Below are positions 1 through 64,000 of a stretch of DNA of 64,000 nt, in pieces. The stretch's first letter is position 1. Each line of letters opens with the position of its first letter. The DNA lies in contig NC_019683.1 of the NCBI RefSeq assembly GCF_000316605.1, positions 372,001 through 436,000 on the forward strand, given 5' to 3'. A program made the translations under genes and the position numbers. Source of the stretch: [Leptolyngbya] sp. PCC 7376 (GTDB taxonomy: Bacteria; Cyanobacteriota; Cyanobacteriia; Cyanobacteriales; MRBY01). Under the pieces are notes generated by a model that was not told the DNA's origin, did not search any database, and saw only the letters and a list, made by a program, of their open reading frames with translations.

Positions 1-501
<501 letters not shown>

Positions 502-650
502 TTAAAATACCAGCTTTTCGTAATGGACAACGGAGGCAACTATTCTTAGCCTTACTTAGCCTTTTGAGATTGGCGATCGCCCCAGAGAGAACCTGATTTT
601 ATTACTATTAAGGGACAGATATTTCTAGTCAAAGGGCAGGATTTGGTGGG

Positions 651-1445
651 ATGATCGACGTGACCTCTTCGGAACAGTGGCAATGGCAGGAATGGCAAGG
701 GAAACCTTATCTCACCTGTGAACTTCTGCGACCTTGGCAACACGGCTTTTTCACAACCCATTTTGCGCCCCAAATGCCAGAGGAATTTGCCGCTGTTTTT
801 GACATCAAACCAAACGCTTACCGAGTGAAACAAGTACATGGCAATGTTGTTTTATCTCCTACAGAAATCAGTTGGGAAGGGGAGCATTTCTCGCAGGCAG
901 ACGGCATTATTACCGATGGAAATGAACAAGCAGTTTTTGTCGCCTCGGCAGATTGTACGCCAGCATTGATCGGCGATCGCCTCACCGGACAAGTCTCAGC
1001 AGTTCATGCAGGATGGCGCGGCACAGCGAAACGTATTTTACCCACTGCAATTCAAAAATTTCTTGATGCAGGTTCAGAACTCAACAACTTATGTGTTGCG
1101 CTCGGCCCAGCAATTAGTGGCGAAGTTTATCAAGTATCTACCGACGTTGCCCTTGCGATGGGAACAAGTTTGGGCTTTAAAGATTTAGAGCACGACCCAG
1201 AGGCAATGATTCTTGCTCTCGAAAATATTGAACAGTCTCCATTACTCTTCGATCCAGAGCCAGACAAATTACGTCTCGATGTCCGTCGAGTGAATCAAAT
1301 CCAACTCGAACAACTCGGTTTAGCACCAACACAAGTGGCGATCGCTCCACATTGTACATTTCAAGAACCCGATAACTTTTTCTCCTACCGCCGCAGTAAC
1401 GAAAAGAAAGTTCAATGGTCAGGCATTACTTCCCGTAATCCTTAA
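651..1445 (+). CDS. pgeF: YfiH/PgeF family multicopper-type protein (peptidoglycan editing factor)
   Basis: A 264-residue protein of the YfiH/DUF152 family. Members have been described as laccase-like, as purine nucleoside-processing enzymes, and as a peptidoglycan editing factor acting on UDP-MurNAc dipeptides. The metal-site signatures are visible: KQVHG near residue 82, SADCTPAL near 137, and the VHAGWRG motif soon after, with the FSYRR segment near the end that is usual for the family. The length fits complete family members. Its start lies 188 bases from the divergent pyrH start. The family is certain; which of the reported activities applies here cannot be told from sequence. Confidence 0.9.
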   Translation: MIDVTSSEQWQWQEWQGKPYLTCELLRPWQHGFFTTHFAPQMPEEFAAVFDIKPNAYRVKQVHGNVVLSPTEISWEGEHFSQADGIITDGNEQAVFVASADCTPALIGDRLTGQVSAVHAGWRGTAKRILPTAIQKFLDAGSELNNLCVALGPAISGEVYQVSTDVALAMGTSLGFKDLEHDPEAMILALENIEQSPLLFDPEPDKLRLDVRRVNQIQLEQLGLAPTQVAIAPHCTFQEPDNFFSYRRSNEKKVQWSGITSRNP

Positions 1446-1485
1446 AGTATTTCACGGCTCATTTCTAATAGACTCAATTAGCAAT

Positions 1486-3192
1486 TTACATACAGTTTCG
1501 AGCTGAACTTAAACGACAATCTATTTTTCGAGGAAAACCAACCGTTACTTTTGTCCCTTGGTTAGGCTCGCTAGTATAAGAAATCTTTCCACCACACATA
1601 TCTAAACACCCTTGAACAATGGATAACCCCAATCCAGTCCCTGGAATTGTGCCAACATTAGCACCTCGATGAAAGGGTTCAAAAATAGAGTCTTGATCAT
1701 CAATATCAATCCCGATACCATAATCTTTGATAATTACAATCACCTGGGAAGCCAAACCTTTTAATTGGATATCAATATGACGACTATCTAGGGAATATTT
1801 AATGGCATTTGATAAAAGATTATTGAAAATTTGACCAAGAATTTTAGGATCATTTTCAAAGGGTTCTATTGTCCCTTTAACTTCCAAATTAATAGCATAG
1901 CTTGGTTTTTTCAATTTATATTCTTCAATTTGCTCTAATAAAAAATCCGAAATATTAACCGGTGTCGATTGTATTGGTATCTGCCCTCTTTCTATCTGAT
2001 TAAAGAAGAGCATATCTTCGATCAAATGATTCATATGACGGACTTTATTCTCGATCATATTCAGCAATTTTTTTTGAGCAGCCTCTGGTAGACTCGCACC
2101 ATGAATTCTCAATGTAGAAGCTGAGGCCAAAATTGAAGCTAATGGTGAGCGATATTCATGAGAAACAGTACCGATAATTTGGGACTTTAGAGCATTCAGT
2201 TCTTGCTCTCGCTGCAAGGATCGTTCGGTTTTAGATAACAATTCCGCCTGCTGAATGGCGATCGCCAACTGTAAAGATAATAATTTGATTAATTCTGTCT
2301 CTTCAATCGTCCAACAACGCGGTTCATCACATTGATGGGCAATCAGTAACCCCCAGAGTTGGGTTGACTGCGACTGATCCGATGAATTACGGCTAGTCGT
2401 CGTAAGTAAAATCGGTACAACTAGATTAGCTTTGACCTGAAATCGTTCTAACAGTTCAATGTGACAGGACGTTAATCCTGCTCGCTGAATGTCATTAATC
2501 GTCGTACATTTACCCTGGACATAATACTGAGCGCCATTATTTTGAAAGCAAGTATCAACGATTTTTTGTCCTAAGGTCGATTGATATTGAGAATTGACTG
2601 ATTCTGCTACGATGACACCGCTCATATCCAATTCACATTTATAAAGCAGCACCCGATCACACTCTAGTAACTGACGGGTTTCAACTGTTGCCTGTTCAAG
2701 AACTTGTTCTAGATCCAGACTCTGGCGAATGCGGAGCGCGATAGAGGTAATAAGACTTTGGCGTTGTTTGCTTTTGTGCAGTCGAGTTTGTAAATTTGAC
2801 TGCTTTAAAACATTTCGCACTGTAGATTGCAAACTTTCAGGCGTTATTTGTCGTTTAACAAGATAATCATAGGCTCCTTGTTTAATGGCCTGAACGGCGA
2901 TCGCCTCATTACCTTGGCCGGTCATCATCACCACAGGAATCTGAGTATTAGATGTCTGGAGAATTTCGAGGAACTCCAGTCCATTCATATCTGGCAAATT
3001 AAAATCCAGCAAAATCAGATGACACACATGAGCATCTAAAAGCTGAAGGCCATCTTCACCAGTATCCGTACCTACAGTCAGATAACTTTGATGGGTATCA
3101 CGCAGCAAAAACTGTTCATAGATATCTCGCTCATCAGGAGAGTCATCAATGATCAAGACAGTTAGAGACTGAGAATCTAATATTTTTTCCAC
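1486..3192 (-). CDS. Receiver-GAF-histidine kinase with DXCF cyanobacteriochrome motifs
   Basis: A 568-residue hybrid kinase without membrane segments. Residues about 10-130 form a receiver domain with phospho-acceptor Asp63 (LLDFNLPDMNG). Residues about 150-315 form a GAF domain with VDTCF (Cys215) and TSCHIELLERF (Cys243-His244), followed by VKANLVVPIL. These are the two cysteine sites of DXCF-type cyanobacteriochromes, which covalently bind a bilin and usually sense blue or green light. A HisKA domain with His345 (TVSHEYRSPL) and an HATPase domain with GTGLGLSIV complete it. It is the last gene of a same-strand cluster with an Rcp1-like regulator and a phytochrome, so a light role fits. 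Domain calls are firm; bilin binding is inferred from the cysteines and context. Confidence 0.9.
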   Translation of the reverse strand: MEKILDSQSLTVLIIDDSPDERDIYEQFLLRDTHQSYLTVGTDTGEDGLQLLDAHVCHLILLDFNLPDMNGLEFLEILQTSNTQIPVVMMTGQGNEAIAVQAIKQGAYDYLVKRQITPESLQSTVRNVLKQSNLQTRLHKSKQRQSLITSIALRIRQSLDLEQVLEQATVETRQLLECDRVLLYKCELDMSGVIVAESVNSQYQSTLGQKIVDTCFQNNGAQYYVQGKCTTINDIQRAGLTSCHIELLERFQVKANLVVPILLTTTSRNSSDQSQSTQLWGLLIAHQCDEPRCWTIEETELIKLLSLQLAIAIQQAELLSKTERSLQREQELNALKSQIIGTVSHEYRSPLASILASASTLRIHGASLPEAAQKKLLNMIENKVRHMNHLIEDMLFFNQIERGQIPIQSTPVNISDFLLEQIEEYKLKKPSYAINLEVKGTIEPFENDPKILGQIFNNLLSNAIKYSLDSRHIDIQLKGLASQVIVIIKDYGIGIDIDDQDSIFEPFHRGANVGTIPGTGLGLSIVQGCLDMCGGKISYTSEPNQGTKVTVGFPRKIDCRLSSARNCM

Positions 3193-3305
3193 ATTCGTGT
3201 CTGCTGTTCGTCCAACTCAATCCCGGTTAAATCGGTCATCTTCCAAAAACTTTAGGGATTAGTCAAGACACAACAACATAGTAAAAATATATAGTTATCG
3301 TAACA

Positions 3306-3755
3306 TCAAACAACTTGCGGCAAAGTGTTGGCATTCAACCAAAAATCAACAAATGCTTGTACCGTAATTCTCATTTGTTCAAAGTTAATTGGCTTAACCA
3401 GATAACCATTTGCACCATGGCGATAGCAAAAATCAATGTCTTGAGGATTACTAGAGGTCGTGAAGATAACTATCGGCATTTTTTTGAAGTTCTCATCTTC
3501 CTTAAGCTGCTCTAACACTTCACGGCCATCAGTTCCTGGCAAATTTAGATCTAGCAGTACCACTGATGGCTGGGGGATCAATTGCTTATTTGTATAGGCT
3601 CCTTTATAGGATAAAAAATCTAGAGCATCATCCCCATCTTTGCAACGATAGATAGGTTGCTGGATATTCATATCACCCAAAAATTCCATCAAAACAGTAA
3701 AGTCTTCGTCGTTATCTTCAACAACTAATAGGGGAGATTTCAACAATTTATCCAT
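3306..3755 (-). CDS. rcp1: Single-domain response regulator, Rcp1 type
   Basis: A 149-residue stand-alone receiver domain. The acidic pocket (VVEDNDED), phospho-acceptor Asp69 (LLDLNLPGTDG), switch residues IFTTSS and the conserved Lys in GYLVKPIN are all present. The C-terminal FVDFWL segment is typical of Rcp1-type regulators, where the aromatic pair supports dimerisation. It sits between the phytochrome gene, 98 bases upstream, and the hybrid kinase gene, 113 bases downstream, on the same strand. In Synechocystis the phytochrome Cph1 phosphorylates Rcp1, encoded next to it. No output domain is present, so it passes signals through protein contacts. The family call is very safe; the partner is inferred from position. 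Confidence 0.92.
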   Translation of the reverse strand: MDKLLKSPLLVVEDNDEDFTVLMEFLGDMNIQQPIYRCKDGDDALDFLSYKGAYTNKQLIPQPSVVLLDLNLPGTDGREVLEQLKEDENFKKMPIVIFTTSSNPQDIDFCYRHGANGYLVKPINFEQMRITVQAFVDFWLNANTLPQVV

Positions 3756-3853
3756 ATAGAAAAGAGGGGGCCAGGAAGAAATGTGAACTTATTTGAACAA
3801 ATATTAATGTCATCAAACCCTATTGTCTGAATATTTAATTTTTAATTTAGGAA

Positions 3854-6193
3854 TCATCCACCATTTTTCTTTTGGAAATCGTCTGGATCTGATATCTCAG
3901 CCGCAGCCTTTTCTGAACAGGATGTGTTCAGTGTGAAGTAGAATGTCGAACCTTTTCCATAATCACTAGTTACCCAGATCGTTCCACCGTGATGTTCAAT
4001 AATTTTGCGGGTTATTGTGAGACCAACTCCAGTACCGCCACCAAATTGCTCACGGCCATGGAGTCGTTTAAATAGCGTGAAAATTTTGTGTAGATGGCGA
4101 TCACGGATCCCAATGCCATTATCTTTCACATAATAAATGAACTGATTTTTGATGTGATGTTCTTTGGCGATCACTCCAAACTCATCATCATCAGGGGCTA
4201 AGTAGCCAATTTCTACGAGTTTGTGAGATTGCGTATTGTATTTGAGGGCATTATTGAGCAGATTACTAAAAGCTTCTCTAATGACGATTGGGTCAACCTT
4301 CACAATCGGTAGCGATCGCGGTATCACAAACTCCGTTATTGCTTGCTCGTGATTCAGTTGTAGAAGATTCATCTCTTCACTCAAGATGACATTGAGATCC
4401 GTGACCTGCCGTTTAATTTCAGTCTGACCTAAACGCGAGAAATACAGCAACGCTTCAATCAAAGATTGCATCCGCTGGGTCAGCTTCATAATTGTCGCTA
4501 AACGCTTAACCCCTTCCTCTTCCAATGCGTCTGGGTAATCTCGAATCATCAAGTTGGCATAATTATAAATGCCGCGTAATGGTTCCTGTAAATCATGGGA
4601 AGCTGCATACGCAAAAGAATCAAGCTCTTTGTTACTGCGCTGTAACTCTAAATTAAGGTTGGCAAGCTCATCAGCTTTATTCAGGACAATACCCACTAGA
4701 GAACTACGTAGCTCCAAAGCAATCTTGATATCTGAGTCACGCCAAGGTAACGAACGATGATGTACTGTTTCTTTCCACACTTCAAATGATCGCCGTGGTG
4801 AAAGTTCTAAGTCACCATCATCATTTTTTACCAGCTGAGCTTCTGGCTCTCCAGCCCATTTAATCGTCTGGGAAACCTCTGGGCGAAACCAAAGGATAGA
4901 ATACTGACGCACTTTCGAGATTTGTAGCAGAAAAATACCACTAGCGATCGCCTGAAAATTTTCGGCTGGCAAATACTCTTCCGCTAGCGCTTCTGTATAA
5001 AAAATATTGTTTTCTATTTTCGAGTTTGCCCAAGAAAGAAAGTCTCGAATGTCTTTGATCTCTGGTGTTTTGCCAATACAGGTAATCTCCCCATCAAGGC
5101 AAATTGCAGCACCATGAGCATCTATTAAGGCAAGCAGGGTTTGATCCGGCTCAGTTAATGCAGTTTGTAAATCATCGGCCTGGGCGATCGCCTCAATAAA
5201 TTCCGATAAGTAGGCTTGTTGTTGTTTTTGAGCCTGAAGTTCCGTGTAGTTCAGTTTATTATTCAGCTCCAAACACATCAATTTCCCCAGAAAAACACAA
5301 GCTGTTCTAATGTCACAGGGGATATGCTTTGGGCTTGAATGATGACAATTAATCAGTCCCCATAATTGCCCATCTTTGATCAACGGCATCACCATAGAAG
5401 CTGCAACATCCATATTTTGGAGATATTGGACATGACAAGGCGATGGTGGCCTCAGAATTGCATAGCTCAGATCAAGAAGCTCTGAATCATTCAATGCGAG
5501 CAAAGGTATAGGTTCATCTTCAACATCAGAAATAAGCCGCAAAGCATTCATCTGGAACAACTCACGGGCCGAGACTGGAATGTCAACATTTGGAAAATGC
5601 AAACCTAAGTATGACGTCATGTGTTCCGCTTTGCTTTCTGCCTCTATTATCCCAACCCCATCGCGATCAAAACGATAGACCAAAACCCGTTCAAATCCAG
5701 TTAAATGGCGAATTTTTTCGACGAAAAACAACAATAAATTACGTAGATAAGTAACTTGCTGCATTTGCATCAAAGCATCTTCAAGAACCTCCTGAAAAGA
5801 GGCGATATTTTGTTTCGACTTAGCTTCAGTGGGTTCTAATTCAAGAATAAGAAGCTCTTCTATCTGATGCATAAGAGCAGAAAAACAACATTGCTTTCCT
5901 TGCACTTCAATTGCGAAATGATGCGTTTGAGGAGTATGAAATTGTTTATTTAGAATGGCCTCTAGATCAAGAATTTGCTGTTCAGAGAAAATGAAGTGTA
6001 GAGATTCTCCAAGTAACTTTTCTGCAGTTTGATCTAAATATGACGAGACATTTTGACTCACATGCTCAATCACAAAAGTTGTCGGATTAACAGCCAACAA
6101 AAAACCATGGGATTGTATTGCACCCGGAGTCCTCACTGGAAACCCCTCTGGATATCTGTCGAATAGTTCTTGTTGCTTAGCAGCTTGTGCCAT
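3854..6193 (-). CDS. cph1: Cyanobacterial phytochrome histidine kinase, Cph1 type
   Basis: A 779-residue red/far-red photoreceptor kinase with the order PAS (about 20-120), GAF (about 140-310), PHY (about 320-500), HisKA and HATPase. The chromophore site is visible as Cys253-His254 (SPCHVQYLQNM), and the DIP motif begins at Asp204 (DIPVSARELF). The PHY tongue has WFRPE at 435-439 and PRRSF at 466-470, both diagnostic of true phytochromes. The phospho-acceptor is His533 (ASHDLQEPLRG), and the ATP site has DNGIGI and GGTGVGL. A Cys in the GAF domain fits phycocyanobilin rather than biliverdin attachment (inference). It is the first gene of the cluster with the Rcp1-like regulator and the cyanobacteriochrome-like kinase. 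All key residues are intact. Confidence 0.96.
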   Translation of the reverse strand: MAQAAKQQELFDRYPEGFPVRTPGAIQSHGFLLAVNPTTFVIEHVSQNVSSYLDQTAEKLLGESLHFIFSEQQILDLEAILNKQFHTPQTHHFAIEVQGKQCCFSALMHQIEELLILELEPTEAKSKQNIASFQEVLEDALMQMQQVTYLRNLLLFFVEKIRHLTGFERVLVYRFDRDGVGIIEAESKAEHMTSYLGLHFPNVDIPVSARELFQMNALRLISDVEDEPIPLLALNDSELLDLSYAILRPPSPCHVQYLQNMDVAASMVMPLIKDGQLWGLINCHHSSPKHIPCDIRTACVFLGKLMCLELNNKLNYTELQAQKQQQAYLSEFIEAIAQADDLQTALTEPDQTLLALIDAHGAAICLDGEITCIGKTPEIKDIRDFLSWANSKIENNIFYTEALAEEYLPAENFQAIASGIFLLQISKVRQYSILWFRPEVSQTIKWAGEPEAQLVKNDDGDLELSPRRSFEVWKETVHHRSLPWRDSDIKIALELRSSLVGIVLNKADELANLNLELQRSNKELDSFAYAASHDLQEPLRGIYNYANLMIRDYPDALEEEGVKRLATIMKLTQRMQSLIEALLYFSRLGQTEIKRQVTDLNVILSEEMNLLQLNHEQAITEFVIPRSLPIVKVDPIVIREAFSNLLNNALKYNTQSHKLVEIGYLAPDDDEFGVIAKEHHIKNQFIYYVKDNGIGIRDRHLHKIFTLFKRLHGREQFGGGTGVGLTITRKIIEHHGGTIWVTSDYGKGSTFYFTLNTSCSEKAAAEISDPDDFQKKNGG

Positions 6194-6332
6194 GACAATA
6201 GTTTGTGACTAAAACAGCCATAAAATAGTTGGTCGTTTTTAAATATTTTTTTGCTCAATCAACTCAATCAAGGTTAATTGAATTCCTCATAAGCTTACTG
6301 CGACCTCTCATATCCTCTCTAGAAATGCTTAT

Positions 6333-6357
6333 AAAAAAAGGGACAATAAAGCCCCTA
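6333..6357 (-). terminator. Weak terminator candidate after rpsA
   Basis: On the minus strand, 54 bases after the rpsA stop, a short AGGG/CCCT stem is followed directly by seven T. The stem is weak, so this is only a plausible intrinsic terminator. Confidence 0.35.
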
Positions 6358-6410
6358 ATATCTATTAATTAAATTTAAATTGTTGAATAACCAGGATATT
6401 GAGTGAGAGT

Positions 6411-7394
6411 TTACTCTTCAACTGCGCTAACAAACTCTTCTTCAACCTCAACAGTATCAGCCGCAGCTTCCTGTTCTTCAACAGTGAGACCAGCCGCTTC
6501 AGCAAGCAACTTCTGGCGGTACTTCTCAGCCATTTCCTCAGCCTTCTCAAACACAAGCTCGCGATTCTTGAGCATATCACCAGGTTCAGGCTCAAGCTGC
6601 TTCGTAGAAAGGGAAATACGACCACGCTCAGCATCAAGATCAATGATCATTACCTTCAGCTCGTCATTCACCTGAAAGACGCTGTGAGGTGTATCGATAT
6701 GATCATGAGAGATTTCAGAAATGTGGAGCAGACCGCTAACACCACCGATGTCAATAAATGCACCATAGGGCTTAATACCGCGGACGGAACCAACAACAAC
6801 TTCACCAACTTCCAGGCCATTCATCTTACGCTCAACAAGCGCACGACGATGACTAAGGACGAGGCGGTTACGATCTTCATCAACCTCTAGGAACTTGAGA
6901 GGAAGTTCTTGACCAACCAAGTCTTCTTTTGCTTGGCGAGTGCTGATGTGAGAACCGGGGATAAAGCCGCGTAGACCTTCGATGCGAACTAACGCACCAC
7001 CACGGTTTGTCGCGAAAACAAGGGAGCGAACGGTTGCATCTTCTGCCTGAAGCTGGCGAACACGTTCCCAAGCACGCATGTACTCGATACGACGAATGGA
7101 GAGCGTCAACTGACCATCTTCATTTTCATCGGTAAGGATAAAAAATTCGCGTGTTTCTTCCGCCTGTAAAACTTCATCGGGAGCATCAACACGGTTGATG
7201 GACATCTCCTGAATAGGAATATATGCTGCTGTTTTTGCACCAATGTCAATCAGTGCGCCTCTAGGCTCCATACTGAACACTGTACCGGGAACAATATCCC
7301 CAGGACTAAAGTGGTAATCGTACTTATCTAAAAGCGCGGCAAAATCTTCGTGGGTAAAACCAATATCTACTGTAGTTGTGTTCTGACTGACCAT
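6411..7394 (-). CDS. rpsA: 30S ribosomal protein S1
   Basis: A 327-residue ribosomal protein S1, which binds mRNA and supports translation initiation on the small subunit. Three S1/OB domains follow one another: FSPGDIVPGTVF near residue 30, a central domain near 110-180 containing GLRGFIPGSHIS, and GEVVVGSVRGIKPYGAFIDIGG near 197-220 leading to GLLHISEISHDHI. The length of about 330 residues with three domains is the usual cyanobacterial form, shorter than the six-domain proteobacterial S1. The tail is rich in Glu and Val. It lies downstream of nrdR and psbT on the same strand, separated from nrdR by a long leader. Confidence 0.96.
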   Translation of the reverse strand: MVSQNTTTVDIGFTHEDFAALLDKYDYHFSPGDIVPGTVFSMEPRGALIDIGAKTAAYIPIQEMSINRVDAPDEVLQAEETREFFILTDENEDGQLTLSIRRIEYMRAWERVRQLQAEDATVRSLVFATNRGGALVRIEGLRGFIPGSHISTRQAKEDLVGQELPLKFLEVDEDRNRLVLSHRRALVERKMNGLEVGEVVVGSVRGIKPYGAFIDIGGVSGLLHISEISHDHIDTPHSVFQVNDELKVMIIDLDAERGRISLSTKQLEPEPGDMLKNRELVFEKAEEMAEKYRQKLLAEAAGLTVEEQEAAADTVEVEEEFVSAVEE

Positions 7395-7816
7395 GTGTGT
7401 TCTATTCCTAGTGTTTAATCTCCTAAACTGTTTGTTGCTTGCCTCTTTTGATGATGGGTGGTGATTTTTTTTGATTCTCGCTACTCTATTGGGAACAGAG
7501 CCAAATCAAATCATCATGCCAACGCGCCAGAGGAATAGTTAAGGGATGGGAAAGCATCTCCTTCACCAGCGTGGGTAAATTACAGGGAATGGCGATCGCA
7601 GTTAGGAGTGCGGTGCATCGTAATTTACAGCAGCAAAAATGAGTCGTACTACGTTATAAATCGAAGTATGACCATCATCGATATCTTAAAATGACAAAAA
7701 GTAAATATATCTAAGATACAGGATACCAATAGTATCTCAAAAAACGGTTGAGATACAAATTTAAATCGCAGTATTTTTTCACGATGTAATGAAATCAATA
7801 AATAACAGCTTCGCAG
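7395..7816 (-). other. 422-base nrdR-rpsA intergenic region, probable rpsA leader
   Basis: No gene is supported here. The region between the nrdR stop and rpsA start holds one HIP1 site near 7591 and a perfect 9-base inverted repeat at 7732-7756. It is long enough for a separate rpsA promoter and an extended 5' leader. Confidence 0.5.
7732..7756. repeat. Perfect 9-base inverted repeat downstream of nrdR
   Basis: GTATCTCAA at 7732-7740 is the exact complement of TTGAGATAC at 7748-7756, with a 7-base loop. It lies 61 bases past the nrdR stop. Read on the minus strand there is no T-run after the stem (the T-run is in the loop), so it may be an operator or RNA hairpin rather than a standard terminator. 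Confidence 0.5.
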
Positions 7817-8383
7817 TTACTTACTAGTCGGGGAAGCCAGGATTGTTTTCTTAGATGGGGACTTTTCTTTAGAGACAATATTATTATTTCCTTCTTCTTC
7901 AGCATCCTGCAACCACTCACTCGCTTCTTTAGCGGTATCTTGCAAATGATTGAGAGTATTGATAAAGTCATCAACGTCTTGGAATTGACGATATACCGAT
8001 GCAAAACGCACGTAGGCAACCTCACTCTCTTGACGCAATCGATGCAATACAAGCTCACCAATTTTATCAGTGGAAATGCTGCGCTTCGGGCTCTGTTGGA
8101 GCTGGGTTTCGATTTCTTCGGTTATTGTTTCAATAATGCTTGGGGAGACTGCCGTCTTTTCACAAGCCCGTGCCATACCACGGATAAGTTTAGAACGATC
8201 AAAGGTTTCGCTTTGCCCATTGCGTTTAACGACTGAGATCGGAACAAATTCAATCCGTTCGTAAGTAGTGAAGCGGTGTTTACAGCTTAGGCATTCACGA
8301 CGACGGCGAATGCTACGCCCAGCTCCTGTCGCTCTTGATTCGAGGACACGACTATCAGTATGGTCACAATAGGGGCAATGCAT
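7817..8383 (-). CDS. nrdR: Transcriptional repressor NrdR
   Basis: A 188-residue repressor of ribonucleotide reductase genes that senses ATP/dATP. The N-terminal zinc ribbon is complete (MHCPYCDHTDSRV, then ECLSCKHRFTTYER near residues 33-46). The ATP-cone follows at about 49-139, with VVKRNGQSETFDRSKL and VAYVRFASVYRQF. The C-terminal tail after residue 150 (EASEWLQDAEEEGNN, then Lys/Ser-rich) is longer than in the 150-residue E. coli protein, a common cyanobacterial feature. It lies 157 bases after psbT and upstream of rpsA on the same strand. I found no clear NrdR box pair in the window. Confidence 0.96.
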   Translation of the reverse strand: MHCPYCDHTDSRVLESRATGAGRSIRRRRECLSCKHRFTTYERIEFVPISVVKRNGQSETFDRSKLIRGMARACEKTAVSPSIIETITEEIETQLQQSPKRSISTDKIGELVLHRLRQESEVAYVRFASVYRQFQDVDDFINTLNHLQDTAKEASEWLQDAEEEGNNNIVSKEKSPSKKTILASPTSK

Positions 8384-8455
8384 AATATCGAAACAGTTTA
8401 TTTAATAAACTCTCAAATGTGTGTGATTGCGGGATATATGTGTTTACCACAAAAC

Positions 8456-8508
8456 CCTAAATCAAGATCCCCGTTACGGTCTCGGCACTGCTCGGAGCTT
8501 GATTTAGG
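8456..8508 (-). terminator. Inverted repeat after psbT, possible terminator
   Basis: An 11-base perfect inverted repeat (CCTAAATCAAG at 8456-8466 and its complement at 8498-8508) with a 31-base loop lies between psbT and nrdR. On the minus strand the stem is followed by GTTTTG. The long loop makes an intrinsic terminator only moderately likely; an RNA processing or regulatory hairpin is an alternative. Confidence 0.4.
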
Positions 8509-8540
8509 AAAAGCAATCTAAAAAGGTTCTTTTTACTTTT

Positions 8541-8636
8541 TTATTTTTCGATGCGAGGGGGCTCACGGAAGGCGATCGCAAAGAAAAGGACGGACAAGGA
8601 CATCGCCAAGACGAGAATGTAAGCTACACTATCCAT
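8541..8636 (-). CDS. psbT: Photosystem II subunit PsbT
   Basis: A 31-residue single-span membrane protein of photosystem II, which lies at the dimer interface near D1 and aids recovery after photodamage. The peptide starts MDSVAYILVLAMSLSVLFF, forms one transmembrane helix, and ends FREPPRIEK, all typical of PsbT. The stop codon TAA lies at 8541-8543. In many cyanobacteria psbT follows psbB; here the upstream neighbour is rluD on the opposite strand, so psbT has its own promoter. The downstream order psbT-nrdR-rpsA is on one strand. The gene contains a HIP1 site at 8573-8580 coding Ala-Ile-Ala. Confidence 0.95.
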   Translation of the reverse strand: MDSVAYILVLAMSLSVLFFAIAFREPPRIEK

Positions 8637-8853
8637 TTTTATTAACCAAAATATTCTGAACTTTGCTATAACTTTAACATTTTTTCGTTGAAATGAAATT
8701 GGGTGCGATTGAGATTAGCCCCTTTTCTGAAATTGTTTGAATTTTGTTTTGTTTTGTCTTCTGAAATGGAAAGCTAGGGTTGACTAAAAAAGGCGGTAAG
8801 TGTTCTGCTGGGAGACTTCGAGAAGAACTGTAATTTATCGATGGAGAGCAGAA

Positions 8854-9780
8854 ATGGTAGATATTCGACAGTATCAAGTAACAGCAGAAGCACAGGGACA
8901 AAGACTCGATCAATGGTTGTCGCTGCAATTAGATGATCTCTCACGATCTCGTATCCAAAAGCTTATTGGTCAGGGTCAAGTTGCTATTAACGAAAAGGTA
9001 TGTACGACTAAAAAATATAAGTTGAGTGGGGGTGATCGCCTGCAGGTGACAATTCCAGCACCAGTGAGTTTAGAGCTCCAACCGGAAGCGATGGATCTAG
9101 ATATTCTGTTCGAGGATGACCATTTTCTGATCGTCAATAAGGCAGCAAATGTAGTAGTGCACCCAGCTCCAGGTCATTACACAGGCACATTAGTCCATGG
9201 TTTGCTTGCCCATTGTGGCGATCGCCTCGCAGGGATTGGTGGAGTACAACGGCCAGGAATTGTACATCGATTGGACAAGGATACGACCGGGGCGATCGCT
9301 ATCGCCAAAACAGATCAAGCTCACCAACATTTACAGGCACAGATTAAAGCAAAAACCGCACGACGAGAATATTTAGGTGTTGTTTACGGTTGTCCGCAGC
9401 AACCAGCTGGCATCGTTGAAGCTCCTATCGATCGTCACAAAATCGATCGAAAAAAGATGGCGGTCATCGAGTCTGGTCGTCCGGCGCTTACCCGTTGGGA
9501 ATTACAGGAAAGACTGGGTAATTATTCGCTGCTTTATTATCGTCTGGAAACAGGGCGAACCCATCAAATTCGGGTACACAGTGCCCATATGGGACATCCG
9601 ATTGTCGGTGATCCGCTCTATTCCAGCAATCGTACTCTCAAAGTAAACTTAACCGGTCAAGCTCTCCACGCCCGTAAGTTAATTGTTGAACATCCGATAA
9701 CTGGTGAAATAATCGAAGCGATCGCCCCATTACCTCCAGAATTTGAGAAGTTATTAAAAGTTTTGCGGCAGCGCTGCTAG
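8854..9780 (+). CDS. rluD: RluA/RluD-family 23S rRNA pseudouridine synthase
   Basis: A 308-residue pseudouridine synthase that isomerises uridines in large-subunit rRNA. An S4-like RNA-binding domain occupies about residues 15-75 (RLDQWLSLQLDDLSRSRIQ). The catalytic domain has the HRLDKDTTGAIAIAKT motif with its catalytic Asp near residue 138, and the later GRTHQIRVHSAHMGHPIVGD motif. The ATG at 8854 is preferred because GGAG at 8843-8846 lies 7 bases upstream; an upstream in-frame start at 8800 adds 18 residues unlike the family. The 3' end overlaps the convergent receiver-kinase gene by 27 bases. The exact rRNA target site is inferred. Confidence 0.92.
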   Translation: MVDIRQYQVTAEAQGQRLDQWLSLQLDDLSRSRIQKLIGQGQVAINEKVCTTKKYKLSGGDRLQVTIPAPVSLELQPEAMDLDILFEDDHFLIVNKAANVVVHPAPGHYTGTLVHGLLAHCGDRLAGIGGVQRPGIVHRLDKDTTGAIAIAKTDQAHQHLQAQIKAKTARREYLGVVYGCPQQPAGIVEAPIDRHKIDRKKMAVIESGRPALTRWELQERLGNYSLLYYRLETGRTHQIRVHSAHMGHPIVGDPLYSSNRTLKVNLTGQALHARKLIVEHPITGEIIEAIAPLPPEFEKLLKVLRQRC

Positions 9781-10881
9781 CGCAGGGACTTCTACCTGAA
9801 AAATTGTCCCGGTTGGTTGATTATCCACCACAGAAATTTCACCACCATGAGCTTCGACCACCATTTTGCAAAACGTTAGACCCAAGCCCGTTTGCGGCAA
9901 ATTAAATGGTTTCTGATCAATACTATATTTTTGGAAAATTGAGTCTTTCTTCTCATTCGGGATGCCTTGTCCCCAGTCTTTTACTGCAAATCTCAAGAGC
10001 GCATTGCCAGACACAGGTTCGATTGTCGAGGTGAGTGCAATCTCAATTGCGGTTTGAAACGGCGAAAATTTAAGGGCATTTGTCAATAAATTATTTAAGA
10101 CCCGCGCCAACAAAGGGCGATCGCCTGTAAAAGTCTCTAGTAAACCATCAGCAAACACAATTTGAATCTCAACTTTCCTTGATCTCGCCAGATCCTGAAA
10201 ATCAGCAACAACATCTTCCACCCACTCTCGGACTACAAAACATTGTTTCTGCAACGTCAAAGATCCAGCTTCCGCTCTGCCATAGGTCAAAAAATCATTC
10301 CGAAGACCATCTAGAACTCTAGCTGCCCGGCGAATGCGCGTTAGGCCCTGCGCCACCTTTTCTGGCAATTCCATGCGATTTAGGATTTCTGTTTGCAGTA
10401 AAAGCGTCGTAATTGGGTTAGTGAAATCATGGACAACCATATCCGTCAGATCGTTTCTTAACTGACGCGAATTTTTGAGCGCATCATACTGAAATTTAAT
10501 GCGCAGCATCGAAATCACTCTAGCTCGCAGCTCGACCTTATTAATGGGCTTCGCAAGGAAATCATCAGCTCCGCTCGCCAGACAATCTGCCAAATAATCA
10601 GAACCCAAAGCAGTAATCATAATGACTGGAATATGCTGCCATTGTGGATTTTTTCGTACATGTCGGCAGAAGCCAAAACCATCCATCACCGGCATCATCG
10701 CATCAATAAGGATCAGATCTGGTAGATGTTTTTCCAGTCTCGCCAAAGCATTTTGGGCAGAGCCAACATAACTCAGTTGATAGTCTTCAGTAAATAAAAA
10801 CCCTTCAATGACATCGAAGTTATCGGGTTCATCATCAACAATCAGAATATGTGGAGTTCTAGGAAAAGCAGGATAACTCAT
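9754..10881 (-). CDS. Receiver domain-histidine kinase hybrid
   Basis: A 375-residue soluble signalling protein. Residues about 10-125 are a receiver domain with Asp60 (LILIDAMMPVMDG) and the conserved Lys in FLAKPINKVELR. A HisKA-like helical domain carries His151 in MVVHDFTNPITTLLL, and an HATPase domain contains VLNNLLTNALKFSP, DWGQGI and TGLGLTFC. The order receiver then kinase means it probably takes phosphate or a signal from another kinase and passes it on. It is a different gene from the photoreceptor kinase at 1486-3192, lacking any GAF domain. No output regulator is adjacent. The target is unknown. Confidence 0.9.
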   Translation of the reverse strand: MSYPAFPRTPHILIVDDEPDNFDVIEGFLFTEDYQLSYVGSAQNALARLEKHLPDLILIDAMMPVMDGFGFCRHVRKNPQWQHIPVIMITALGSDYLADCLASGADDFLAKPINKVELRARVISMLRIKFQYDALKNSRQLRNDLTDMVVHDFTNPITTLLLQTEILNRMELPEKVAQGLTRIRRAARVLDGLRNDFLTYGRAEAGSLTLQKQCFVVREWVEDVVADFQDLARSRKVEIQIVFADGLLETFTGDRPLLARVLNNLLTNALKFSPFQTAIEIALTSTIEPVSGNALLRFAVKDWGQGIPNEKKDSIFQKYSIDQKPFNLPQTGLGLTFCKMVVEAHGGEISVVDNQPTGTIFQVEVPALAALPQNF

Positions 10882-10912
10882 GGTCGTAGATTGGACGGCT
10901 CATGATTTCACA

Positions 10913-10956
10913 GCATTTCAGATTGACATAGACAATCTGAAATGCCGCTTTTTTTT
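10913..10956 (+). terminator. Strong plus-strand intrinsic terminator, orphan
   Basis: A perfect 13-base stem (10913-10925 pairing with 10933-10945) with a 7-base loop is followed by CGC and eight T at 10949-10956. It reads as a terminator only on the plus strand, yet the nearest plus-strand gene upstream, rluD, ends more than 1.1 kb earlier. It lies just upstream of the minus-strand kinase start at 10881, so it would end an antisense or small RNA transcript. Confidence 0.75.
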
Positions 10957-11387
10957 CGGAGGAGGCCGTCGCAATAATAGTGATTAAAAAGCGCTTGAGA
11001 TGCTTTGTCCTAATGAGGTGAGATTGTGCTCATTTCAATGGACAATGCAGAGACATGGCGAGTAGAAAATTGCGCAAAGCGATCAGTCATCGAAGGTAAA
11101 AAGAATGGCTATTTAATCAATGGAGCTTCGTATAAATCCGCTATAGATAAGAGTTTATGTAGGAAGATGAATATATCTAGTCTTCTTATTCGAGTTGGTG
11201 TTTAGCACAAAAAATCTCTGCCTGCACAAAAGAAACTGTTGTAGAGGTTAATAACGTTCAATCTCTGGTAGATAAATATTGAATGTAATTGCCCTAATTA
11301 TATCTGAGGGTTTGAGGGACTTGTAAGCTTGAATATAGTTAGATGAAGATCTTTGCGTTTTATTGAGCCTTGTGGAGGATCAGCATA
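10957..11387. other. 431-base intergenic region without a supported gene
   Basis: AT-rich sequence between the orphan terminator and the ComF-like gene. It contains a 55-codon open frame at 11038-11205 without family likeness. I see no tRNA or repeat. The promoter of the ComF-like gene presumably lies in its right part. Confidence 0.4.
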
Positions 11388-12077
11388 ATGCTCGACTGGT
11401 TTCTTTCAATTTTTCTAGAGGCGCAATGTCCGCTCTGTCAACGTGTGGCCAAGGGAGATCTGGTCTGTAGGGATTGCGATCGCCAACTGCATCAATGCAA
11501 ACTACCTAATCCAAAACTCTATTGGCAAGATTCATTGCCTTTATTTGTGTGGGGCAAGTATGACGATATTTTGAAACGGGCGATCGCCACCATGAAATAT
11601 CAGAATCAACCTTTACTGGGTGCATGGCTTGGAGAACAACTCGCCCAAACTTGGCAACGCTCTTTTGCTGATTCTCAAAAGCTAACGGTCATCCCAATTC
11701 CAATGCACCCTCAGAAATATAAGGAACGAGGTTTTAATCAGGCAGCCCTGATCGCAAAACGCTTTGCACAGCTCAATAGATTTCGTTATGTCTCCCATGC
11801 TCTCAAACGGACGAAAGCAACAAAAGCACTCTTTAATCTAAATCTCTCAGAGCGGCAACAAGAAATTCGGCAAGCATTTTCGATTAATCCCAAGACTCTT
11901 CCACAATTAAAGCGGCAACGCGTTTTGTTGCTTGATGATATTTATACATCTGGTACAACAGCCCAAGAAGTAGCTCGCACTCTCACTCAAAAAGGAATTT
12001 CCGTGATGGGCATTGCGGCGATCGCCACCCCGAAAAAACAACATCCAGTCAAGCCCATCCCAAAGACTTCCCGATGA
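11388..12077 (+). CDS. ComF family phosphoribosyltransferase-like protein
   Basis: A 229-residue ComF/GntX family protein, linked in other bacteria to DNA uptake during natural transformation. A four-cysteine zinc ribbon opens it (CPLCQRVAKGDLVCRDC, residues about 13-29), and a type I phosphoribosyltransferase fold follows. The fold carries HPQKYKERGFNQA and the PRPP-binding loop VLLLDDIYTSGTT near residue 190. The ATG at 11388 is chosen because GGAGG at 11374-11378 lies 9 bases before it; a longer frame from TTG at 11370 would place this ribosome site inside the gene. The role in DNA uptake is inferred from the family. Confidence 0.88.
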   Translation: MLDWFLSIFLEAQCPLCQRVAKGDLVCRDCDRQLHQCKLPNPKLYWQDSLPLFVWGKYDDILKRAIATMKYQNQPLLGAWLGEQLAQTWQRSFADSQKLTVIPIPMHPQKYKERGFNQAALIAKRFAQLNRFRYVSHALKRTKATKALFNLNLSERQQEIRQAFSINPKTLPQLKRQRVLLLDDIYTSGTTAQEVARTLTQKGISVMGIAAIATPKKQHPVKPIPKTSR

Positions 12078-12293
12078 CAATAACCGAGCCATTCGCCAAA
12101 ATCTCCGCAATTAAGCGACTTTAGTCCTGAAATCCCATAATCTTCACCGCAATCAAGCTTTAAACCCAGAGAAACCCCTTTTCTGACCCAAAGCTATCGT
12201 TTAATGAACCTAGCGAGTAAATTACGAGGAAATTCCCCAACAACGGTAAAATATGGTTTGATGATGCAAGCCTCATAATGCAGCTTAAGCTCC

Positions 12294-12854
12294 ATGATTT
12301 CTAGTAACGACTTTCGTAGTGGTACATCCATTGAATTAGACGGAAACGTCTGGCGTGTTGTTGAATTCCTCCACGTAAAGCCAGGGAAAGGTTCTGCCTT
12401 CGTACGAACTAAACTCAAGAATGCCCAAACCGGTAGCGTTGTTGAAAAAACGTTCCGTGCTGGAGAGACAGTTCCCCAAGCGATTTTGGATAAGCGTACA
12501 ATGCAGCACACTTATAAAGATTCGGATCAGTACGTTTTCATGGACATGGAGACCTACGAAGAAGTTCGCCTAAACGAAAAACAAATTGGCGATCGCGTTA
12601 AATATCTCTTCGAAGAAATGGAAGTTAATGTCCTTTTCTGGAATGAGCAAGTCATCGACGTTGAACTGCCCAACACTGTCGTTCTAGAAGTCACCGAAAC
12701 CGATCCTGGTGTGAAAGGAGATACTGCCACTGGTGGCACGAAACCAGCAATCGTTTCAACTGGTGCACAAGTTAATGTTCCCCTCTTTATTTCCATTGGA
12801 GAGAAAATCAAAATTGACACCCGTGAAGATAAGTATCTAGGTCGCGAAAACTAA
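12294..12854 (+). CDS. efp: Elongation factor P
   Basis: A 186-residue elongation factor P, which enters stalled ribosomes and restores peptide bond formation at polyproline runs. The KOW-like N-domain, central and C-terminal OB domains are all present. The tip loop reads [12 protein letters not shown] with Lys32 at the position modified by lysylation in E. coli; the arginine used in the rhamnosylated type is absent. The C-terminal signature [13 protein letters not shown] is typical. The gene sits 142 bases upstream of accB on the same strand, a neighbour pair seen in many cyanobacteria. A 7-base hairpin (12876-12893) lies between them without a T-run. Confidence 0.97.
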
Positions 12855-12996
12855 AGAAGATAAGATCTTCGCTCTACCATCACAGCTGATGGTTCTAACC
12901 CCAGAAAGATTATCAGGGGAATCAGAAATGAGGAAACTTCAGCTAGTCTGAACTTTCCATTGCTGTTCATAATCATCGAGAGGAATAAATCGTTCT

Positions 12997-13494
12997 GTGG
13001 CTATCAATTTACAAGAAATTCAGGAGCTGCTAAATGCTATCGGGCAAACTAATGTCACTGAGTTTGAACTCAAAACCGATGACTTTGAGCTGCGTGTGAG
13101 TAAAGGAACAGTGGTGGCTGCTCCCACCATCATTCCTCAGGATATGACTACAGCGATGCCGGTGATCGCCCCAACACCTGTGGCGATTCCTACAGCCGCT
13201 CCGGCTCCAGCTCCTACACCCGAAGCTCTTGCTAATTCGGGCATTGATGAGAAATGGATCGCTGTGACTTCTCCTATGGTTGGCACGTTTTATCGCGCTC
13301 CTGCTCCCGGTGAGGATTCGTTTGTATCCATTGGCGAACACGTTGGTCTCGGCGATACGGTGTGCATTATTGAAGCGATGAAGCTCATGAACGAAATCGA
13401 ATCTGAGGTGAGCGGTAAAGTCGTGAGAATTGAAGTTGAAGATGGTGAACCCATCGAGTTTGGTCAAACTTTGATGTTGATCGAGCCTGCTTGA
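12997..13494 (+). CDS. accB: Biotin carboxyl carrier protein of acetyl-CoA carboxylase
   Basis: A 165-residue carrier subunit that shuttles carboxylated biotin between AccC and the carboxyltransferase in fatty acid synthesis. An N-terminal segment (MAINLQEIQELLNAIGQTN) precedes an Ala/Pro-rich linker at about 40-80 and the biotinyl domain. The biotin attachment site EAMKLMNEIE places the acceptor at Lys129, and the thumb-type residues before it are present. The start codon is GTG at 12997, supported by the family N-terminus and a GAGAGGA ribosome site at 12978-12984. It follows efp, and accC is not in this window. Confidence 0.97.
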   Translation: MAINLQEIQELLNAIGQTNVTEFELKTDDFELRVSKGTVVAAPTIIPQDMTTAMPVIAPTPVAIPTAAPAPAPTPEALANSGIDEKWIAVTSPMVGTFYRAPAPGEDSFVSIGEHVGLGDTVCIIEAMKLMNEIESEVSGKVVRIEVEDGEPIEFGQTLMLIEPA

Positions 13495-13708
13495 TATTCA
13501 AATCTTCATGATGGCAAAGATAAATATTCCTGAGTGTGATGCATCAAGATAATTCTTGCGGTGAATTTTAAAGGGTGAGGGAATTTACCAGTGGCGATCG
13601 CCCCTTGCGCTAAAATTTATTGCTAACCTAGCAAGACAGGGTTGGTTCAATCCAAACTCTGCAAACATTGCTTATACATTCCCTAGATATTCAGTTAACC
13701 GCGATCCT

Positions 13709-14362
13709 ATGACTTCCTACTCCACTTTTTCTGCCAGAGCCGAAATGAGTGAACTACGCCGCCTCAAAACATTACTGCCCCCTGAGCTGCAAAGTTGGGT
13801 AATGGTTGAGGGAACAACGGAAGTGAACCCGCCTCTGATCCGTTCCGAAGAACTGGGGAAAGATGATATCGAAATACAGATCGATCTCGCGAAGTGGGAG
13901 AATTTGGCGATCGATCAACGTAATCTAATTTTTTGGCATGAAGTCGCAAAAGTTCAGAACGACACGATTCCCCGCGAAGGTTGGGAAATGGCAGCTTTAG
14001 CAATTGGTCTGGGTGGAGCAGTCGGTGAGCTGTGGGTACAGGATGGTCTGCTCTTAATTTTGGCCTTGGCACTTTGTGGTTTTTCTGGCTATCGCCTCTG
14101 GCAAAAAAATAGTGGTGAAAAACGGATGACAGTAGCCATTGAAGCTGATGAACAAGCCATTCGACTGGCAACCCGCTTTGGCTACACTTTGCCGAATGCT
14201 TATAAAAGTTTGGGTAGCGCGCTCAAGACATTGATCGAGCAAACGCCAAATCGTCGCAAGCGTAAAGACTTTGAAACCAGATTACAGTTTTTGCGAAAGA
14301 GTGCATCGAAAGCAAAGTCTCAAATGGAAGATCAAAAAATGCGCCGTCCAAAAATGAGCTAG
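13709..14362 (+). CDS. DUF3318 membrane protein, cyanobacterial
   Basis: A 217-residue protein of the cyanobacterial DUF3318 family, of unknown function. A soluble N-terminal region includes ELRRLKTLLPPELQSWV (about 14-30) and IDQRNLIFWHEVAKVQ. Two adjoining hydrophobic helices occupy about 92-133 (MAALAIGLGGAVGEL, then LLLILALALCGFSGY). The C-terminal half is basic and helical, with RFGYTLPNAYKSLGSALK and a run of Lys/Arg-rich residues. The soluble HEVAK motif hints at metal or membrane interface binding, but no function can be assigned. A second in-frame ATG lies 11 codons in. An IS982 fragment begins 69 bases after the stop. Confidence 0.82.
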   Translation: MTSYSTFSARAEMSELRRLKTLLPPELQSWVMVEGTTEVNPPLIRSEELGKDDIEIQIDLAKWENLAIDQRNLIFWHEVAKVQNDTIPREGWEMAALAIGLGGAVGELWVQDGLLLILALALCGFSGYRLWQKNSGEKRMTVAIEADEQAIRLATRFGYTLPNAYKSLGSALKTLIEQTPNRRKRKDFETRLQFLRKSASKAKSQMEDQKMRRPKMS

Positions 14363-14430
14363 GATTGCGGCGATCGCCACACATCAGAGATTTATTTAAA
14401 AAATTCAGTACCAAACAAACAACCTATTTA

Positions 14431-14798
14431 ACGTGAGTTCTGGATAAGGAAAGAAAAGGAGAAAGCCCATATCGTGGAAGTTGTAACGAATCCACGGCTT
14501 TCTCCCATGTCCAGTCTAGAGGCTCTGTTTTGCCATGTTGATGATTTCTGTCGAATCTTTGAACCCTTATGGCATCAAGCGTTACTCAGCTCTGGCAAAA
14601 AATACCGTCGCCGTCAGAGAAGCCTCAGTCTGAGTGAGGTGATGACTATTCTCATTGCTTTCCATCAATCTCACTATCGAAATTTCAAGCATTTCTATCT
14701 CATCAAGGTGAAATGCGATTGGCAACAAGAGTTTCCTCTAGCTGTGAGCTATCAACGCTTTGTGACATGGATACCTTCGAGCTTGATTCCTCTCTGTA
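14431..14798 (+). mobile_element. IS982 family fragment (copy 1), 3' part lost
   Basis: The 5' end and first third of an IS982-family element. The left end ACGTGAGTTC is shared with the other two copies at 14799 and, inverted, at 17062. The transposase frame starts at ATG 14509 (MSSLEALFCHVDDFCRIFEP) and stops matching after the IPLC codons, exactly where copy 2 begins at 14799. It has lost all catalytic residues and is dead. It differs clearly from the other copies (for example YFYLIKVKCDWQQEFP), so it is an older or separate insertion. Confidence 0.88.
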
Positions 14799-15400
14799 AC
14801 GTGAGTTCGGGATAAGAAAGAAAAAGGAGAAAGTGCATATTGTGGAAGCTGATAACCAGTCCACCACTTTCTCCCATGACCAGTCTAGAACCTTTGTTCT
14901 GTTCCATTGATGATTTCTGCCAAGTCTTTGAACCTCAATGGCAACAACAATTACTGGTCTCAAAACAAAGACAGCGGCGTCGCCCCAGAAGCCTTAGTCT
15001 CAGTGAGATAATGACGATACTGATTGCTTTTGATCAATCTCATTATCGTCACTTCAAGTATTTCTATCTCATCAATGTGCGTCATCACTGGCGACGAGCC
15101 TTTCCTAGAGCCGTGAGTTACCAACGTTTTGTGGAGTGGATGCCTTCAACATTAGTACCGCTGTGCATCTATTTGCGTCACTGTTATGGCCAATGCACAG
15201 GCATCAGCTTTATTGATGCCACCAGTATCAAGGTTTGCCACAATCGCTGCATCGTGAAAGTCACACCCGGCAACACCGATGATAGAAAGCCGGTAGTGGA
15301 GCTTTTGAAAGAGTTATCGGGAAAAGTCTTTGCCGATAAAGGTTACGTCTCTCAACCTCTGGCACAGTATTTACAAGAAGAATATGATGTGAGGCTTCTA
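14799..15400 (+). mobile_element. IS982 family copy 2, internal deletion and lost 3' end
   Basis: The left end ACGTGAGTTCGGG abuts copy 1 directly, so this copy cut copy 1 short. It is nearly the same as copy 3 (16348-17062, opposite strand) except for a 111-base in-frame deletion in the transposase. It ends at the TA at 15399-15400 where IS630 copy 1 begins. Copies 2 and 3 stop at the same transposase codons, so together they form the arms of an inverted repeat. Confidence 0.9.
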
Positions 15401-15403
15401 TAG
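14876..15403 (+). pseudogene. IS982 transposase remnant (copy 2)
   Basis: A broken DDE transposase of the IS982 family. It begins MTSLEPLFCSIDDFCQVFEP and keeps the first catalytic region (GISFIDATSIKVCHNR). Compared with copy 3 it lacks 37 residues in frame between CHNR-C-I and VKVTPGNT. The lost segment holds the VGWFFGFKLHLVIND block with the second catalytic Asp. The stop codon TAG at 15401-15403 is supplied by the end of the IS630 copy. It cannot be active. Confidence 0.9.
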
Positions 15404-15457
15404 CAGGCAAGGAGTGGGTTAAGACAGAATAGGATAGAAGCAATAAACATAGATGCC

Positions 15458-15826
15458 ATGCCTGCTCCCCATAGTCTTGATTTACGCCTAAAAGCTGTTG
15501 CCGCCTTCGATAAAGGTGAACGAAAAAGTGATATCTGTCGCTTCTTTGGTATTAGCCGAAATACGCTAGACCTGTGGCTGAAACGACGAGAGAAAATCGG
15601 TTCAGTCGCTCCGAAGACAGATTACCGTCGAGGCCCTCAACCGAAGATTAATGATCTAGATGCTTTTCGTGCTTTTGCAGAGAAATATGGGCATCTAACC
15701 CAGAAGGAAATGGCGGAGAAATGGCCAGAGTCTATTAGTGATGCATCCAGACGTGAAGCTCTACGGAAAATTGAATTTACTCGAAAAAAAAGACCTATCG
15801 ATATCAAGAGAGAGATAAAGAATTAG
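15458..15826 (+). CDS. IS630 transposase OrfA (helix-turn-helix part)
   Basis: A 122-residue N-terminal part of an IS630 transposase. It begins MPAPHSLDLRLKAVAAFDKG and contains a helix-turn-helix (ERKSDICRFFGISRNTLDLWL, about 21-41) and a second DNA-binding helical region about 70-110. The last 15 codons after the A8 run at 15784-15791 do not match the family. A -1 shift on that run continues as KKTYRYQERDKELEKAF, the usual IS630 sequence, and joins orfB. The fused product would be 290 residues. Unlike copy 2, orfA has no deletion here. Confidence 0.88.
   Translation: MPAPHSLDLRLKAVAAFDKGERKSDICRFFGISRNTLDLWLKRREKIGSVAPKTDYRRGPQPKINDLDAFRAFAEKYGHLTQKEMAEKWPESISDASRREALRKIEFTRKKRPIDIKREIKN
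15784..15791 (+). other. A8 slippery run for -1 frameshift between orfA and orfB
   Basis: Eight A in a row follow CG in the zero frame as CGA AAA AAA AGA, so the heptamer A-AAA-AAA is correctly phased for -1 slippage. The same A8 run is kept in copy 2 (complement at 41877-41884), which fits selected frameshifting rather than random damage. Confidence 0.7.
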
Positions 15827-15837
15827 AAAAAGCATTT

Positions 15838-16329
15838 GTGGCACAACTGAAGCAGTATGTCCAAGAACGACTCGTATATATCGATGAAAGTGGATTTGAT
15901 AATACCTTAGATTATGGGTATGGCTACTGCCATAAGTCAGAGAGGTTTATCGCAGAGAAGTTAGGTCATCGTACAGAACGAGTTAGCGTGATTGGAGGAT
16001 GGCGAGAGGGAGAGCAGATAGCACCGATGGTATTTGAGGGCTATGCCAACAGCGCCTTAGTTTGCCAATGGGTAGAGGATTGCTTAGTGCCAGAGTTGAT
16101 TCCGGGTCAAATTATTATTCTGGATAATGCCAGTTTTCATCCAAAGGAAAGAATACAAACATTGGTGGCGAAGGCAGGATGTGAAGTGATATTTTTGCCA
16201 CCCTACTCACCACACCTGAACAAGATAGAGAAGTTTTGGGGGAGGTTAAAGAAGGAGATAAGTAAGCTCATCAAGAAGACTGAGGATTTGTTCGATGCCA
16301 TCAGAATAGCCTTCTGTTCTATGTCCTAA
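15838..16329 (+). CDS. IS630 transposase OrfB (DDE catalytic part)
   Basis: A 163-residue catalytic part of an IS630/Tc1-type DDE transposase. The three acidic residues are visible in YIDESGFD (near residue 17), IIILDNASFHPKE (near 98) and LNKIEKFWGRLKKE (near 135). No ribosome site of its own is seen, and the frame is open upstream to the A8 run. It is therefore most likely made as an OrfAB fusion by -1 slippage. It ends MS-stop at 16329, 18 bases inside the right end of the element. All catalytic residues are intact, so this copy may still move. Confidence 0.9.
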   Translation: MAQLKQYVQERLVYIDESGFDNTLDYGYGYCHKSERFIAEKLGHRTERVSVIGGWREGEQIAPMVFEGYANSALVCQWVEDCLVPELIPGQIIILDNASFHPKERIQTLVAKAGCEVIFLPPYSPHLNKIEKFWGRLKKEISKLIKKTEDLFDAIRIAFCSMS

Positions 16330-16985
16330 CCTTCTCCTTCGCTGCTATAGCTAAGCCTCACATCATATTCTTCTTGTAAATACTGTGCCAGAGGTTGAGA
16401 GACGTAACCTTTATCGGCAAAGACTTTTCCCGATAACTCTTTCAAAAGCTCCACTACCGGCTTTCTATCATTGGTGTTGCCAGGCGTGATTTTAACATTG
16501 AGTAATTCGCCACAGTCATTGATGACCAGATGTAGTTTGAAGCCAAAGAACCAACCCACAGAGGTTTTACCTCGAGCAGCATGACCTTCAAAAACGCGAT
16601 GTTGAGAGATGCGGCGATTGTGACAAACCTTGATACTGGTGGCATCAATGAAACTGATTCCTATGCATTGACCATAACAGTGACGCAAATAGACACACAG
16701 CGGTACTAATGTTGAAGGCATCCACTCCACAAAACGTTGGTCACTCACGGCTCTGGGAAAAGCTCCTCGCCAGTGATGACGCACATTGATGAGATAGAAA
16801 TACTTGAAGTGACGATAGTGAGATTGATGAAATGCAATCAATATCGTCATTATCTCGCTGAGACTAAGGCTTCTAGGGCGACGTCGCCGCCGTTGTTTCG
16901 AGGCCAGTAATTGTTGTTGCCATTGAGGTTCAAAGACTTGGCAGAAATCATCAATGGAACAAAACAAAGGTTCTAGACTGGTCAT
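16326..16985 (-). pseudogene. IS982 transposase remnant (copy 3), C-terminus lost
   Basis: The longest of the three IS982 transposases, about 212 residues from ATG 16985 to the IS630 border. It starts MTSLEPLFCSIDDFCQVFEP and keeps FIDATSIKVCHNRR and GKTSVGWFFGFKLHLVIND with two catalytic Asp residues. The native sequence ends at YDVRL; the last eight residues (SYSSEGEG) are read from the end of the IS630 copy. Family members usually run on for about 60 more residues, including the last catalytic Glu, so it should be inactive. Confidence 0.88.
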
Positions 16986-17062
16986 GGGAGAAAGTGGTGG
17001 ATTGCTTATTAACTTCCACAATATGCACTTTCTCCTTTTTCTTCCTTATCCCGAACTCACGT
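16348..17062 (-). mobile_element. IS982 family copy 3, inverted relative to copy 2
   Basis: A minus-strand IS982 copy whose left end (complement ACGTGAGTTCGGG) lies at 17062. Its 3' part ends at the TA at 16348-16349 beside IS630 copy 1. Without IS630 the two arms would meet as GAGGCTT, a 6-base spacer CTAGCT, then AAGCCTC. This would be a near-perfect palindrome with arms of about 600-715 bases. The gltX terminator region begins 30 bases beyond its outer end and is intact. Confidence 0.9.
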
Positions 17063-17091
17063 TAAATACAATCTCTTCGGCTAAATTTCAA

Positions 17092-17118
17092 AGAAAATCC
17101 TCCCTAAATTTAGGGAGG
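17092..17118 (-). terminator. Terminator downstream of gltX
   Basis: A 20-base perfect palindrome at 17099-17118 (CCTCCCTAAATTTAGGGAGG) is followed on the minus strand by ATTTTCTTT. It lies 38 bases past the gltX stop at 17156. Its CCTCCCT/AGGGAGG arms resemble the pflB-pflA repeat at 46741-46841, so it could belong to the same repeat family. Confidence 0.65.
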
Positions 17119-17155
17119 AATAAGCATTCTATTTTCTTGGGTTCAAATATTTAGA

Positions 17156-18601
17156 TTAAACGGCATTTAATGCTTGGGAAAGGCGATCGCCATCCCAACC
17201 TTTCTGGTGGAGAAGTACCCAAGATTGCATTAAATCGGGCCCTTGCAACTTACCCATTAGACCTGCACGAAGAGATTTCATTACAAGGCCTTTTTTCACA
17301 CCGTGGACTTTAGTGACATCTTTGATAATCGCTTTGCAACCAGCGACATCTAGCTCGTCAGTTTCTTTAAGTGCTTTCAAAACATCCTGCAATACCGTCA
17401 CAACACCCTCAGTTTGGAGCTGCTTGGTTGCTTTCTCATCAAGTTCGATAGCATTACCAAACAACAATTCAGTTTCCTTCACGACATCAGTCAATCGCGT
17501 TAGACTCGGCTGCACCAGTTCAGTCAAAGTCTCTAACCAGGAGCGATCGCCTAAATATTCACCGTGCCCAGCTTCTTCAAGGTAGGGAATCAAAGCATCA
17601 GTCAGCTCAGCACCAGGCATCTCGTGGAGGTATTGGGAATTAATCCAGTCAAGTTTATCCCAATCAAATTTTGCACCAGCTTTATTCACACGGTCGAGAG
17701 AAAACTGCTTGGCAGCCTCATCCAACGTAAAAATTTCCTGAGTAGAATCAGGTGCAGTCCAGCCGAGTAAAGTCATGTAGTTCGACAAAGCCGGAGCAGT
17801 GAAACCCATCTTTCGGAAATCATCCACTGACGTTACACCATCACGCTTCGATAGCTTGCGGCCTTCTTGATTAAGAATGAGCGGCGTATGGGCAAATTGA
17901 GGCACTTTTGCGCCAAGCGCTTCATACAAAAGAATTTGTTTTGCGGTATTGGCAATATGATCTTCACCACGAATGACGTGAGAAATTTGCATATCCACAT
18001 CGTCTACCACAACAGCAAGATTATAGAGAGGCTGGCCAAAAGCTTCGTCTCCTTCGGGTGTTCTTGCAATCACCATGTCGCCACCGAGATCACTGCCTTG
18101 CCAAGACATATTGCCGCGGACTAAATCCTTCCAAATAATTTGTTGGCCATCATCAATTTTGAAACGAATCACAGAAGTACGACCTTCTGTCTCAAAAGCA
18201 GTTCTCTCTTCATCAGTGAGATTGCGGTGGCGGTTATCGTAGCGAGGGGCTTGATTATTCGCTTTTTGTGTTTCTCGCATTGCATCGAGTTCTTCGGGAG
18301 TGCAATAGCAACGGTATGCCAAGCCTTTATCTAGGAGGGTTTGGATAGCGGCTTTGTATTGATCGAGGCGTTGGGTTTGGAAGAATGGGCCTTCATCCCA
18401 AGTCATGCCCAGCCACTCAAGACCGGATTTAATATTTTCGGTATATTCGGGGCGCGATCGCTCGGTATCAGTATCTTCAACGCGGAGAATAAAAGTACCG
18501 CCTTGGTTGCGGGCAAAGAGCCAATTAAATACGGCAGTTCTGGCAGTACCAATATGGAGGTTACCAGTGGGGCTAGGGGCAATACGAACGCGAACGGTCA
18601 C
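17156..18601 (-). CDS. gltX: Glutamyl-tRNA synthetase
   Basis: A 481-residue class I synthetase that charges tRNA-Glu; in cyanobacteria the product also feeds tetrapyrrole synthesis through glutamyl-tRNA reductase. The HIGH motif appears as [14 protein letters not shown] (residues 8-21) and the KMSKS motif as [10 protein letters not shown] near residue 250. The catalytic fold and the helical anticodon-binding C-domain follow in order, with a normal bacterial length. It starts at ATG 18601 ([13 protein letters not shown]). An IS982/IS630 island lies 94 bases downstream of its stop but leaves the gene and its terminator whole. Confidence 0.97.
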
Positions 18602-18679
18602 AGAGTTAATCCTTTTGTATAAGTTTTTAGTTTAGGTTTAATATTTTCCCATTGTCTTTCAGGAAATTGAAGTAACAAC

Positions 18680-18710
18680 AAAAAAACATCGCCTTACAAG
18701 AAGACGATGT
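18680..18710 (-). terminator. Terminator of psaE
   Basis: On the minus strand, 42 bases after the psaE stop, a 10-pair stem with one T-G pair (ACATCGtCTT...AAGgCGATGT) and a 5-base loop is followed by seven T (complement of 18680-18686). It is a typical intrinsic terminator. Confidence 0.85.
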
Positions 18711-18751
18711 GGGAAATTGAGTTTACTGTCAGAAATCACGAGATTGAAGAT

Positions 18752-18964
18752 TTAGCTAACAACTTCAAGCTCATGTTCTGCGAAGTTATTAGTGTTGAGA
18801 CCACTGGGGTTACCGCTGAAACCGGTGTAGTTTACTTTGTCGAAGCGAACAATAACAGGATAGATGATGCCGCTCTTATCAACGCTGGCAACTGTACCAA
18901 CGTCTTTGTACCAGTAGGACTCTTTACGGAGAATGCGAACTTTAGCACCGCGTGCAATTGCCAT
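18752..18964 (-). CDS. psaE: Photosystem I subunit PsaE
   Basis: A 70-residue stromal subunit of photosystem I with an SH3-like barrel. It supports ferredoxin docking and cyclic electron flow on the cytoplasmic face of the thylakoid. The sequence opens [17 protein letters not shown] and has [15 protein letters not shown] near residue 38-52, both hallmarks of PsaE. A GAGGA ribosome site lies about 10 bases before the ATG. It is single, between gltX and the DUF6391 gene on the same strand, and has its own strong terminator. That fits its high expression as a one-gene unit. Confidence 0.98.
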
Positions 18965-19063
18965 TCTATTTTTCCTCTAAAACGAATACTAAAAAAGTAA
19001 TTAGACTTATGAAATAAGCGTACTATCGCAGAGTAGATTTCTGTAACACAGTGAGTTTAAGTT

Positions 19064-19684
19064 TTATTGCGAATCTTGCCAGCGCAGACGTACAAAGTGA
19101 CTCTGATTGCCAGTCCAATCGGTGCTTTCTTCGATTTCTTCAATGGCGAGATTAAAAGGAATTGCGGTGGTGAGATATCTCTGGGCATATCGGCCAACCT
19201 CTGGGGCGATCGCCATGGCAGTGGCAGCGGCAGTGCCCATCCCAACAAGCTGAGAAATCGGATCTTTGGGCAGAAGCCATGAGGCTCCAGCAGCTAAGCC
19301 AGCGGTTAAAAACATTGTTACAGAAAAGTTTGTGCCACAGCGGGGATGTACGGCTAAATTCCCTTCGCCAGACCGGAGGCGATCGCCCGCATTCGCGACA
19401 GCTCGATAGAGATCCGTTTTGTCCACCGCGCCATAAAGATAAAACCCCTTTTCAGTAGACATCCCACCGAGTTCGGCATAGCCTCGCCGCCATTCTGCGG
19501 GAAATTGCTCAGCAATCTCCGTCAACATCCACACTGTGCCATGTTCGAGAGCATGGACTTGACGTACCACCAAAGCTTCCCGTAATCCTGGCACAAAATT
19601 GAGCTGGGCAATTAGCTCTTGATCTAATGTTTGCTGCGGCACAAACCAACCTTCATCCCAAAACGGCTCATTCACTGTCGTCAT
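19064..19684 (-). CDS. DUF6391 family membrane protein
   Basis: A 206-residue cyanobacterial protein of unknown function. The conserved HALEHGTVW motif (about residues 44-52) and the later HPRCGTNFSVTMFL segment are typical of the family. Two hydrophobic stretches follow (about 124-140 and 151-166: LTAGLAAGASWLL, then VGMGTAAATAMAIAP). The His, Glu and Cys pattern could bind metal, but this is only inference. The start at 19684 (MTTVNEPFWDEG) is preferred since AGAGGA lies about 9 bases upstream; an ATG at 19720 adds 12 residues without a ribosome site. It lies downstream of the M50 protease gene. Confidence 0.82.
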   Translation of the reverse strand: MTTVNEPFWDEGWFVPQQTLDQELIAQLNFVPGLREALVVRQVHALEHGTVWMLTEIAEQFPAEWRRGYAELGGMSTEKGFYLYGAVDKTDLYRAVANAGDRLRSGEGNLAVHPRCGTNFSVTMFLTAGLAAGASWLLPKDPISQLVGMGTAAATAMAIAPEVGRYAQRYLTTAIPFNLAIEEIEESTDWTGNQSHFVRLRWQDSQ

Positions 19685-19745
19685 AATCTGTAGTCCTCTG
19701 TCTGAAGCTTCAGAGGCCATTTAGCTAGCGTTTCTATTCTAGCGA

Positions 19746-21257
19746 CTACGACCCGATGCCAAGTTGTCCTGCCAAACTGGGGCTCAGAGGAATGAGGGTG
19801 ATCAACATAAATAACAATGCTACTAAACCAAGAATTGCTCGACCATCGTCTGGTTCTAGCAATTCATTCAGACTAGGACGTTCAGCATCACGCTGGAGAA
19901 ACGCAATAATCAGCGCCCAATACAAGGGAATGGGATTGGAGGGATTAAATAACGCGACCAAACCTAAAACGACAAGAGTTGCGAGGGTTGTACGTCGTGC
20001 CGTTTTACGGCCATAAATCGCCTGAATGACTCGACCACCGTCTAGGCAACCAGCAGGCATTAGGTTTAAGGCACTGATCACCAAACCGAGCCACCCCAAA
20101 ATAGTGAGGGGATGGATAGCGACAACGGCTTCTTGAATGGCATCACCCATAAAGAGACGGGCAAGGGTTCCCACAAGGATTGAGCCTTGGAAAAATTGGC
20201 TCGGAATTTGGAAAAGGCTATTTGGTTGGGATAGGGCAAAACCGCTCACCAACATCAAGATAGAGAGTAATCCTCCTGCAATTGGTCCGGCGATCGCAAT
20301 GTCAAAGAGGGCAGTGCGAGTGGGTAATAGAGATTCAAAACGAGTAATTGAACCGAATGCACCAATTTGCCAATTTGGAAGGAAAAAAGGAACGCTGAGC
20401 TTCACATCATATTTTTTGCTGACGACCCAGTGGGCAATTTCATGGGCACCAAGAACCACCCATAACCCCAAGCTCAGAGGTAATACTTCTTTGTAGCGGG
20501 AAATATTACTAGACAAATCAAAGCCCTGTAAAATGCCGAGGGCTTCAAGGGTCGTGGCGAGGGCGGCGAGTAAGAGAACTAAGGCTAAATTTTTCTGGAC
20601 AAGAGTGGTCGTTTTCGGATCATTGGTACTGGGTAAAACAATCACAACGGGTCTATTTTCAGGATCCTCCACTAAAAATAAACGGTATTTATCTCCAAGG
20701 CGATCGCCTAATTTTGTTGTTAGTTTCTGGTGGGTTAACTCCGGATCTCCACGTAAGTTCCCTTTAAAAATCGCGCCATCTTGGTAGGGAATAGACTCCG
20801 TAGAGAAAAAAGTGTCAATCCCAAAAATCCCCTTAATAGCCTGCAAATCTTCGGCATCGATAGGATCAATCATCGGCTCAGAAGTATCATTCGCAGCGGA
20901 ATTTGGTGCAGTCTCCTGAGTTGATTCGTTCTGGCGGTTTTCTTCTTCCTGAATGCGGGCGATCGCCTTTTGTTTAAGCTCTTCAGCTTGTCCTGCTTCT
21001 CGCCGCAAATTACCGAGGTACATATACATACCTGCCGACGAGACCAACAGCATTAATACCCCAAGCACACTGAGACTAATACCAAGCAGTACACAGCTGA
21101 TAAAGACGAGCCATGGCATTGTCACTGTGAGGGATTGCCCCCAAGCGAGTAGGCCAACACGACCTTGTTTCTGTGATCGCTGATATCCCCACAAAACCAT
21201 GCCAAACGTTGTGACCGCTAAAAAGATTAGTGCAGAGGTTTCCGGAGAAAAAACCAT
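19746..21257 (-). CDS. Site-2-type zinc metalloprotease (M50), EGY-like
   Basis: A 503-residue intramembrane protease. Two N-terminal membrane helices (about 8-25 and 48-80) precede an acidic soluble region (about 90-200) containing IFKGNLRGDPE, the GNLR motif of the plant EGY1-like branch. The membrane domain then carries the zinc ligands HEIAHW (about 270) and NLMPAGCLDGGR (about 398), with several more helices. Plant EGY1 acts in chloroplast development; the cyanobacterial substrate is unknown. It is followed by the DUF6391 gene at 61 bases. Intact catalytic HExxH and the DG motif suggest an active enzyme. Confidence 0.92.
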   Translation of the reverse strand: MVFSPETSALIFLAVTTFGMVLWGYQRSQKQGRVGLLAWGQSLTVTMPWLVFISCVLLGISLSVLGVLMLLVSSAGMYMYLGNLRREAGQAEELKQKAIARIQEEENRQNESTQETAPNSAANDTSEPMIDPIDAEDLQAIKGIFGIDTFFSTESIPYQDGAIFKGNLRGDPELTHQKLTTKLGDRLGDKYRLFLVEDPENRPVVIVLPSTNDPKTTTLVQKNLALVLLLAALATTLEALGILQGFDLSSNISRYKEVLPLSLGLWVVLGAHEIAHWVVSKKYDVKLSVPFFLPNWQIGAFGSITRFESLLPTRTALFDIAIAGPIAGGLLSILMLVSGFALSQPNSLFQIPSQFFQGSILVGTLARLFMGDAIQEAVVAIHPLTILGWLGLVISALNLMPAGCLDGGRVIQAIYGRKTARRTTLATLVVLGLVALFNPSNPIPLYWALIIAFLQRDAERPSLNELLEPDDGRAILGLVALLFMLITLIPLSPSLAGQLGIGS

Positions 21258-21380
21258 AATGTGTTGTTAAATATCTGTTTTTTATGTTCTACATATTCTA
21301 AGGGGATTTGAAGCTAAAGGTTTTCCGGTGGCGATCGCCCAATCACTGAAACTCAGGTTATTACTTTGCCGCATCACATC

Positions 21381-22496
21381 CTAATCCGACAACAAATCCA
21401 GCTGTGTCGTTTGAGGTTTGACTCCATCTATCAAGCCTAAATGTTTGCGTGCATTCACCGTCACAACCCGTCCCCTCGGCGTACGATTTAGAAATCCAAT
21501 TTGTAGAAGGTAAGGTTCGTAAACTTCTTCAATAGTTTTGCTGTCTTCTCCAGTTGCAGCAGCGATCGCCTCCACACCCACAGGGCCACCGCCAAAATGA
21601 CTCACCATCGTTTCGAGAATTAGACGGTCTGTCCAATCCAAACCCAACGGATCAACGTTATACAAATCCATGGCCGTGGCAGCCACCTCTTGATTAATCT
21701 CATCAAACCCTTTCACTTGGGCATAATCCCGGATGCGTCGTAACAATCGGTTCGCAATCCTTGGCGTTCCCCGCGCCCGTCTCGCAATGGCGATCGCCCC
21801 CTCTTCAGTGACAGGCTGTCCAAGAATTTTGGAACTTCGGTGCACAATAGCAACCAGCTCATCCACTTCGTAAAATCGTAGCCGTTGAATCAAACCAAAC
21901 CGATCTCGCAGCGGTGACGTTAAAGAACCAACTTTTGTCGTCGCGCCGATGAGCGTAAAGGGTTTCAGAGGAATACTCCGAGTTCTCGCACTGACCCCTT
22001 TTCCAATCGTGATATCGAGCCGACTATCTTCCATCGCCGGATAAAGCAATTCTTCCGCCATACGGTTCAGTCGATGGATTTCGTCGATAAACAAAATATC
22101 GCCTGCCTCTAGCCCCACCAAAAGTCCACTAATATCGCGAGGACGTTCCAAAGCTGGAGCTGCCGTAATTTTGCATTTGACTCCCATTTCCGCCGCCAAA
22201 ATCAACGACATTGTGGTTTTCCCTAACCCCGGTGGCCCATAGAGCAGCATATGATCTAGCGGTTCTTGACGGGATTTCGCCGCGGCGATTGCAATGCCCA
22301 AAACCTCCTTTAAATCCTTTTGCCCCAGATAATCTGCCAAAGTTTGGGGACGAATACGATCTTCAGACGTAGAGTGATCTGTCTCATTCGGTAAAGCTTG
22401 GCTATTAGTGAGCGGGTCACGCCCTGAACTACGGGTTGTTTTTTCCTGTTTTGGCGGTGTATTACCTTGGCTTCGTTTAATCGCCATTGCTTGCAA
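21381..22496 (-). CDS. ruvB: Holliday junction branch migration helicase RuvB
   Basis: A 371-residue AAA+ motor that drives branch migration with RuvA in recombinational repair. The Walker A motif [14 protein letters not shown] (about 83-96), Walker [10 protein letters not shown], sensor region IGATTKVG and arginine-finger region RDRFG are all present. The C-terminal winged helix ends with [16 protein letters not shown]. The first 50 residues are a hydrophilic extension rich in Lys, Arg and Ser, longer than in E. coli and usual in cyanobacteria. ATG at 22496 or the second ATG at 22487 could both serve as start. No ruvA or ruvC lies nearby. Confidence 0.97.
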
Positions 22497-22714
22497 AATA
22501 AAACATCTGTTCTTCTATCCTATGCTGAATTTTCTCTGGGGCGATCGCCTAATACGGAGACCAAAAGACATAACATCATCATTTGTGCGACAAATCACCT
22601 AAGGAAGATTGCAGCTTTAGGTAGAATAATGAGCAATTCACCCAGGGTGTCATAAGCCTATAACGCTTTTCTTTCTGATCACCGTAAACGAACAATTCGA
22701 GGACAACAATATTC

Positions 22715-23905
22715 ATGAAAGCCATGATTCTGGCAGCGGGCAGGGGCACAAGGGTACGCCCCATCACCTATACCATCCCCAAGCCTCTGATTCCAATTTT
22801 GCAGAAACCAGTAATGGAATTTTTACTGGATCTTCTCGCCGAACATGGCTTCGACCAAATTATGGTGAATGTCAGCCACCTCGCCCACGAAATTGAAGGC
22901 TATTTCAAGGATGGGCAGCGCTATGGCGTTAACCTTGCCTATTCCTTTGAGGGCAGTATCGAAGATGGTGAGCTAAAAGGAGATGCCCTTGGTTCTGCAG
23001 GTGGTATCCGAAAGATTCAGGACTTCAATCCCTTTTTTGACGATACTTTTATCGTGATGTGCGGGGATGCTTTAATCGACCTTGACCTCACTGAAGCAGT
23101 AAAATGGCACCGCGAAAAAGGGGCGATCGCCACAATTGTGACCAAATCTGTCCCTCTCGAAGATGTGCCAAGCTATGGCGTTGTGGTCACCGATGACGAA
23201 GGTCGGATCGAAAGCTTCCAAGAAAAACCTTCCGTCGAAGAAGCCCTCAGCAATAAGATCAACACTGGCATCTATATCTTTGAACCCGAAGTAATCGACT
23301 ATATCCCACCCAATTGCGAATTTGATATTGGTGGCGAACTCTTCCCGAAACTGGTTGAAGCAAAGGCTCCATTTTTCGCCCTTGATATGGACTTTGAATG
23401 GGTAGATATCGGTAAAGTCCCTGATTATTGGCAAGCGATTCAAGATGTGTTGCAGGGCAAAGTCAAAAATGTTGGTATTCCTGGTATCGAAGTGAAACCA
23501 GGTGTTTACACAGGCTTAAACGTTGCAGTGAACTGGGACAAGGTCGAAATCGAAGGCCCTGTTTATATTGGTGGCATGACCCGCATTGAAGATGGTGCAA
23601 AAATTGTTGGCCCTACCATGATTGGCCCCAGCTGCTGGATTTGTTCTGGAGCAACAGTCGATAGTAGCGTGATTTTTGAATATTCCCGCCTTGGTTCTGG
23701 GGTCAGAATCAAAGACAAGCTGGTATTTGGTCGCTATTGCGTCGATAAAACAGGGGCAACTATTGATCTTCAAGAAACAGCTCTCGACTGGTGGATTACC
23801 GATGCCCGCCATGCAAACCCGCCAGAAGCACCAATCGACGCAAATCCTCATGTTGCAGAAAGTCTAGAGCTCGAAGAATTTCTCAACGCCGCAGCGGTTG
23901 AATAG
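22715..23905 (+). CDS. Sugar-phosphate nucleotidyltransferase (probable mannose-1-phosphate guanylyltransferase)
   Basis: A 396-residue NTP-sugar pyrophosphorylase that makes an activated sugar for cell-surface polysaccharide. The catalytic domain begins KAMILAAGRGTRVRPITYTIPKP (split as the GxGTR signature and the PKP motif) and has FIVMCGDALIDLDL and FEWVDIGKVPDY. The C-terminal third is a left-handed beta-helix of hexapeptide type (VKPGVYTGLNVAV, EGPVYIGGMTRIEDGAKIVGPTMIG). In several cyanobacteria the related protein is about twice as long because of a fused phosphomannomutase domain; none is present here. Substrate choice of GDP-mannose over another nucleotide sugar is inferred. Confidence 0.85.
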   Translation: MKAMILAAGRGTRVRPITYTIPKPLIPILQKPVMEFLLDLLAEHGFDQIMVNVSHLAHEIEGYFKDGQRYGVNLAYSFEGSIEDGELKGDALGSAGGIRKIQDFNPFFDDTFIVMCGDALIDLDLTEAVKWHREKGAIATIVTKSVPLEDVPSYGVVVTDDEGRIESFQEKPSVEEALSNKINTGIYIFEPEVIDYIPPNCEFDIGGELFPKLVEAKAPFFALDMDFEWVDIGKVPDYWQAIQDVLQGKVKNVGIPGIEVKPGVYTGLNVAVNWDKVEIEGPVYIGGMTRIEDGAKIVGPTMIGPSCWICSGATVDSSVIFEYSRLGSGVRIKDKLVFGRYCVDKTGATIDLQETALDWWITDARHANPPEAPIDANPHVAESLELEEFLNAAAVE

Positions 23906-23941
23906 AGACAGATTACTTTGTCATCATCATTAAATGGAGCT

Positions 23942-25402
23942 TCAGCTAGAGGCTCCTTTTTGTTTGAGAAAAGTCACAACTGCGTCGCATTTATTAAATT
24001 GCGCAATTTTTAGTGCTGTATCACCGCGTTGATTAGTGGCATTAAGATCAAGCTCTGACACACGGTCGAGCAGCAATGCAACAGCATCAATAAAGCCACG
24101 GTGAGCGGCCCACATCAATGGTGTTGCGCCAAAATCATCGCGGGCATTCACATCAGCTTCCGCAGCAATCAGGGTATTCATTAACCCTAAATTCCCTTTA
24201 TCAGCGGCTTGCATCAATAAAGTTTTGCCTTTTGCCAATTTTTGATTCGGGTCAGCACCTCGATCAATCAGAATATTAATCAATTGTTCATATTGTTCTT
24301 TGATGGCAATAGTTAATGTCGTTTCACCATCATTGCTGAAGTTAATATCTGCGCCACGATCTAATAACTGCTGGGCGATCGCCTGATGATTTTGATAGGC
24401 AGCAATGAGGAGTGGCGTATCGCCTTGGTCATTCACAAGATCAACCTTTGCACCATTTTTCAACAAACAACTCACGATATCTCCATGACCTTCAAGGGTT
24501 GCCACATGCAGTGCTGTATCGCCAGCATCATCTTTCCCATTAATCGCAAGGGAACGAGACAGTAAAAATTGAACCAATTTTAAACTGCCAGACATCGCAG
24601 CCAGGGGCAATACATTTTCTGTTTCAGGGAAAGTTGCACCAGCAGCTAATAGCCTCTCGGCGATCGCCTCATCTCCTTGTTCAATTGCCAAAATCAGCGC
24701 CGTATCCCCGTCTAAATCACTAAAAGTAGCCTGCGCCCCCGCAGTTAAAAGCAGCTCGACAATCTCGATATTGCCAGTCATCGCAGCGTGCATTAATGGT
24801 GTGCGCCCATCACCACTGGGTAAATTCGGATTTGCACCAAACTCCAGCAACACCTCTAGACAGGCGATCGCCTGTTCTGACACAGCTAAAACTAATCCTC
24901 CATGACCTTGATAGGGATTAGCCCCTTTTTCGAGCAGTAACCTAACCACATCTGGATGTCGGCCTTGGATCGCTAAATTCAAAGCAGTATCTTGATCTTG
25001 ATCGCTTTGATTAATTGTTGCCCCAGCCGCCAAGAGCTTTTCGACAATAGCTTTTGACCCTTTATAAGCGGCCACCATTAACGCCGTTGTACCGTCCTCA
25101 TTCACTAAATTGACACTGGCTCCAACAGATAACAACTTGTCGACTACCCGCTCCTGCTGAGCCATAGCTGCCACCATCAGCGCGGTCAACCCATGACGAC
25201 CCGGCAAATCAGGTGCTGCCCCAAACTCTAAACAGAGATTGACCAGATCCAAATTCCCCAGTTGACTCGCATACATCAACGGACTCGTGCGATCGCCATC
25301 TACACAGTTCACATCAGCCCCCTTCTCCAGCATCAACCGCACCGTGCCGATCTCCTGTTGTCGTATCGCTTGGCAAAATGCCAGATCAATTGGCAGACCC
25401 AT
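23942..25402 (-). CDS. Ankyrin repeat protein
   Basis: A 486-residue protein built almost wholly of about 14 ankyrin repeats of about 33 residues from residue 6 to the end. Typical units read DGTTALMVAAYKGSKAIVEKLLAAGA and DTALHVATLEGHGDIV. It has no signal peptide, membrane segment or enzyme domain. Ankyrin stacks act as protein-binding scaffolds, so a cytoplasmic interaction role is likely, but no partner can be named. The gene converges with the nucleotidyltransferase gene, with 36 bases between the stops. Confidence 0.92.
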   Translation of the reverse strand: MGLPIDLAFCQAIRQQEIGTVRLMLEKGADVNCVDGDRTSPLMYASQLGNLDLVNLCLEFGAAPDLPGRHGLTALMVAAMAQQERVVDKLLSVGASVNLVNEDGTTALMVAAYKGSKAIVEKLLAAGATINQSDQDQDTALNLAIQGRHPDVVRLLLEKGANPYQGHGGLVLAVSEQAIACLEVLLEFGANPNLPSGDGRTPLMHAAMTGNIEIVELLLTAGAQATFSDLDGDTALILAIEQGDEAIAERLLAAGATFPETENVLPLAAMSGSLKLVQFLLSRSLAINGKDDAGDTALHVATLEGHGDIVSCLLKNGAKVDLVNDQGDTPLLIAAYQNHQAIAQQLLDRGADINFSNDGETTLTIAIKEQYEQLINILIDRGADPNQKLAKGKTLLMQAADKGNLGLMNTLIAAEADVNARDDFGATPLMWAAHRGFIDAVALLLDRVSELDLNATNQRGDTALKIAQFNKCDAVVTFLKQKGASS

Positions 25403-25562
25403 AACCAGACTCCATAACTTCAGAAAACCTTATCTAAAACGATCGAAGCATAACCTTTCCCCATGACGCGACAATCAGCAATACATTGTTTTCATTTATG
25501 AAGGGGATGAGTTAACTTTTATAAAGATTCGCAACACTACTTGAGGAAAAATTTAACTCGAT

Positions 25563-26027
25563 ATGGCTATCCCAGAATCAGTTAAAGTCTGGTCACAATT
25601 TGCTCACCCCGCGATGATGTGGGTGCTCTTCGGACTGGCAATCTATGCAATGTATCTCGGTTTTCAGAGTCGTCGTACCCGTTCTGCAGAAAAAGAAGTC
25701 CGCAAAGAACTCATTAAAAAACAGTTTGGTTTCAAGCACCATCAGATCGGTGCAGCCCTGCTCGCATTTATGGTTCTCGGTACCATCGGCGGCATGACAG
25801 TTACTTATATCAACAACGATAAACTTTTTGTTGGTCCCCACTTAATTGTTGGTCTCGCAATGACCGGTATTATTGCGGTTTCAGCTTCTCTGACACCATT
25901 TATGCAGCGCGGCAACGAACTCGCACGCATCACCCATATCGGTCTTAATACAGCGCTCGTCGGCTTATTCGGCTGGCAAGCAATTTCTGGTATGGATATC
26001 GTCACCAAGATTATCGGTCGTATGTAA
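25563..26027 (+). CDS. DUF4079 membrane protein
   Basis: A 154-residue membrane protein of the DUF4079 family, common in cyanobacteria. Four helices are visible: about 15-32, 62-80, 90-110 and 123-142. Histidines stand at helix ends (FAHPAMMWV, KHHQIGAALLAF, FVGPHLIVGL, ITHIGLNTALVG), a layout resembling cytochrome b561-type haem ligands; haem binding is inference. No function is established. It is a single gene flanked by minus-strand genes on both sides. Its ATG is preceded by a purine-poor leader without a strong ribosome site. Confidence 0.85.
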   Translation: MAIPESVKVWSQFAHPAMMWVLFGLAIYAMYLGFQSRRTRSAEKEVRKELIKKQFGFKHHQIGAALLAFMVLGTIGGMTVTYINNDKLFVGPHLIVGLAMTGIIAVSASLTPFMQRGNELARITHIGLNTALVGLFGWQAISGMDIVTKIIGRM

Positions 26028-26093
26028 GCTTCGAGGTGTGCGGATTAGCAAAAGCCAGTCCGACCTCAAGCTAAAAGATAGCTAGGAATAGAA

Positions 26094-26888
26094 CTACAAC
26101 ACAATACTTTGTGTAGGGGCATTGGTCTGATCAATGCCCTCTTTTTTTTGTGCTGATGTTGGTGCTGTATTAAAAGACTCTGATTGTTCTGGGCGACGCA
26201 GACAAGTAAAACAGCTAGCGCTTTTGGGGGGTTTGGGCAGGTTAAGGGTGCTATGAAAATCTTGCTGTACTTTAACAGTTAATCGCGGGGATACCTGGGC
26301 AACAATGCTTGATAGAAGGCGATCGCCTGCCGCTTGGAGAACTTTCTGGGGGAATTTGTAGATAAATTTTGGGAACTGCACTTTCACATTCAGATCGAGA
26401 TTCCAATCGACTTGAGTAATAAGCTCAGGAATCGGGCGATCGCCAAATATTTTTGCCGCTTTGTCTAAATCATGAATCGTTGAATGCCAGGTCGTATCGC
26501 TGAGCAACATTTCCGCAGAATAATCGATGGCATAGCCAAGATTTGGCTCATCAGGAACCGGCACGTTGTACATCTTGTAGAGCGTTTCCACAGGTGGATC
26601 GAGCAGCACCGCAATCTTGGGCTCAACCTCGTATCCAAAATTCCCAAACTTACCAACCGTCAAAATGTATCCTTTTTCTGTAAAGGGTTCTACCTTCATC
26701 GGATGGGCACAACGATGAAACCACCCTTCATGACGATTGAGATACTCCGCAACGACATTCGTCTCGGCGTACATGAGCATGATGCCCTTAAAACGCGTCT
26801 GGAAAGACATCGGGGGCAAGGCTACACTATTCGGACTATCCGCAAACTGAGACGAAGATTCTGAAGCGTCCATAGACTCAAAAGACAA
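26094..26888 (-). CDS. DUF1997 family protein
   Basis: A 264-residue cyanobacterial and plastid-lineage protein of unknown function. The family core spans about residues 25-215, with HEGWFHRCAHPMKVEPF, YILTVGKFGNFGYEVEPKI and a SPRLTVKVQQDFHSTLNLP segment near the end. The fold resembles lipid-binding SRPBCC/DUF1997 domains, and no catalytic motif is evident. The ends are low in complexity (Ser-rich at the start, Thr/Gln-rich at the tail). A later Met (about residue 27, MSFQTRFKGIM) is also possible as the start. Confidence 0.82.
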   Translation of the reverse strand: MSFESMDASESSSQFADSPNSVALPPMSFQTRFKGIMLMYAETNVVAEYLNRHEGWFHRCAHPMKVEPFTEKGYILTVGKFGNFGYEVEPKIAVLLDPPVETLYKMYNVPVPDEPNLGYAIDYSAEMLLSDTTWHSTIHDLDKAAKIFGDRPIPELITQVDWNLDLNVKVQFPKFIYKFPQKVLQAAGDRLLSSIVAQVSPRLTVKVQQDFHSTLNLPKPPKSASCFTCLRRPEQSESFNTAPTSAQKKEGIDQTNAPTQSIVL

Positions 26889-27011
26889 GGAATATGCTTG
26901 TTGTACCTAGAATCATGCCTACATTTCTGTAAAGTTGCATCCCAAGAAACACCAATTCATTATATTTAACAAGAGTTTATTTTGTAGTTTTGTAACGAAA
27001 GAGGCGATGAG

Positions 27012-27668
27012 ATGAAAGTTTTAGTGGCTGGGGCAACGGGTGAAACAGGACGTCGTGTCGTCCAAACTCTACTGGACAAACAAATTTCGGTACGAGCGAT
27101 GGTGCGGGATATCGACAAAGCAAAAGAGATTTTGCCTGAGGGCATTGAGTTGATAGAAGCAGATCTCCAGAAAAAATCAACTCTCGATGCGGCGATCGCC
27201 GATTGTGACTATGTGATTTCGGCGGCAGCTTCGCGACCTAGTTTAAATATTGCTGGATTTTATCAAGTGGATTATGTTGGCACAAAAAATCTTGTTGATG
27301 CGGCTGAGGCAAAAAGCGTAAAACAATTTATTCTTGTCACTTCACTCTGCGTCTCGAAATTCTTCCACCCACTCAATTTATTCGGCCTAGTATTGTTTTG
27401 GAAAAAGCAAGCAGAAGCTTATCTCATCGGTAGCTCGCTGAAACATACAATTGTCCGTCCCGGCGGCCTCAATACTGAGGCGATCGCCTCTGTCGTTCTT
27501 TCTGGTGCAGATACGGTATTTGAAGGACGTATTCCCCGCCAGCTCGTCGCCGAAATTTGTGTGGCGGCTCTGGATGATGCCAATACCTTTGATCAGATCA
27601 TCGAAGCAGTTACCGATGAAGCCGCACCAGAAAAACCATACTCCGAGCTCTTCGAGGCGATCGCCTAA
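27012..27668 (+). CDS. NAD(P)-binding atypical short-chain dehydrogenase
   Basis: A 218-residue Rossmann-fold protein of the atypical SDR family related to Ycf39/NmrA-like proteins. The dinucleotide motif GATGETGRRV lies at residues 7-16, followed by VRAMVRDIDKAKEIL, DYVISAAASRP and the QFILVTSL strand. HTIVRPGGL near residue 150 is typical of the group. The standard SDR catalytic Tyr-Lys pair is not clear, so it could be a regulatory or assembly factor instead of an enzyme. The plant and cyanobacterial relatives act in photosystem or chlorophyll-linked steps, but the exact role here is unknown. Confidence 0.85.
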   Translation: MKVLVAGATGETGRRVVQTLLDKQISVRAMVRDIDKAKEILPEGIELIEADLQKKSTLDAAIADCDYVISAAASRPSLNIAGFYQVDYVGTKNLVDAAEAKSVKQFILVTSLCVSKFFHPLNLFGLVLFWKKQAEAYLIGSSLKHTIVRPGGLNTEAIASVVLSGADTVFEGRIPRQLVAEICVAALDDANTFDQIIEAVTDEAAPEKPYSELFEAIA

Positions 27669-27795
27669 ACAGATTTGCGACTTGGCAGGATTTTGCTCCT
27701 GCCGATACGCAACACTAGAGGCATAGGACATTTTGCGGATCCTTGATTATCGTAGAGATAGCAAAATAGGTAAAAATTCGGGGGGAGTTTTTTGG

Positions 27796-30054
27796 GTGCA
27801 TCGAGTTGATTTATCCCATCCGGATTTGAGTGACCCCATCGCGGAAGCAATTTTTATGGAAGATCAGCCCCTTTTACTCGTCGACAACCCCCTCAGTGAT
27901 CCGTTTAACATTGCCACTGCTGACTTTGAGGAACCCAGCCTCTCTTGGCACGACCTGCTCCACAAGCACAGCAAACTCCTCATGGCAGTGCTCGAACCAG
28001 GGTCTTTTGTCCTGCGAAAAATCAACCATGCCTTTGAAACTTTAACGGGGATTGATCAACAGCAACTGCCGCTTAAACATCAACATATTTGCATCTTTGA
28101 TCTGCTCGAAGATGTGAGCGAAGAGTTTCCAGAACAACTTTACCGCCGACATCTGCTTCCACTCGTTTTGCGAGATGTGTATGGCATTTCCCACGATCGA
28201 TGGCGCTTTCTCGATGAGCCCCTCGTCACAACTTTTAATCTCACCGACAGCGCAGATCCTCGCTACATCCAGTTTTGGTTGCGATCGCAGCACCTCCACG
28301 TCCAACGGATTAACAATGATATTGATGAGTTTGCTGACTTTGGCCTCCAGGATATTGCCCCTGAAGACATCGTTCTATACCCCGAATGGGAACAACGTCT
28401 CAATCTAGACAATTACAAAGTGACAGGAGAATGGCTCTGGGAAGGCTTGGATGTCACCAACCGCGAACTATTACAGCGTTTAATTGCATCCCTCGTTGAT
28501 CGCGAATCTATTTTTGAGGAAGAGAAATTTCAGAGTCTCACCCACCAGATGAAATCGTTATTTCGATCCCATGGTGGCATTCTGTTAAGCGTCCAACACG
28601 AAAAGATCAAGCTCTATCGCATTAAAAATGGTCGCATTCGTCAAACGACTCTGGCCTCAATCCGCGCTCTCGACAACTCTCATTTTTTGCGGGCAGCCTC
28701 CCACAACCATGTGCTGAATGTGCCGGATTTAGCCTCCCATTGTGTGACTGATTTTGAGAAAAAGTTGGTCAGTCAAGGGATCAAATCAATGCTGCTCATT
28801 CCGTTGGTTTTAGCTTGTCAGCAGGAAAATAGTGACACGCAACAGCTCATGGGTATGGTGGCCATGCTGAGCGATCGCCGCAATAACTTTGACCATCTGG
28901 ATATTAGCCACGGCCAAAAACTAATCCCAGCCCTCAGAACAGCCCTCAGAACAGCAAATCAACTCCCGTTTAATCACATTCACCCATCTGTAGAATGGCG
29001 GTTTAGGGAAGAGGCAGAACGACGCAGTTGGGGTTTAGCACCAGCCCCGATTATTTTTGAGAAAGTCTATCCGATGTATGGCATCTCAGATATTCGTGGC
29101 TCCTCACAAGAGCGAAACCTAGCAGTGCAGAAAGATTTGCTTGATCAATATGCTTTGGCGATCGCTGTGATTGAGGCGGTTCTAGAACAACACAACATTC
29201 AGTTTTTACAACAGCTTGAAGTTAACCTCACCGAAAAATCCCAGCGATTACAGGAAGGCATCCATGTCGAAGACGAAGTCACTGCCATCGAATATCTTCG
29301 GCAACACTTCGAAGTTTATTTTGACTATTTCCAAACTCTAAAAGGTCAAGTACCCCAGGCGATCGCCGACTACAAAACCGCCTGCGACAATTCCCATGAC
29401 TCTGTCTGTGTGGCCCGTGAGCATTATGACTACATGATCCACGACATCACCAATCGCCTCCGCAAAGCCTGGGACTATTGGCAACAAAAAATGCAGGCGA
29501 TTATCCCTCACTACTGTGATGTGGAAGTAACAGATGGCATTGACCATATGATTTACTGTGGCGCGGAGATTAACCCCAGCTTTTCTGCCTTTCATCTCCA
29601 TGCACTGCGTTATGAACAAATTCGGGCAGTTTGTGACTGTGCCCGCGCTTGCCTTGAGCTCAAAAATGATTACGACACTACTATCGAAGTCACCCATCTG
29701 ATTTTGGTGCAGGACATCACCATCGATATCTACCACGATGAGCAAACTGAAAAGAGCTTTGATGTGCGAGGCAGTAAGGATACCCGCTACGAAATCGTCA
29801 AAAAACGTATCGATAAAGGGCGTGACCTGAATACAAAAAGTCGCATTACCCAGCCTGGCATGTTAACGATTGTTTATTCCACTGATGATGAATGGGATCA
29901 ATATCGACAATACGTTTACTATCTACAACGTGAAAAGTGGCTCGACACAGCAGTTGAATCCGGCACAGTGGAACCATTACAGGGTGTTACTGGCCTAAAG
30001 TACGCAAGAATGCGAGTGTTGCCAGCTCCTCCAGAAGCAGAGATGAATACTTAA
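27796..30054 (+). CDS. Large GAF-domain protein of unknown function
   Basis: A 752-residue soluble protein. A PAS-like segment lies at about 35-130 (SKLLMAVLEPGSFVLRKINHAFETLTG). A GAF domain lies at about 250-405 (MKSLFRSHGGILLSVQ, then GIKSMLLIPLVLAC and LMGMVAMLSDRR). The rest is an unrecognised helical region with a Cys-rich patch (VCDCARACLEL) near residue 630 and a charged C-terminus. I see no kinase, cyclase or HD domain. GTG at 27796 is chosen because GGGGGAG lies 8-9 bases upstream. Downstream comes a DICT-GAF histidine kinase, 118 bases away on the same strand, so a joint signalling role is possible. Confidence 0.72.
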   Translation: MHRVDLSHPDLSDPIAEAIFMEDQPLLLVDNPLSDPFNIATADFEEPSLSWHDLLHKHSKLLMAVLEPGSFVLRKINHAFETLTGIDQQQLPLKHQHICIFDLLEDVSEEFPEQLYRRHLLPLVLRDVYGISHDRWRFLDEPLVTTFNLTDSADPRYIQFWLRSQHLHVQRINNDIDEFADFGLQDIAPEDIVLYPEWEQRLNLDNYKVTGEWLWEGLDVTNRELLQRLIASLVDRESIFEEEKFQSLTHQMKSLFRSHGGILLSVQHEKIKLYRIKNGRIRQTTLASIRALDNSHFLRAASHNHVLNVPDLASHCVTDFEKKLVSQGIKSMLLIPLVLACQQENSDTQQLMGMVAMLSDRRNNFDHLDISHGQKLIPALRTALRTANQLPFNHIHPSVEWRFREEAERRSWGLAPAPIIFEKVYPMYGISDIRGSSQERNLAVQKDLLDQYALAIAVIEAVLEQHNIQFLQQLEVNLTEKSQRLQEGIHVEDEVTAIEYLRQHFEVYFDYFQTLKGQVPQAIADYKTACDNSHDSVCVAREHYDYMIHDITNRLRKAWDYWQQKMQAIIPHYCDVEVTDGIDHMIYCGAEINPSFSAFHLHALRYEQIRAVCDCARACLELKNDYDTTIEVTHLILVQDITIDIYHDEQTEKSFDVRGSKDTRYEIVKKRIDKGRDLNTKSRITQPGMLTIVYSTDDEWDQYRQYVYYLQREKWLDTAVESGTVEPLQGVTGLKYARMRVLPAPPEAEMNT

Positions 30055-30172
30055 GTACAAATTCTGAGTAAAAATTGATCAATAGTGTGGAATCAAGGAT
30101 AATCAAAGGGATTCCAGTGTTAAGAGTGCCAATTTTTTTGGCGATACCCCCAAGGATCAACAGCATTTCTCA

Positions 30173-32200
30173 ATGAGCATTCACCCCTCGATTGTCGAGC
30201 AATTACTGATTGCAGTGCCTAATGGGCAGCCTCAGCTTTACTTCAAGTCTTCCCTCACAGCGTTGTCTCACGCAATGGAGGATCAGATTTTAGCCAGTGG
30301 TGGAGCTTCCCTTGTCATTGCCAGTTTTCAGCGGGAACGATATTACCGTCAAGAGGCGAATCGTTATCGGCGGATTGCTGAAAAATCAGACCAAGTGTAT
30401 GTCTTTGCAGCACCAGAAACGGACTTTGAAAACGCATCGAAAGAGTTTGAGATGGTGGCCTTTGAGCCAGAGGATACCCTCAGTAATGAATGGCATTTAA
30501 TTGTCCTCAATGATTCATTTGCGAGCTGTTTAGTCTGTCGAGAAAAGGTTGTTCCTCCGGGAAAAACGGGTAGCTTTGCCGCAGATAACGCCAGACGATT
30601 TGAGGGATTATGGACAGAGGATCGCCTAATCACGGAAAAGACAGCGGATCTTCTATTAGATCGGGTATTGGTTTACCGCCCAGAATTAGCAGAGAAAGTT
30701 CGAACTGCAAAAGATACCTATTTTTCTGGGGTTCCCGCTGATATTATTGAGCAGCCACCAACAGCCACAGCAGACCCGTTTGTACAGCGCCTCGTTAATT
30801 ATCTACAGGCGAGTCAATACAAAATCATTAAGGCCAACCGTTCCCTATCTAACAAAGAGCAGAAGGAGCGATTAATTAATACTGTTACCGCAGCAATCCG
30901 GCGATCGCTCGATACAGAAGATATTTTGCAGTTGGCAGTAGAAAAGCTGGGGGATGGCCTAGGGGTCTGTCGCTGCATTATTTACCGCTGCGAAGAAAAC
31001 TCTGACACAGCAACGATTGGCCATGAGTTTCTGACAGGCGAACAAATTTCGGTTAAAACCCAAAGTTGGCCACTAAAAAATAATCCTCTCTTTCAGGAAG
31101 TCGTCGCGCTTGGCGAACCATTAGGCGTTGATAGGACAGAAAATGATCCCTATTTTGTAAAGGGTGAAATTAAAAAGTTGGCGCAGAATTGTTCGATTGT
31201 GTCGTGGCTGTTGGTGCCGATTTTGTACCAAGGGCGATTGCTAGGGATGATCGAACTTCACCATTGTGATGCTGAGTCTATCCATTGGCGGCAGGAAGAT
31301 ATTGCCCTCGTGGGGGCGATCGCCGTGCAGGTAGGTGTTGCTCTAATCCAAGCCGAAGCCTATAACAACCTCGAAGAAGTTAACGAACAACTCGCTGCCC
31401 TCGACCGTACCCGCTCAAACCTTGTAGCCATTACAGGCCATGAGCTGCGTACGCCTCTCTCAACTATTCAAGTTTGTCTCGAAAGTTTGGCCAATGAGCC
31501 AGATATGCCAGAAGAGTTGCGCCAAGTCATGCTGGACACAGCTCTCCAAGATGCCGAAAGATTACGGAATCTGGTGCAAGACTTTTTAACTCTGTCCAAA
31601 CTCGAAAGTGGTCGCGTCGAATGGACAGAAGAACCTTTGTTACTGCGAGAATGTGTGGAACTGGCCATTAGTCATATGAAGGCTCGTCGTCTCCAAAGTG
31701 GCGGTCAACCATTACCCAATCTCGTTAACAATGTGGCAGCAGAGCTTCCATTGATTCAAGCCGATGGTGAATGGCTGGTGGAAGTGATCGCAAAATTACT
31801 CGATAATGCCTGCAAATTTACCGATGACGATGGCACGGTGGAAATGAATATCACAGCCGAAAGTGAGAAGCAGTTGACCTTGAGTATTCGCGATAGTGGT
31901 CGCGGCATTGAACCCAAACGTCTCGAAACGATTTTTAATTTGTTTTACCAAGAAGAAGGGGCACTACGACGTAGCGCTGGAGGCACTGGTATGGGCTTAG
32001 CGATTTGTCGCCAAATTGTCACTGGATGGAAAGGTTCTATCTGGGCAGAATCCAAGGGGAAAAATCAAGGTAGTCAGTTTTCCTTCACCATTCCAGTCTT
32101 TGATATGAACTCCATCCCACCCAAGGTCGAAAAGACTAGTGAGCTTTTAAAGACTCGTTCAAGACGGACAGGCCGCCGAAAATCCACGAAAACAAAATAG
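30173..32200 (+). CDS. DICT-GAF sensor histidine kinase
   Basis: A 675-residue soluble sensor kinase. Residues 1-130 form a DICT domain (GASLVIASFQRERYY, AIFEPEDTLSNEWHLIVL-like), a sensory module found beside GGDEF and kinase domains. A GAF domain spans about 232-395 (DILQLAVEKLGDGLGVCRC, LLGMIELHHCD). It lacks the Cys-His of bilin-binding GAF domains. HisKA follows with His423 in ITGHELRTPLSTI, and HATPase with LLDNACKFTDD, RDSGRGIE and GGTGMGLAIC. The tail is rich in Arg and Lys. The gene lies between the large GAF protein and a YaaW-like gene. The signal and partner regulator are unknown. Confidence 0.92.
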   Translation: MSIHPSIVEQLLIAVPNGQPQLYFKSSLTALSHAMEDQILASGGASLVIASFQRERYYRQEANRYRRIAEKSDQVYVFAAPETDFENASKEFEMVAFEPEDTLSNEWHLIVLNDSFASCLVCREKVVPPGKTGSFAADNARRFEGLWTEDRLITEKTADLLLDRVLVYRPELAEKVRTAKDTYFSGVPADIIEQPPTATADPFVQRLVNYLQASQYKIIKANRSLSNKEQKERLINTVTAAIRRSLDTEDILQLAVEKLGDGLGVCRCIIYRCEENSDTATIGHEFLTGEQISVKTQSWPLKNNPLFQEVVALGEPLGVDRTENDPYFVKGEIKKLAQNCSIVSWLLVPILYQGRLLGMIELHHCDAESIHWRQEDIALVGAIAVQVGVALIQAEAYNNLEEVNEQLAALDRTRSNLVAITGHELRTPLSTIQVCLESLANEPDMPEELRQVMLDTALQDAERLRNLVQDFLTLSKLESGRVEWTEEPLLLRECVELAISHMKARRLQSGGQPLPNLVNNVAAELPLIQADGEWLVEVIAKLLDNACKFTDDDGTVEMNITAESEKQLTLSIRDSGRGIEPKRLETIFNLFYQEEGALRRSAGGTGMGLAICRQIVTGWKGSIWAESKGKNQGSQFSFTIPVFDMNSIPPKVEKTSELLKTRSRRTGRRKSTKTK

Positions 32201-32261
32201 TTTTTGAATTGGCTATTTCTGCGACTTTAGTATCAGTGATTTCTCGGATGCTTCGTTTAGA

Positions 32262-33122
32262 ATGGACGAGAATTTTGTCGGAGAGTTTGTCGTGGACGAG
32301 CTAAGAACAGCCCTCAATCTAGCGACGGATGAGGAATTGCAGCATTTGACTCAAATCTTGTTTAGCCGCAAGTTTAACCCGCTGGATTATCTCAATACAC
32401 CACAGCCGATTTTTATTCAAACGCAACATCGCGATCGCCAAATCGAATGTATTGAGCAGCGATTTCGTCATTTGGCCGCGGATGGATTTACGGTTTTGCT
32501 AGGTCAGACAGAAACATTGACCTATCGCCAAGTGTTGTTGCAAGTCTGTACTTTTTTGAAATTGTCTGGGGTCGCAGGGATTACGACTACGGATCTCGAA
32601 GCAGAAATTTTTCTCCATCTCACCGGGAAAGCTTGGCGGAAATTACCCGCAGCGGACAAGACATCTTTACTCCACAAAGTTCGGCGATCGCTTGAAGATG
32701 CATCTCTACCAGAACCCTTACCAGTGCAACTCCAACATAATCCTTTCCAAATTTTGTTGCAGGGTAGCAGCACGCTAGCGGTGAGCACGTTATTAAAAAC
32801 AGCGATTCTCAAAAATATTGCCAAACAATTTGCCTTGTATTTTGCGTCATCCCAAATGGCGAGAGTTACAGCGAGTGGTGCAGGAAAATTAGCCACAGTA
32901 ATATCATCTCAAGCTGCGAAAAAAGGGTTAGCGACAACCGCTGTAAAGTATGGCGCAATGCGGAGTGTGTTTAGCGTGGTGGTGCCAGCGATGTGGGGCT
33001 GGTTCCTCGCGGATCTCGGGTGGCGGGCGATTGCCACAAATTACGGCAGAATTATTCCGATGATTGTAACTTTGGCGCAAATCCGGTTAACCCGCGAAGA
33101 AATAGCCTGGCAAAAACTTTAA
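32262..33122 (+). CDS. YaaW-like membrane-associated protein
   Basis: A 286-residue protein of the YaaW family. The N-terminal half is soluble and helical (ELRTALNLATDEELQHLTQILF, residues about 13-34, is the family opening). The C-terminal half contains the conserved small-residue stretch AKQFALYFASSQMARVTASGAGKL and a hydrophobic segment near 240-265 (VVPAMWGWFLADLGWRAIA). E. coli YaaW has no firm function. The stop overlaps the stop of the convergent EgtD-like gene by 4 bases. No motif points to an enzyme. Confidence 0.78.
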   Translation: MDENFVGEFVVDELRTALNLATDEELQHLTQILFSRKFNPLDYLNTPQPIFIQTQHRDRQIECIEQRFRHLAADGFTVLLGQTETLTYRQVLLQVCTFLKLSGVAGITTTDLEAEIFLHLTGKAWRKLPAADKTSLLHKVRRSLEDASLPEPLPVQLQHNPFQILLQGSSTLAVSTLLKTAILKNIAKQFALYFASSQMARVTASGAGKLATVISSQAAKKGLATTAVKYGAMRSVFSVVVPAMWGWFLADLGWRAIATNYGRIIPMIVTLAQIRLTREEIAWQKL

Positions 33123-34111
33123 ATCACCTGGGTCAAAATAAGGCTAAACCAGTCTTGGCGATCGCCCCACACTTTCACCGTTTTGAGTCCTTGCATTGCG
33201 AGATTGTCCCGTAATTTTCCGAGTTCAAATTTGCGGGAAATCTCAGTCAAAATACTTTCGCCAGCTTGAAACTCAACAGTTGCATTGAGATCTTGAAATT
33301 CAACTGTGTGATCCTGCAAACAATCCAAATGCATTTCGATCTGTCGCTCTGAAACGTTGTAAATAGCGCGGTGGCGAAAATTATTTAAGTCGAAGTTTGA
33401 TCCATAACGCTCATTTAAATGGCTGAGCATATTGAGATTAAACGCGGCAGTGACTCCTTGGTTATCGTTATAGGCTGCTTCAAGGATATCTGTTGATTTA
33501 TGGCGATCAACTCCCAACAAAAAATAATCGCCACTGCGGAGAGATTGACGAGTCTGTTTAAAAAAGCGATCACTCTCCGCTGCTGAAAAATTACCGAGGG
33601 TGCTGCCTAAGAAAACCAACATTCGAGGTAAGTCTTCGGGGTCAGGTAGATGGGCGATCGCCTGTTCATAGGTTCCGATCAAGCCTGTCACAGAAAGATT
33701 TTTATACTCCTGAAATAAATGCTCGGCGGCAAACTCGACAATACTGGCACTAACATCCACAGGCACATAATCCAGCTGCCCAAATTGCTGATAAGCATCC
33801 AATAAAAATCGGGTTTTCGTCGAGCTTCCACTACCTAATTCAATTAGCTCAGTGTTGCCAGTAATTTCGGCAATTTCTGGAGATACAGTTTTCAGGATTT
33901 CTGCTTCTGTGCGCGTTGGGTAATATTCTGGCAATTCGCAAATTTGTTCAAATAATGCCGAGCCTTTTGCGTCATAAAAATACCGTGGCGAAATAGTTTT
34001 CGGCGATCGCCCTAAGCCTTCAAGCAATTGTTTTCCTGTCTCGCCTAAATCTTCTTTCTCCAGTAGATACACCAATTCCAACTGCTCAGCCTGAATCGTT
34101 AATGCAGTCAT
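33119..34111 (-). CDS. egtD: L-histidine N-alpha-methyltransferase (EgtD-like)
   Basis: A 330-residue S-adenosylmethionine-dependent methyltransferase of the EgtD family, which trimethylates histidine to hercynine, the first step of ergothioneine synthesis. Motifs include ISPRYFYDAKGSALFEQI, the SAM-binding TELIELGSGSSTKTRFLL, and LVFLGSTLGNF, in the family order. ATG at 34111 matches the family start; the frame extends 90 codons further upstream across the divergent peptidase start, but that part is unlike the family. No egtB homolog lies beside it, so the second step must be encoded elsewhere if ergothioneine is made. The gene converges with YaaW. Confidence 0.9.
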   Translation of the reverse strand: MTALTIQAEQLELVYLLEKEDLGETGKQLLEGLGRSPKTISPRYFYDAKGSALFEQICELPEYYPTRTEAEILKTVSPEIAEITGNTELIELGSGSSTKTRFLLDAYQQFGQLDYVPVDVSASIVEFAAEHLFQEYKNLSVTGLIGTYEQAIAHLPDPEDLPRMLVFLGSTLGNFSAAESDRFFKQTRQSLRSGDYFLLGVDRHKSTDILEAAYNDNQGVTAAFNLNMLSHLNERYGSNFDLNNFRHRAIYNVSERQIEMHLDCLQDHTVEFQDLNATVEFQAGESILTEISRKFELGKLRDNLAMQGLKTVKVWGDRQDWFSLILTQVI

Positions 34112-34304
34112 ATTTTTTAAGTCTCGACATTTCTTCCGTCTCATTGTGCAACAAATGCCAAGCTGCGACAATGCGGCGATCTCCCCTAGCCATTTTCGAT
34201 ATTCTTCGACAAAAATTTCGACAAAAAGAGTTACAAAAAAAGCAACCTCACCAGCATCAAAAAAAGAATAGGCTACAGTGGGTGAGTCGGTTTGGTATGC
34301 ACCC

Positions 34305-36068
34305 ATGCGGAAGTTACTGATTACACTATTGTTCATTGTGGGGTTGGGATTGGCGCTGATCAATATGCCTAGCCTAGCCACCCAAGGTACCTATGATTCG
34401 GTTGTTATAGATTTTCGAGAAGATTTGAGCGAGGGTGATATTGCCCAGAAAGTCGAAAATTTGGCCAAGCAATTCAACACAACAGCGAGGCTGAATAGCG
34501 AATTTTCCCTTGGAGATAACCTATATATCGTTGAAGGCCACTCGAAATTATTGAAGGCGCTCCGAGATTCTGATCTCACCAAATCGACAGAATATATCGA
34601 ACCAAACTACATCTACCAAACTGCTGCTCCGAATGATCCCGACTACGCGAAGCAGTGGAATCTCAAACAAATTAATGTCGAACAAGCTTGGACAGAAAAT
34701 ACGGGTGAAGGTATTACCGTTGCTGTGATTGACACTGGCGTTAGTCGTGTCCCTGATTTAGAAAAAACAGAATTTGTAAAGGGTTACGATTTTGTCGGCG
34801 ATCGCCCCAAAGCTGCTGATGACGTTGGTCATGGCACCCACGTTGCTGGAACCATTGCCCAATCTACCAATAATGGTTATGGCGTTGCGGGTATAGCCTA
34901 CAACGCAAAAATCATGCCGATTAAAGTACTAGGCGCAGATGGTGGCGGCACGATTTCTGATATCGCAGAAGGCATCAAATTTGCGGCAGATAATGGCGCA
35001 GACGTAATCAATATGAGCCTCGGTGGTGGCGGCGAAAGTCGTCTGATGCAAGAAGCAATTGATTACGCGTACAAGAAAAATGTAGTGGTTATCGCCGCAG
35101 CGGGTAATGCAAACCAAAACGGTGCTTCTTATCCCGCCCGTTATCCGAAAGTCATCGGTGTTTCCGCAATCGATGCAGCAGGAACAAAAGCGCCTTATTC
35201 CAACTATGGTGCAGGCGTTGATATTACAGCTCCCGGTGGCAGTGAATCCGGTGGCATTCTTCAAGAAACTATCGATCCTAGTTCTGGTCAAGCCGTTTTC
35301 GAGGATTACAAAGGTACGAGTATGGCCTCTCCTCATGTGGCTGGTGTGGCAGCGATGATTAAAGCGGCAGGGGTAGAAGAACCCGCTGAAGTTTTACAAG
35401 TGCTCAAACAATCTGCCCAAACTATTAAAGACGATCCCTTTAACCATTATGGTGCGGGTTATCTGAATGCTGGCGAAGCACTCCGAGAAGCGGTGAAAGG
35501 CAAGATTACTTTCAAAGATTTCTTCCGTTGGGTGCGCGACAATGGCTATTTGAATCCTCGTTTCTGGATTGATGGTGGCACGATCGCCATCCTCCCAAAA
35601 ATTGCGATGGTGCTCGGCTCCTATCTACTAGCTTTTGTCCTCCGCAACTATTTCCCCTTTGGCTGGAGCATGGCCTTTAATGGCGGTCTAGTGATGGGTA
35701 GCTCAGGGCTATTTTTCTTCAAAGGTTTTTACATTTTTGATCTCTCCCAAGCACCTTTCCGCGTCCTCGGTAGCTCTCTACCTGAACTCGGTAATGCCAT
35801 TAATGGTAGTCCCGTTCTTAACCCCATTTTCGCAAGTGTCTTGATTCCTTTCGGCTTGATCGTCCTGATTGCTGGGACAGAATTCGGAAAGAAATTCGGG
35901 GTTGGTTTAAGCCTCGGTGTGGCGTCCTGCCTCACAGTTTATGCCTTTACTTCACCACTCGTTTGGGGTCTTGGTTCTGGCGTCTTGGCACAGGGATTCT
36001 TAATTGCAAATGCAATTTTATGTTTCTTCCTCGCAAAACTCATGATTAAAGATCCGCTGGAAGCATAG
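34305..36068 (+). CDS. S8 subtilisin-like serine peptidase with C-terminal membrane domain
   Basis: A 587-residue exported subtilase. A signal peptide covers about 1-24 (LLITLLFIVGLGLALI). A propeptide-like region runs to about 105. The catalytic domain has Asp in TVAVIDTGVS (about 143), His in GHGTHVAGTIAQS (about 180) and Ser in GTSMASPHVAG (about 345). After residue 400 come about five membrane helices (IAMVLGSYLLAFVL, WSMAFNGGLVMGSSGLFFF, SVLIPFGLIVLIAG, LGVASCLTVYAF, LIANAILCFFLAKL). The triad is complete. A polytopic C-terminal domain on a subtilase is unusual and would anchor it in the membrane. Start at 34305 fits the signal peptide; a GTG at 34278 is also in frame. Confidence 0.9.
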   Translation: MRKLLITLLFIVGLGLALINMPSLATQGTYDSVVIDFREDLSEGDIAQKVENLAKQFNTTARLNSEFSLGDNLYIVEGHSKLLKALRDSDLTKSTEYIEPNYIYQTAAPNDPDYAKQWNLKQINVEQAWTENTGEGITVAVIDTGVSRVPDLEKTEFVKGYDFVGDRPKAADDVGHGTHVAGTIAQSTNNGYGVAGIAYNAKIMPIKVLGADGGGTISDIAEGIKFAADNGADVINMSLGGGGESRLMQEAIDYAYKKNVVVIAAAGNANQNGASYPARYPKVIGVSAIDAAGTKAPYSNYGAGVDITAPGGSESGGILQETIDPSSGQAVFEDYKGTSMASPHVAGVAAMIKAAGVEEPAEVLQVLKQSAQTIKDDPFNHYGAGYLNAGEALREAVKGKITFKDFFRWVRDNGYLNPRFWIDGGTIAILPKIAMVLGSYLLAFVLRNYFPFGWSMAFNGGLVMGSSGLFFFKGFYIFDLSQAPFRVLGSSLPELGNAINGSPVLNPIFASVLIPFGLIVLIAGTEFGKKFGVGLSLGVASCLTVYAFTSPLVWGLGSGVLAQGFLIANAILCFFLAKLMIKDPLEA

Positions 36069-36105
36069 CTCCCACAAAGCCGACAGACCTTTAACTAAAA
36101 AAAAT

Positions 36106-37398
36106 CTAAACGCTCTCTTGTAATAGTTTTTGCAAGAGAGTTTTGCTTTCTTCGATCGGCATTGCGACATATCTACCGTCCTCTGTTTTAGTGACTAAGG
36201 GGCGATCGCCAGCAAAGTTTTCCATTACTTTGAGGGTGTTCACAATGTCAAAATTCAGCGCTGAATTCCATTTCTCAAGGAACCAAGTCTCAATCTCTTG
36301 ATCCAAAGTTTTGGCGTCCAAAGGCTTGCCATGCTTAAGCAGAAAACAATAAACGAGAAAAATCTCCTTACATTCCTCTTCCTCAGCTGCATCCACTAAA
36401 AGCTGCACAACTCCAAACTGGTTGGATAAGTTACGGAAAAATAGCGTATCAGTGACTTCTTTCTGAAATTTGAGATATTTAAATTTATAAGTCGCATATT
36501 GTCGTGCGGCAAAACCACCACAGCCCAATAAAACTGAGAGCATAGCCACCAGAATAGGCATCACGTCTTTCGCTTCTTCTGACTGAATCTGTACAAAATT
36601 CCAGTCAATATGGAAATACCCAAAGACGACAAATAAAATCACGCCGATAATTAAGGTAAACTGCGGAATAATTTTGAAAACAGTCGGCACACCAGCGGCG
36701 ATCGCCGGAATCCAAAATAACAATTTATCCCTTAATAACATCCCAACTTCGACATTGGGGAAGACAAATTCGATATCCTTTTTAGGGATATTTTTATACA
36801 TCGAAATATAAATCTTCCCTGGTTTAAAAGGAAGCTTTTTTACATCAATCTTTTTTTGCTTAAAATAATCAGCAGATTTAAACTGAACAAGCAAAACAAC
36901 TCGCTCATAAATATCGACTTTTTTGTTGAATTCCCTAAAGATTTTTTTCGTCTTAACTTCCTGAAAAATATCTCCTTGGCAATAGCAAACAACTTCAATA
37001 AAGTCATCAAAATCCACATCTGTTTTGAGGGAAATCAAAGATTCTGTTGCAAAGGCTTTTTTGAGTGTGTCTTTCGACAGCGAGGAAAAGTTTGCTTCCT
37101 CTAATATCTGACTAAACTGCGCAATAAAATCGGCACCAGTGTTGAGATCGCCTTCACCATAATCCACTTCCTCAGGATCGAAGGGTAGATATTGTGCTTT
37201 TAGTGATTCGGTACTTTTGTGGTATCTGAGATGATAAAAAAGTGACAGACTTTGGCAAAAATCACTGAAGGCTTGCACATCAGTAGCTGTCGTCTCAAGC
37301 TCTGTAAGGCAAGCTTCCAAAAGAATATGTCTAGGAAAAGGAATAAAGGATTCGAGGGCGATCATCGTCACACGGTTATGGGCATCTTGCGCCCTCAC
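36106..37398 (-). CDS. DUF3754/TMEM143-like membrane protein
   Basis: A 430-residue protein resembling the DUF3754 family that includes human TMEM143; function unknown. The soluble N-terminal 220 residues contain ERVVLLVQFKSADYF and KPGKIYISMYKNIPKKDIEFVFPN, the family core. Two membrane segments follow at about 230-262 (LLFWIPAIAAGVPTVFKII, LIIGVILFVVFGYF) and one near 280-300 (MPILVAMLSVLLGCGGFAA). The rest is soluble, ending in a Val/Glu-rich tail. The frame opens at GTG 37398; an ATG at 37365 (MIALESFIPFPR) is equally plausible. The small gene at 37400 ends one base before it, so the two are probably co-transcribed. An 8-base hairpin overlaps its stop region (36114-36141). Confidence 0.82.
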   Translation of the reverse strand: MRAQDAHNRVTMIALESFIPFPRHILLEACLTELETTATDVQAFSDFCQSLSLFYHLRYHKSTESLKAQYLPFDPEEVDYGEGDLNTGADFIAQFSQILEEANFSSLSKDTLKKAFATESLISLKTDVDFDDFIEVVCYCQGDIFQEVKTKKIFREFNKKVDIYERVVLLVQFKSADYFKQKKIDVKKLPFKPGKIYISMYKNIPKKDIEFVFPNVEVGMLLRDKLLFWIPAIAAGVPTVFKIIPQFTLIIGVILFVVFGYFHIDWNFVQIQSEEAKDVMPILVAMLSVLLGCGGFAARQYATYKFKYLKFQKEVTDTLFFRNLSNQFGVVQLLVDAAEEEECKEIFLVYCFLLKHGKPLDAKTLDQEIETWFLEKWNSALNFDIVNTLKVMENFAGDRPLVTKTEDGRYVAMPIEESKTLLQKLLQESV

Positions 37399-37399
37399 T

Positions 37400-37642
37400 C
37401 TACCACTTTAGGACAGCAGCATCGACTCCTTGTTCGCGGCGCACCTTACTGTCTTTTTCAAACCATTCAATAATCTGTTGATACTCTAAATCGGCGATCG
37501 CACAATCACGGTCAGCTGCAATAATCGCGAGGAGACGATGGGAAGAAATTGTCAGCCGTGCGAGGAACTTTTCTGGGCTGGATAATAAAGCAGCATCAAC
37601 GCTGAGAGATTCATCTTCGGTCAAAAATTGTGGCTGATTCAT
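37400..37642 (-). CDS. Small conserved-looking protein, function unknown
   Basis: An 80-residue acidic soluble protein, not recognised. It has no signal peptide or membrane segment. The helical middle reads FLARLTISSHRLLAIIAADRDCAIADLEYQQIIEWF. The stop falls one base before the start of the DUF3754 gene on the same strand, so it is the upstream member of a two-gene unit. Real coding is supported by tight packing with its neighbour and regular codon use, but not by family motifs. Confidence 0.6.
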   Translation of the reverse strand: MNQPQFLTEDESLSVDAALLSSPEKFLARLTISSHRLLAIIAADRDCAIADLEYQQIIEWFEKDSKVRREQGVDAAVLKW

Positions 37643-37896
37643 CAGGCAAAATATATCTTTTATTACCTCAAAGATTATAACAAGAAATACCCTATTTCTT
37701 TGGATTTTCTCTATCTAAAGATTGGGTTATTAAAAGCATGCATAGACATTATTCAGCACATCAAATATTGTGTATTTTCAATCTCTGTTTTTTTAGAGAA
37801 ACGCGCATTTTTTATGGCTTCAAGGATATAAAATACTAGGATCAAACCATCTTTTTCTTAATTGGATACTTCAAATAGAAACTGAAAGTGGTGAGT

Positions 37897-38370
37897 CTAA
37901 CGCTTGCCGGGATTAAGCCAAAGCATCTCCCAAGTGATATATGTACCGATAGGGCTCCAGAGCAAGAAGGGGACGAGTAACGCAAAACTAAGAAGTGAAA
38001 CTGGAAAAACCAGTAGCGCCAAAATCAGGCCAATAAAAAAACCTGCACCACCAATAATCACGCCAGCCATTAAACTCCGCATCTTGCACATGACTGGGGT
38101 ATAGGCCAAAATTGCGATCTCAAGGATGCCATAGCCTGCGAGCAATAACCATGTGCGAAATCCGTAGGGATCAGTGTGCCAAATATAGTTTGCGGAGATA
38201 ATGCCGCAAATGAAAATACTGATCCAGACGATAGGGATAAATTGCTCGAAGGTTAGCCAGTTGGGACGGCGCAGTTGAAAGAACCAGCGCTGATCTGCGG
38301 CGATGATTCGGTTTAGGGCAAATCCAATGGCGATCGCCACCACCGTAATTATGAGACCTGTAACAATCAT
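37897..38370 (-). CDS. TspO/MBR family tryptophan-rich sensory protein
   Basis: A 157-residue protein with five membrane helices (about 3-20, 44-61, 74-93, 101-124, 128-148), the TspO fold. The first loop has RRPNWLTFEQFIPIVWIS (about 34-51), matching the Trp/Pro-rich loop of the family. TspO proteins bind porphyrins, bilins or sterols and affect tetrapyrrole use and stress responses. The C-terminal WEMLWLNPGKR lies near the usual last helix. It is divergent from the winged-helix membrane gene at 38454 with 83 bases between. It is a divergent member, so ligand is unknown. Confidence 0.82.
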   Translation of the reverse strand: MIVTGLIITVVAIAIGFALNRIIAADQRWFFQLRRPNWLTFEQFIPIVWISIFICGIISANYIWHTDPYGFRTWLLLAGYGILEIAILAYTPVMCKMRSLMAGVIIGGAGFFIGLILALLVFPVSLLSFALLVPFLLWSPIGTYITWEMLWLNPGKR

Positions 38371-38453
38371 TGTGAAATTCCCCAGAACCTAACTCAAATT
38401 TTATACTGGTAGATAAGACCAGTTCTGTATTTCGTGACGAAAGACGAGAATTT

Positions 38454-39764
38454 ATGAGTTTTTCACCCCAATTAATGAAAGCAGTGGAAACGCTGCAATA
38501 TCGCGCCACAGTCGGGGAAGTTGCCAGCCAAGCCGGACTCAGTGTACAGCTTGCCCAAAATCAACTTGCCAGTCTTGCGTCAGAAGCAGGAGGTAATCTC
38601 CAAGTGGCTGAGACAGGCGATATTATCTACGAATTTCCGTCAAATTTTCGGTCGATTTTATCCAGTAAATCTTTTAAATTACGGCTCAAAGCTCCCCTCG
38701 ACAAAGTCTGGCAAGCGGTTTTCTACATCATCCGTATTTCCTTCGGGGTTGCTCTCGTGGCCTCGATTGCAATCATGACGATCGCCATTCTGGCACTCAT
38801 TTTTGCAGCGAATAGTCGCGATGATAACAACAATTCCCGTTCCCGTGGCGGTGGTATCCCAACGACATGGCTCATTTGGTGGGGACCTGATTTATTCCGC
38901 ATGTTTACTCCAGGCTATTACCGTCGTGGCTACGGGCGATCGCCTCAATTGCGAGTACAGACGGCGGGCAATAGCCAAGATTCTGAGATGAACTTTTTGG
39001 AGTCGGTATTTTCATTCCTCTTTGGCGATGGCGACCCGAATCCAAACCTCGAAGATCGCCGCTGGCAAAGTATTGGCCAAGTGATTCAAAATAACGATGG
39101 CGCAGTGATTGCTGAGCAAATTGCCCCCTATTTTGATGACCTCGATAGCATTGCCGAAGAAAACCACATGATGGCGGTGATGGCACGATTTAACGGCTAT
39201 CCCGAAGTGTCTCCGGAAGGCGAGTTGATCTATTATTTCCCTGAGCTACAGGTCAAAGCAAAAGAACGTCGCAAGCAATCTGTACCAATCTTTCTCGAAG
39301 AAAATCGCTGGACATTTACCCTTGCACCAGTTAATCAAAAATTCCTCGCCATCGGCTTAGGTGGCGTGAATTTAGTGCTCGCCCTTGTCCTTGGCACGAT
39401 GCTCCAAGACCCGGCAGTGGTTGCCCAAATCGGTGGCTTTATCGGCTTAGTCAGTGCACTCTATCCTGCTCTCATCGCCTATGCGATCGCCTTTTTGACA
39501 GTGCCCCTCGTCCGATATTTTTGGATTCAACGCCGTAATGGCAAACTTCAAGCCCGCAATAGCCAACGCAAAGCCACTGCATCTGTCCTCGCAGAAGGTT
39601 ATCCACCAATGCAGAAAAAACTGAAATATGCCCAACAATTTGCCGCACAAAAAGTCATTAGAGAAACCGATATTGCCTATGGCACAGACCGTGACCTCCT
39701 CGACCAAACTTTGGATAACCAAGCCACTCTCGATGCCGACTGGCAAAAACGTTTAGAGAGCTAG
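38454..39764 (+). CDS. Membrane protein with two winged-helix-like domains, function unknown
   Basis: A 436-residue protein, not firmly recognised; it resembles membrane proteins conserved in cyanobacteria and plastid lineages. Residues about 5-65 look like a winged helix (TVGEVASQAGLSVQLAQNQLASLASEAGG in two parts, then IIYEFP). A membrane helix pair lies at about 88-122. A glycine- and asparagine-rich loop (DDNNNSRSRGGG) comes next, then IPTTWLIWWGPDLF. A second similar domain (about 200-265) ends ELIYYFPEL, echoing the first domain's end. Two or three more helices lie at about 298-355. The doubled domain with EFP/YFP endings is visible in the sequence. Its stop overlaps the convergent glycosyltransferase stop by 4 bases. 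Confidence 0.75.
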   Translation: MSFSPQLMKAVETLQYRATVGEVASQAGLSVQLAQNQLASLASEAGGNLQVAETGDIIYEFPSNFRSILSSKSFKLRLKAPLDKVWQAVFYIIRISFGVALVASIAIMTIAILALIFAANSRDDNNNSRSRGGGIPTTWLIWWGPDLFRMFTPGYYRRGYGRSPQLRVQTAGNSQDSEMNFLESVFSFLFGDGDPNPNLEDRRWQSIGQVIQNNDGAVIAEQIAPYFDDLDSIAEENHMMAVMARFNGYPEVSPEGELIYYFPELQVKAKERRKQSVPIFLEENRWTFTLAPVNQKFLAIGLGGVNLVLALVLGTMLQDPAVVAQIGGFIGLVSALYPALIAYAIAFLTVPLVRYFWIQRRNGKLQARNSQRKATASVLAEGYPPMQKKLKYAQQFAAQKVIRETDIAYGTDRDLLDQTLDNQATLDADWQKRLES

Positions 39765-40783
39765 TGCACTTCAGTAGCTTTGTCGATCAGCATCACCATC
39801 AGCTCATAGATTTGCTGTTTATGTTTCAACTCAAATTGATTGAGCACTTCTAGCCACAGGCGATCACCCAGGTCAGAAAACTCCACAATATCGAGGCATA
39901 ACGACAAAGCTGAATCCATTTCTCCAGCATCAAAATAATGTTCTACAGCTTGAAAACATTGCCAATAGCGACTTTTTTTTGAAGTTCTTTGTTCTAAAGA
40001 CGAAAAATAATGCTGCGATAAATTCAGAACTTGCCAAATATATTGGTCTGAAATACTTGTTTGATATTGCTTGGATTTTTGCTGTTCATGATGACGACAA
40101 GCACCAATATATTGGGGCAAGTAATACCATTGCAACTCTGTCACTTTACTTACGCGTCGTAACAGTTCCCAGTCTGCCGAAACATCTAAATCTGCTTTGA
40201 AATAGCCAACCTTTTCAAAAATCTGTTTACTATAAATTGTTGCCACGCACTCCAATGGATTATTCGCTAAAAACAAATTTAAAAATTCTTGATTCGCTAA
40301 TCCTTGATTACCCAGAAAAGAAGACTTCTTAATAATTTTATCGGTGTCGTCAATCGTATAAGAAGCGCCGCTAACCAAATCTAGAGAGGGTTGCTTCTGA
40401 ATAATCTCCTCAAACCAGAGGAGTGTATTTTCCAGTAATAAATCATCATCATGGACAATATAAATCCAAGGGCTATTTGCTAGCTTTATACCCCAATTTA
40501 TGTTGGAGTATTCCCCAAGGTTTTGAGGATGTCGTAGATAGTAAATTGTATATTTCTCAGATGGTAGATAGGGTCGGCATTTCTCTACTATTTGTTGTAT
40601 ATCTTGGCGACTAAATGTTTGACTCGCATCGTCTAATAGAAGGATTTCAGTGCGACATTGATGTTGCTGCTGACAGATTGATTTCAAACAAGATTCAAAA
40701 TAGTTCAGACGATTATGAAGAGGCAGAATAATCGAAAATTGAAATTTTATTTTGTTCGAGTAATCTTGAAGCAATGGTTGCAT
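39761..40783 (-). CDS. Family 2 glycosyltransferase
   Basis: A 340-residue GT-A fold glycosyltransferase with no membrane segment. The opening FSIILPLHNRLNYFESCLKS (about 15-34) and EILLLDDASQT are the nucleotide-sugar binding strands. The DxD-type motif is YIVHDDDLLL (about 107-116). The GSG-like acceptor region has GACRHHEQQKS. Donor and acceptor are unknown; GT2 members of this type often extend surface glycans. The last 100 residues are helical and may be a partner-binding tail. It is isolated, with no other glycan gene beside it. Confidence 0.88.
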   Translation of the reverse strand: MQPLLQDYSNKIKFQFSIILPLHNRLNYFESCLKSICQQQHQCRTEILLLDDASQTFSRQDIQQIVEKCRPYLPSEKYTIYYLRHPQNLGEYSNINWGIKLANSPWIYIVHDDDLLLENTLLWFEEIIQKQPSLDLVSGASYTIDDTDKIIKKSSFLGNQGLANQEFLNLFLANNPLECVATIYSKQIFEKVGYFKADLDVSADWELLRRVSKVTELQWYYLPQYIGACRHHEQQKSKQYQTSISDQYIWQVLNLSQHYFSSLEQRTSKKSRYWQCFQAVEHYFDAGEMDSALSLCLDIVEFSDLGDRLWLEVLNQFELKHKQQIYELMVMLIDKATEVH

Positions 40784-40869
40784 GAAAATCGTTTTTCAAC
40801 AGAATAGAAGATGATTAAGACAAACAATATTCCAGGAAAATCTATCAGTATCGTCAGACAATTGTAGCC

Positions 40870-41320
40870 ATGGTAATAGTTGAACTCCTAGTAGGCATAA
40901 GCTTAGCTTTGGTTGGCGCAAATTTTGCCTATTTTGTGGCGTGGAAAAATCTAGTGACTCTTTTTGCTTACAAGCCGAAAGCGATCACCTCAGCACAGAT
41001 TGGCGAAAAAATTTATGTGGCGGGCAAGTTAGCGGGTAGAGCAAGTCAGTATTCACCTCTAACAAAGACTCCCTGTGTCAGCTGGCGGATTATCGTTACT
41101 GAAACCAAAAGCAAAAATAGCACCCTAACCCTATTAGACGAAGAGTCCAAAGAGCACTTCATGGTGAGCGATCGAAGTGGCATGGTTGAAGTGCAGTCTC
41201 TTTCTCACAAACGCCCTCTAATCAAGCTCGGCAACGATAGTTTTTTCTTCTCTACCTATAATTTTTCAGCCCATGACTTTGTCGGTTTAGGACAACCCAC
41301 GGTCTCTTTGCATCAAAATA
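40870..41320 (+). pseudogene. 5' part of a GIDE-like membrane protein gene split by IS630
   Basis: The first 150 codons of an interrupted gene. The protein starts with a membrane helix (IVELLVGISLALVGANFAYFV) and contains SPLTKTPCVSWRIIV and HFMVSDRSGMVEV. These match the GIDE/BAM-type domain found in bacterial and eukaryotic membrane proteins related to E3 ligase GIDE. After TA at 41319-41320 the frame enters the IS630 element and stops at 41349 with foreign residues. Joining base 41320 to 42269 restores one frame of 251 codons. Confidence 0.85.
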
Positions 41321-41338
41321 TAGCAGCGAAGGAGAAGG

Positions 41339-41830
41339 TTAGGACATAGAACAGAAGGCTATTCTGATGGCATCGAACAAATCCTCAGTCTTCTTGATGA
41401 GCTTACTTACCTCCTTCTTTAACCTCCCCCAAAACTTCTCTATCTTGTTCAGGTGTGGTGAGTAGGGTGGCAAAAATATCACTTCACATCCTGCCTTCGC
41501 CACCAATGTTTGTATTCTTTCCTTTGGATGAACACTGGCATTATCCAGAATAATAATTTGACCCGGAATCAACTCTGGCACTAAGCAATCCTCTACCCAT
41601 TGGCAAACTAAGGCGCTGTTGGCATAGCCCTCAAATACCATCGGTGCTATCTGCTCTCCCTCTCGCCATCCTCCAATCACGCTAACTCGTTCTGTACGAT
41701 GACCTAACTTCTCTGCGATAAACCTCTCTGACTTATGGCAGTAGCCATACCCATAATCTAAGGTATTATCAAATCCACTTTCATCGATATATACGAGTCG
41801 TTCTTGGCCATACTGCTTCAGTTGTGCCAC
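41339..41830 (-). pseudogene. IS630 OrfB of copy 2
   Basis: A 163-residue catalytic half with all three acidic motifs (YIDESGFD, IIILDNASVH, LNKIEKFWGRLKKE). It matches the copy at 15838 in all but about three residues. It depends on a frameshift from orfA, which is broken in this copy, so it is called a pseudogene. It could be rescued only if expressed alone. Confidence 0.8.
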
Positions 41831-41969
41831 AAATGCTTTTTCTAATTCTTTATCTCTCTCTTGATATCGATAGGTCTTTTTTTTCGAGTAAATTCAATTT
41901 TCCGTAGAGCTTCACGTCTGGATGCATCACTAATAGACTCTGGCCATTTCTCCGCCATTTCCTTCTGGG

Positions 41970-42209
41970 TTAGATGCCCATATTCCTCTGCAAAAGCACG
42001 AAAGCATCTAGATCATTAATCTTCGGTTGAGGGCCTCGACGGTAATCTGTCTTCGGAGCGACTGAACCGATTTTCTCTCGTCGTTTCAGCCACAGGTCTA
42101 GCGTATTTCGGCTAATACCAAAGAAGCGACAGATATCACTTTTTCGTTCACCTTTATCGAAGGCGGCAACAGCTTTTAGGCGTAAATCAAGACTATGGGG
42201 AGCAGGCAT
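41970..42209 (-). pseudogene. IS630 OrfA of copy 2, frameshifted
   Basis: The first 67 residues match the OrfA of copy 1 (MPAPHSLDLRLKAVAAFDKG...KINDLDAF), then a missing base changes the frame and it ends after VLLQRNMGI. The rest of orfA and the A8 run (complement at 41877-41884) remain in the DNA but out of frame. Confidence 0.88.
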
Positions 42210-42268
42210 GGCATCTATGTTTATTGCTTCTATCCTATTCTGTCTTAACCCACTCCTTGCCTGCTATA

Positions 42269-42573
42269 TCTTCCAAGACTTTTCAGATAAACAGGCGATC
42301 GCCTTCCTAGAGGAGAACAACATTAAACGTGAAGGCTATCTTGGCAATCGCAAGTCTATCGCCATTCGAGAATACACGCGGCAAGTCGGTGACCCTATTT
42401 ATCTCTGGGGCAAAATCATTCGCGGCGATCGCCATCAAAAAAGACTCAATCCATGGTTAATCAGCCACTCACCTCGCCGCGACCTCATGCTGATACTTAT
42501 TTTCCTTGGGTTACTAGGCCTATTTTTCTTAACCTTTGGTTGCACCATTATTTATCAAATATTGCGCTACTAA
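42269..42573 (+). pseudogene. 3' part of the GIDE-like membrane protein gene
   Basis: The last 101 codons of the split gene. It continues IFQDFSDKQAIAFLEENN, then contains AIREYTRQVGDPIYLWGKI, a motif like the RE-ixxGDxvyvlG block of GIDE-like proteins. It ends in a membrane helix (LMLILIFLGLLGLFFLTFG). No start codon with a ribosome site remains in this part, apart from frames started inside the IS630 element. The intact ancestor would have had an N- and a C-terminal membrane anchor. Confidence 0.82.
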
Positions 42574-42962
42574 AAACAACAAAACAGCCTTATCTACAAG
42601 CAGCATAAGCTCTTATTTCTCCAACGAAATCTCACCTAGACACCAAAGCCACAATGACCTTAATATTAAATTAAGATCTTGAAAATCTTTATGAAATTCC
42701 TTCCGAATTAGTCTCAAATCTCATTTACATAACTCAATAAAAATGAGAGTGTCACGGCAAAAATATTGTATTTAAATTTCAAAAAATGCTTCAGAGCGGT
42801 CATTTTACCGGCTTTTAGTAAAGAAATAAAAAGCTCAGGCAAGAAATGTAAAGATGCTTTTTGAATTTTAGAAGCAATACATAAGATGTTGCGTAAATAC
42901 AAACAAGTTTTGGTTCGCCAGAACTTAACTTTTTTAAAATTCACCCGTAATCATAAAGAAAC
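42574..42962 (+). promoter_or_regulatory. psbA upstream region
   Basis: 389 bases of AT-rich DNA without a supported gene. The psbA promoter must lie here; a possible -35/-10 pair is TTGAAT near 42861 and TAAGAT near 42882, spacing 15, which is weak. Purine-rich AATCATAAAGAAAC precedes the psbA ATG. A single TTTACAT half-site near 42723 could belong to an HLR1-type box, but no paired half is evident. Confidence 0.4.
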
Positions 42963-44045
42963 ATGACTACTACTCTAAAGCAGCGCGAAGGCGCTTCTTT
43001 GTGGGAAAAGTTCTGTAAGTGGATTACTAGCGTTGAAAACCGCATTTATGTTGGTTGGTTCGGCGTTTTAATGATTCCTTGTCTTTTATCCGCAACTATC
43101 TGCTTTATCATCGCTTTCATCGCAGCACCAGCTGTTGATATTGATGGTATCCGTGAGCCCGTAGCAGGTTCTCTCCTCTACGGTAACAACATCATTTCTG
43201 GTGCTGTTGTTCCTTCTTCTAACGCAATTGGTCTCCACTTCTACCCCATCTGGGAAGCAGCTTCCCTCGATGAGTGGTTGTACAACGGTGGCCCTTACCA
43301 GTTGGTAATCTTCCACTTCCTCATCGGCATCTATTGCTGGATGGGTCGTCAGTGGGAACTTTCCTACCGTCTTGGTATGCGTCCTTGGATCTGTGTTGCT
43401 TACAGTGCTCCTGTAATCGCAGCAACTTCCGTATTCTTGATTTACCCCATCGGTCAGGGTTCTTTCTCTGATGGTATGCCTTTGGGTATCTCTGGTACGT
43501 TCAACTTCATGATCGTTTTCCAAGCTGAGCACAACATCCTCATGCACCCCTTCCACATGCTCGGTGTGGCTGGTGTCTTTGGTGGTTCTTTGTTCTCCGC
43601 TATGCACGGTTCTCTCGTTACTTCTTCTCTCGTTCGTGAAACAACTGAGACTGAGTCCTTGAACTACGGTTACAAGTTTGGTCAAGAGGAAGAGACTTAC
43701 AACATCGTTGCAGCTCACGGCTACTTCGGTCGTTTGATCTTCCAATACGCTTCCTTCAACAACAGCCGCTCCTTGCACTTCTTGCTTGGTACATGGCCTG
43801 TAGTCGGAATCTGGTTCACTGCTCTTGGTATTTCTACCATGGCATTCAACCTCAATGGTTTCAACTTCAACCAGTCTGTTCTTGACAGTCAAGGTCGTGT
43901 AATCAACACTTGGGCTGACATTCTTAACCGTGCAAACCTCGGTTTTGAAGTAATGCACGAGCGTAACGCTCACAACTTCCCTCTCGACTTGGCGTCTGGT
44001 ACTGAGGCTCCTGTAGCTCTCCAAGCGCCTGCAATCAACGGTTAA
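42963..44045 (+). CDS. psbA: Photosystem II D1 protein, Gln130 (D1:1) type
   Basis: The 360-residue D1 reaction-centre protein of photosystem II, with five membrane helices. Ligands for the manganese cluster and electron carriers are complete: Asp170, Glu189, His190, His198, His215, Ser264, His272, His332, Glu333, His337 and Asp342. The tail after Ala344 ([10 protein letters not shown]) is the part removed by CtpA. Residue 130 is Gln ([12 protein letters not shown]), the form called D1:1 or low-light type, while high-light copies have Glu. Other changes from the usual sequence include IAATSV at 152-157, LNYGY at 233-237 and HFLLGTW at 272-278. It is one gene with its own terminator; other psbA copies likely lie outside the window. 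Confidence 0.98.
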
Positions 44046-44095
44046 TCATTAGTTTGATTTAGCCAAAGTCGAAAGGCTTAGTTTAATAAAACAAC

Positions 44096-44124
44096 AAAAC
44101 CTCTACCGAGTCGGTAGGGGTTTT
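44096..44124 (+). terminator. psbA terminator
   Basis: A stem from AAAACCTCTACCGA paired with TCGGTAGGGGTTTT, with a 1-3 base loop and one T-G pair, lies 50 bases past the psbA stop. The T-run forms the end of the stem, so the signal could work in both directions. Confidence 0.8.
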
Positions 44125-44460
44125 GTGTTGTTGGGGAAATTTCAAAAGGGAGAAGGTCAAGAGAAATATCCTTTCTCGAAATCTATAACGTCCGAAATAA
44201 GCACTCATCTCAGTTAAGAAAAACAACTTTAAGCTTGCTTATTTAGCTTGGTAAAAATATCCACTTATGTGCGAATTTCCGCAGGATAATAGAGGTGTAG
44301 ATAGAAGTCCACTCTAATGATTACAGCCACAGACTATTAGGTGTTTCACCATAGCTTAGAGAAGGCATAATTGTGCGACATCGAACCAATATAGTTAGTG
44401 GAAGTACTTTATGGACTTCTAGCTACCTATCGCTTCAAAAAAACGCGGGAGGTTCGAGCT
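44125..44460 (+). other. pflB upstream region
   Basis: 336 bases without a gene. It includes an inverted repeat TGCG-N6-CGCA at 44270-44283 next to GATAAT (44285-44290), and GGTG-TTT-CACC near 44340. A strong ribosome site GGGAGG lies at 44447-44452. The region should hold the promoter for the fermentation operon, but no accepted oxygen- or CRP-type box is clear. Confidence 0.45.
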
Positions 44461-46740
44461 ATGATCGCTACTCCAAAAACCTTTGAGACCCAGACCAAAA
44501 AAGAAATACAAGATGCATGGTCGGGATTTGCCAGAGGGAACTGGTGTAAAGCCATCGATGTGAGGGATTTTATTCAACGCAACTATAAGCCCTACACTGC
44601 TGGCAAAGATTTTTTATCACCTCCCACTGACTGGACTCGCCAGCTCTGGGATCAAGTTGCTGCCCTAATGAAAGAGGAGCGGGAAAAAGGCATTCTCGGC
44701 GCAGACACTAGCATTGTCACAGGAATCACCGCCCATGCCCCCGGCTATATCGACAAAGACCTAGAACAAATTGTCGGGTTGCAAACTGACAAACCGCTCA
44801 AGCGCGCAATCATGCCGTTTGGTGGTATTCGGGTGGTGAATAAATCCCTTGAAGCTTATGGCTATACTCCTGACCCCCAAGTCACTGAGATTTTCTCGAA
44901 ATACCGCAAGAGTCACAACGACGGCGTCTTCGATGGCTACACTTCCGATATGCGCAAAGCCCGCCACTCCGGCATCATTACAGGTTTGCCGGATGCCTAT
45001 GGTCGCGGTCGCATTATTGGTGATTATCGACGGGTAGCCCTCTATGGCATTGATCGTCTTGTAGAAGATAAGCGATCGCAACTGTTGAGCCTCGAAGTGG
45101 ATGCCATGACCGAAAAGGTAATCCAACTGAGAGAAGAAATCTCCGAGCAAATCCGCGCGCTCTATGAACTCAAAGAAATGGCCGCGAGCTATGGCTTTGA
45201 TATTGGTCGTCCGGCAGTAACCGCGAAAGAAGCCACCCAATGGGTTTATTTCGGTTATCTCGGCGCGGTGAAAGAACAAAACGGCGCAGCGATGTCCCTC
45301 GGACGGGTTTCTACTTTCCTTGATATCTACTTCGAGCGCGATTTAGCTGAAGGCATTACTACAGAAGCTGAATTGCAAGAGTTAGTAGACCATTTCGTTA
45401 TCAAGTTACGGATGGTACGTTTCCTTCGGACACCAGCTTACAATCAGCTTTTCTCTGGCGATCCCACTTGGGTAACCGAATCCATCGGTGGTATGGGTGA
45501 AGATGGGCGGACATTGGTCACTCGCAACAGTTTTCGTTTCCTCCAAACCCTCTACAATCTCGGCGCTGCCCCAGAACCTAATTTGACAGTGCTCTGGTCT
45601 AAACGGATGCCGCTACCTTTCCGAGAATTTTGTGCCCAGGTTTCGATTGATACTAGCTCGATCCAGTACGAAAACGATGACTTGATGCGTCCCTATTATG
45701 GCGACGACTACGGCATTGCCTGCTGCGTATCGGGTATGCGCATCGGCAAACAAATGCAGTTTTTCGGCGCACGGGTAAATCTCGCGAAGGCTTTGCTCTA
45801 TGCGATCAATGGCGGCAAGGATGAGAAATCGGGTGACCAAGTGGCTCCGGCATTTGCGCCAGTTACTGGTGATGTTTTGGAATACGACGATGTGATGGCG
45901 AAGTTCGAGCTGATGATGGGTTGGCTCGCTAAAACCTATGTCAATGCTCTCAATATCATCCACTACATGCACGACAAATATTGCTATGAGCGGATTGAGA
46001 TGGCGCTCCATGACCGGGATGTATTCCGCACCATGGCCTGCGGTATGGCTGGTTTGTCGGTGGTGGCGGATTCCCTCGCGGCGATTAAATATTCTCGTGT
46101 GAGAGTGATTCGTGATGCTAATGGTTTAGCGGTAGATTATGCCATTGACGGTGATTATCCAGCCTTTGGTAATAACGATGACCGGGTGGATGTGATCGCC
46201 TGTGAGATTCTCAGCAAGTTTATGGGTGAAGTGCGCAAACATCCCACCTACCGCGATGCTCTGCCAACCCAATCTATTTTGACCATTACGTCGAATGTGG
46301 TTTATGGCAAGAAGACTGGCAGTACCCCCGATGGCCGTAAGGCTGGTGAACCCTTTGCCCCCGGCGCAAACCCCATGCATGGGCGAGATTATAAAGGTGC
46401 TGTTGCTGCCCTCGAATCCGTGGCGAAACTTCCCTACGATGATGCCCAAGATGGTATTTCCTATACTTTCTCGATTGTGCCCGATGCCCTCGGTCGTGAA
46501 AAAGGCGATCGCCGCACCAATCTCGTGAATTTATTAGATGGTTATTTTGCTAGCACTGGCCATCACATAAACGTCAATGTGTTGAACCGCGAGACCTTGC
46601 TTGATGCGATGGATCATCCTGAGAAGTATCCACAACTCACTATTCGTGTATCGGGTTATGCAGTGAACTTCATTAAGCTCACCCGCGAACAACAGTTAGA
46701 CGTAGTAAATCGCACCTTCCATAAAGGTCTCTGGATCTAA
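44461..46740 (+). CDS. pflB: Pyruvate formate-lyase (formate C-acetyltransferase)
   Basis: A 759-residue glycyl-radical enzyme that splits pyruvate with CoA into acetyl-CoA and formate under anoxia. The catalytic cysteines are Cys421-Cys422 ([10 protein letters not shown]), and the radical site is Gly732 in RVSGYAVNF. Both match E. coli PflB (Cys418/419 and Gly734) in position. ATG at 44461 is chosen because GGGAGG lies 8 bases upstream; a frame from 44398 adds 21 unlike residues. It is followed by its activase pflA and by adhE. Pfl is rare in cyanobacteria and serves dark anoxic fermentation. Oxygen destroys the radical form, so expression is likely confined to dark or micro-oxic periods. 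Confidence 0.97.
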
Positions 46741-46841
46741 ACTCCCCCTTAGTAAAGGGGGGCTGGGGGGGGATCCTCCTAAGCTGCATAACCTACTGAA
46801 GATCCCTCCGCCTTCGGCACCTCCCTTATTAAGGGAGGCAA
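46741..46841. repeat. Palindromic repeat element between pflB and pflA
   Basis: The 101-base spacer begins with CTCCCCCTTAGTAAAGGGGGG and ends with CCTCCCTTATTAAGGGAGG, two hairpins separated by a ATCCCTCCGCCTTCGGCACC segment. Such CCCTTA/TAAGGG palindromes are common dispersed repeats in cyanobacterial genomes. The right arm provides a GGGAGG close to an in-frame ATG at 46842. The same kind of palindrome lies after gltX at 17099-17118. Confidence 0.75.
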
Positions 46842-46895
46842 ATGAGAAACCAGAGAAATCTCATTTCAGCAAGTAACTTTTTTCACGTCATCACC

Positions 46896-47642
46896 ATGAC
46901 TCAAACCGGACGCATTCACTCTGTCGAAACCTGCGGAACCCTCGATGGTCCTGGACTCAGGTTTGTCATCTTTACCCAAGGCTGCCCCCTCCGTTGCCTC
47001 TACTGCCACAACCCCGATTGCCGGGAAATCACAGGCGGAAAAGAAGTCACCGTCGATGAGCTGATGGCCGAAATTCTGAAGTACAAAAACTACATCAAAA
47101 ACGGTGGCGTCACTATCAGCGGTGGCGAACCCACATTACAACCAGAATTCGTTCGAGAAATCTTTCGGCGATGCCATGAGGAAGGAATTCATACTGCCCT
47201 TGATACATCTGGTTTTGTACCTCTCACAATCGCACAATCGATCCTTGAATTTACTGATTTAGTGTTGCTCGACATCAAATCTTTTATCCCAGAAACCTAC
47301 AGAAAAGTTACGACAAAAGATCTTGAACCCACCCTGAAAATAGCACGCTATCTCAATGAAATTAACAAGCCAACTTGGGTGCGATTTGTATTAGTGCCTG
47401 ACCTCACTGATGCTGATGAAAATATTCGGGGTTTAGCGGATTTTGTGGCGACTCTCGACAATGTGGAACGGGTTGAAGTGCTGCCATTCCATCAAATGGG
47501 TGCGTACAAATGGGAGGAGCTGGGCTACGACTATCAACTTAAAGATACGCCTCCCGCTAGCCCACAACAGGTTTCCCACACCATCGATATTTTCAAAACC
47601 AAAGGTTTACCTGTTTACTCCGGTGCGGCGATCGCCTCCTAA
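46896..47642 (+). CDS. pflA: Pyruvate formate-lyase-activating enzyme
   Basis: A 248-residue radical SAM enzyme that makes the glycyl radical on PflB. The CxxxCxxC cluster motif is CPLRCLYC (about 30-37), followed by NGGVTISGGEPTLQPEFV with the SAM-binding GGE. The ATG at 46896 (MTQTGRIHSVETCGTLDGPG) aligns with the E. coli N-terminus. An upstream ATG at 46842 has a GGGAGG only 3 bases away, supplied by the palindromic repeat, and would add 18 residues. It lies between pflB and adhE. The hairpins between pflB and pflA may let the cell make less activase than enzyme (inference). Confidence 0.95.
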   Translation: MTQTGRIHSVETCGTLDGPGLRFVIFTQGCPLRCLYCHNPDCREITGGKEVTVDELMAEILKYKNYIKNGGVTISGGEPTLQPEFVREIFRRCHEEGIHTALDTSGFVPLTIAQSILEFTDLVLLDIKSFIPETYRKVTTKDLEPTLKIARYLNEINKPTWVRFVLVPDLTDADENIRGLADFVATLDNVERVEVLPFHQMGAYKWEELGYDYQLKDTPPASPQQVSHTIDIFKTKGLPVYSGAAIAS

Positions 47643-47687
47643 ATCCTCCACTTTTTCTACCATTTCACTTCACCTGCTTCTCTGGCT

Positions 47688-50324
47688 ATGACAACGGTTC
47701 TTCCCCTCGATAACTTCACTGTCCAAACCCTCGACGATTTGGAAAAGCTAGTGCTGAAAGTTAAAGAAGCTCAGCAGAAATATGCAACTTTTCCTCAGAC
47801 GAAAGTTGACCATATTTTCAAACAGGCAGCCCTAAAAGCGAATCAAGCCAGAATCCCTCTCGCCAAACTGGCAGTAGAAGAAACAGGCATGGGAGTGATC
47901 GAAGATAAAGTGATTAAAAATCATTTTGCTTCGGAATATATTTACAACAAATACAAAGGCACTAAAACCTGTGGTGTGGTCGAATCTGACGAGACCTATG
48001 GCTACGAAAAAATAGCGGAACCTTTAGGAATTATTGCGGGCATTATTCCGACAACAAATCCCACATCGACAGCGATTTTCAAAGTATTACTAGCGCTAAA
48101 AACTCGCAACGCAATCATTTTTTCTCCCCACCCACGCGCTAAAAAATGCACGATCGCCACATTAAAAATCATTGCCGAGGCAGCAGTCGAAGCCGGCGCA
48201 CCAGAGGGATTAATCGGTTGGATTGATGAGCCGAGCATCGAGTTATCGCAAGCCTTAATGCAGCACGATGATATTGCGTTAATTTTGGCGACGGGTGGCC
48301 CTGGCATGGTTCGCTCTTCCTATTCTTCGGGCAATCCAGCGATTGGTGTGGGTGCAGGCAATACCCCAGCGGTGATTGATGCATCGGCAGATATTCAACA
48401 GGCAGTGAGTTCTATTCTCGTCAGTAAGACCTTCGATAACGGCATGATTTGTGCCAGTGAGCAGTCGGTGATTGTCGAGAAATCTATCTACAAAGCCGTC
48501 AAAGAAGAGTTTATGAAACGTGGTGCATACATCATTAATAATCTGCAACGGCAAAAGCTCGGCGATATTATCCTCAAAAACGATCGCCTGAATGCAGATA
48601 TTGTTGGACAGCCCGTTAAAAAATTAGCTGAGTTGGCAGAGATTGAAATCCCAGAAAATCCTAGGGTTTTAATTGCAGAGGTAACTGATATCTCAGCGTC
48701 AGAACCCTTTGCCTATGAGAAGTTATCGCCCATCCTCGCCATGTATTGTGCCGAAGATTATGCTGATGCGGTCAATAAGGCGATCGCCCTTGTTGAGTTT
48801 GCGGGGCGGGGTCACACTTCGGTGCTCTATACCAACGATGCCAACAGCGAACACATTAAAGCCTTTGAAGAGAAGCTGGAAACAGGACGTTTGTTGATTA
48901 ATACCCCAGCATCTCAGGGGGCGATCGGCGATCTATATAACTTCCATCTAGAGCCATCGTTAACTCTCGGATGCGGCAGTTGGGGCGGGAACTCCATCTC
49001 GGAAAACGTTACGCCAGAGCACTTGCTGAATATCAAGACGGTATCGAAGCGGCGAGAAAATATGTTGTGGTTCCGCGTGCCGCCGAAAGTCTATTTCAAA
49101 TATGGCTGTTTGCCTGTGGCGTTGAGGGAATTGGCAGGAAAAAAACGGGCAGTCATTGTCACTGATAAGCCGCTTTTCGATCTCGGCATGACCAAGCCTG
49201 TCACCAAAGTTTTAGATGAAATCGGCGTTGAACACCACACCTTTTTCGATGTGGAGCCAGATCCTTGTTTGGCGACAATTAATAGGGGTTTGGAGATTTT
49301 TAATTCCTTCAAACCCGACGTGGTGATTGCCCTTGGGGGTGGCTCGCCGATGGATGCAGCAAAGGTAATGTGGCTGCTGTACGAACATCCAGAAGTGGAA
49401 TTTGAAGGCTTTGCGATGCGATTTATGGATATTCGCAAGCGAGTCTATGAACTGCCACCCCTTGGTGAAAAAGCAATTATGGTGGCGATTCCGACGACCT
49501 CGGGTACTGGCTCAGAAGTAACTCCTTTTGCTGTAGTGACCGACGAGAAAACCGGAATCAAATATCCTCTCGCCGATTATGCGCTAACTCCCAATATGGC
49601 GATCGCCGACCCAGAGTTAACGCTAAATATGCCGAAGAGTTTAACGGCCTTTGGTGGGATCGATGCGTTGACCCATGCCCTTGAAGCCTATGTATCGGTG
49701 ATGGCGACAGAGTTTACCGATGGGCTGGCATTACAGTCAATTTCATTGTTGTTTGAATATTTGCCGCGAGCCTATCAACTGGGAGCTGCCGACCAAGAAG
49801 CCCGCGAAAAAGTCCACTATGCCGCAACAATTGCGGGGATGGCCTTTGCGAATGCATTCCTCGGAGTTTGTCACTCGATGGCGCATAAGCTGGGTTCCAC
49901 TTTCCATGTGCCCCACGGCCTCGCCAATGCCCTAATGATCTCCCATGTCATCCGCTACAACGCCACCGATGCCCCTTTCAAACAGGCGATTTTCCCACAA
50001 TATGAATATCCCCATGCCAAAGCTCGGTACGCGACGATCGCCGATCATTTGCGACTTGGTGGTGGCACTCCCGATGAAAAAGTAGAACGCTTAGTAAGTG
50101 CTATCGAAGACCTCGAAAAGCAGCTCGATATCCCACTAACTATTAAGGATGTATTGGGCGATCAAGATAAAGCCTTTTATGAGCAAGTGGAAGCTATGGC
50201 AGAGCGTGCCTTTGATGACCAATGTACTGGCGCAAATCCTCGCTATCCTTTAATTAATGATCTGAAAGAGCTTTATATTTCGGCGTACCAAGATGGATAT
50301 TCTCAACTATCTCCAAGTAAATGA
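47688..50324 (+). CDS. adhE: Bifunctional acetaldehyde/alcohol dehydrogenase AdhE
   Basis: An 878-residue enzyme that reduces acetyl-CoA to acetaldehyde and then ethanol, oxidising two NADH. The N-terminal aldehyde dehydrogenase domain (about 1-440) has catalytic Cys255 in NGMICASEQSV. The C-terminal iron alcohol dehydrogenase domain (about 455-870) has GGGSPMDAAKVMW, GGIDALTHALEAYVS and HSMAHKLGSTFHVPHG, with the metal-binding histidines. The length fits E. coli AdhE. It lies 45 bases after pflA on the same strand, so PflB product acetyl-CoA can be used directly for NADH disposal. A phosphatase-like gene overlaps its 3' end by 32 bases. Confidence 0.97.
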   Translation: MTTVLPLDNFTVQTLDDLEKLVLKVKEAQQKYATFPQTKVDHIFKQAALKANQARIPLAKLAVEETGMGVIEDKVIKNHFASEYIYNKYKGTKTCGVVESDETYGYEKIAEPLGIIAGIIPTTNPTSTAIFKVLLALKTRNAIIFSPHPRAKKCTIATLKIIAEAAVEAGAPEGLIGWIDEPSIELSQALMQHDDIALILATGGPGMVRSSYSSGNPAIGVGAGNTPAVIDASADIQQAVSSILVSKTFDNGMICASEQSVIVEKSIYKAVKEEFMKRGAYIINNLQRQKLGDIILKNDRLNADIVGQPVKKLAELAEIEIPENPRVLIAEVTDISASEPFAYEKLSPILAMYCAEDYADAVNKAIALVEFAGRGHTSVLYTNDANSEHIKAFEEKLETGRLLINTPASQGAIGDLYNFHLEPSLTLGCGSWGGNSISENVTPEHLLNIKTVSKRRENMLWFRVPPKVYFKYGCLPVALRELAGKKRAVIVTDKPLFDLGMTKPVTKVLDEIGVEHHTFFDVEPDPCLATINRGLEIFNSFKPDVVIALGGGSPMDAAKVMWLLYEHPEVEFEGFAMRFMDIRKRVYELPPLGEKAIMVAIPTTSGTGSEVTPFAVVTDEKTGIKYPLADYALTPNMAIADPELTLNMPKSLTAFGGIDALTHALEAYVSVMATEFTDGLALQSISLLFEYLPRAYQLGAADQEAREKVHYAATIAGMAFANAFLGVCHSMAHKLGSTFHVPHGLANALMISHVIRYNATDAPFKQAIFPQYEYPHAKARYATIADHLRLGGGTPDEKVERLVSAIEDLEKQLDIPLTIKDVLGDQDKAFYEQVEAMAERAFDDQCTGANPRYPLINDLKELYISAYQDGYSQLSPSK

Positions 50325-50736
50325 TGGGCTTGCGACTTCTGGCCAGCCCCGTGCTGAGCAGTTCGCCGAAATTGCCAATCTTGAATATAGAACAGTGATT
50401 AATTTGGCATTACCTACTTCTGACGATGCGATCGCCCATGAAGGAGAATTAGTCACAGCTCAAGATATGAACTATATACACATTCCTGTGATTTGGGAGA
50501 AGCCAGAACTGTCGCAATATCAATTGTTTTGTGTAGTGATGGAGGCGCATAAACCTTTCAAAGTATGGGTTCACTGCGCCAAAAATATGCGAGTGTCTTG
50601 TTTCGTTGCTTTGTACGGAATGAAATATCTTGGGTTTTCTGACAAAGAGGCAGCATCGCTTATTTCTAAAATCTGGCAACCGAATGAAGTTTGGTCTCAG
50701 TTTATGTCGTTAGCGCAAAGCAAAAATTCACACTAA
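50293..50736 (+). CDS. Tyrosine phosphatase-like protein (DUF442/DSP-like)
   Basis: A 147-residue cysteine-phosphatase-fold protein. It starts MDILNYLQVNDGLATSGQPR with the SGQP motif typical of the BLH/DUF442 phosphatases. The signature loop is VHCAKNMRVSC near residue 92, with Cys and Arg separated by four residues. That matches DUF442-type proteins and not the classic C-x5-R. The start overlaps adhE by 32 bases, so translation is coupled to the fermentation genes. A substrate is not known. A second, broken C-terminal copy lies at 53486-53602. Confidence 0.82.
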   Translation: MDILNYLQVNDGLATSGQPRAEQFAEIANLEYRTVINLALPTSDDAIAHEGELVTAQDMNYIHIPVIWEKPELSQYQLFCVVMEAHKPFKVWVHCAKNMRVSCFVALYGMKYLGFSDKEAASLISKIWQPNEVWSQFMSLAQSKNSH

Positions 50737-50743
50737 AACAAGT

Positions 50744-50773
50744 GATGAAGGCGATCACCTCATCTGCTTTTTT
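50744..50773 (+). terminator. Terminator of the pfl-adhE operon
   Basis: A stem GATGAaGG/CCTCATC with one bulge and the loop CGATCA lies 8 bases after the phosphatase stop and is followed by TGC and six T. It is a fair intrinsic terminator. Confidence 0.55.
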
Positions 50774-50964
50774 CTCACCCTACAGAATCATCAAAAAATC
50801 ACTTTTTTTCATCAAAAACGTATCGCAACAGAAAATTTAGATTTTCTTGAGTGAGATGGCTTTGAGGCTGTTTTTTTACTAAAGCTCTTCGTTTTATTGA
50901 GTTAGAAAACTAAAGCTATTAAGTTCATCGTCAAAGTTTATTGGCCTCATCTCAGTTATAAATT

Positions 50965-52053
50965 ATGTTGAAGTTACGAAAGTTTTTCTCATTTCTACTA
51001 GTGGCAGTAGCGCTCTCGGTAGGCATAGGGATATCTTTTAAACTTCCGCAAATATCCGCTCAAACTAATATCTCTCGCCAGTCCCAAATTTTAGTCTTTG
51101 GTCAAAAAATCTATACTCGCGAAAACGGTAAACCAAGGACAATCATTGAAAATTTTTCTGTTGCCGACACAGAAGCTCTTTTTACTTTCGTCGCGACTAA
51201 TCCTCAGGGAAAAAGAGGAAAAGTTACCAGCGCAGTGATCAAATTGAACGGAGTAGAAATTCTCTCCCCGAGAGAACTCAACCAAAATGTTGAAGTCGTT
51301 TCCAAACGTGTATCTCTACAGCAAAATAACCAACTCGAAGTTCAGCTAAGAGATAAACCGGGCAGTGCCTTGGGAGTACAAATTAGTACGCCAGCTCTAC
51401 CTCCACCAATTGGCTCTGCATTTATTCGAGTGCAGCCTAGTACAATCCCGCTTAACACTTCCACTAGAGTACAGTTCTCGTATCAATTTCCAATCTCATC
51501 GGACAGCCCAGATCCAGTTGTAGAACTACAGAGGTTAGATGGAGATACTGGGGCTGTTATTGCTTCAGAAGGTTTTCTTCGCGATAATGGCCAACTATCC
51601 CTCGGAGATGATATCCGTAATGATGGGAGCTTTAGCTTCCGAAAAACCTATAATTTCAGTACAGGAACAGCTATTTGGCTACGAACAAAAGTAACGGTAG
51701 ATAGCAAGACTTATTACTCAGAGCCTAATAGCTTAATTGCTCGTGATCTTTCGCCCATCACTCCAGAGCAAACTCAGGCGATAATCGATGCCTCAAATGA
51801 AGGACGAGAGCTTTATAAGGAACTATTGTCTATAAAAGGAGAGGCTGCAGCCCATAATGAGACAGTTGCATACTTGAATTCATTAGATATTGTAGAAATT
51901 GCAGCTTCTCAATATACCGATGGCTCTAACGGAGAACCAAAAACATATGGCATTAACATTAGATTTGTTACTGGGATGAATGGATTTATCTCAACTGCAC
52001 CTCGCGGAACCAGAGGCGGTTCAAAATATGATTTAAAAATCAACAGATATTAA
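50965..52053 (+). CDS. Exported protein of unknown function, tandem copy 1
   Basis: A 362-residue exported protein, not recognised. Residues 1-31 form a signal peptide (FFSFLLVAVALSVGIGISF, then an AQT cleavage site). The body is rich in beta-type segments with a repeated look of lipocalin- or Ig-like surface proteins. Features include ILVFGQKIYTRENGKPRT, VVELQRLDGDTGAVIASEG and a C-terminal FISTAPRGTRGGSKYDLK. No enzyme motif is visible. About 20 percent of the residues differ from copy 2, mostly at about 138-170 and 255-300. It follows the fermentation operon but has its own leader. Confidence 0.85.
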   Translation: MLKLRKFFSFLLVAVALSVGIGISFKLPQISAQTNISRQSQILVFGQKIYTRENGKPRTIIENFSVADTEALFTFVATNPQGKRGKVTSAVIKLNGVEILSPRELNQNVEVVSKRVSLQQNNQLEVQLRDKPGSALGVQISTPALPPPIGSAFIRVQPSTIPLNTSTRVQFSYQFPISSDSPDPVVELQRLDGDTGAVIASEGFLRDNGQLSLGDDIRNDGSFSFRKTYNFSTGTAIWLRTKVTVDSKTYYSEPNSLIARDLSPITPEQTQAIIDASNEGRELYKELLSIKGEAAAHNETVAYLNSLDIVEIAASQYTDGSNGEPKTYGINIRFVTGMNGFISTAPRGTRGGSKYDLKINRY

Positions 52054-52145
52054 AAAATTGGCAATGATTTTCCACAATTGAGTTAGGAAACTAAAGCTAT
52101 CAAGTTCATCGTCAAAGTTGATTGATCTCACCTCAGTTGTAAATT

Positions 52146-53234
52146 ATGTTGAAGTTACGAAAGTTTTTCTCATTTCTACTAGTGACAGTAGCGCTCTCGG
52201 TAGGCATAGGGATATCTTTTAAACTTCCGCAAATATCCGCTCAAACTAATATCTCTCGCCAGTCCCAAATTTTAGTCTTCGGTCAAAAAATCTATACTCG
52301 CGAAAACGGTAAACCAAGGACAATCATTGAAAATTTTTCTGTTGCTGACACGGAAGCTCCCTTTGCTTTCGTCGCGAATAATCCTCAGGGAAAAAGAGGA
52401 AAAGTTACTAGCGCAGTGATCAAATTGAATGGGGTGGAAATTCTCTCCCCTAGAGAACTCAACCAAAATGTTGAAGTCGTTTCCAAACGTGTATCTCTAC
52501 AGCAAAATAACCAACTCGAAGTTGAGCTAAGAGGTAAACCGGGCAGTTCTTTGAGAGTACAAATTAGTACACCAGCTTTGCCATCACTAGTGGGTTCAGC
52601 ATTTATCAGAGCCCAACCTAGTAGTTTCCCGATTAACGTACCAACAAGAGTACAGTTTTTTTATCAATTTCCAAGCTCACCCAATGAACCAAGACCTGTT
52701 GTTGAACTGCAGAGATTAGACGGCGATACAGGTGCCGTGATTGGTTCGGAAGGTTTTATGCAAGATAACGGACAACTATCTCTTGGAGATGATATTCGTG
52801 GCGACGGGATTTTCAGTTTTAGAAAGACCTACAATTTCAGTACTAAAACGACTATCTGGCTGCGATCAAAAGTAACTGTTGGTGGCAAAACGTATTTCTC
52901 AGAACCGCTAAGGATATTTGCATTGGATCCAAACACTCCAACTCCAGAGCAAATTCAATCAATGCTTGACACATTAGATGAAGCATTGATGTTATACGAA
53001 GAACTTTTGCCAATTAAAGGTATCGCTCTTGCCCATAAAGAAACAGTTGCATATTTGAATTCAGTCGATATTGTAGAAAGTGTAACTTCACAATATAACG
53101 ATGGATCTAATGGAGAGCCGATAAACTATGGTATTAATGTTCGTTTTACATTTGGAATAAGCTCATTTATTTCAACTGCACCTCGTGGAACCAGAGGCGG
53201 TTCAAAATATGATTTAAAAATCAACAGATATTAA
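52146..53234 (+). CDS. Exported protein of unknown function, tandem copy 2
   Basis: The second 362-residue copy of the tandem pair, of exactly equal length to copy 1 although residues differ. The signal peptide differs by one residue (VTVALSVG for VAVALSVG). Variable stretches include RAQPSSFPINVPTRVQFFYQ against RVQPSTIPLNTSTRVQFSYQ and a different loop ALDPNTPTPEQIQSMLDT. The N-terminus and the last residues (RGTRGGSKYDLKINRY) are the same. Conservation at both ends and change in the middle suggest gene conversion at the ends or changing selection on the exposed middle. Function unknown. Confidence 0.85.
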   Translation: MLKLRKFFSFLLVTVALSVGIGISFKLPQISAQTNISRQSQILVFGQKIYTRENGKPRTIIENFSVADTEAPFAFVANNPQGKRGKVTSAVIKLNGVEILSPRELNQNVEVVSKRVSLQQNNQLEVELRGKPGSSLRVQISTPALPSLVGSAFIRAQPSSFPINVPTRVQFFYQFPSSPNEPRPVVELQRLDGDTGAVIGSEGFMQDNGQLSLGDDIRGDGIFSFRKTYNFSTKTTIWLRSKVTVGGKTYFSEPLRIFALDPNTPTPEQIQSMLDTLDEALMLYEELLPIKGIALAHKETVAYLNSVDIVESVTSQYNDGSNGEPINYGINVRFTFGISSFISTAPRGTRGGSKYDLKINRY

Positions 53235-53697
53235 AAAATTGGCAATGGTTTTCCACGAAAGCCAAAAGTAATTTTGCACCTCAAAAAATCGAAAAATCCA
53301 GTGTAGAGAACTTTTACAGCTCTAACAATCAGCCTGCTGATACTTCTCTTTTTGCTGAAAATCCCCAAAGTTTTGAACTCACAAGATTTTCATCTGATAA
53401 CAAATCACGGGTCAAAAATAATAAAGTTTTAGTTCTTTCTTCTTTTGAGTTGGAGTTTGGGAGTGACAACTTCGATGGCTAAATTATGGGATATCTGGGG
53501 TTTTCTGAAACAGAAACAGCATCACTCATCTCGACAATTTGGCAACCACATGAAGTTTGGCCTCAGTTTATGGATTTAGTAAAAAGTAAAAGTTCAAGCT
53601 GAAGCGAGTAATGGCGACTATCGCCACCGAAGGAGAATGAGGACGTACAATAGAAGATGGCTTAAATTAAGCAAGATATAGGCGCTCACAGAAATTC
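53235..53697 (+). other. 463-base region with decayed coding remnants before prfC
   Basis: No complete gene is supported. Right of the duplication lies an open stretch up to the stop at 53480 with no start codon or family match. It is followed by the phosphatase fragment at 53486-53602. A GGCGA-CTA-TCGCC hairpin follows near 53613-53625. prfC starts at 53698. Confidence 0.5.
53486..53602 (+). pseudogene. C-terminal fragment of a phosphatase like that at 50293
   Basis: Thirty-eight codons read MGYLGFSETETASLIS, then TIWQPHEVWPQFMDL, close to the end of the phosphatase at 50293 (MKYLGFSDKEAASLIS, then KIWQPNEVWSQFMSL). Similarity runs on into the 3' flank. The HC-x4-R motif and everything before it are missing. 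It is a remnant of a second phosphatase copy. Confidence 0.85.
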
Positions 53698-55311
53698 ATG
53701 TCAGCAGAATTACTCAACGAAATCGAAGAAGCCGTCCGAACGCGACGAAACTTCGCGATTATCTCCCACCCTGACGCGGGTAAAACAACCCTCACCGAAA
53801 AGCTATTGCTTTATGGAGGCGCAATCCATGAGGCAGGAGCGGTCAAAGCGCGGCGGGAACAGCGAAAGGTAACCTCTGACTGGATGGAAATGGAGCAACA
53901 GCGGGGAATTTCGATTACCTCGACCGTGTTGCAATTCCTATACGATGGCTATCAAATTAATCTGCTCGACACACCGGGTCACCAAGACTTTAGTGAAGAT
54001 ACATACCGTACCCTCGCGGCAGCAGATAATGCAGTCATGCTCGTGGATGCAGCGAAAGGTCTAGAGACTCAAACCCGCAAATTATTTGAAGTCTGTAAGT
54101 TGCGATCGCTCCCAATTTTTACGTTCGTTAATAAACTAGACCGTCCTGGCAGAGAACCCTTAGAGCTCATCGACGAGATTGAGCAAGAACTCGGACTCTC
54201 AACCTATGCCGTGAATTGGCCTATCGGAATGGGCGATCGCTTCCAAGGTGTTTATGACCGACGAGAAGGCCAAGTACATTTATTTGAACGAGCAGCCCAC
54301 GGCACAAAAGCTGCCACAGATACGATTTACCAATTAGATGACCCGATTCTCGAAGAACTGATTGAGCCAGAACTTTATGATCAATTCCGCGAAGAATTAG
54401 AAATCCTCGACGAAATCGGTGCCGAATTCGATATGGAAGCGATCCATGCAGGGCAACAAACGCCGATCTTTTTCGGTAGTGCGATGACAAATTTTGGTGT
54501 GGAATTATTTTTAACGTCTTTTCTCGACTACGCCCTAAAACCAGAACCCCGTAACTCAACCCTAGGCGAACTTGAACCGACATACCCAGAATTCACTGGA
54601 TTTGTCTTTAAGCTTCAGGCCAACATGGATCCGAAACACCGCGATCGCGTCGCCTTTGTGCGGGTCTGTACCGGAAAATTTGAGAAAGATATGACCGTCA
54701 GTCATGCCCGCACTGGCAAAACGGTGAGGCTCTCCCGTCCCCAAAAACTGTTTGCCCAAGGTCGTGAATCCCTTGAAGAAGCCTATGCTGGCGATGTGAT
54801 TGGTCTAAATAATCCAGGTGTATTTGCCATTGGCGACACGATTTATAAAGGAAAAAAACTTGAGTATGAGGGCATTCCTTGTTTCTCACCTGAGCTTTTC
54901 GCTTACCTAAAAAATCCTAACCCCTCGAAATTCAAACAGTTTCAGAAAGGAATTAAGGAACTCCAAGAAGAAGGTGCAGTACAGATTATGTATTCCACTG
55001 ATGAGTTTAAGCGCGAGCCGATTCTTGCCGCCGTTGGTCAACTGCAATTTGAAGTCGTGCAACACCGTCTTCAAAATGAATATGGTGTTGAAAGTCGCCT
55101 TGAACCAATGGGTTATAGTGTTGCCCGTTGGGTACTTAATGGTTGGGAGGCTCTAGATAAAGCCGGAAAGATTTTCAATACAATGGTTGTTAAAGATGTA
55201 TGGGAACGCCCCGTTTTATTATTAAAAAATGAATGGAACCTCAATCAAATTCGAGGTGATCATCCCCATCTAGAACTGTCGGCGATCGCCCCCATTGGCA
55301 GCAGTAAATAA
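53698..55311 (+). CDS. prfC: Peptide chain release factor 3
   Basis: A 537-residue translation GTPase that helps release factors RF1 and RF2 leave the ribosome after termination. The GTPase motifs are [15 protein letters not shown] (G1), [16 protein letters not shown] (G3) and [10 protein letters not shown] (G4). The region [18 protein letters not shown] (G2 switch) is typical of RF3. OB-type domains II and III follow with [20 protein letters not shown]. The length fits family members. It starts at ATG 53698, and the TerD-like gene follows 26 bases after its stop on the same strand. Confidence 0.96.
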
Positions 55312-55337
55312 AATTTAGCATTTCATTCTCAAGACCT

Positions 55338-55943
55338 ATGGCAATTCAACTCAAAAAAGGAAACAGTATTTCCTTAAAAAAAGAAGCTCCTCAGCTCAAC
55401 AAAATCATGTTGGGGTTGGGTTGGGATATGGCACAAGAGCCTGCTCGCAGAAGTATTTTTAATATTTTCAAAGCGAGCACCACCATTGATCTCGACTCCG
55501 CTGTTTTTTGTCTAAACTCAAACGATGCTCTTGGTAGCCGTAACGACGTTGTTTACTACGCCAACTTGCACCATAACTCTGGCGCCATCCATCACCAAGG
55601 CGACAATCTGACAGGCGAAGGAGAAGGCGATGATGAGCAAATCATGGTAGAACTGAGCAAAATTCCTGACAATATTTCTAGCCTTTTATTCACAGTGAAT
55701 ATTTATATGGGTAAAGATAGAAGGCAGGATTTTAGTAATATCAAAAATGCCTTTGTTCGCTTAGTTGACTTTAATACCAATCGCGAAATTGCCTATTACA
55801 AGTTATCTGAATCCGCTTTCACAAACCAAACATTAATGAAGATGGCTGAACTACGCCGCACAGATAATGGTTGGCAAATGAAAGCAATCGGTGAAGGGTC
55901 TAAAAATAGCCTCGATGAACTCGTCAAAATGTATCGAAATTAA
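55338..55943 (+). CDS. TerD family protein
   Basis: A 201-residue protein of the TerD calcium-binding family, linked to tellurite and general stress responses. The family start MAIQLKKGNSISLKKEAPQL and the core LGLGWD are visible. GDNLTGEGEGDDEQIMVEL (about residues 90-108) is the acidic Ca-binding segment, with a second acidic site at DLDSAVFCLN. It has no membrane segment. It lies just after prfC and before two small DUF genes. The role in this organism is unknown; only the calcium-binding fold is safe. Confidence 0.9.
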   Translation: MAIQLKKGNSISLKKEAPQLNKIMLGLGWDMAQEPARRSIFNIFKASTTIDLDSAVFCLNSNDALGSRNDVVYYANLHHNSGAIHHQGDNLTGEGEGDDEQIMVELSKIPDNISSLLFTVNIYMGKDRRQDFSNIKNAFVRLVDFNTNREIAYYKLSESAFTNQTLMKMAELRRTDNGWQMKAIGEGSKNSLDELVKMYRN

Positions 55944-55964
55944 CTGGTAATCACGTTTTATTCT

Positions 55965-56432
55965 ATGGAAAATTTTAAAAGTGGGTGGTCGTCTTTACCA
56001 CGGCAAGATTTTCATCAGTGGTTAACCCAGACTTCCAGTCAAATGAATACAGATAAATTATCTAAAGATGATGTCAAACAACTGTGTCGAGTACTAAAAT
56101 CAATGGCGATTGATGAAGAACTAAAGATTAAAAGTACGCTGCGGTTGTTGTTATTACAACTGCTGAAATGGCAACATCAACCTCAAAATCGTTGTCATCG
56201 GTGGATTGAAATAATGAGCGAGTATCGTTACCAACTTAATGATTATTTTTCAGCGAGTCCAACGTTAAAAGAGTTTGCTGAATCAGCCCTTTTTGACTGT
56301 TATCAAGCTGCTTGCACTACGATGTCCATCGAAGATCATGTCCCAGTCGAACATTTTCCGGCGGAATCTTTTCCAAAAAATGTCCCATTTTCAATGGCAG
56401 AAATTTCTGATCTTAATTACTTTCCAAAATAA
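55965..56432 (+). CDS. DUF29-like protein
   Basis: A 155-residue helical protein resembling the DUF29 family, common in cyanobacteria and of unknown function. The middle LRLLLLQLLKWQHQPQNRCHRWIEIM (read as LKWQHQP and HRWIE) is the family signature, followed by EYRYQLNDYFSASPTLKEF. No catalytic residue or membrane segment is seen. It lies 21 bases after the TerD-like gene and 30 bases before the DUF1493 gene, so the three are likely co-transcribed. Confidence 0.75.
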   Translation: MENFKSGWSSLPRQDFHQWLTQTSSQMNTDKLSKDDVKQLCRVLKSMAIDEELKIKSTLRLLLLQLLKWQHQPQNRCHRWIEIMSEYRYQLNDYFSASPTLKEFAESALFDCYQAACTTMSIEDHVPVEHFPAESFPKNVPFSMAEISDLNYFPK

Positions 56433-56462
56433 ATTTGAATTACTTGATTTGAGGCTATAGAA

Positions 56463-56900
56463 ATGGTGGCGATCGCCGAAATATATCGCTTTATCGAAGC
56501 AGAACTAGAGGTGCCAGAAGCTTTATTAAACACCGATATCGATCTCTTTCAAACCTTTGATATCCAAGCGGATGCTTGCGAAGACTTTATCGAAAACTTT
56601 GCTGCAAAATTCAAAGTCGATCTCGATGATTATCTTTGGTATTTTCACCATGGTGAGGCAGGTTTAAACATTGGTGGGTTTATCATTGCGCCTCCCTACA
56701 AGCGAGTCGAACGATTAGCAATTACCCCAGATATTTTGAGACAAGCAGCCACAAAAAGACGTTGGAAAGTGAAATATCCAGAGCATCAGCTCCCTAAAAA
56801 ACGTTGGGATATGGTGATCAATAAAGCTATTTTATTTCTCGTTTTCTTCTATCTCTTAAATCGGTTTGCACCATTACTCATCAACCAATTCCTCGGCTAA
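56463..56900 (+). CDS. DUF1493-like protein with C-terminal anchor
   Basis: A 145-residue protein with a DUF1493-like domain (about 10-105). LLNTDIDLFQTFDIQADACEDFIENFAAKF resembles an acyl-carrier-like helix pair found in that family. One hydrophobic helix near the end (AILFLVFFYLLNRFAPLLI) should anchor it to the membrane. The gene begins with a HIP1 site in its first codons (GTGGCGATCGCCGAA). Function unknown. It ends the run prfC-terD-DUF29-DUF1493. Confidence 0.75.
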   Translation: MVAIAEIYRFIEAELEVPEALLNTDIDLFQTFDIQADACEDFIENFAAKFKVDLDDYLWYFHHGEAGLNIGGFIIAPPYKRVERLAITPDILRQAATKRRWKVKYPEHQLPKKRWDMVINKAILFLVFFYLLNRFAPLLINQFLG

Positions 56901-56935
56901 TCCTGCCTAAACGATTTTTATCAAAATCCAGCAAG

Positions 56936-56956
56936 AAAAAAGAGGCGATCGCCTCT
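56936..56956 (-). terminator. HIP1-based terminator of gpgS
   Basis: The perfect 16-base palindrome AGAGGCGATCGCCTCT (56941-56956) has GCGATCGC as its core. On the minus strand it is followed by TTTTTT, 31 bases after the gpgS stop. It makes a 6-pair GC-rich stem with a GATC loop, a good intrinsic terminator. Confidence 0.8.
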
Positions 56957-56987
56957 CTATCAACCCAAAAACTAAATTATCTAAAAA

Positions 56988-58208
56988 CTAGACTTTTGCC
57001 GCTTTTGCATCAGCCATATCCCTCTCGACGGCAACTTGCAACATTTCCCGCAAATTAGGCATCACAGCTAATGCCCTAGTCCAATCCGGGATGCGCGATG
57101 CCACAGGCTCATTGAGATATTTTTTAAACGCGATCGGAATCACTTTCTCGAAGCGCTCAACCGTAATTTCTTCCTGATGGCGGTCATAGGGAATGCCATT
57201 ACAGGTCGCATCAACAAAATACTGACGAATCAAATCCTGAGCTACTCGTCGGAATTTCACCTGTACTGCCGTTTGATGGCCTTCTGAGAAAACAACAGAC
57301 TCGGTTTCCGTTAGCGTGCGGAGAATGGAAGACAAAATCTCGGTACACATTTTTTGCAAGCCTTCCGTTGGTGCTGCCCCAACTTCCTTGTGCTTATGAT
57401 CAAAAAATCCGAGATCAACCTGCGAGATCCGTTTAGGTGCAGCATTTCTATACACTTCAGCGAGCAACCCAACCTCTAATCCCCAGTCACAAGGAATGCG
57501 TAAATTAACAGCTAAGACGGAAGTTAGGGCAAATTCCCCAGCTAGCGGATAACGGAAGGATCTCAAATAGTGTAAGTAGGCATTGCGACCCAAAACATCT
57601 TCAAGGGTCGACAGCAACGGTGCAACAAAAAGTCGCACAGCTCGACCGTTCATTGCCCGAGTTTCAGCGCCTAGGCGAGTGTAATAGGCTTTATTATAGG
57701 CAATACCAAACTCTGGTTCCATAACAGGATAAAAAAGTTTGGCCACGAGAGAGCGGTCGAAGGTAATGATATCTGCATCATGGAGAGCAATGACATCAGC
57801 GTGCTGGGAAGATAAGCCTAGACCGAGCCAGACGGCCCATCCCTTCCCGGCATAACTAGATAAGTCGAGCTTTTTCTCTGCCAGTTTACTGATTAGTTCT
57901 TTAACTCTGGGGCCATTCGTCCAGATCACATTAACTTGCTGGGGCAGCTCGCTAAAAAATTCGACGGCATGGTTGTATTGCTCCTTGGTTTCCGCATACA
58001 GGCAAACATTAACGAAACGAATATAGTTACAACTTTTCAGATGTTCTTTGATTGTCGTGAGCGCAGGTCGTTGAAGCTCTTCGTATAGTGAGGGGATGAG
58101 CAACGCCATCGGAATGGTCTCGCTCAGGGTATTTAAACGCTCTTCTAGGTAGCTGACATCAGCATCAAAGTCGTGAATAGTCGTAATAAATTCTTGATTA
58201 AAATCCAT
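56988..58208 (-). CDS. gpgS: Glucosyl-3-phosphoglycerate synthase
   Basis: A 406-residue GT81 family transferase that joins glucose from a nucleotide sugar to 3-phosphoglycerate. This is the first step of the compatible solute glucosylglycerate. The opening IPMALLIPSLYEELQRPALTTI, the DxD-type site ALHDADIITF (about 140-149), and KAYYTRLG followed by GRAVRLFVAPLL are typical of the family. WGLEVGLLAEVY near residue 245 is the acceptor-side signature. It is divergent from the phosphorylase and phosphatase genes that complete the pathway, with a NtcA box in the shared region. Known relatives make glucosylglycerate during salt and nitrogen stress. Confidence 0.93.
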   Translation of the reverse strand: MDFNQEFITTIHDFDADVSYLEERLNTLSETIPMALLIPSLYEELQRPALTTIKEHLKSCNYIRFVNVCLYAETKEQYNHAVEFFSELPQQVNVIWTNGPRVKELISKLAEKKLDLSSYAGKGWAVWLGLGLSSQHADVIALHDADIITFDRSLVAKLFYPVMEPEFGIAYNKAYYTRLGAETRAMNGRAVRLFVAPLLSTLEDVLGRNAYLHYLRSFRYPLAGEFALTSVLAVNLRIPCDWGLEVGLLAEVYRNAAPKRISQVDLGFFDHKHKEVGAAPTEGLQKMCTEILSSILRTLTETESVVFSEGHQTAVQVKFRRVAQDLIRQYFVDATCNGIPYDRHQEEITVERFEKVIPIAFKKYLNEPVASRIPDWTRALAVMPNLREMLQVAVERDMADAKAAKV

Positions 58209-58284
58209 ATTTGGCGACCTTTTGTCACAAAAAAAGCTGTTTTTTATATAACATTAATTCTCGTTTGAATATGTGAAAAAAGTT

Positions 58285-58298
58285 GTAACAACCCTTAC
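58285..58298. promoter_or_regulatory. Perfect NtcA box GTA-N8-TAC
   Basis: GTAACAACCCTTAC at 58285-58298 fits the NtcA consensus GTA-N8-TAC exactly. On the plus strand a -10 element TAGACT (TA-N3-T) starts at 58320, 21 bases after the box. That spacing is within the 20-24 bases typical of NtcA-activated promoters. It lies between gpgS and the phosphorylase gene. Confidence 0.75.
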
Positions 58299-58319
58299 AG
58301 CGCTATTGGCAGTAGGCTT

Positions 58320-58325
58320 TAGACT
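58320..58325 (+). promoter_or_regulatory. -10 element for the phosphorylase-phosphatase operon
   Basis: TAGACT matches TA-N3-T and is spaced 21 bases from the NtcA box. Transcription would begin near 58332, leaving a leader of nearly 200 bases before the gene at 58526. Confidence 0.6.
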
Positions 58326-58525
58326 AAGGCTTAATTTGAACGACTCCTTAACTTTGGGATTTTTATGTGGGCCGAACTAGCAGGGGAATCTTGATCGACG
58401 TTTGGTTCTCGTAAGGTGATGGGATCTATGCAGATGTCCTATTGCTTTATTTGGATGACATAGCGGCTCGTTAATGCATGATTTTGGGGTGCTCAAAGAA
58501 TTATGTCTATTTGTTTGATGTAACT

Positions 58526-60295
58526 ATGACTGATGTTTTGTCTGATTTTGCTAAACGTCTCCGATATTATTTGCCCACGCTCTATCCAGAGGTTGAGTTT
58601 GAGGCGTTACAAGAAAAAGTTTTAGCGGCGATCGCCCCCCATGCTTTAGCAGAACCGCCGGAGAGAACCACGTCCAAAAATCTGTGGGACGAGAAAACAA
58701 TGCTGATGATCACCTATGGAGACACATTATTGCCCAGTGATAGTGAGTCTGATGGCGATCGCCCTACCCTACCGATCTTGAAAGAGTTTCTAGATAAGCA
58801 TCTCAAGGGTGTCCTCAGCGGCGTCCATATTTTGCCGTTTTTCCCCTATAGCTCTGATGATGGCTTTGCGGTCATCGATTATTTACAGGTGAATCCAAAA
58901 CTGGGGACTTGGGAGGATATTGCGGCGATCGCCGAGAACTTCGAAGTGATGGCAGATCTCGTGATCAACCATATTTCCAGCAAATCAGAATGGTTCCAAC
59001 AGTTTTTACGCCAAGAAGAACCTGGCTGCAACTATTTCATCGAATATCCCCCAGAAACAGACTGCCACCAAGTGATCCGACCCCGGAATAGCCCGCTCCT
59101 CACTCCTGTCGAGACAGCCAATGGCACCAAACACGTATGGACAACCTTTAGCGCGGATCAAGTCGATGTTAACTTTGCTAATCCTGATGTGCTGCTGGAA
59201 TTTATCAATATTTTGCTGAGCTATTGCAAAAATGGCTCACGATTTATTCGTCTCGATGCGGTGGGTTTTCTCTGGAAAAAACTCAATACTCCCTGCATCC
59301 ACCTCCCCGAAACCCATTTCGTGATTGAGCTAATTCGGGAAATGTTAGCAGTCACCTATCCTGAAACGGTGGTCATCACAGAAACGAACGTACCGAATCG
59401 CGAAAATCTCAGTTATTTCGGGCGGGGCAATGAAGCCCACATGATCTACAACTTCAGCCTGCCACCACTCCTGCTCAATGCTCTTATCCGGGGTGAGGCG
59501 AAGCATATCAAAACATGGATGAAGAGTATGCCGCCAGCCCAAGATGGTTGTGCCTACTTCAATTTCGTCGCCTCCCACGATGGCATCGGATTACGCCCAG
59601 TAGAGGGATTAATCGAAGGGGAAGAATTTACCGAACTGATCGACACGATGAAGAGTTTTGGCGCAAAGATTAACTATCGGAGTCAAAGTGATGGCACGAA
59701 CAAACCCTATGAATTAAATATTTCTCTGTTTGATGCACTCAAAGGCACTGTTAAAGGAGCCGATGAATGGCAACGGCAACGATTTCTCTGTGCTCAAGCG
59801 ATCATGATGGCCTTAGAAGGTGTACCCGCCATCTATATCCACAGTTTTTTTGCGACACCGAATGATTATGCCAAGTTGGAAGCGACGCAGCATAATCGCA
59901 GCATTAACCGCCACCAGTGGGATTACGATAAACTCTGCGCCAAACTGGTTGACCCTGAGACCGATCAACATTGGGTCTTTAATGAACTTAAACGGTTAAT
60001 TAGCATTCGGCGTCAACAACCTGCATTTCATCCGAATGCCACGCAATATACACTCGATTTTCGGAGTCAGGCAATTTTTGGGGTATGGCGGCAAAGTCGC
60101 GATCGCCGTCAGAGTATTTTTTGTCTGTATAACCTTAGCAATCGCCCAAAATCTGTGGCAGTTTCAAATTTAAACTTGATTTGTACAGACGAGTGGCATG
60201 ATCTCCTTGGTGGCTTGCAAATTGATGAGCAGACCGAAACACTACATTTGAACCCCTACCAAATTGTTTGGATTACCAATGTTCCTTTGCTTTAG
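58526..60295 (+). CDS. GH13_18 sugar phosphorylase, probable glucosylglycerate phosphorylase
   Basis: A 589-residue TIM-barrel enzyme of the GH13 sucrose phosphorylase subfamily. The signatures are DLVINHISSKSEW, the nucleophile Asp in FIRLDAVGFLWKK, the acid/base Glu in VVITETNVPN, and the third Asp in VASHDGIGLRP. The barrel and C-terminal beta domain have usual length. Its place beside gpgS and the phosphatase favours glucosylglycerate phosphorylase, releasing glucose-1-phosphate and glycerate. True sucrose phosphorylases and glucosylglycerol phosphorylases are close alternatives. It overlaps the next gene by 17 bases. ATG at 58526 (MTDVLSDFAKRL) is chosen by family likeness. Confidence 0.88.
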   Translation: MTDVLSDFAKRLRYYLPTLYPEVEFEALQEKVLAAIAPHALAEPPERTTSKNLWDEKTMLMITYGDTLLPSDSESDGDRPTLPILKEFLDKHLKGVLSGVHILPFFPYSSDDGFAVIDYLQVNPKLGTWEDIAAIAENFEVMADLVINHISSKSEWFQQFLRQEEPGCNYFIEYPPETDCHQVIRPRNSPLLTPVETANGTKHVWTTFSADQVDVNFANPDVLLEFINILLSYCKNGSRFIRLDAVGFLWKKLNTPCIHLPETHFVIELIREMLAVTYPETVVITETNVPNRENLSYFGRGNEAHMIYNFSLPPLLLNALIRGEAKHIKTWMKSMPPAQDGCAYFNFVASHDGIGLRPVEGLIEGEEFTELIDTMKSFGAKINYRSQSDGTNKPYELNISLFDALKGTVKGADEWQRQRFLCAQAIMMALEGVPAIYIHSFFATPNDYAKLEATQHNRSINRHQWDYDKLCAKLVDPETDQHWVFNELKRLISIRRQQPAFHPNATQYTLDFRSQAIFGVWRQSRDRRQSIFCLYNLSNRPKSVAVSNLNLICTDEWHDLLGGLQIDEQTETLHLNPYQIVWITNVPLL

Positions 60296-61124
60296 TGACC
60301 TCGACGGCACGTTATTAAACCACGACGATTACCGTTATGATGCGGCCATCCCCACCATAAAAAAACTTCAGGCGGCGGGGATTCCGGTGATGCCCACCAC
60401 CAGTAAAACCAAAGCGGAAGTGATTGATTTACGGGCAGCATTGGGACTCAATGACCCGTTTATTGTGGAAAATGGCAGCGGTATTTTTCTAGAGCTGGAC
60501 GACAAACGGTTTGATTTTCAGTCCTTGGCGATCGCCGAAAATCTGAGCCTAAATCCTATCGATGGTTTAAATACAGTGACCTTAGGCGTGACATATGAAC
60601 AGGCACGACAGGGTTTAAAACACCTCTCAGAGGAGATTGACGAAATCTTAAAAGGGTTCGGAGATTTAACAATCGCTGAATTACAGGCAGTCACAGATTT
60701 GCCAGAGAATGCGCTAAAACGGGCTTGCGATCGCCAATTTAGTGAGCCTTTTATTCGACCAAAAACTTCTGTTGATACTCTTGAGGCGATCGCCAAAACC
60801 GCTAATTTCAAAATTTTAGTGGGTAATCGATTTTGTCATTTACTTGGTGCTGGCGCTGCGAAAGGTCGTGCTGTTCAGCTGATGACAAAAGCATGGCAAC
60901 TCACCCATAGCACTGAGCAAAAAATCACGACAATCGGTTTGGGAGATAGCCCCAATGATCTGTCGATGCTTCAAGCTGTGGATGTCCCCATTGTTGTGCC
61001 GGGAGTTAAAGGTGCCCATCCCAACCTAATTCCCTACATCGAAAAATATGGTTGGCAAATTGCTCCAGCAACAGGCTGCCTGGGTTGGTCTGCCGCAGTG
61101 GAAAAGGCGATCGCCTCACTATGA
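60279..61124 (+). CDS. gpgP: HAD phosphatase, probable glucosyl/mannosyl-3-phosphoglycerate phosphatase
   Basis: A 281-residue HAD-superfamily phosphatase of the MPGP type (Cof-like fold with an inserted cap domain). Motif I is FSDLDGTLLNHDDY with the nucleophile and acid Asp pair, motif II is MPTTSKTKAEV with Thr/Ser, and motif IV is IGLGDSPNDLSML. The conserved Lys/Arg region is RPKTS. It removes the phosphate from glucosyl-3-phosphoglycerate made by GpgS. The start at 60279 lies inside the end of the phosphorylase gene (17-base overlap), so the two are translated together. HIP1 sites lie within. Confidence 0.9.
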   Translation: MFLCFSDLDGTLLNHDDYRYDAAIPTIKKLQAAGIPVMPTTSKTKAEVIDLRAALGLNDPFIVENGSGIFLELDDKRFDFQSLAIAENLSLNPIDGLNTVTLGVTYEQARQGLKHLSEEIDEILKGFGDLTIAELQAVTDLPENALKRACDRQFSEPFIRPKTSVDTLEAIAKTANFKILVGNRFCHLLGAGAAKGRAVQLMTKAWQLTHSTEQKITTIGLGDSPNDLSMLQAVDVPIVVPGVKGAHPNLIPYIEKYGWQIAPATGCLGWSAAVEKAIASL

Positions 61125-61144
61125 TCTTTCAGTCAGATTTTTAA

Positions 61145-62521
61145 TCAAACATTTAAACCAACTTGCAACGGCGGATTTGTTGCAGAATCCTCATTGGTAT
61201 CTTTTTTTGGCTTATTGGCATCGAAAATACGGTAGGTCAAATAGGGTAGCGTTAACGTTAAAGCAATCCCCAACAGAGCCCCCCAATCCAGACCATTTGC
61301 GGTGTTTTCTTGCCATGCCTGCCAATACATTTCGAGGTGGTGAAACATAAAAAATGTACCGAAAACCATATACAGTGATCGCTCTCCTTGATTACGGCAG
61401 GAATAACCACCGAGGGCACAATAAAACAAAATTGAGGCAATCCCCCACAGGGTTAACTGCCCACTCACACCCAAAAATAATTCTGTCAGGATAGTTGATT
61501 GGTAAATAAGACCATGCCACAAAGCCATCATTACGACTGCAAAAATCACAAAAAATTTGCGCCGACCCAGAAATAGCAGTAGTCCCCATAAAGCATAAGA
61601 GCAGCCAAACAACAGTGGCGATCGCACAGAATTTGCCAGCACACCACCCCCTTCAAAAGGATTCACAATACCCATCGGCAGATAACCCATCAGACTATAC
61701 CCAATGGCTTGCCCAAAATCATAAATCAACCTTCCAGCTGCACTAAAAGCAAAATCAAATAACGGTACTGCAAACATTAAAGCGCCAACAAAAAGACCAA
61801 TGCCAAGGGGAATCCAAAATTCTTCCTCAATATCCATCGAAGCGATCTTTTCATAAAAAGATTGTTTGCGGTTGGGCTGTAAATCTTCCAGTAAAATTTT
61901 TTCGTTCCAATCTGGTGCCACTTGCCTTGAGGCAGAACCCATCACATGCACTCGTTCCATCTCTGGCAAAGCAGAATATTGCAGCAGCTCATAAATCACC
62001 ATCAGACAATCTGCGCGCTTAGGCACTTCTTGGCCCCGCAGCTCGATCCGCAAAGTGCCTCTCTTTTGCTCTATTACCCTAGCTGCTACATTAAAGTCTT
62101 TCAAAGTTTCATTAATGGCGATCGCCAATTGCGCTGACGAGGTAAAAGTCTCCGTTTGTTTGATGGTGCTCGTTGCCGTTGTCGTGGTGATCGCCTCAGA
62201 CAGATCATTACCTTCATCTAAAGCAATCTCACTCATCAAAAATGTTTTCTGCCAGACCACTTGAAGTTCGCCGTAGTGTCTTGCAGAGATTTTGACGAGC
62301 TCAACATTCTCCGGCTGCAACTCATACAGCAATTGCTCAATAGACGGCATAATTTCTTCAGGCGAAGGCGGTTCGAGGCTTTCGACACTGAGATTGAGGC
62401 AATGACGATCCGGCGTTGCGATCACCCACACATTGAAGCGTGCGAGGTGATTTCCTAAAAAACTGGCGATCGCCTGAGGCTCTCCCTGTTTTGCGTAGCG
62501 ATTTAGCCGAGACTTTTCCAT
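61145..62521 (-). CDS. Cyanobacterial membrane protein, function unknown
   Basis: A 458-residue protein, not recognised. The N-terminal 215 residues are soluble, perhaps two related alpha/beta units: RFNVWVIATPDRHCLNL and FNVAARVIEQKRGTLRIEL have a similar pattern. Nine or so membrane helices fill residues about 235-430 (WIPLGIGLFVGALMFAV, LLFGCSYALWGLLLFLG, FVIFAVVMMALWHGLIY, LILFYCALGGY-type). The end is hydrophilic. ATG at 62521 gives MEKSRLNRYAKQG; a frame from 62584 adds 21 residues. It converges with gpgP, with 20 bases between stops. Confidence 0.72.
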   Translation of the reverse strand: MEKSRLNRYAKQGEPQAIASFLGNHLARFNVWVIATPDRHCLNLSVESLEPPSPEEIMPSIEQLLYELQPENVELVKISARHYGELQVVWQKTFLMSEIALDEGNDLSEAITTTTATSTIKQTETFTSSAQLAIAINETLKDFNVAARVIEQKRGTLRIELRGQEVPKRADCLMVIYELLQYSALPEMERVHVMGSASRQVAPDWNEKILLEDLQPNRKQSFYEKIASMDIEEEFWIPLGIGLFVGALMFAVPLFDFAFSAAGRLIYDFGQAIGYSLMGYLPMGIVNPFEGGGVLANSVRSPLLFGCSYALWGLLLFLGRRKFFVIFAVVMMALWHGLIYQSTILTELFLGVSGQLTLWGIASILFYCALGGYSCRNQGERSLYMVFGTFFMFHHLEMYWQAWQENTANGLDWGALLGIALTLTLPYLTYRIFDANKPKKDTNEDSATNPPLQVGLNV

Positions 62522-62799
62522 AGTGCCGATATAGCCGAACCTGACAGAACAAACAACCGCCGCACCAAATTCTCTGCCATTCACTCACGACACCCAGGCC
62601 GTAATCTTTCGACATTAAAAAAGCAGCGCAGCATTTTCTATTTGTTACTACGGATACATTTCCGGCTGACAGGATTACTTGCCTGTATTACAAGGCTTCC
62701 AGAGTACTGATTATCATTTGGATAACAACTCAAAAAGAGATTAAAAGCTTGCAGGGCAAAGCCTTGAGCGTTCTGCTAATCATCTGATTAAAGTTTTGG

Positions 62800-63336
62800 T
62801 TAAGAGATCAGTTGCCACTCTAGTACAAATGACGTAGGGATTTTCAATATTGACCTTGGGATAGTCGGCAATTCAAGGATTACAGGTTCATCCTCTGGGA
62901 GCTGCGAAACAATCTCTGTCACATCAAATTGCCCAACACTAGCCATAGGTGCGCCGTCTTCAAACTCATCATGAGCCTGAAAATCTTGTCCAGTGCGAGT
63001 CCGGATAACTAAAGGCTGGGGATGCTGAAACTCGATCTGCCCCGGAAACCCAACAAGACGTAGTTCTGTATGACCAATCACGCCATCCTGAACATCTTGG
63101 AATACCACGACTTGCCAAGATCGACGATCAATATCTCGCATTGATCGACGGGACTGATCGAGCATTTCTCCAGTGCCATTGTGATACTGACGAATTTCTG
63201 CATTGCTAAGCGGTGCCCAAAAGCTATCACCAAGCAGTAACAACAGACTTAAACCCAAAATAATCACAAAACGTCGAAGAATACGCAGCGCTTTTTTGCG
63301 ATAAGAATCTTGTGCAGATGTTTCTGTGTTGATCAT
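62800..63336 (-). CDS. DUF3122 family exported protein
   Basis: A 178-residue protein of the cyanobacterial DUF3122 family, function unknown. A membrane helix or signal anchor lies at about 20-36 (FVIILGLSLLLLLG), so it is probably lumenal or periplasmic. Family segments include NAEIRQYHNGTGEMLDQSRRS (in two parts), SWQVVVFQDVQ, LRLVGFPGQIEFQHPQPL and a C-terminal EWQLI. ATG at 63336 is preferred; a GTG frame from 63411 adds 25 residues unlike the family. It is divergent from the lipoprotein gene at 63445. Confidence 0.85.
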   Translation of the reverse strand: MINTETSAQDSYRKKALRILRRFVIILGLSLLLLLGDSFWAPLSNAEIRQYHNGTGEMLDQSRRSMRDIDRRSWQVVVFQDVQDGVIGHTELRLVGFPGQIEFQHPQPLVIRTRTGQDFQAHDEFEDGAPMASVGQFDVTEIVSQLPEDEPVILELPTIPRSILKIPTSFVLEWQLIS

Positions 63337-63444
63337 TTTTTGTAACGGGTGAGCCGTGGCAAAAACCTGCTTATATGATGATGACACAGTGCAATCAGGT
63401 TGCGCCGTCACACTGAAGTTTGCTTTGTTAGGAGTAGGTTTGGC

Positions 63445-64000
63445 ATGAAAATATCTTGGCGATCGCCATTACTGTGGAGCTGCGCTGTTGCATTATTAGT
63501 GGCCTGTGAAGATACAGCAACTAATCCTGGCGAGTCTGCTAATAACACTGTAGAGGAAACGCCTACTGCCAATTGCCCAAGCAGTGATCCTGAGGCTCGT
63601 AAATTTGACGTTAACAGCCAACCCTACCTCACTGATATTTTCAACTATGCCCCTCAGGAAATAGAGCTAAGCACTGATACTGTGACCTTTCAAACAATCA
63701 ATCATGATCTGGTTTTCTGCCGCGAGAATAGCGAGTGGTCAATTTTGCCACCTAGTATTGAACCACCCAGTGATGAATTTGACGAAGCAGCCTTTGAGGA
63801 ATTGAGTGATCCGCCTCCTACAACCATTGAAGCAGATGGTCAATCATTCGAGTATCGCACCAACCTTTCCCCAAACCCTTTTCCTGATTACACCGAAAAT
63901 CCAGATAAGGTAATTTTTGAGATCACCCCTCCGGATGCCAGTAGTCCCTACACTCTAGATCTCTACAACCTTGAGCAACTCCGCGCCTCTGGGATTGGCT
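63445..64000 (+). CDS. Lipoprotein, N-terminal part (runs off the window)
   Basis: The first 185 codons of an exported lipoprotein with no stop before base 64000. ATG at 63445 follows GGAG at 63431-63434. The start MKISWRSPLLWSCAVALLVACE has a lipobox LLVAC at about residue 17-21. The mature part begins with a Thr/Asn/Pro-rich linker (TNPGESANNTVEE). It includes LTDIFNYAPQEIEL and an acidic DEFDEAAFEEL stretch. No family is recognised from this part. The first codons contain a HIP1 site. Confidence 0.75.
   Translation, partial: MKISWRSPLLWSCAVALLVACEDTATNPGESANNTVEETPTANCPSSDPEARKFDVNSQPYLTDIFNYAPQEIELSTDTVTFQTINHDLVFCRENSEWSILPPSIEPPSDEFDEAAFEELSDPPPTTIEADGQSFEYRTNLSPNPFPDYTENPDKVIFEITPPDASSPYTLDLYNLEQLRASGIG

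Follow-up and report, generated by a model that had tools for sequence, protein, structure and literature searches.

A recurrent phytochrome gene trio in [Leptolyngbya] sp. PCC 7376 encoding a putative PPHK-like dual-input kinase

What does a histidine kinase with both a receiver and a light-sensing domain contribute when its gene follows those of a phytochrome and an Rcp-type regulator, and which of its two inputs is the conserved one? To our knowledge, little is known about what acts downstream of cyanobacterial phytochromes beyond Rcp. The question is raised by three genes of [Leptolyngbya] sp. PCC 7376 which lie on the minus strand of the window, i.e., the whole stretch of 64,000 nucleotides analyzed here, in the order phytochrome, Rcp1-like regulator and REC-GAF-HisKA-HATPase kinase. 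A preliminary description had reported these reading frames with their domains, an N-terminal receiver in the kinase and, in its GAF domain, a DXCF cysteine next to a canonical Cys-His pair. All of this was recovered, the motifs at exactly the positions given. The parts of the locus are as follows.

3854 to 6193, minus strand: Cph1-type phytochrome histidine kinase, PAS-GAF-PHY-HisKA-HATPase, 779 aa, first gene of the trio (Pfam and relatives)
5435 to 5437, minus strand: codon of the phytochrome bilin Cys253, motif SPCHVQYL
3306 to 3755, minus strand: Rcp1-like single-domain response regulator, 149 aa; Asp69 (phospho-acceptor) and Lys121 kept in relatives
1486 to 3192, minus strand: REC-GAF-HisKA-HATPase kinase, 568 aa, GTG start; putative PPHK-like dual-input kinase
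2821 to 3159, minus strand: N-terminal receiver domain of the kinase, aa 12-124; D16, D17, D63, T91 and K113 all present
2254 to 2715, minus strand: GAF domain of cyanobacteriochrome (CBCR) type, aa 160-313
2545 to 2556, minus strand: DXCF motif DTCF, aa 213-216; second Cys is Cys215 (codon 2548-2550)
2461 to 2466, minus strand: canonical Cys243-His244 of the kinase GAF
1984 to 2187, minus strand: HisKA domain, aa 336-403; phospho-acceptor His345
1525 to 1851, minus strand: HATPase_c domain, aa 448-556; N, G1 and G2 boxes

In Pfam, the kinase is composed of Response_reg (12-124), GAF (160-313), HisKA (336-403) and HATPase_c (448-556), the regulator of Response_reg with no other domain, and the phytochrome of PAS_2-GAF-PHY-HisKA-HATPase_c, with Cys253 as bilin cysteine and PNVDIP as Asp motif. 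The kinase starts with GTG, and its relatives start at roughly the same place. The genes are separated by 98 nt (phytochrome/regulator) and 113 nt (regulator/kinase), and a sequence scan, which is weak evidence, gave no promoter- or terminator-like match in either gap; the trio would be co-transcribed. Upstream, at 6411-7394 and in the same orientation, lies a gene similar to that for ribosomal protein S1, and a hairpin resembling a terminator is found with it at 6356-6339, while the 3' side is bordered by a convergent gene (651-1445). A second REC-kinase is encoded close by in the window (9754-10881). A scan of the genome contig yielded remote kinases as sole matches, which were not used as evidence.

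The closest solved structure to the third gene product by sequence is PPHK (6OAP; 271 bits over kinase residues 9-321, i.e., REC and GAF). The AlphaFold model of the kinase has a mean pLDDT of 86, and a Foldseek search with it ranked the six PPHK chains first (44% identity; TM, normalized by target length, reaching 0.87), with the GAF domain of TePixJ (4FOF; TM 0.85, 36% identity) lower in the list. The kinase combines a complete receiver phosphorylation site with the canonical Cys-His in the GAF domain, two of the features by which it was classed as PPHK-like. The positions homologous to its DTCF and Cys-His motifs are likewise occupied in dozens of related GAF domains, so that these motifs are not due to chance. 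A GAF phylogeny, as the preliminary description had proposed, grouped the domain with CBCR GAFs, within a 42-member clade (support 96) in which DTCF/CH is the commonest state; PPHK falls elsewhere. As this tree of 78 domains includes no characterized DXCF protein and the clade is dominated by uncharacterized DTCF GAFs, the DXCF placement is based on the motif, the relatives and the similarity in fold to 4FOF. Taken together, motif, tree and predicted fold support the assignment as a DXCF-type cyanobacteriochrome domain. Dual-Cys DXCF GAFs typically feature a blue dark state, with phycocyanobilin (PCB) isomerized to phycoviolobilin (PVB) (PMC11284453; PMC6628166; PMC5578081). Blue/green absorption is thus the default expectation for the window GAF, not a result. 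Nearest to it in the tree are G482 (DTCF, Cys-Tyr) and G533 (HTCF, with Gly in place of the canonical Cys), which suggests that pigment chemistry drifts within this small clade. PcyA, PebA and PebB are each encoded in the genome above the NCBIfam cut-off, together with two heme oxygenases; judged by this gene content, phycocyanobilin synthesis is encoded. The genome further holds about fifteen other CBCR-like GAF matches.

Operons of this kind recur, and the window's trio is no singular invention. Other genomes were searched for the three-gene order in a sample of about 700 cyanobacterial genomes, in which 100 loci around good kinase matches were annotated. Phytochrome, rcp and REC-GAF-kinase genes were consecutive on one strand in 65 of these loci, the window counted, a number which is no estimate of prevalence since the loci were chosen by kinase match. 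Kinases of the window's subtype, detected by their receiver and kinase scores, had both a phytochrome and an rcp partner in 39 of 47 cases, and several of those without both lie at a contig end or beside a broken partner. PPHK itself has its closest relatives (59-72% identity) mainly among proteins encoded third in phytochrome-rcp triples. Moreover, the phytochrome and the kinase of the window share their nearest relatives and have concordant trees. Because of the recurring order, the common relatives and the matching trees, the three genes belong together, as had been claimed, and the number of triples rules out chance adjacency. The preliminary description had also presented the locus as the cph1-rcp1 unit extended by a second receptor; the arrangement is real, but it is common, and the joining of a receiver to light input is already found in PPHK.

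Within the subtype, the two inputs of the kinase had different fates. Among 48 proteins of this subtype (outgroups and fragments excluded), 40 have lost a recognizable bilin pocket: the positions of Asp213, Phe216 and His244 are taken by many different residues, and gaps rise from about 6 columns per GAF pair in intact to 41 in degenerate domains. GAF identity amounts to 0.36 in the degenerate and 0.49 in the intact forms at broadly similar divergence of the kinase halves, and among intact-GAF members the kinase half shows 0.47. Nevertheless, none of the 40 degenerate-GAF kinases lacks any residue of the receiver site (Asp, Asp, Asp, Thr, Lys); the ATP-binding boxes that were checked are present in all 40 as well, and the phospho-acceptor histidine in 38. 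The AlphaFold model of one such protein has mostly good confidence in receiver and kinase, and confidence of 50-70 at the former pocket. In a tree of REC and HK without the GAF columns, intact and degenerate forms are intermixed, with at least four changes of the degenerate label on well-supported branches; since groups of relatives form clades, the number of sequences does not equal the number of independent events. In one family (f33), many members keep a cysteine near the canonical position with the following histidine absent, so that a complete loss of bilin is a presumption in their case. Pocket loss together with an invariably complete receiver site suggests receiver phosphorylation as the selected input and light as an optional one. 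The conserved input of the subtype thus appears to be phosphorylation, with the adjacent phytochrome as the probable donor. The window kinase retains both a complete receiver site and a dual-Cys GAF. Loss of the pocket beside an intact receiver in most close relatives is a pattern that the preliminary description could not see.

The state of the third-gene GAF also co-varies with the class of the phytochrome. In 39 operon phytochromes, which form a single clade (support 99), Cys-Cys replaces Cys-His, and without exception their third-gene GAF is either degenerate or single-Cys. The canonical cysteine is absent in 23 others, mostly with an N-terminal cysteine instead, which by analogy would be biliverdin-type; 17 of these 23 accompany a dual-Cys GAF. 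Only six phytochromes have Cys-His, namely those of the window and G482 (both beside dual-Cys GAFs), that of G533 and three beside other kinase types (one dual-Cys). Within the window's subtype, the pairing of a Cys-His phytochrome with a dual-Cys GAF occurs in the window and one other sampled genome only. In the phytochrome tree, the sister group of the Cys-Cys clade consists of the window, G482 and G533 (support 100), and the kinases of these three form one clade inside the subtype; this like grouping indicates that phytochrome and kinase travelled together.

The reading regarded as probable is that of a phytochrome operon of three genes, the last of which encodes a PPHK-like kinase with two inputs, gated by its receiver and its DXCF GAF. 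The phytochrome would signal red/far-red light through autophosphorylation and transfer the phosphate to Rcp; Asp63 of the kinase receiver would most likely be a further acceptor. Phycocyanobilin would probably be bound at Cys243, with a second, reversible thioether at Cys215, and might be isomerized to phycoviolobilin, so that the GAF would probably sense blue (dark state) versus green or teal light. Receiver (phosphorylation) and dual-Cys GAF (light) would then jointly gate one histidine kinase via a continuous signalling helix, and the kinase would hand its signal to a partner regulator. The phosphate of the receiver could also come from another kinase or from the kinase's own HK half. The earlier idea that the operon compares red/far-red with blue/green light is a fair hypothesis. 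A wider version can be put forward tentatively, as possible rather than probable: in many cyanobacteria, the phytochrome would phosphorylate the receiver of the operon kinase, a former light sensor whose bilin pocket was repeatedly lost, and the window, keeping both inputs, would integrate red/far-red and blue/green light.

Among the alternatives, the strongest, though unlikely, is a receiver-gated relay from phytochrome over receiver to second kinase in which the window GAF may bind bilin and contributes little. It draws on the 40 of 48 kinases with lost pocket and complete receiver site, on the almost constant linkage of the third gene to phytochrome and rcp, and on the altered canonical Cys-His in two relatives of the window's small clade. 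Nevertheless, the window GAF is intact overall, with both cysteines, Asp motif and histidine, and conservation of the subtype's intact GAFs matches that of their kinase halves; this points to continued selection on the light input wherever it survives. Clearly less likely is a third kinase independent of the phytochrome, with synteny reflecting common light regulation and the receiver obtaining its phosphate from its own histidine kinase or a different one. Three window-type kinases (L116, L129, L226) do keep the receiver site without an adjacent phytochrome, and the REC-kinase at 9754-10881 offers another candidate; the conserved triples, the matching phylogenies of phytochrome and kinase and the co-variation of phytochrome class with GAF state speak against it. 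The idea that kinases outside the operon tend to lose their receiver site was rejected: the sites of L225, L227 and L228 are altered, but these are too few, and L228 lies near a contig end. A GAF swapped in from a DTCF REC-GAF-kinase family with a different catalytic half, suggested by high scores against such GAFs, is very improbable and was rejected, as the window groups with loci L221 and L222 both in the REC and HK tree (support 100/99) and in the GAF tree (support 96).

The dual-input reading is joined by a probable history of the trio in this genome. Phytochrome and kinase are absent from five congeners at the search thresholds used, and in three of these congeners the S1-like gene adjoins the counterpart of the gene at 651-1445 with no detectable trace of the trio between them. 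With 40.0% GC, the trio lies below the flanking genes on either side (47-48%) and below the window as a whole (44.4%). Absence at the same site and a GC content lower than that of the neighbors point to probable horizontal acquisition, with loss in the congeners as the alternative. The nearest relatives of kinase and phytochrome are found outside the order, at about 52% identity.

A partial literature search found no publication which treats the phytochrome-rcp-REC-GAF-kinase triple as a class. As judged from the sequences compared, the new element is comparative, namely the repeated decay of the pocket in the subtype with preservation of the receiver site, while the trio itself is widespread. 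The conserved third gene, in which the receiver site is invariant and the light sensor dispensable, offers a concrete candidate for the step after the phytochrome. Moreover, this syntenic gene occurs with two, one or no Cys, a natural series of ready-made variants for the effect of light input on a phosphorylation-gated kinase. More generally, a kinase that appears gated by its receiver is conserved beside phytochromes, and the window is an unusually complete example of it.

Compared with known systems, the first two genes resemble Cph1-Rcp1 in that a PAS-GAF-PHY histidine kinase containing Cys-His precedes a single-domain regulator of the Rcp type, and a Cph1-like red/far-red photocycle with phosphotransfer to Rcp would be expected by analogy. 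However, the window has a third gene after the regulator, and its phytochrome clade is sister to Cys-Cys phytochromes bearing this type of third gene. TePixJ and Tlr0924, both DXCF cyanobacteriochromes, share the second DXCF cysteine and the canonical Cys-His with the window GAF, but have MCP or GGDEF architectures instead of REC-GAF-HK. The window GAF matches the fold of 4FOF, the blue-absorbing TePixJ GAF, while its sequence score against TePixJ is below those against PPHK, RcaE and NpR6012g4-type structures. The nearest system is PPHK, the phosphorylation-responsive photosensitive histidine kinase of Leptolyngbya sp. JSC-1 (PDB 6OAP/6OAQ/6OB8), which has reportedly been suggested to act together with an upstream photoreceptor. 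Both kinases run from REC over a CBCR-type GAF to a histidine kinase (REC-GAF-HisKA-HATPase in the window), and REC and GAF of the window are homologous to 6OAP in sequence and fold. PPHK is described as a dual-sensor kinase integrating phosphorylation and light in a molecular "logic OR" (cited in PMC8584932), and its green-absorbing state lies at 562 nm (PMC11480761). By analogy, the output of the window kinase would be set jointly by phosphorylation and light. Still, the PPHK GAF belongs to another lineage and has DQYF without a second cysteine, whereas the window GAF has DTCF; due to this motif and its separate GAF clade, the window kinase appears PPHK-like in its working and not a close member by its GAF.

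In the window (651-7394), the light-signalling trio of phytochrome, rcp-like regulator and third-gene kinase is flanked by the S1-like gene (6411-7394) and a convergent gene (651-1445). Because these two flanking genes directly adjoin each other in three congeners (loci L272, L273, and L274) and the GC content of the trio is lower (40% versus 47-48%), the trio was probably acquired.

Genome G533 carries an operon closely related to that of the window. Its reading frame at the rcp position (L221, about 5200-5900) is broken by a stop codon and a frameshift, and the GAF domain of its third gene has lost the canonical Cys and retained the second one. Canonical Cys-His is replaced by Cys-Cys, e.g., VDPCCVEYHQNM, in a clade of 39 cyanobacterial phytochromes, all of whose operons feature a third-gene GAF domain that is degenerate or possesses a single Cys.

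Cys-Cys phytochrome ORFs, and window-type kinases (same subtype as the window's third gene) with Cys-His kept in the GAF and lost receiver site:
L117, L118, L120, L148 and 35 more: Cys-Cys phytochromes
L227, 6023-7729: window-type kinase
L228, 926-2608: window-type kinase, contig end nearby

Both kinases retain DSYF/Cys-His in the GAF domain and carry HSDAT (L227) and HSDVT (L228) in place of the receiver site DDDTK, a pattern opposite to the usual decay in this subtype. No phytochrome or rcp gene was found adjoining either of them, with L228 lying close to the contig end.

Further signalling genes of the window's own genome:
L268, 7389-10169: second phytochrome-type protein, 926 aa
window, 9754-10881, minus strand: REC-histidine kinase, 375 aa, GAF not recognised

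Beside the former, neither an rcp nor a REC-GAF-kinase gene is present. The latter is located a few kilobases upstream of the trio and represents a possible signalling partner.
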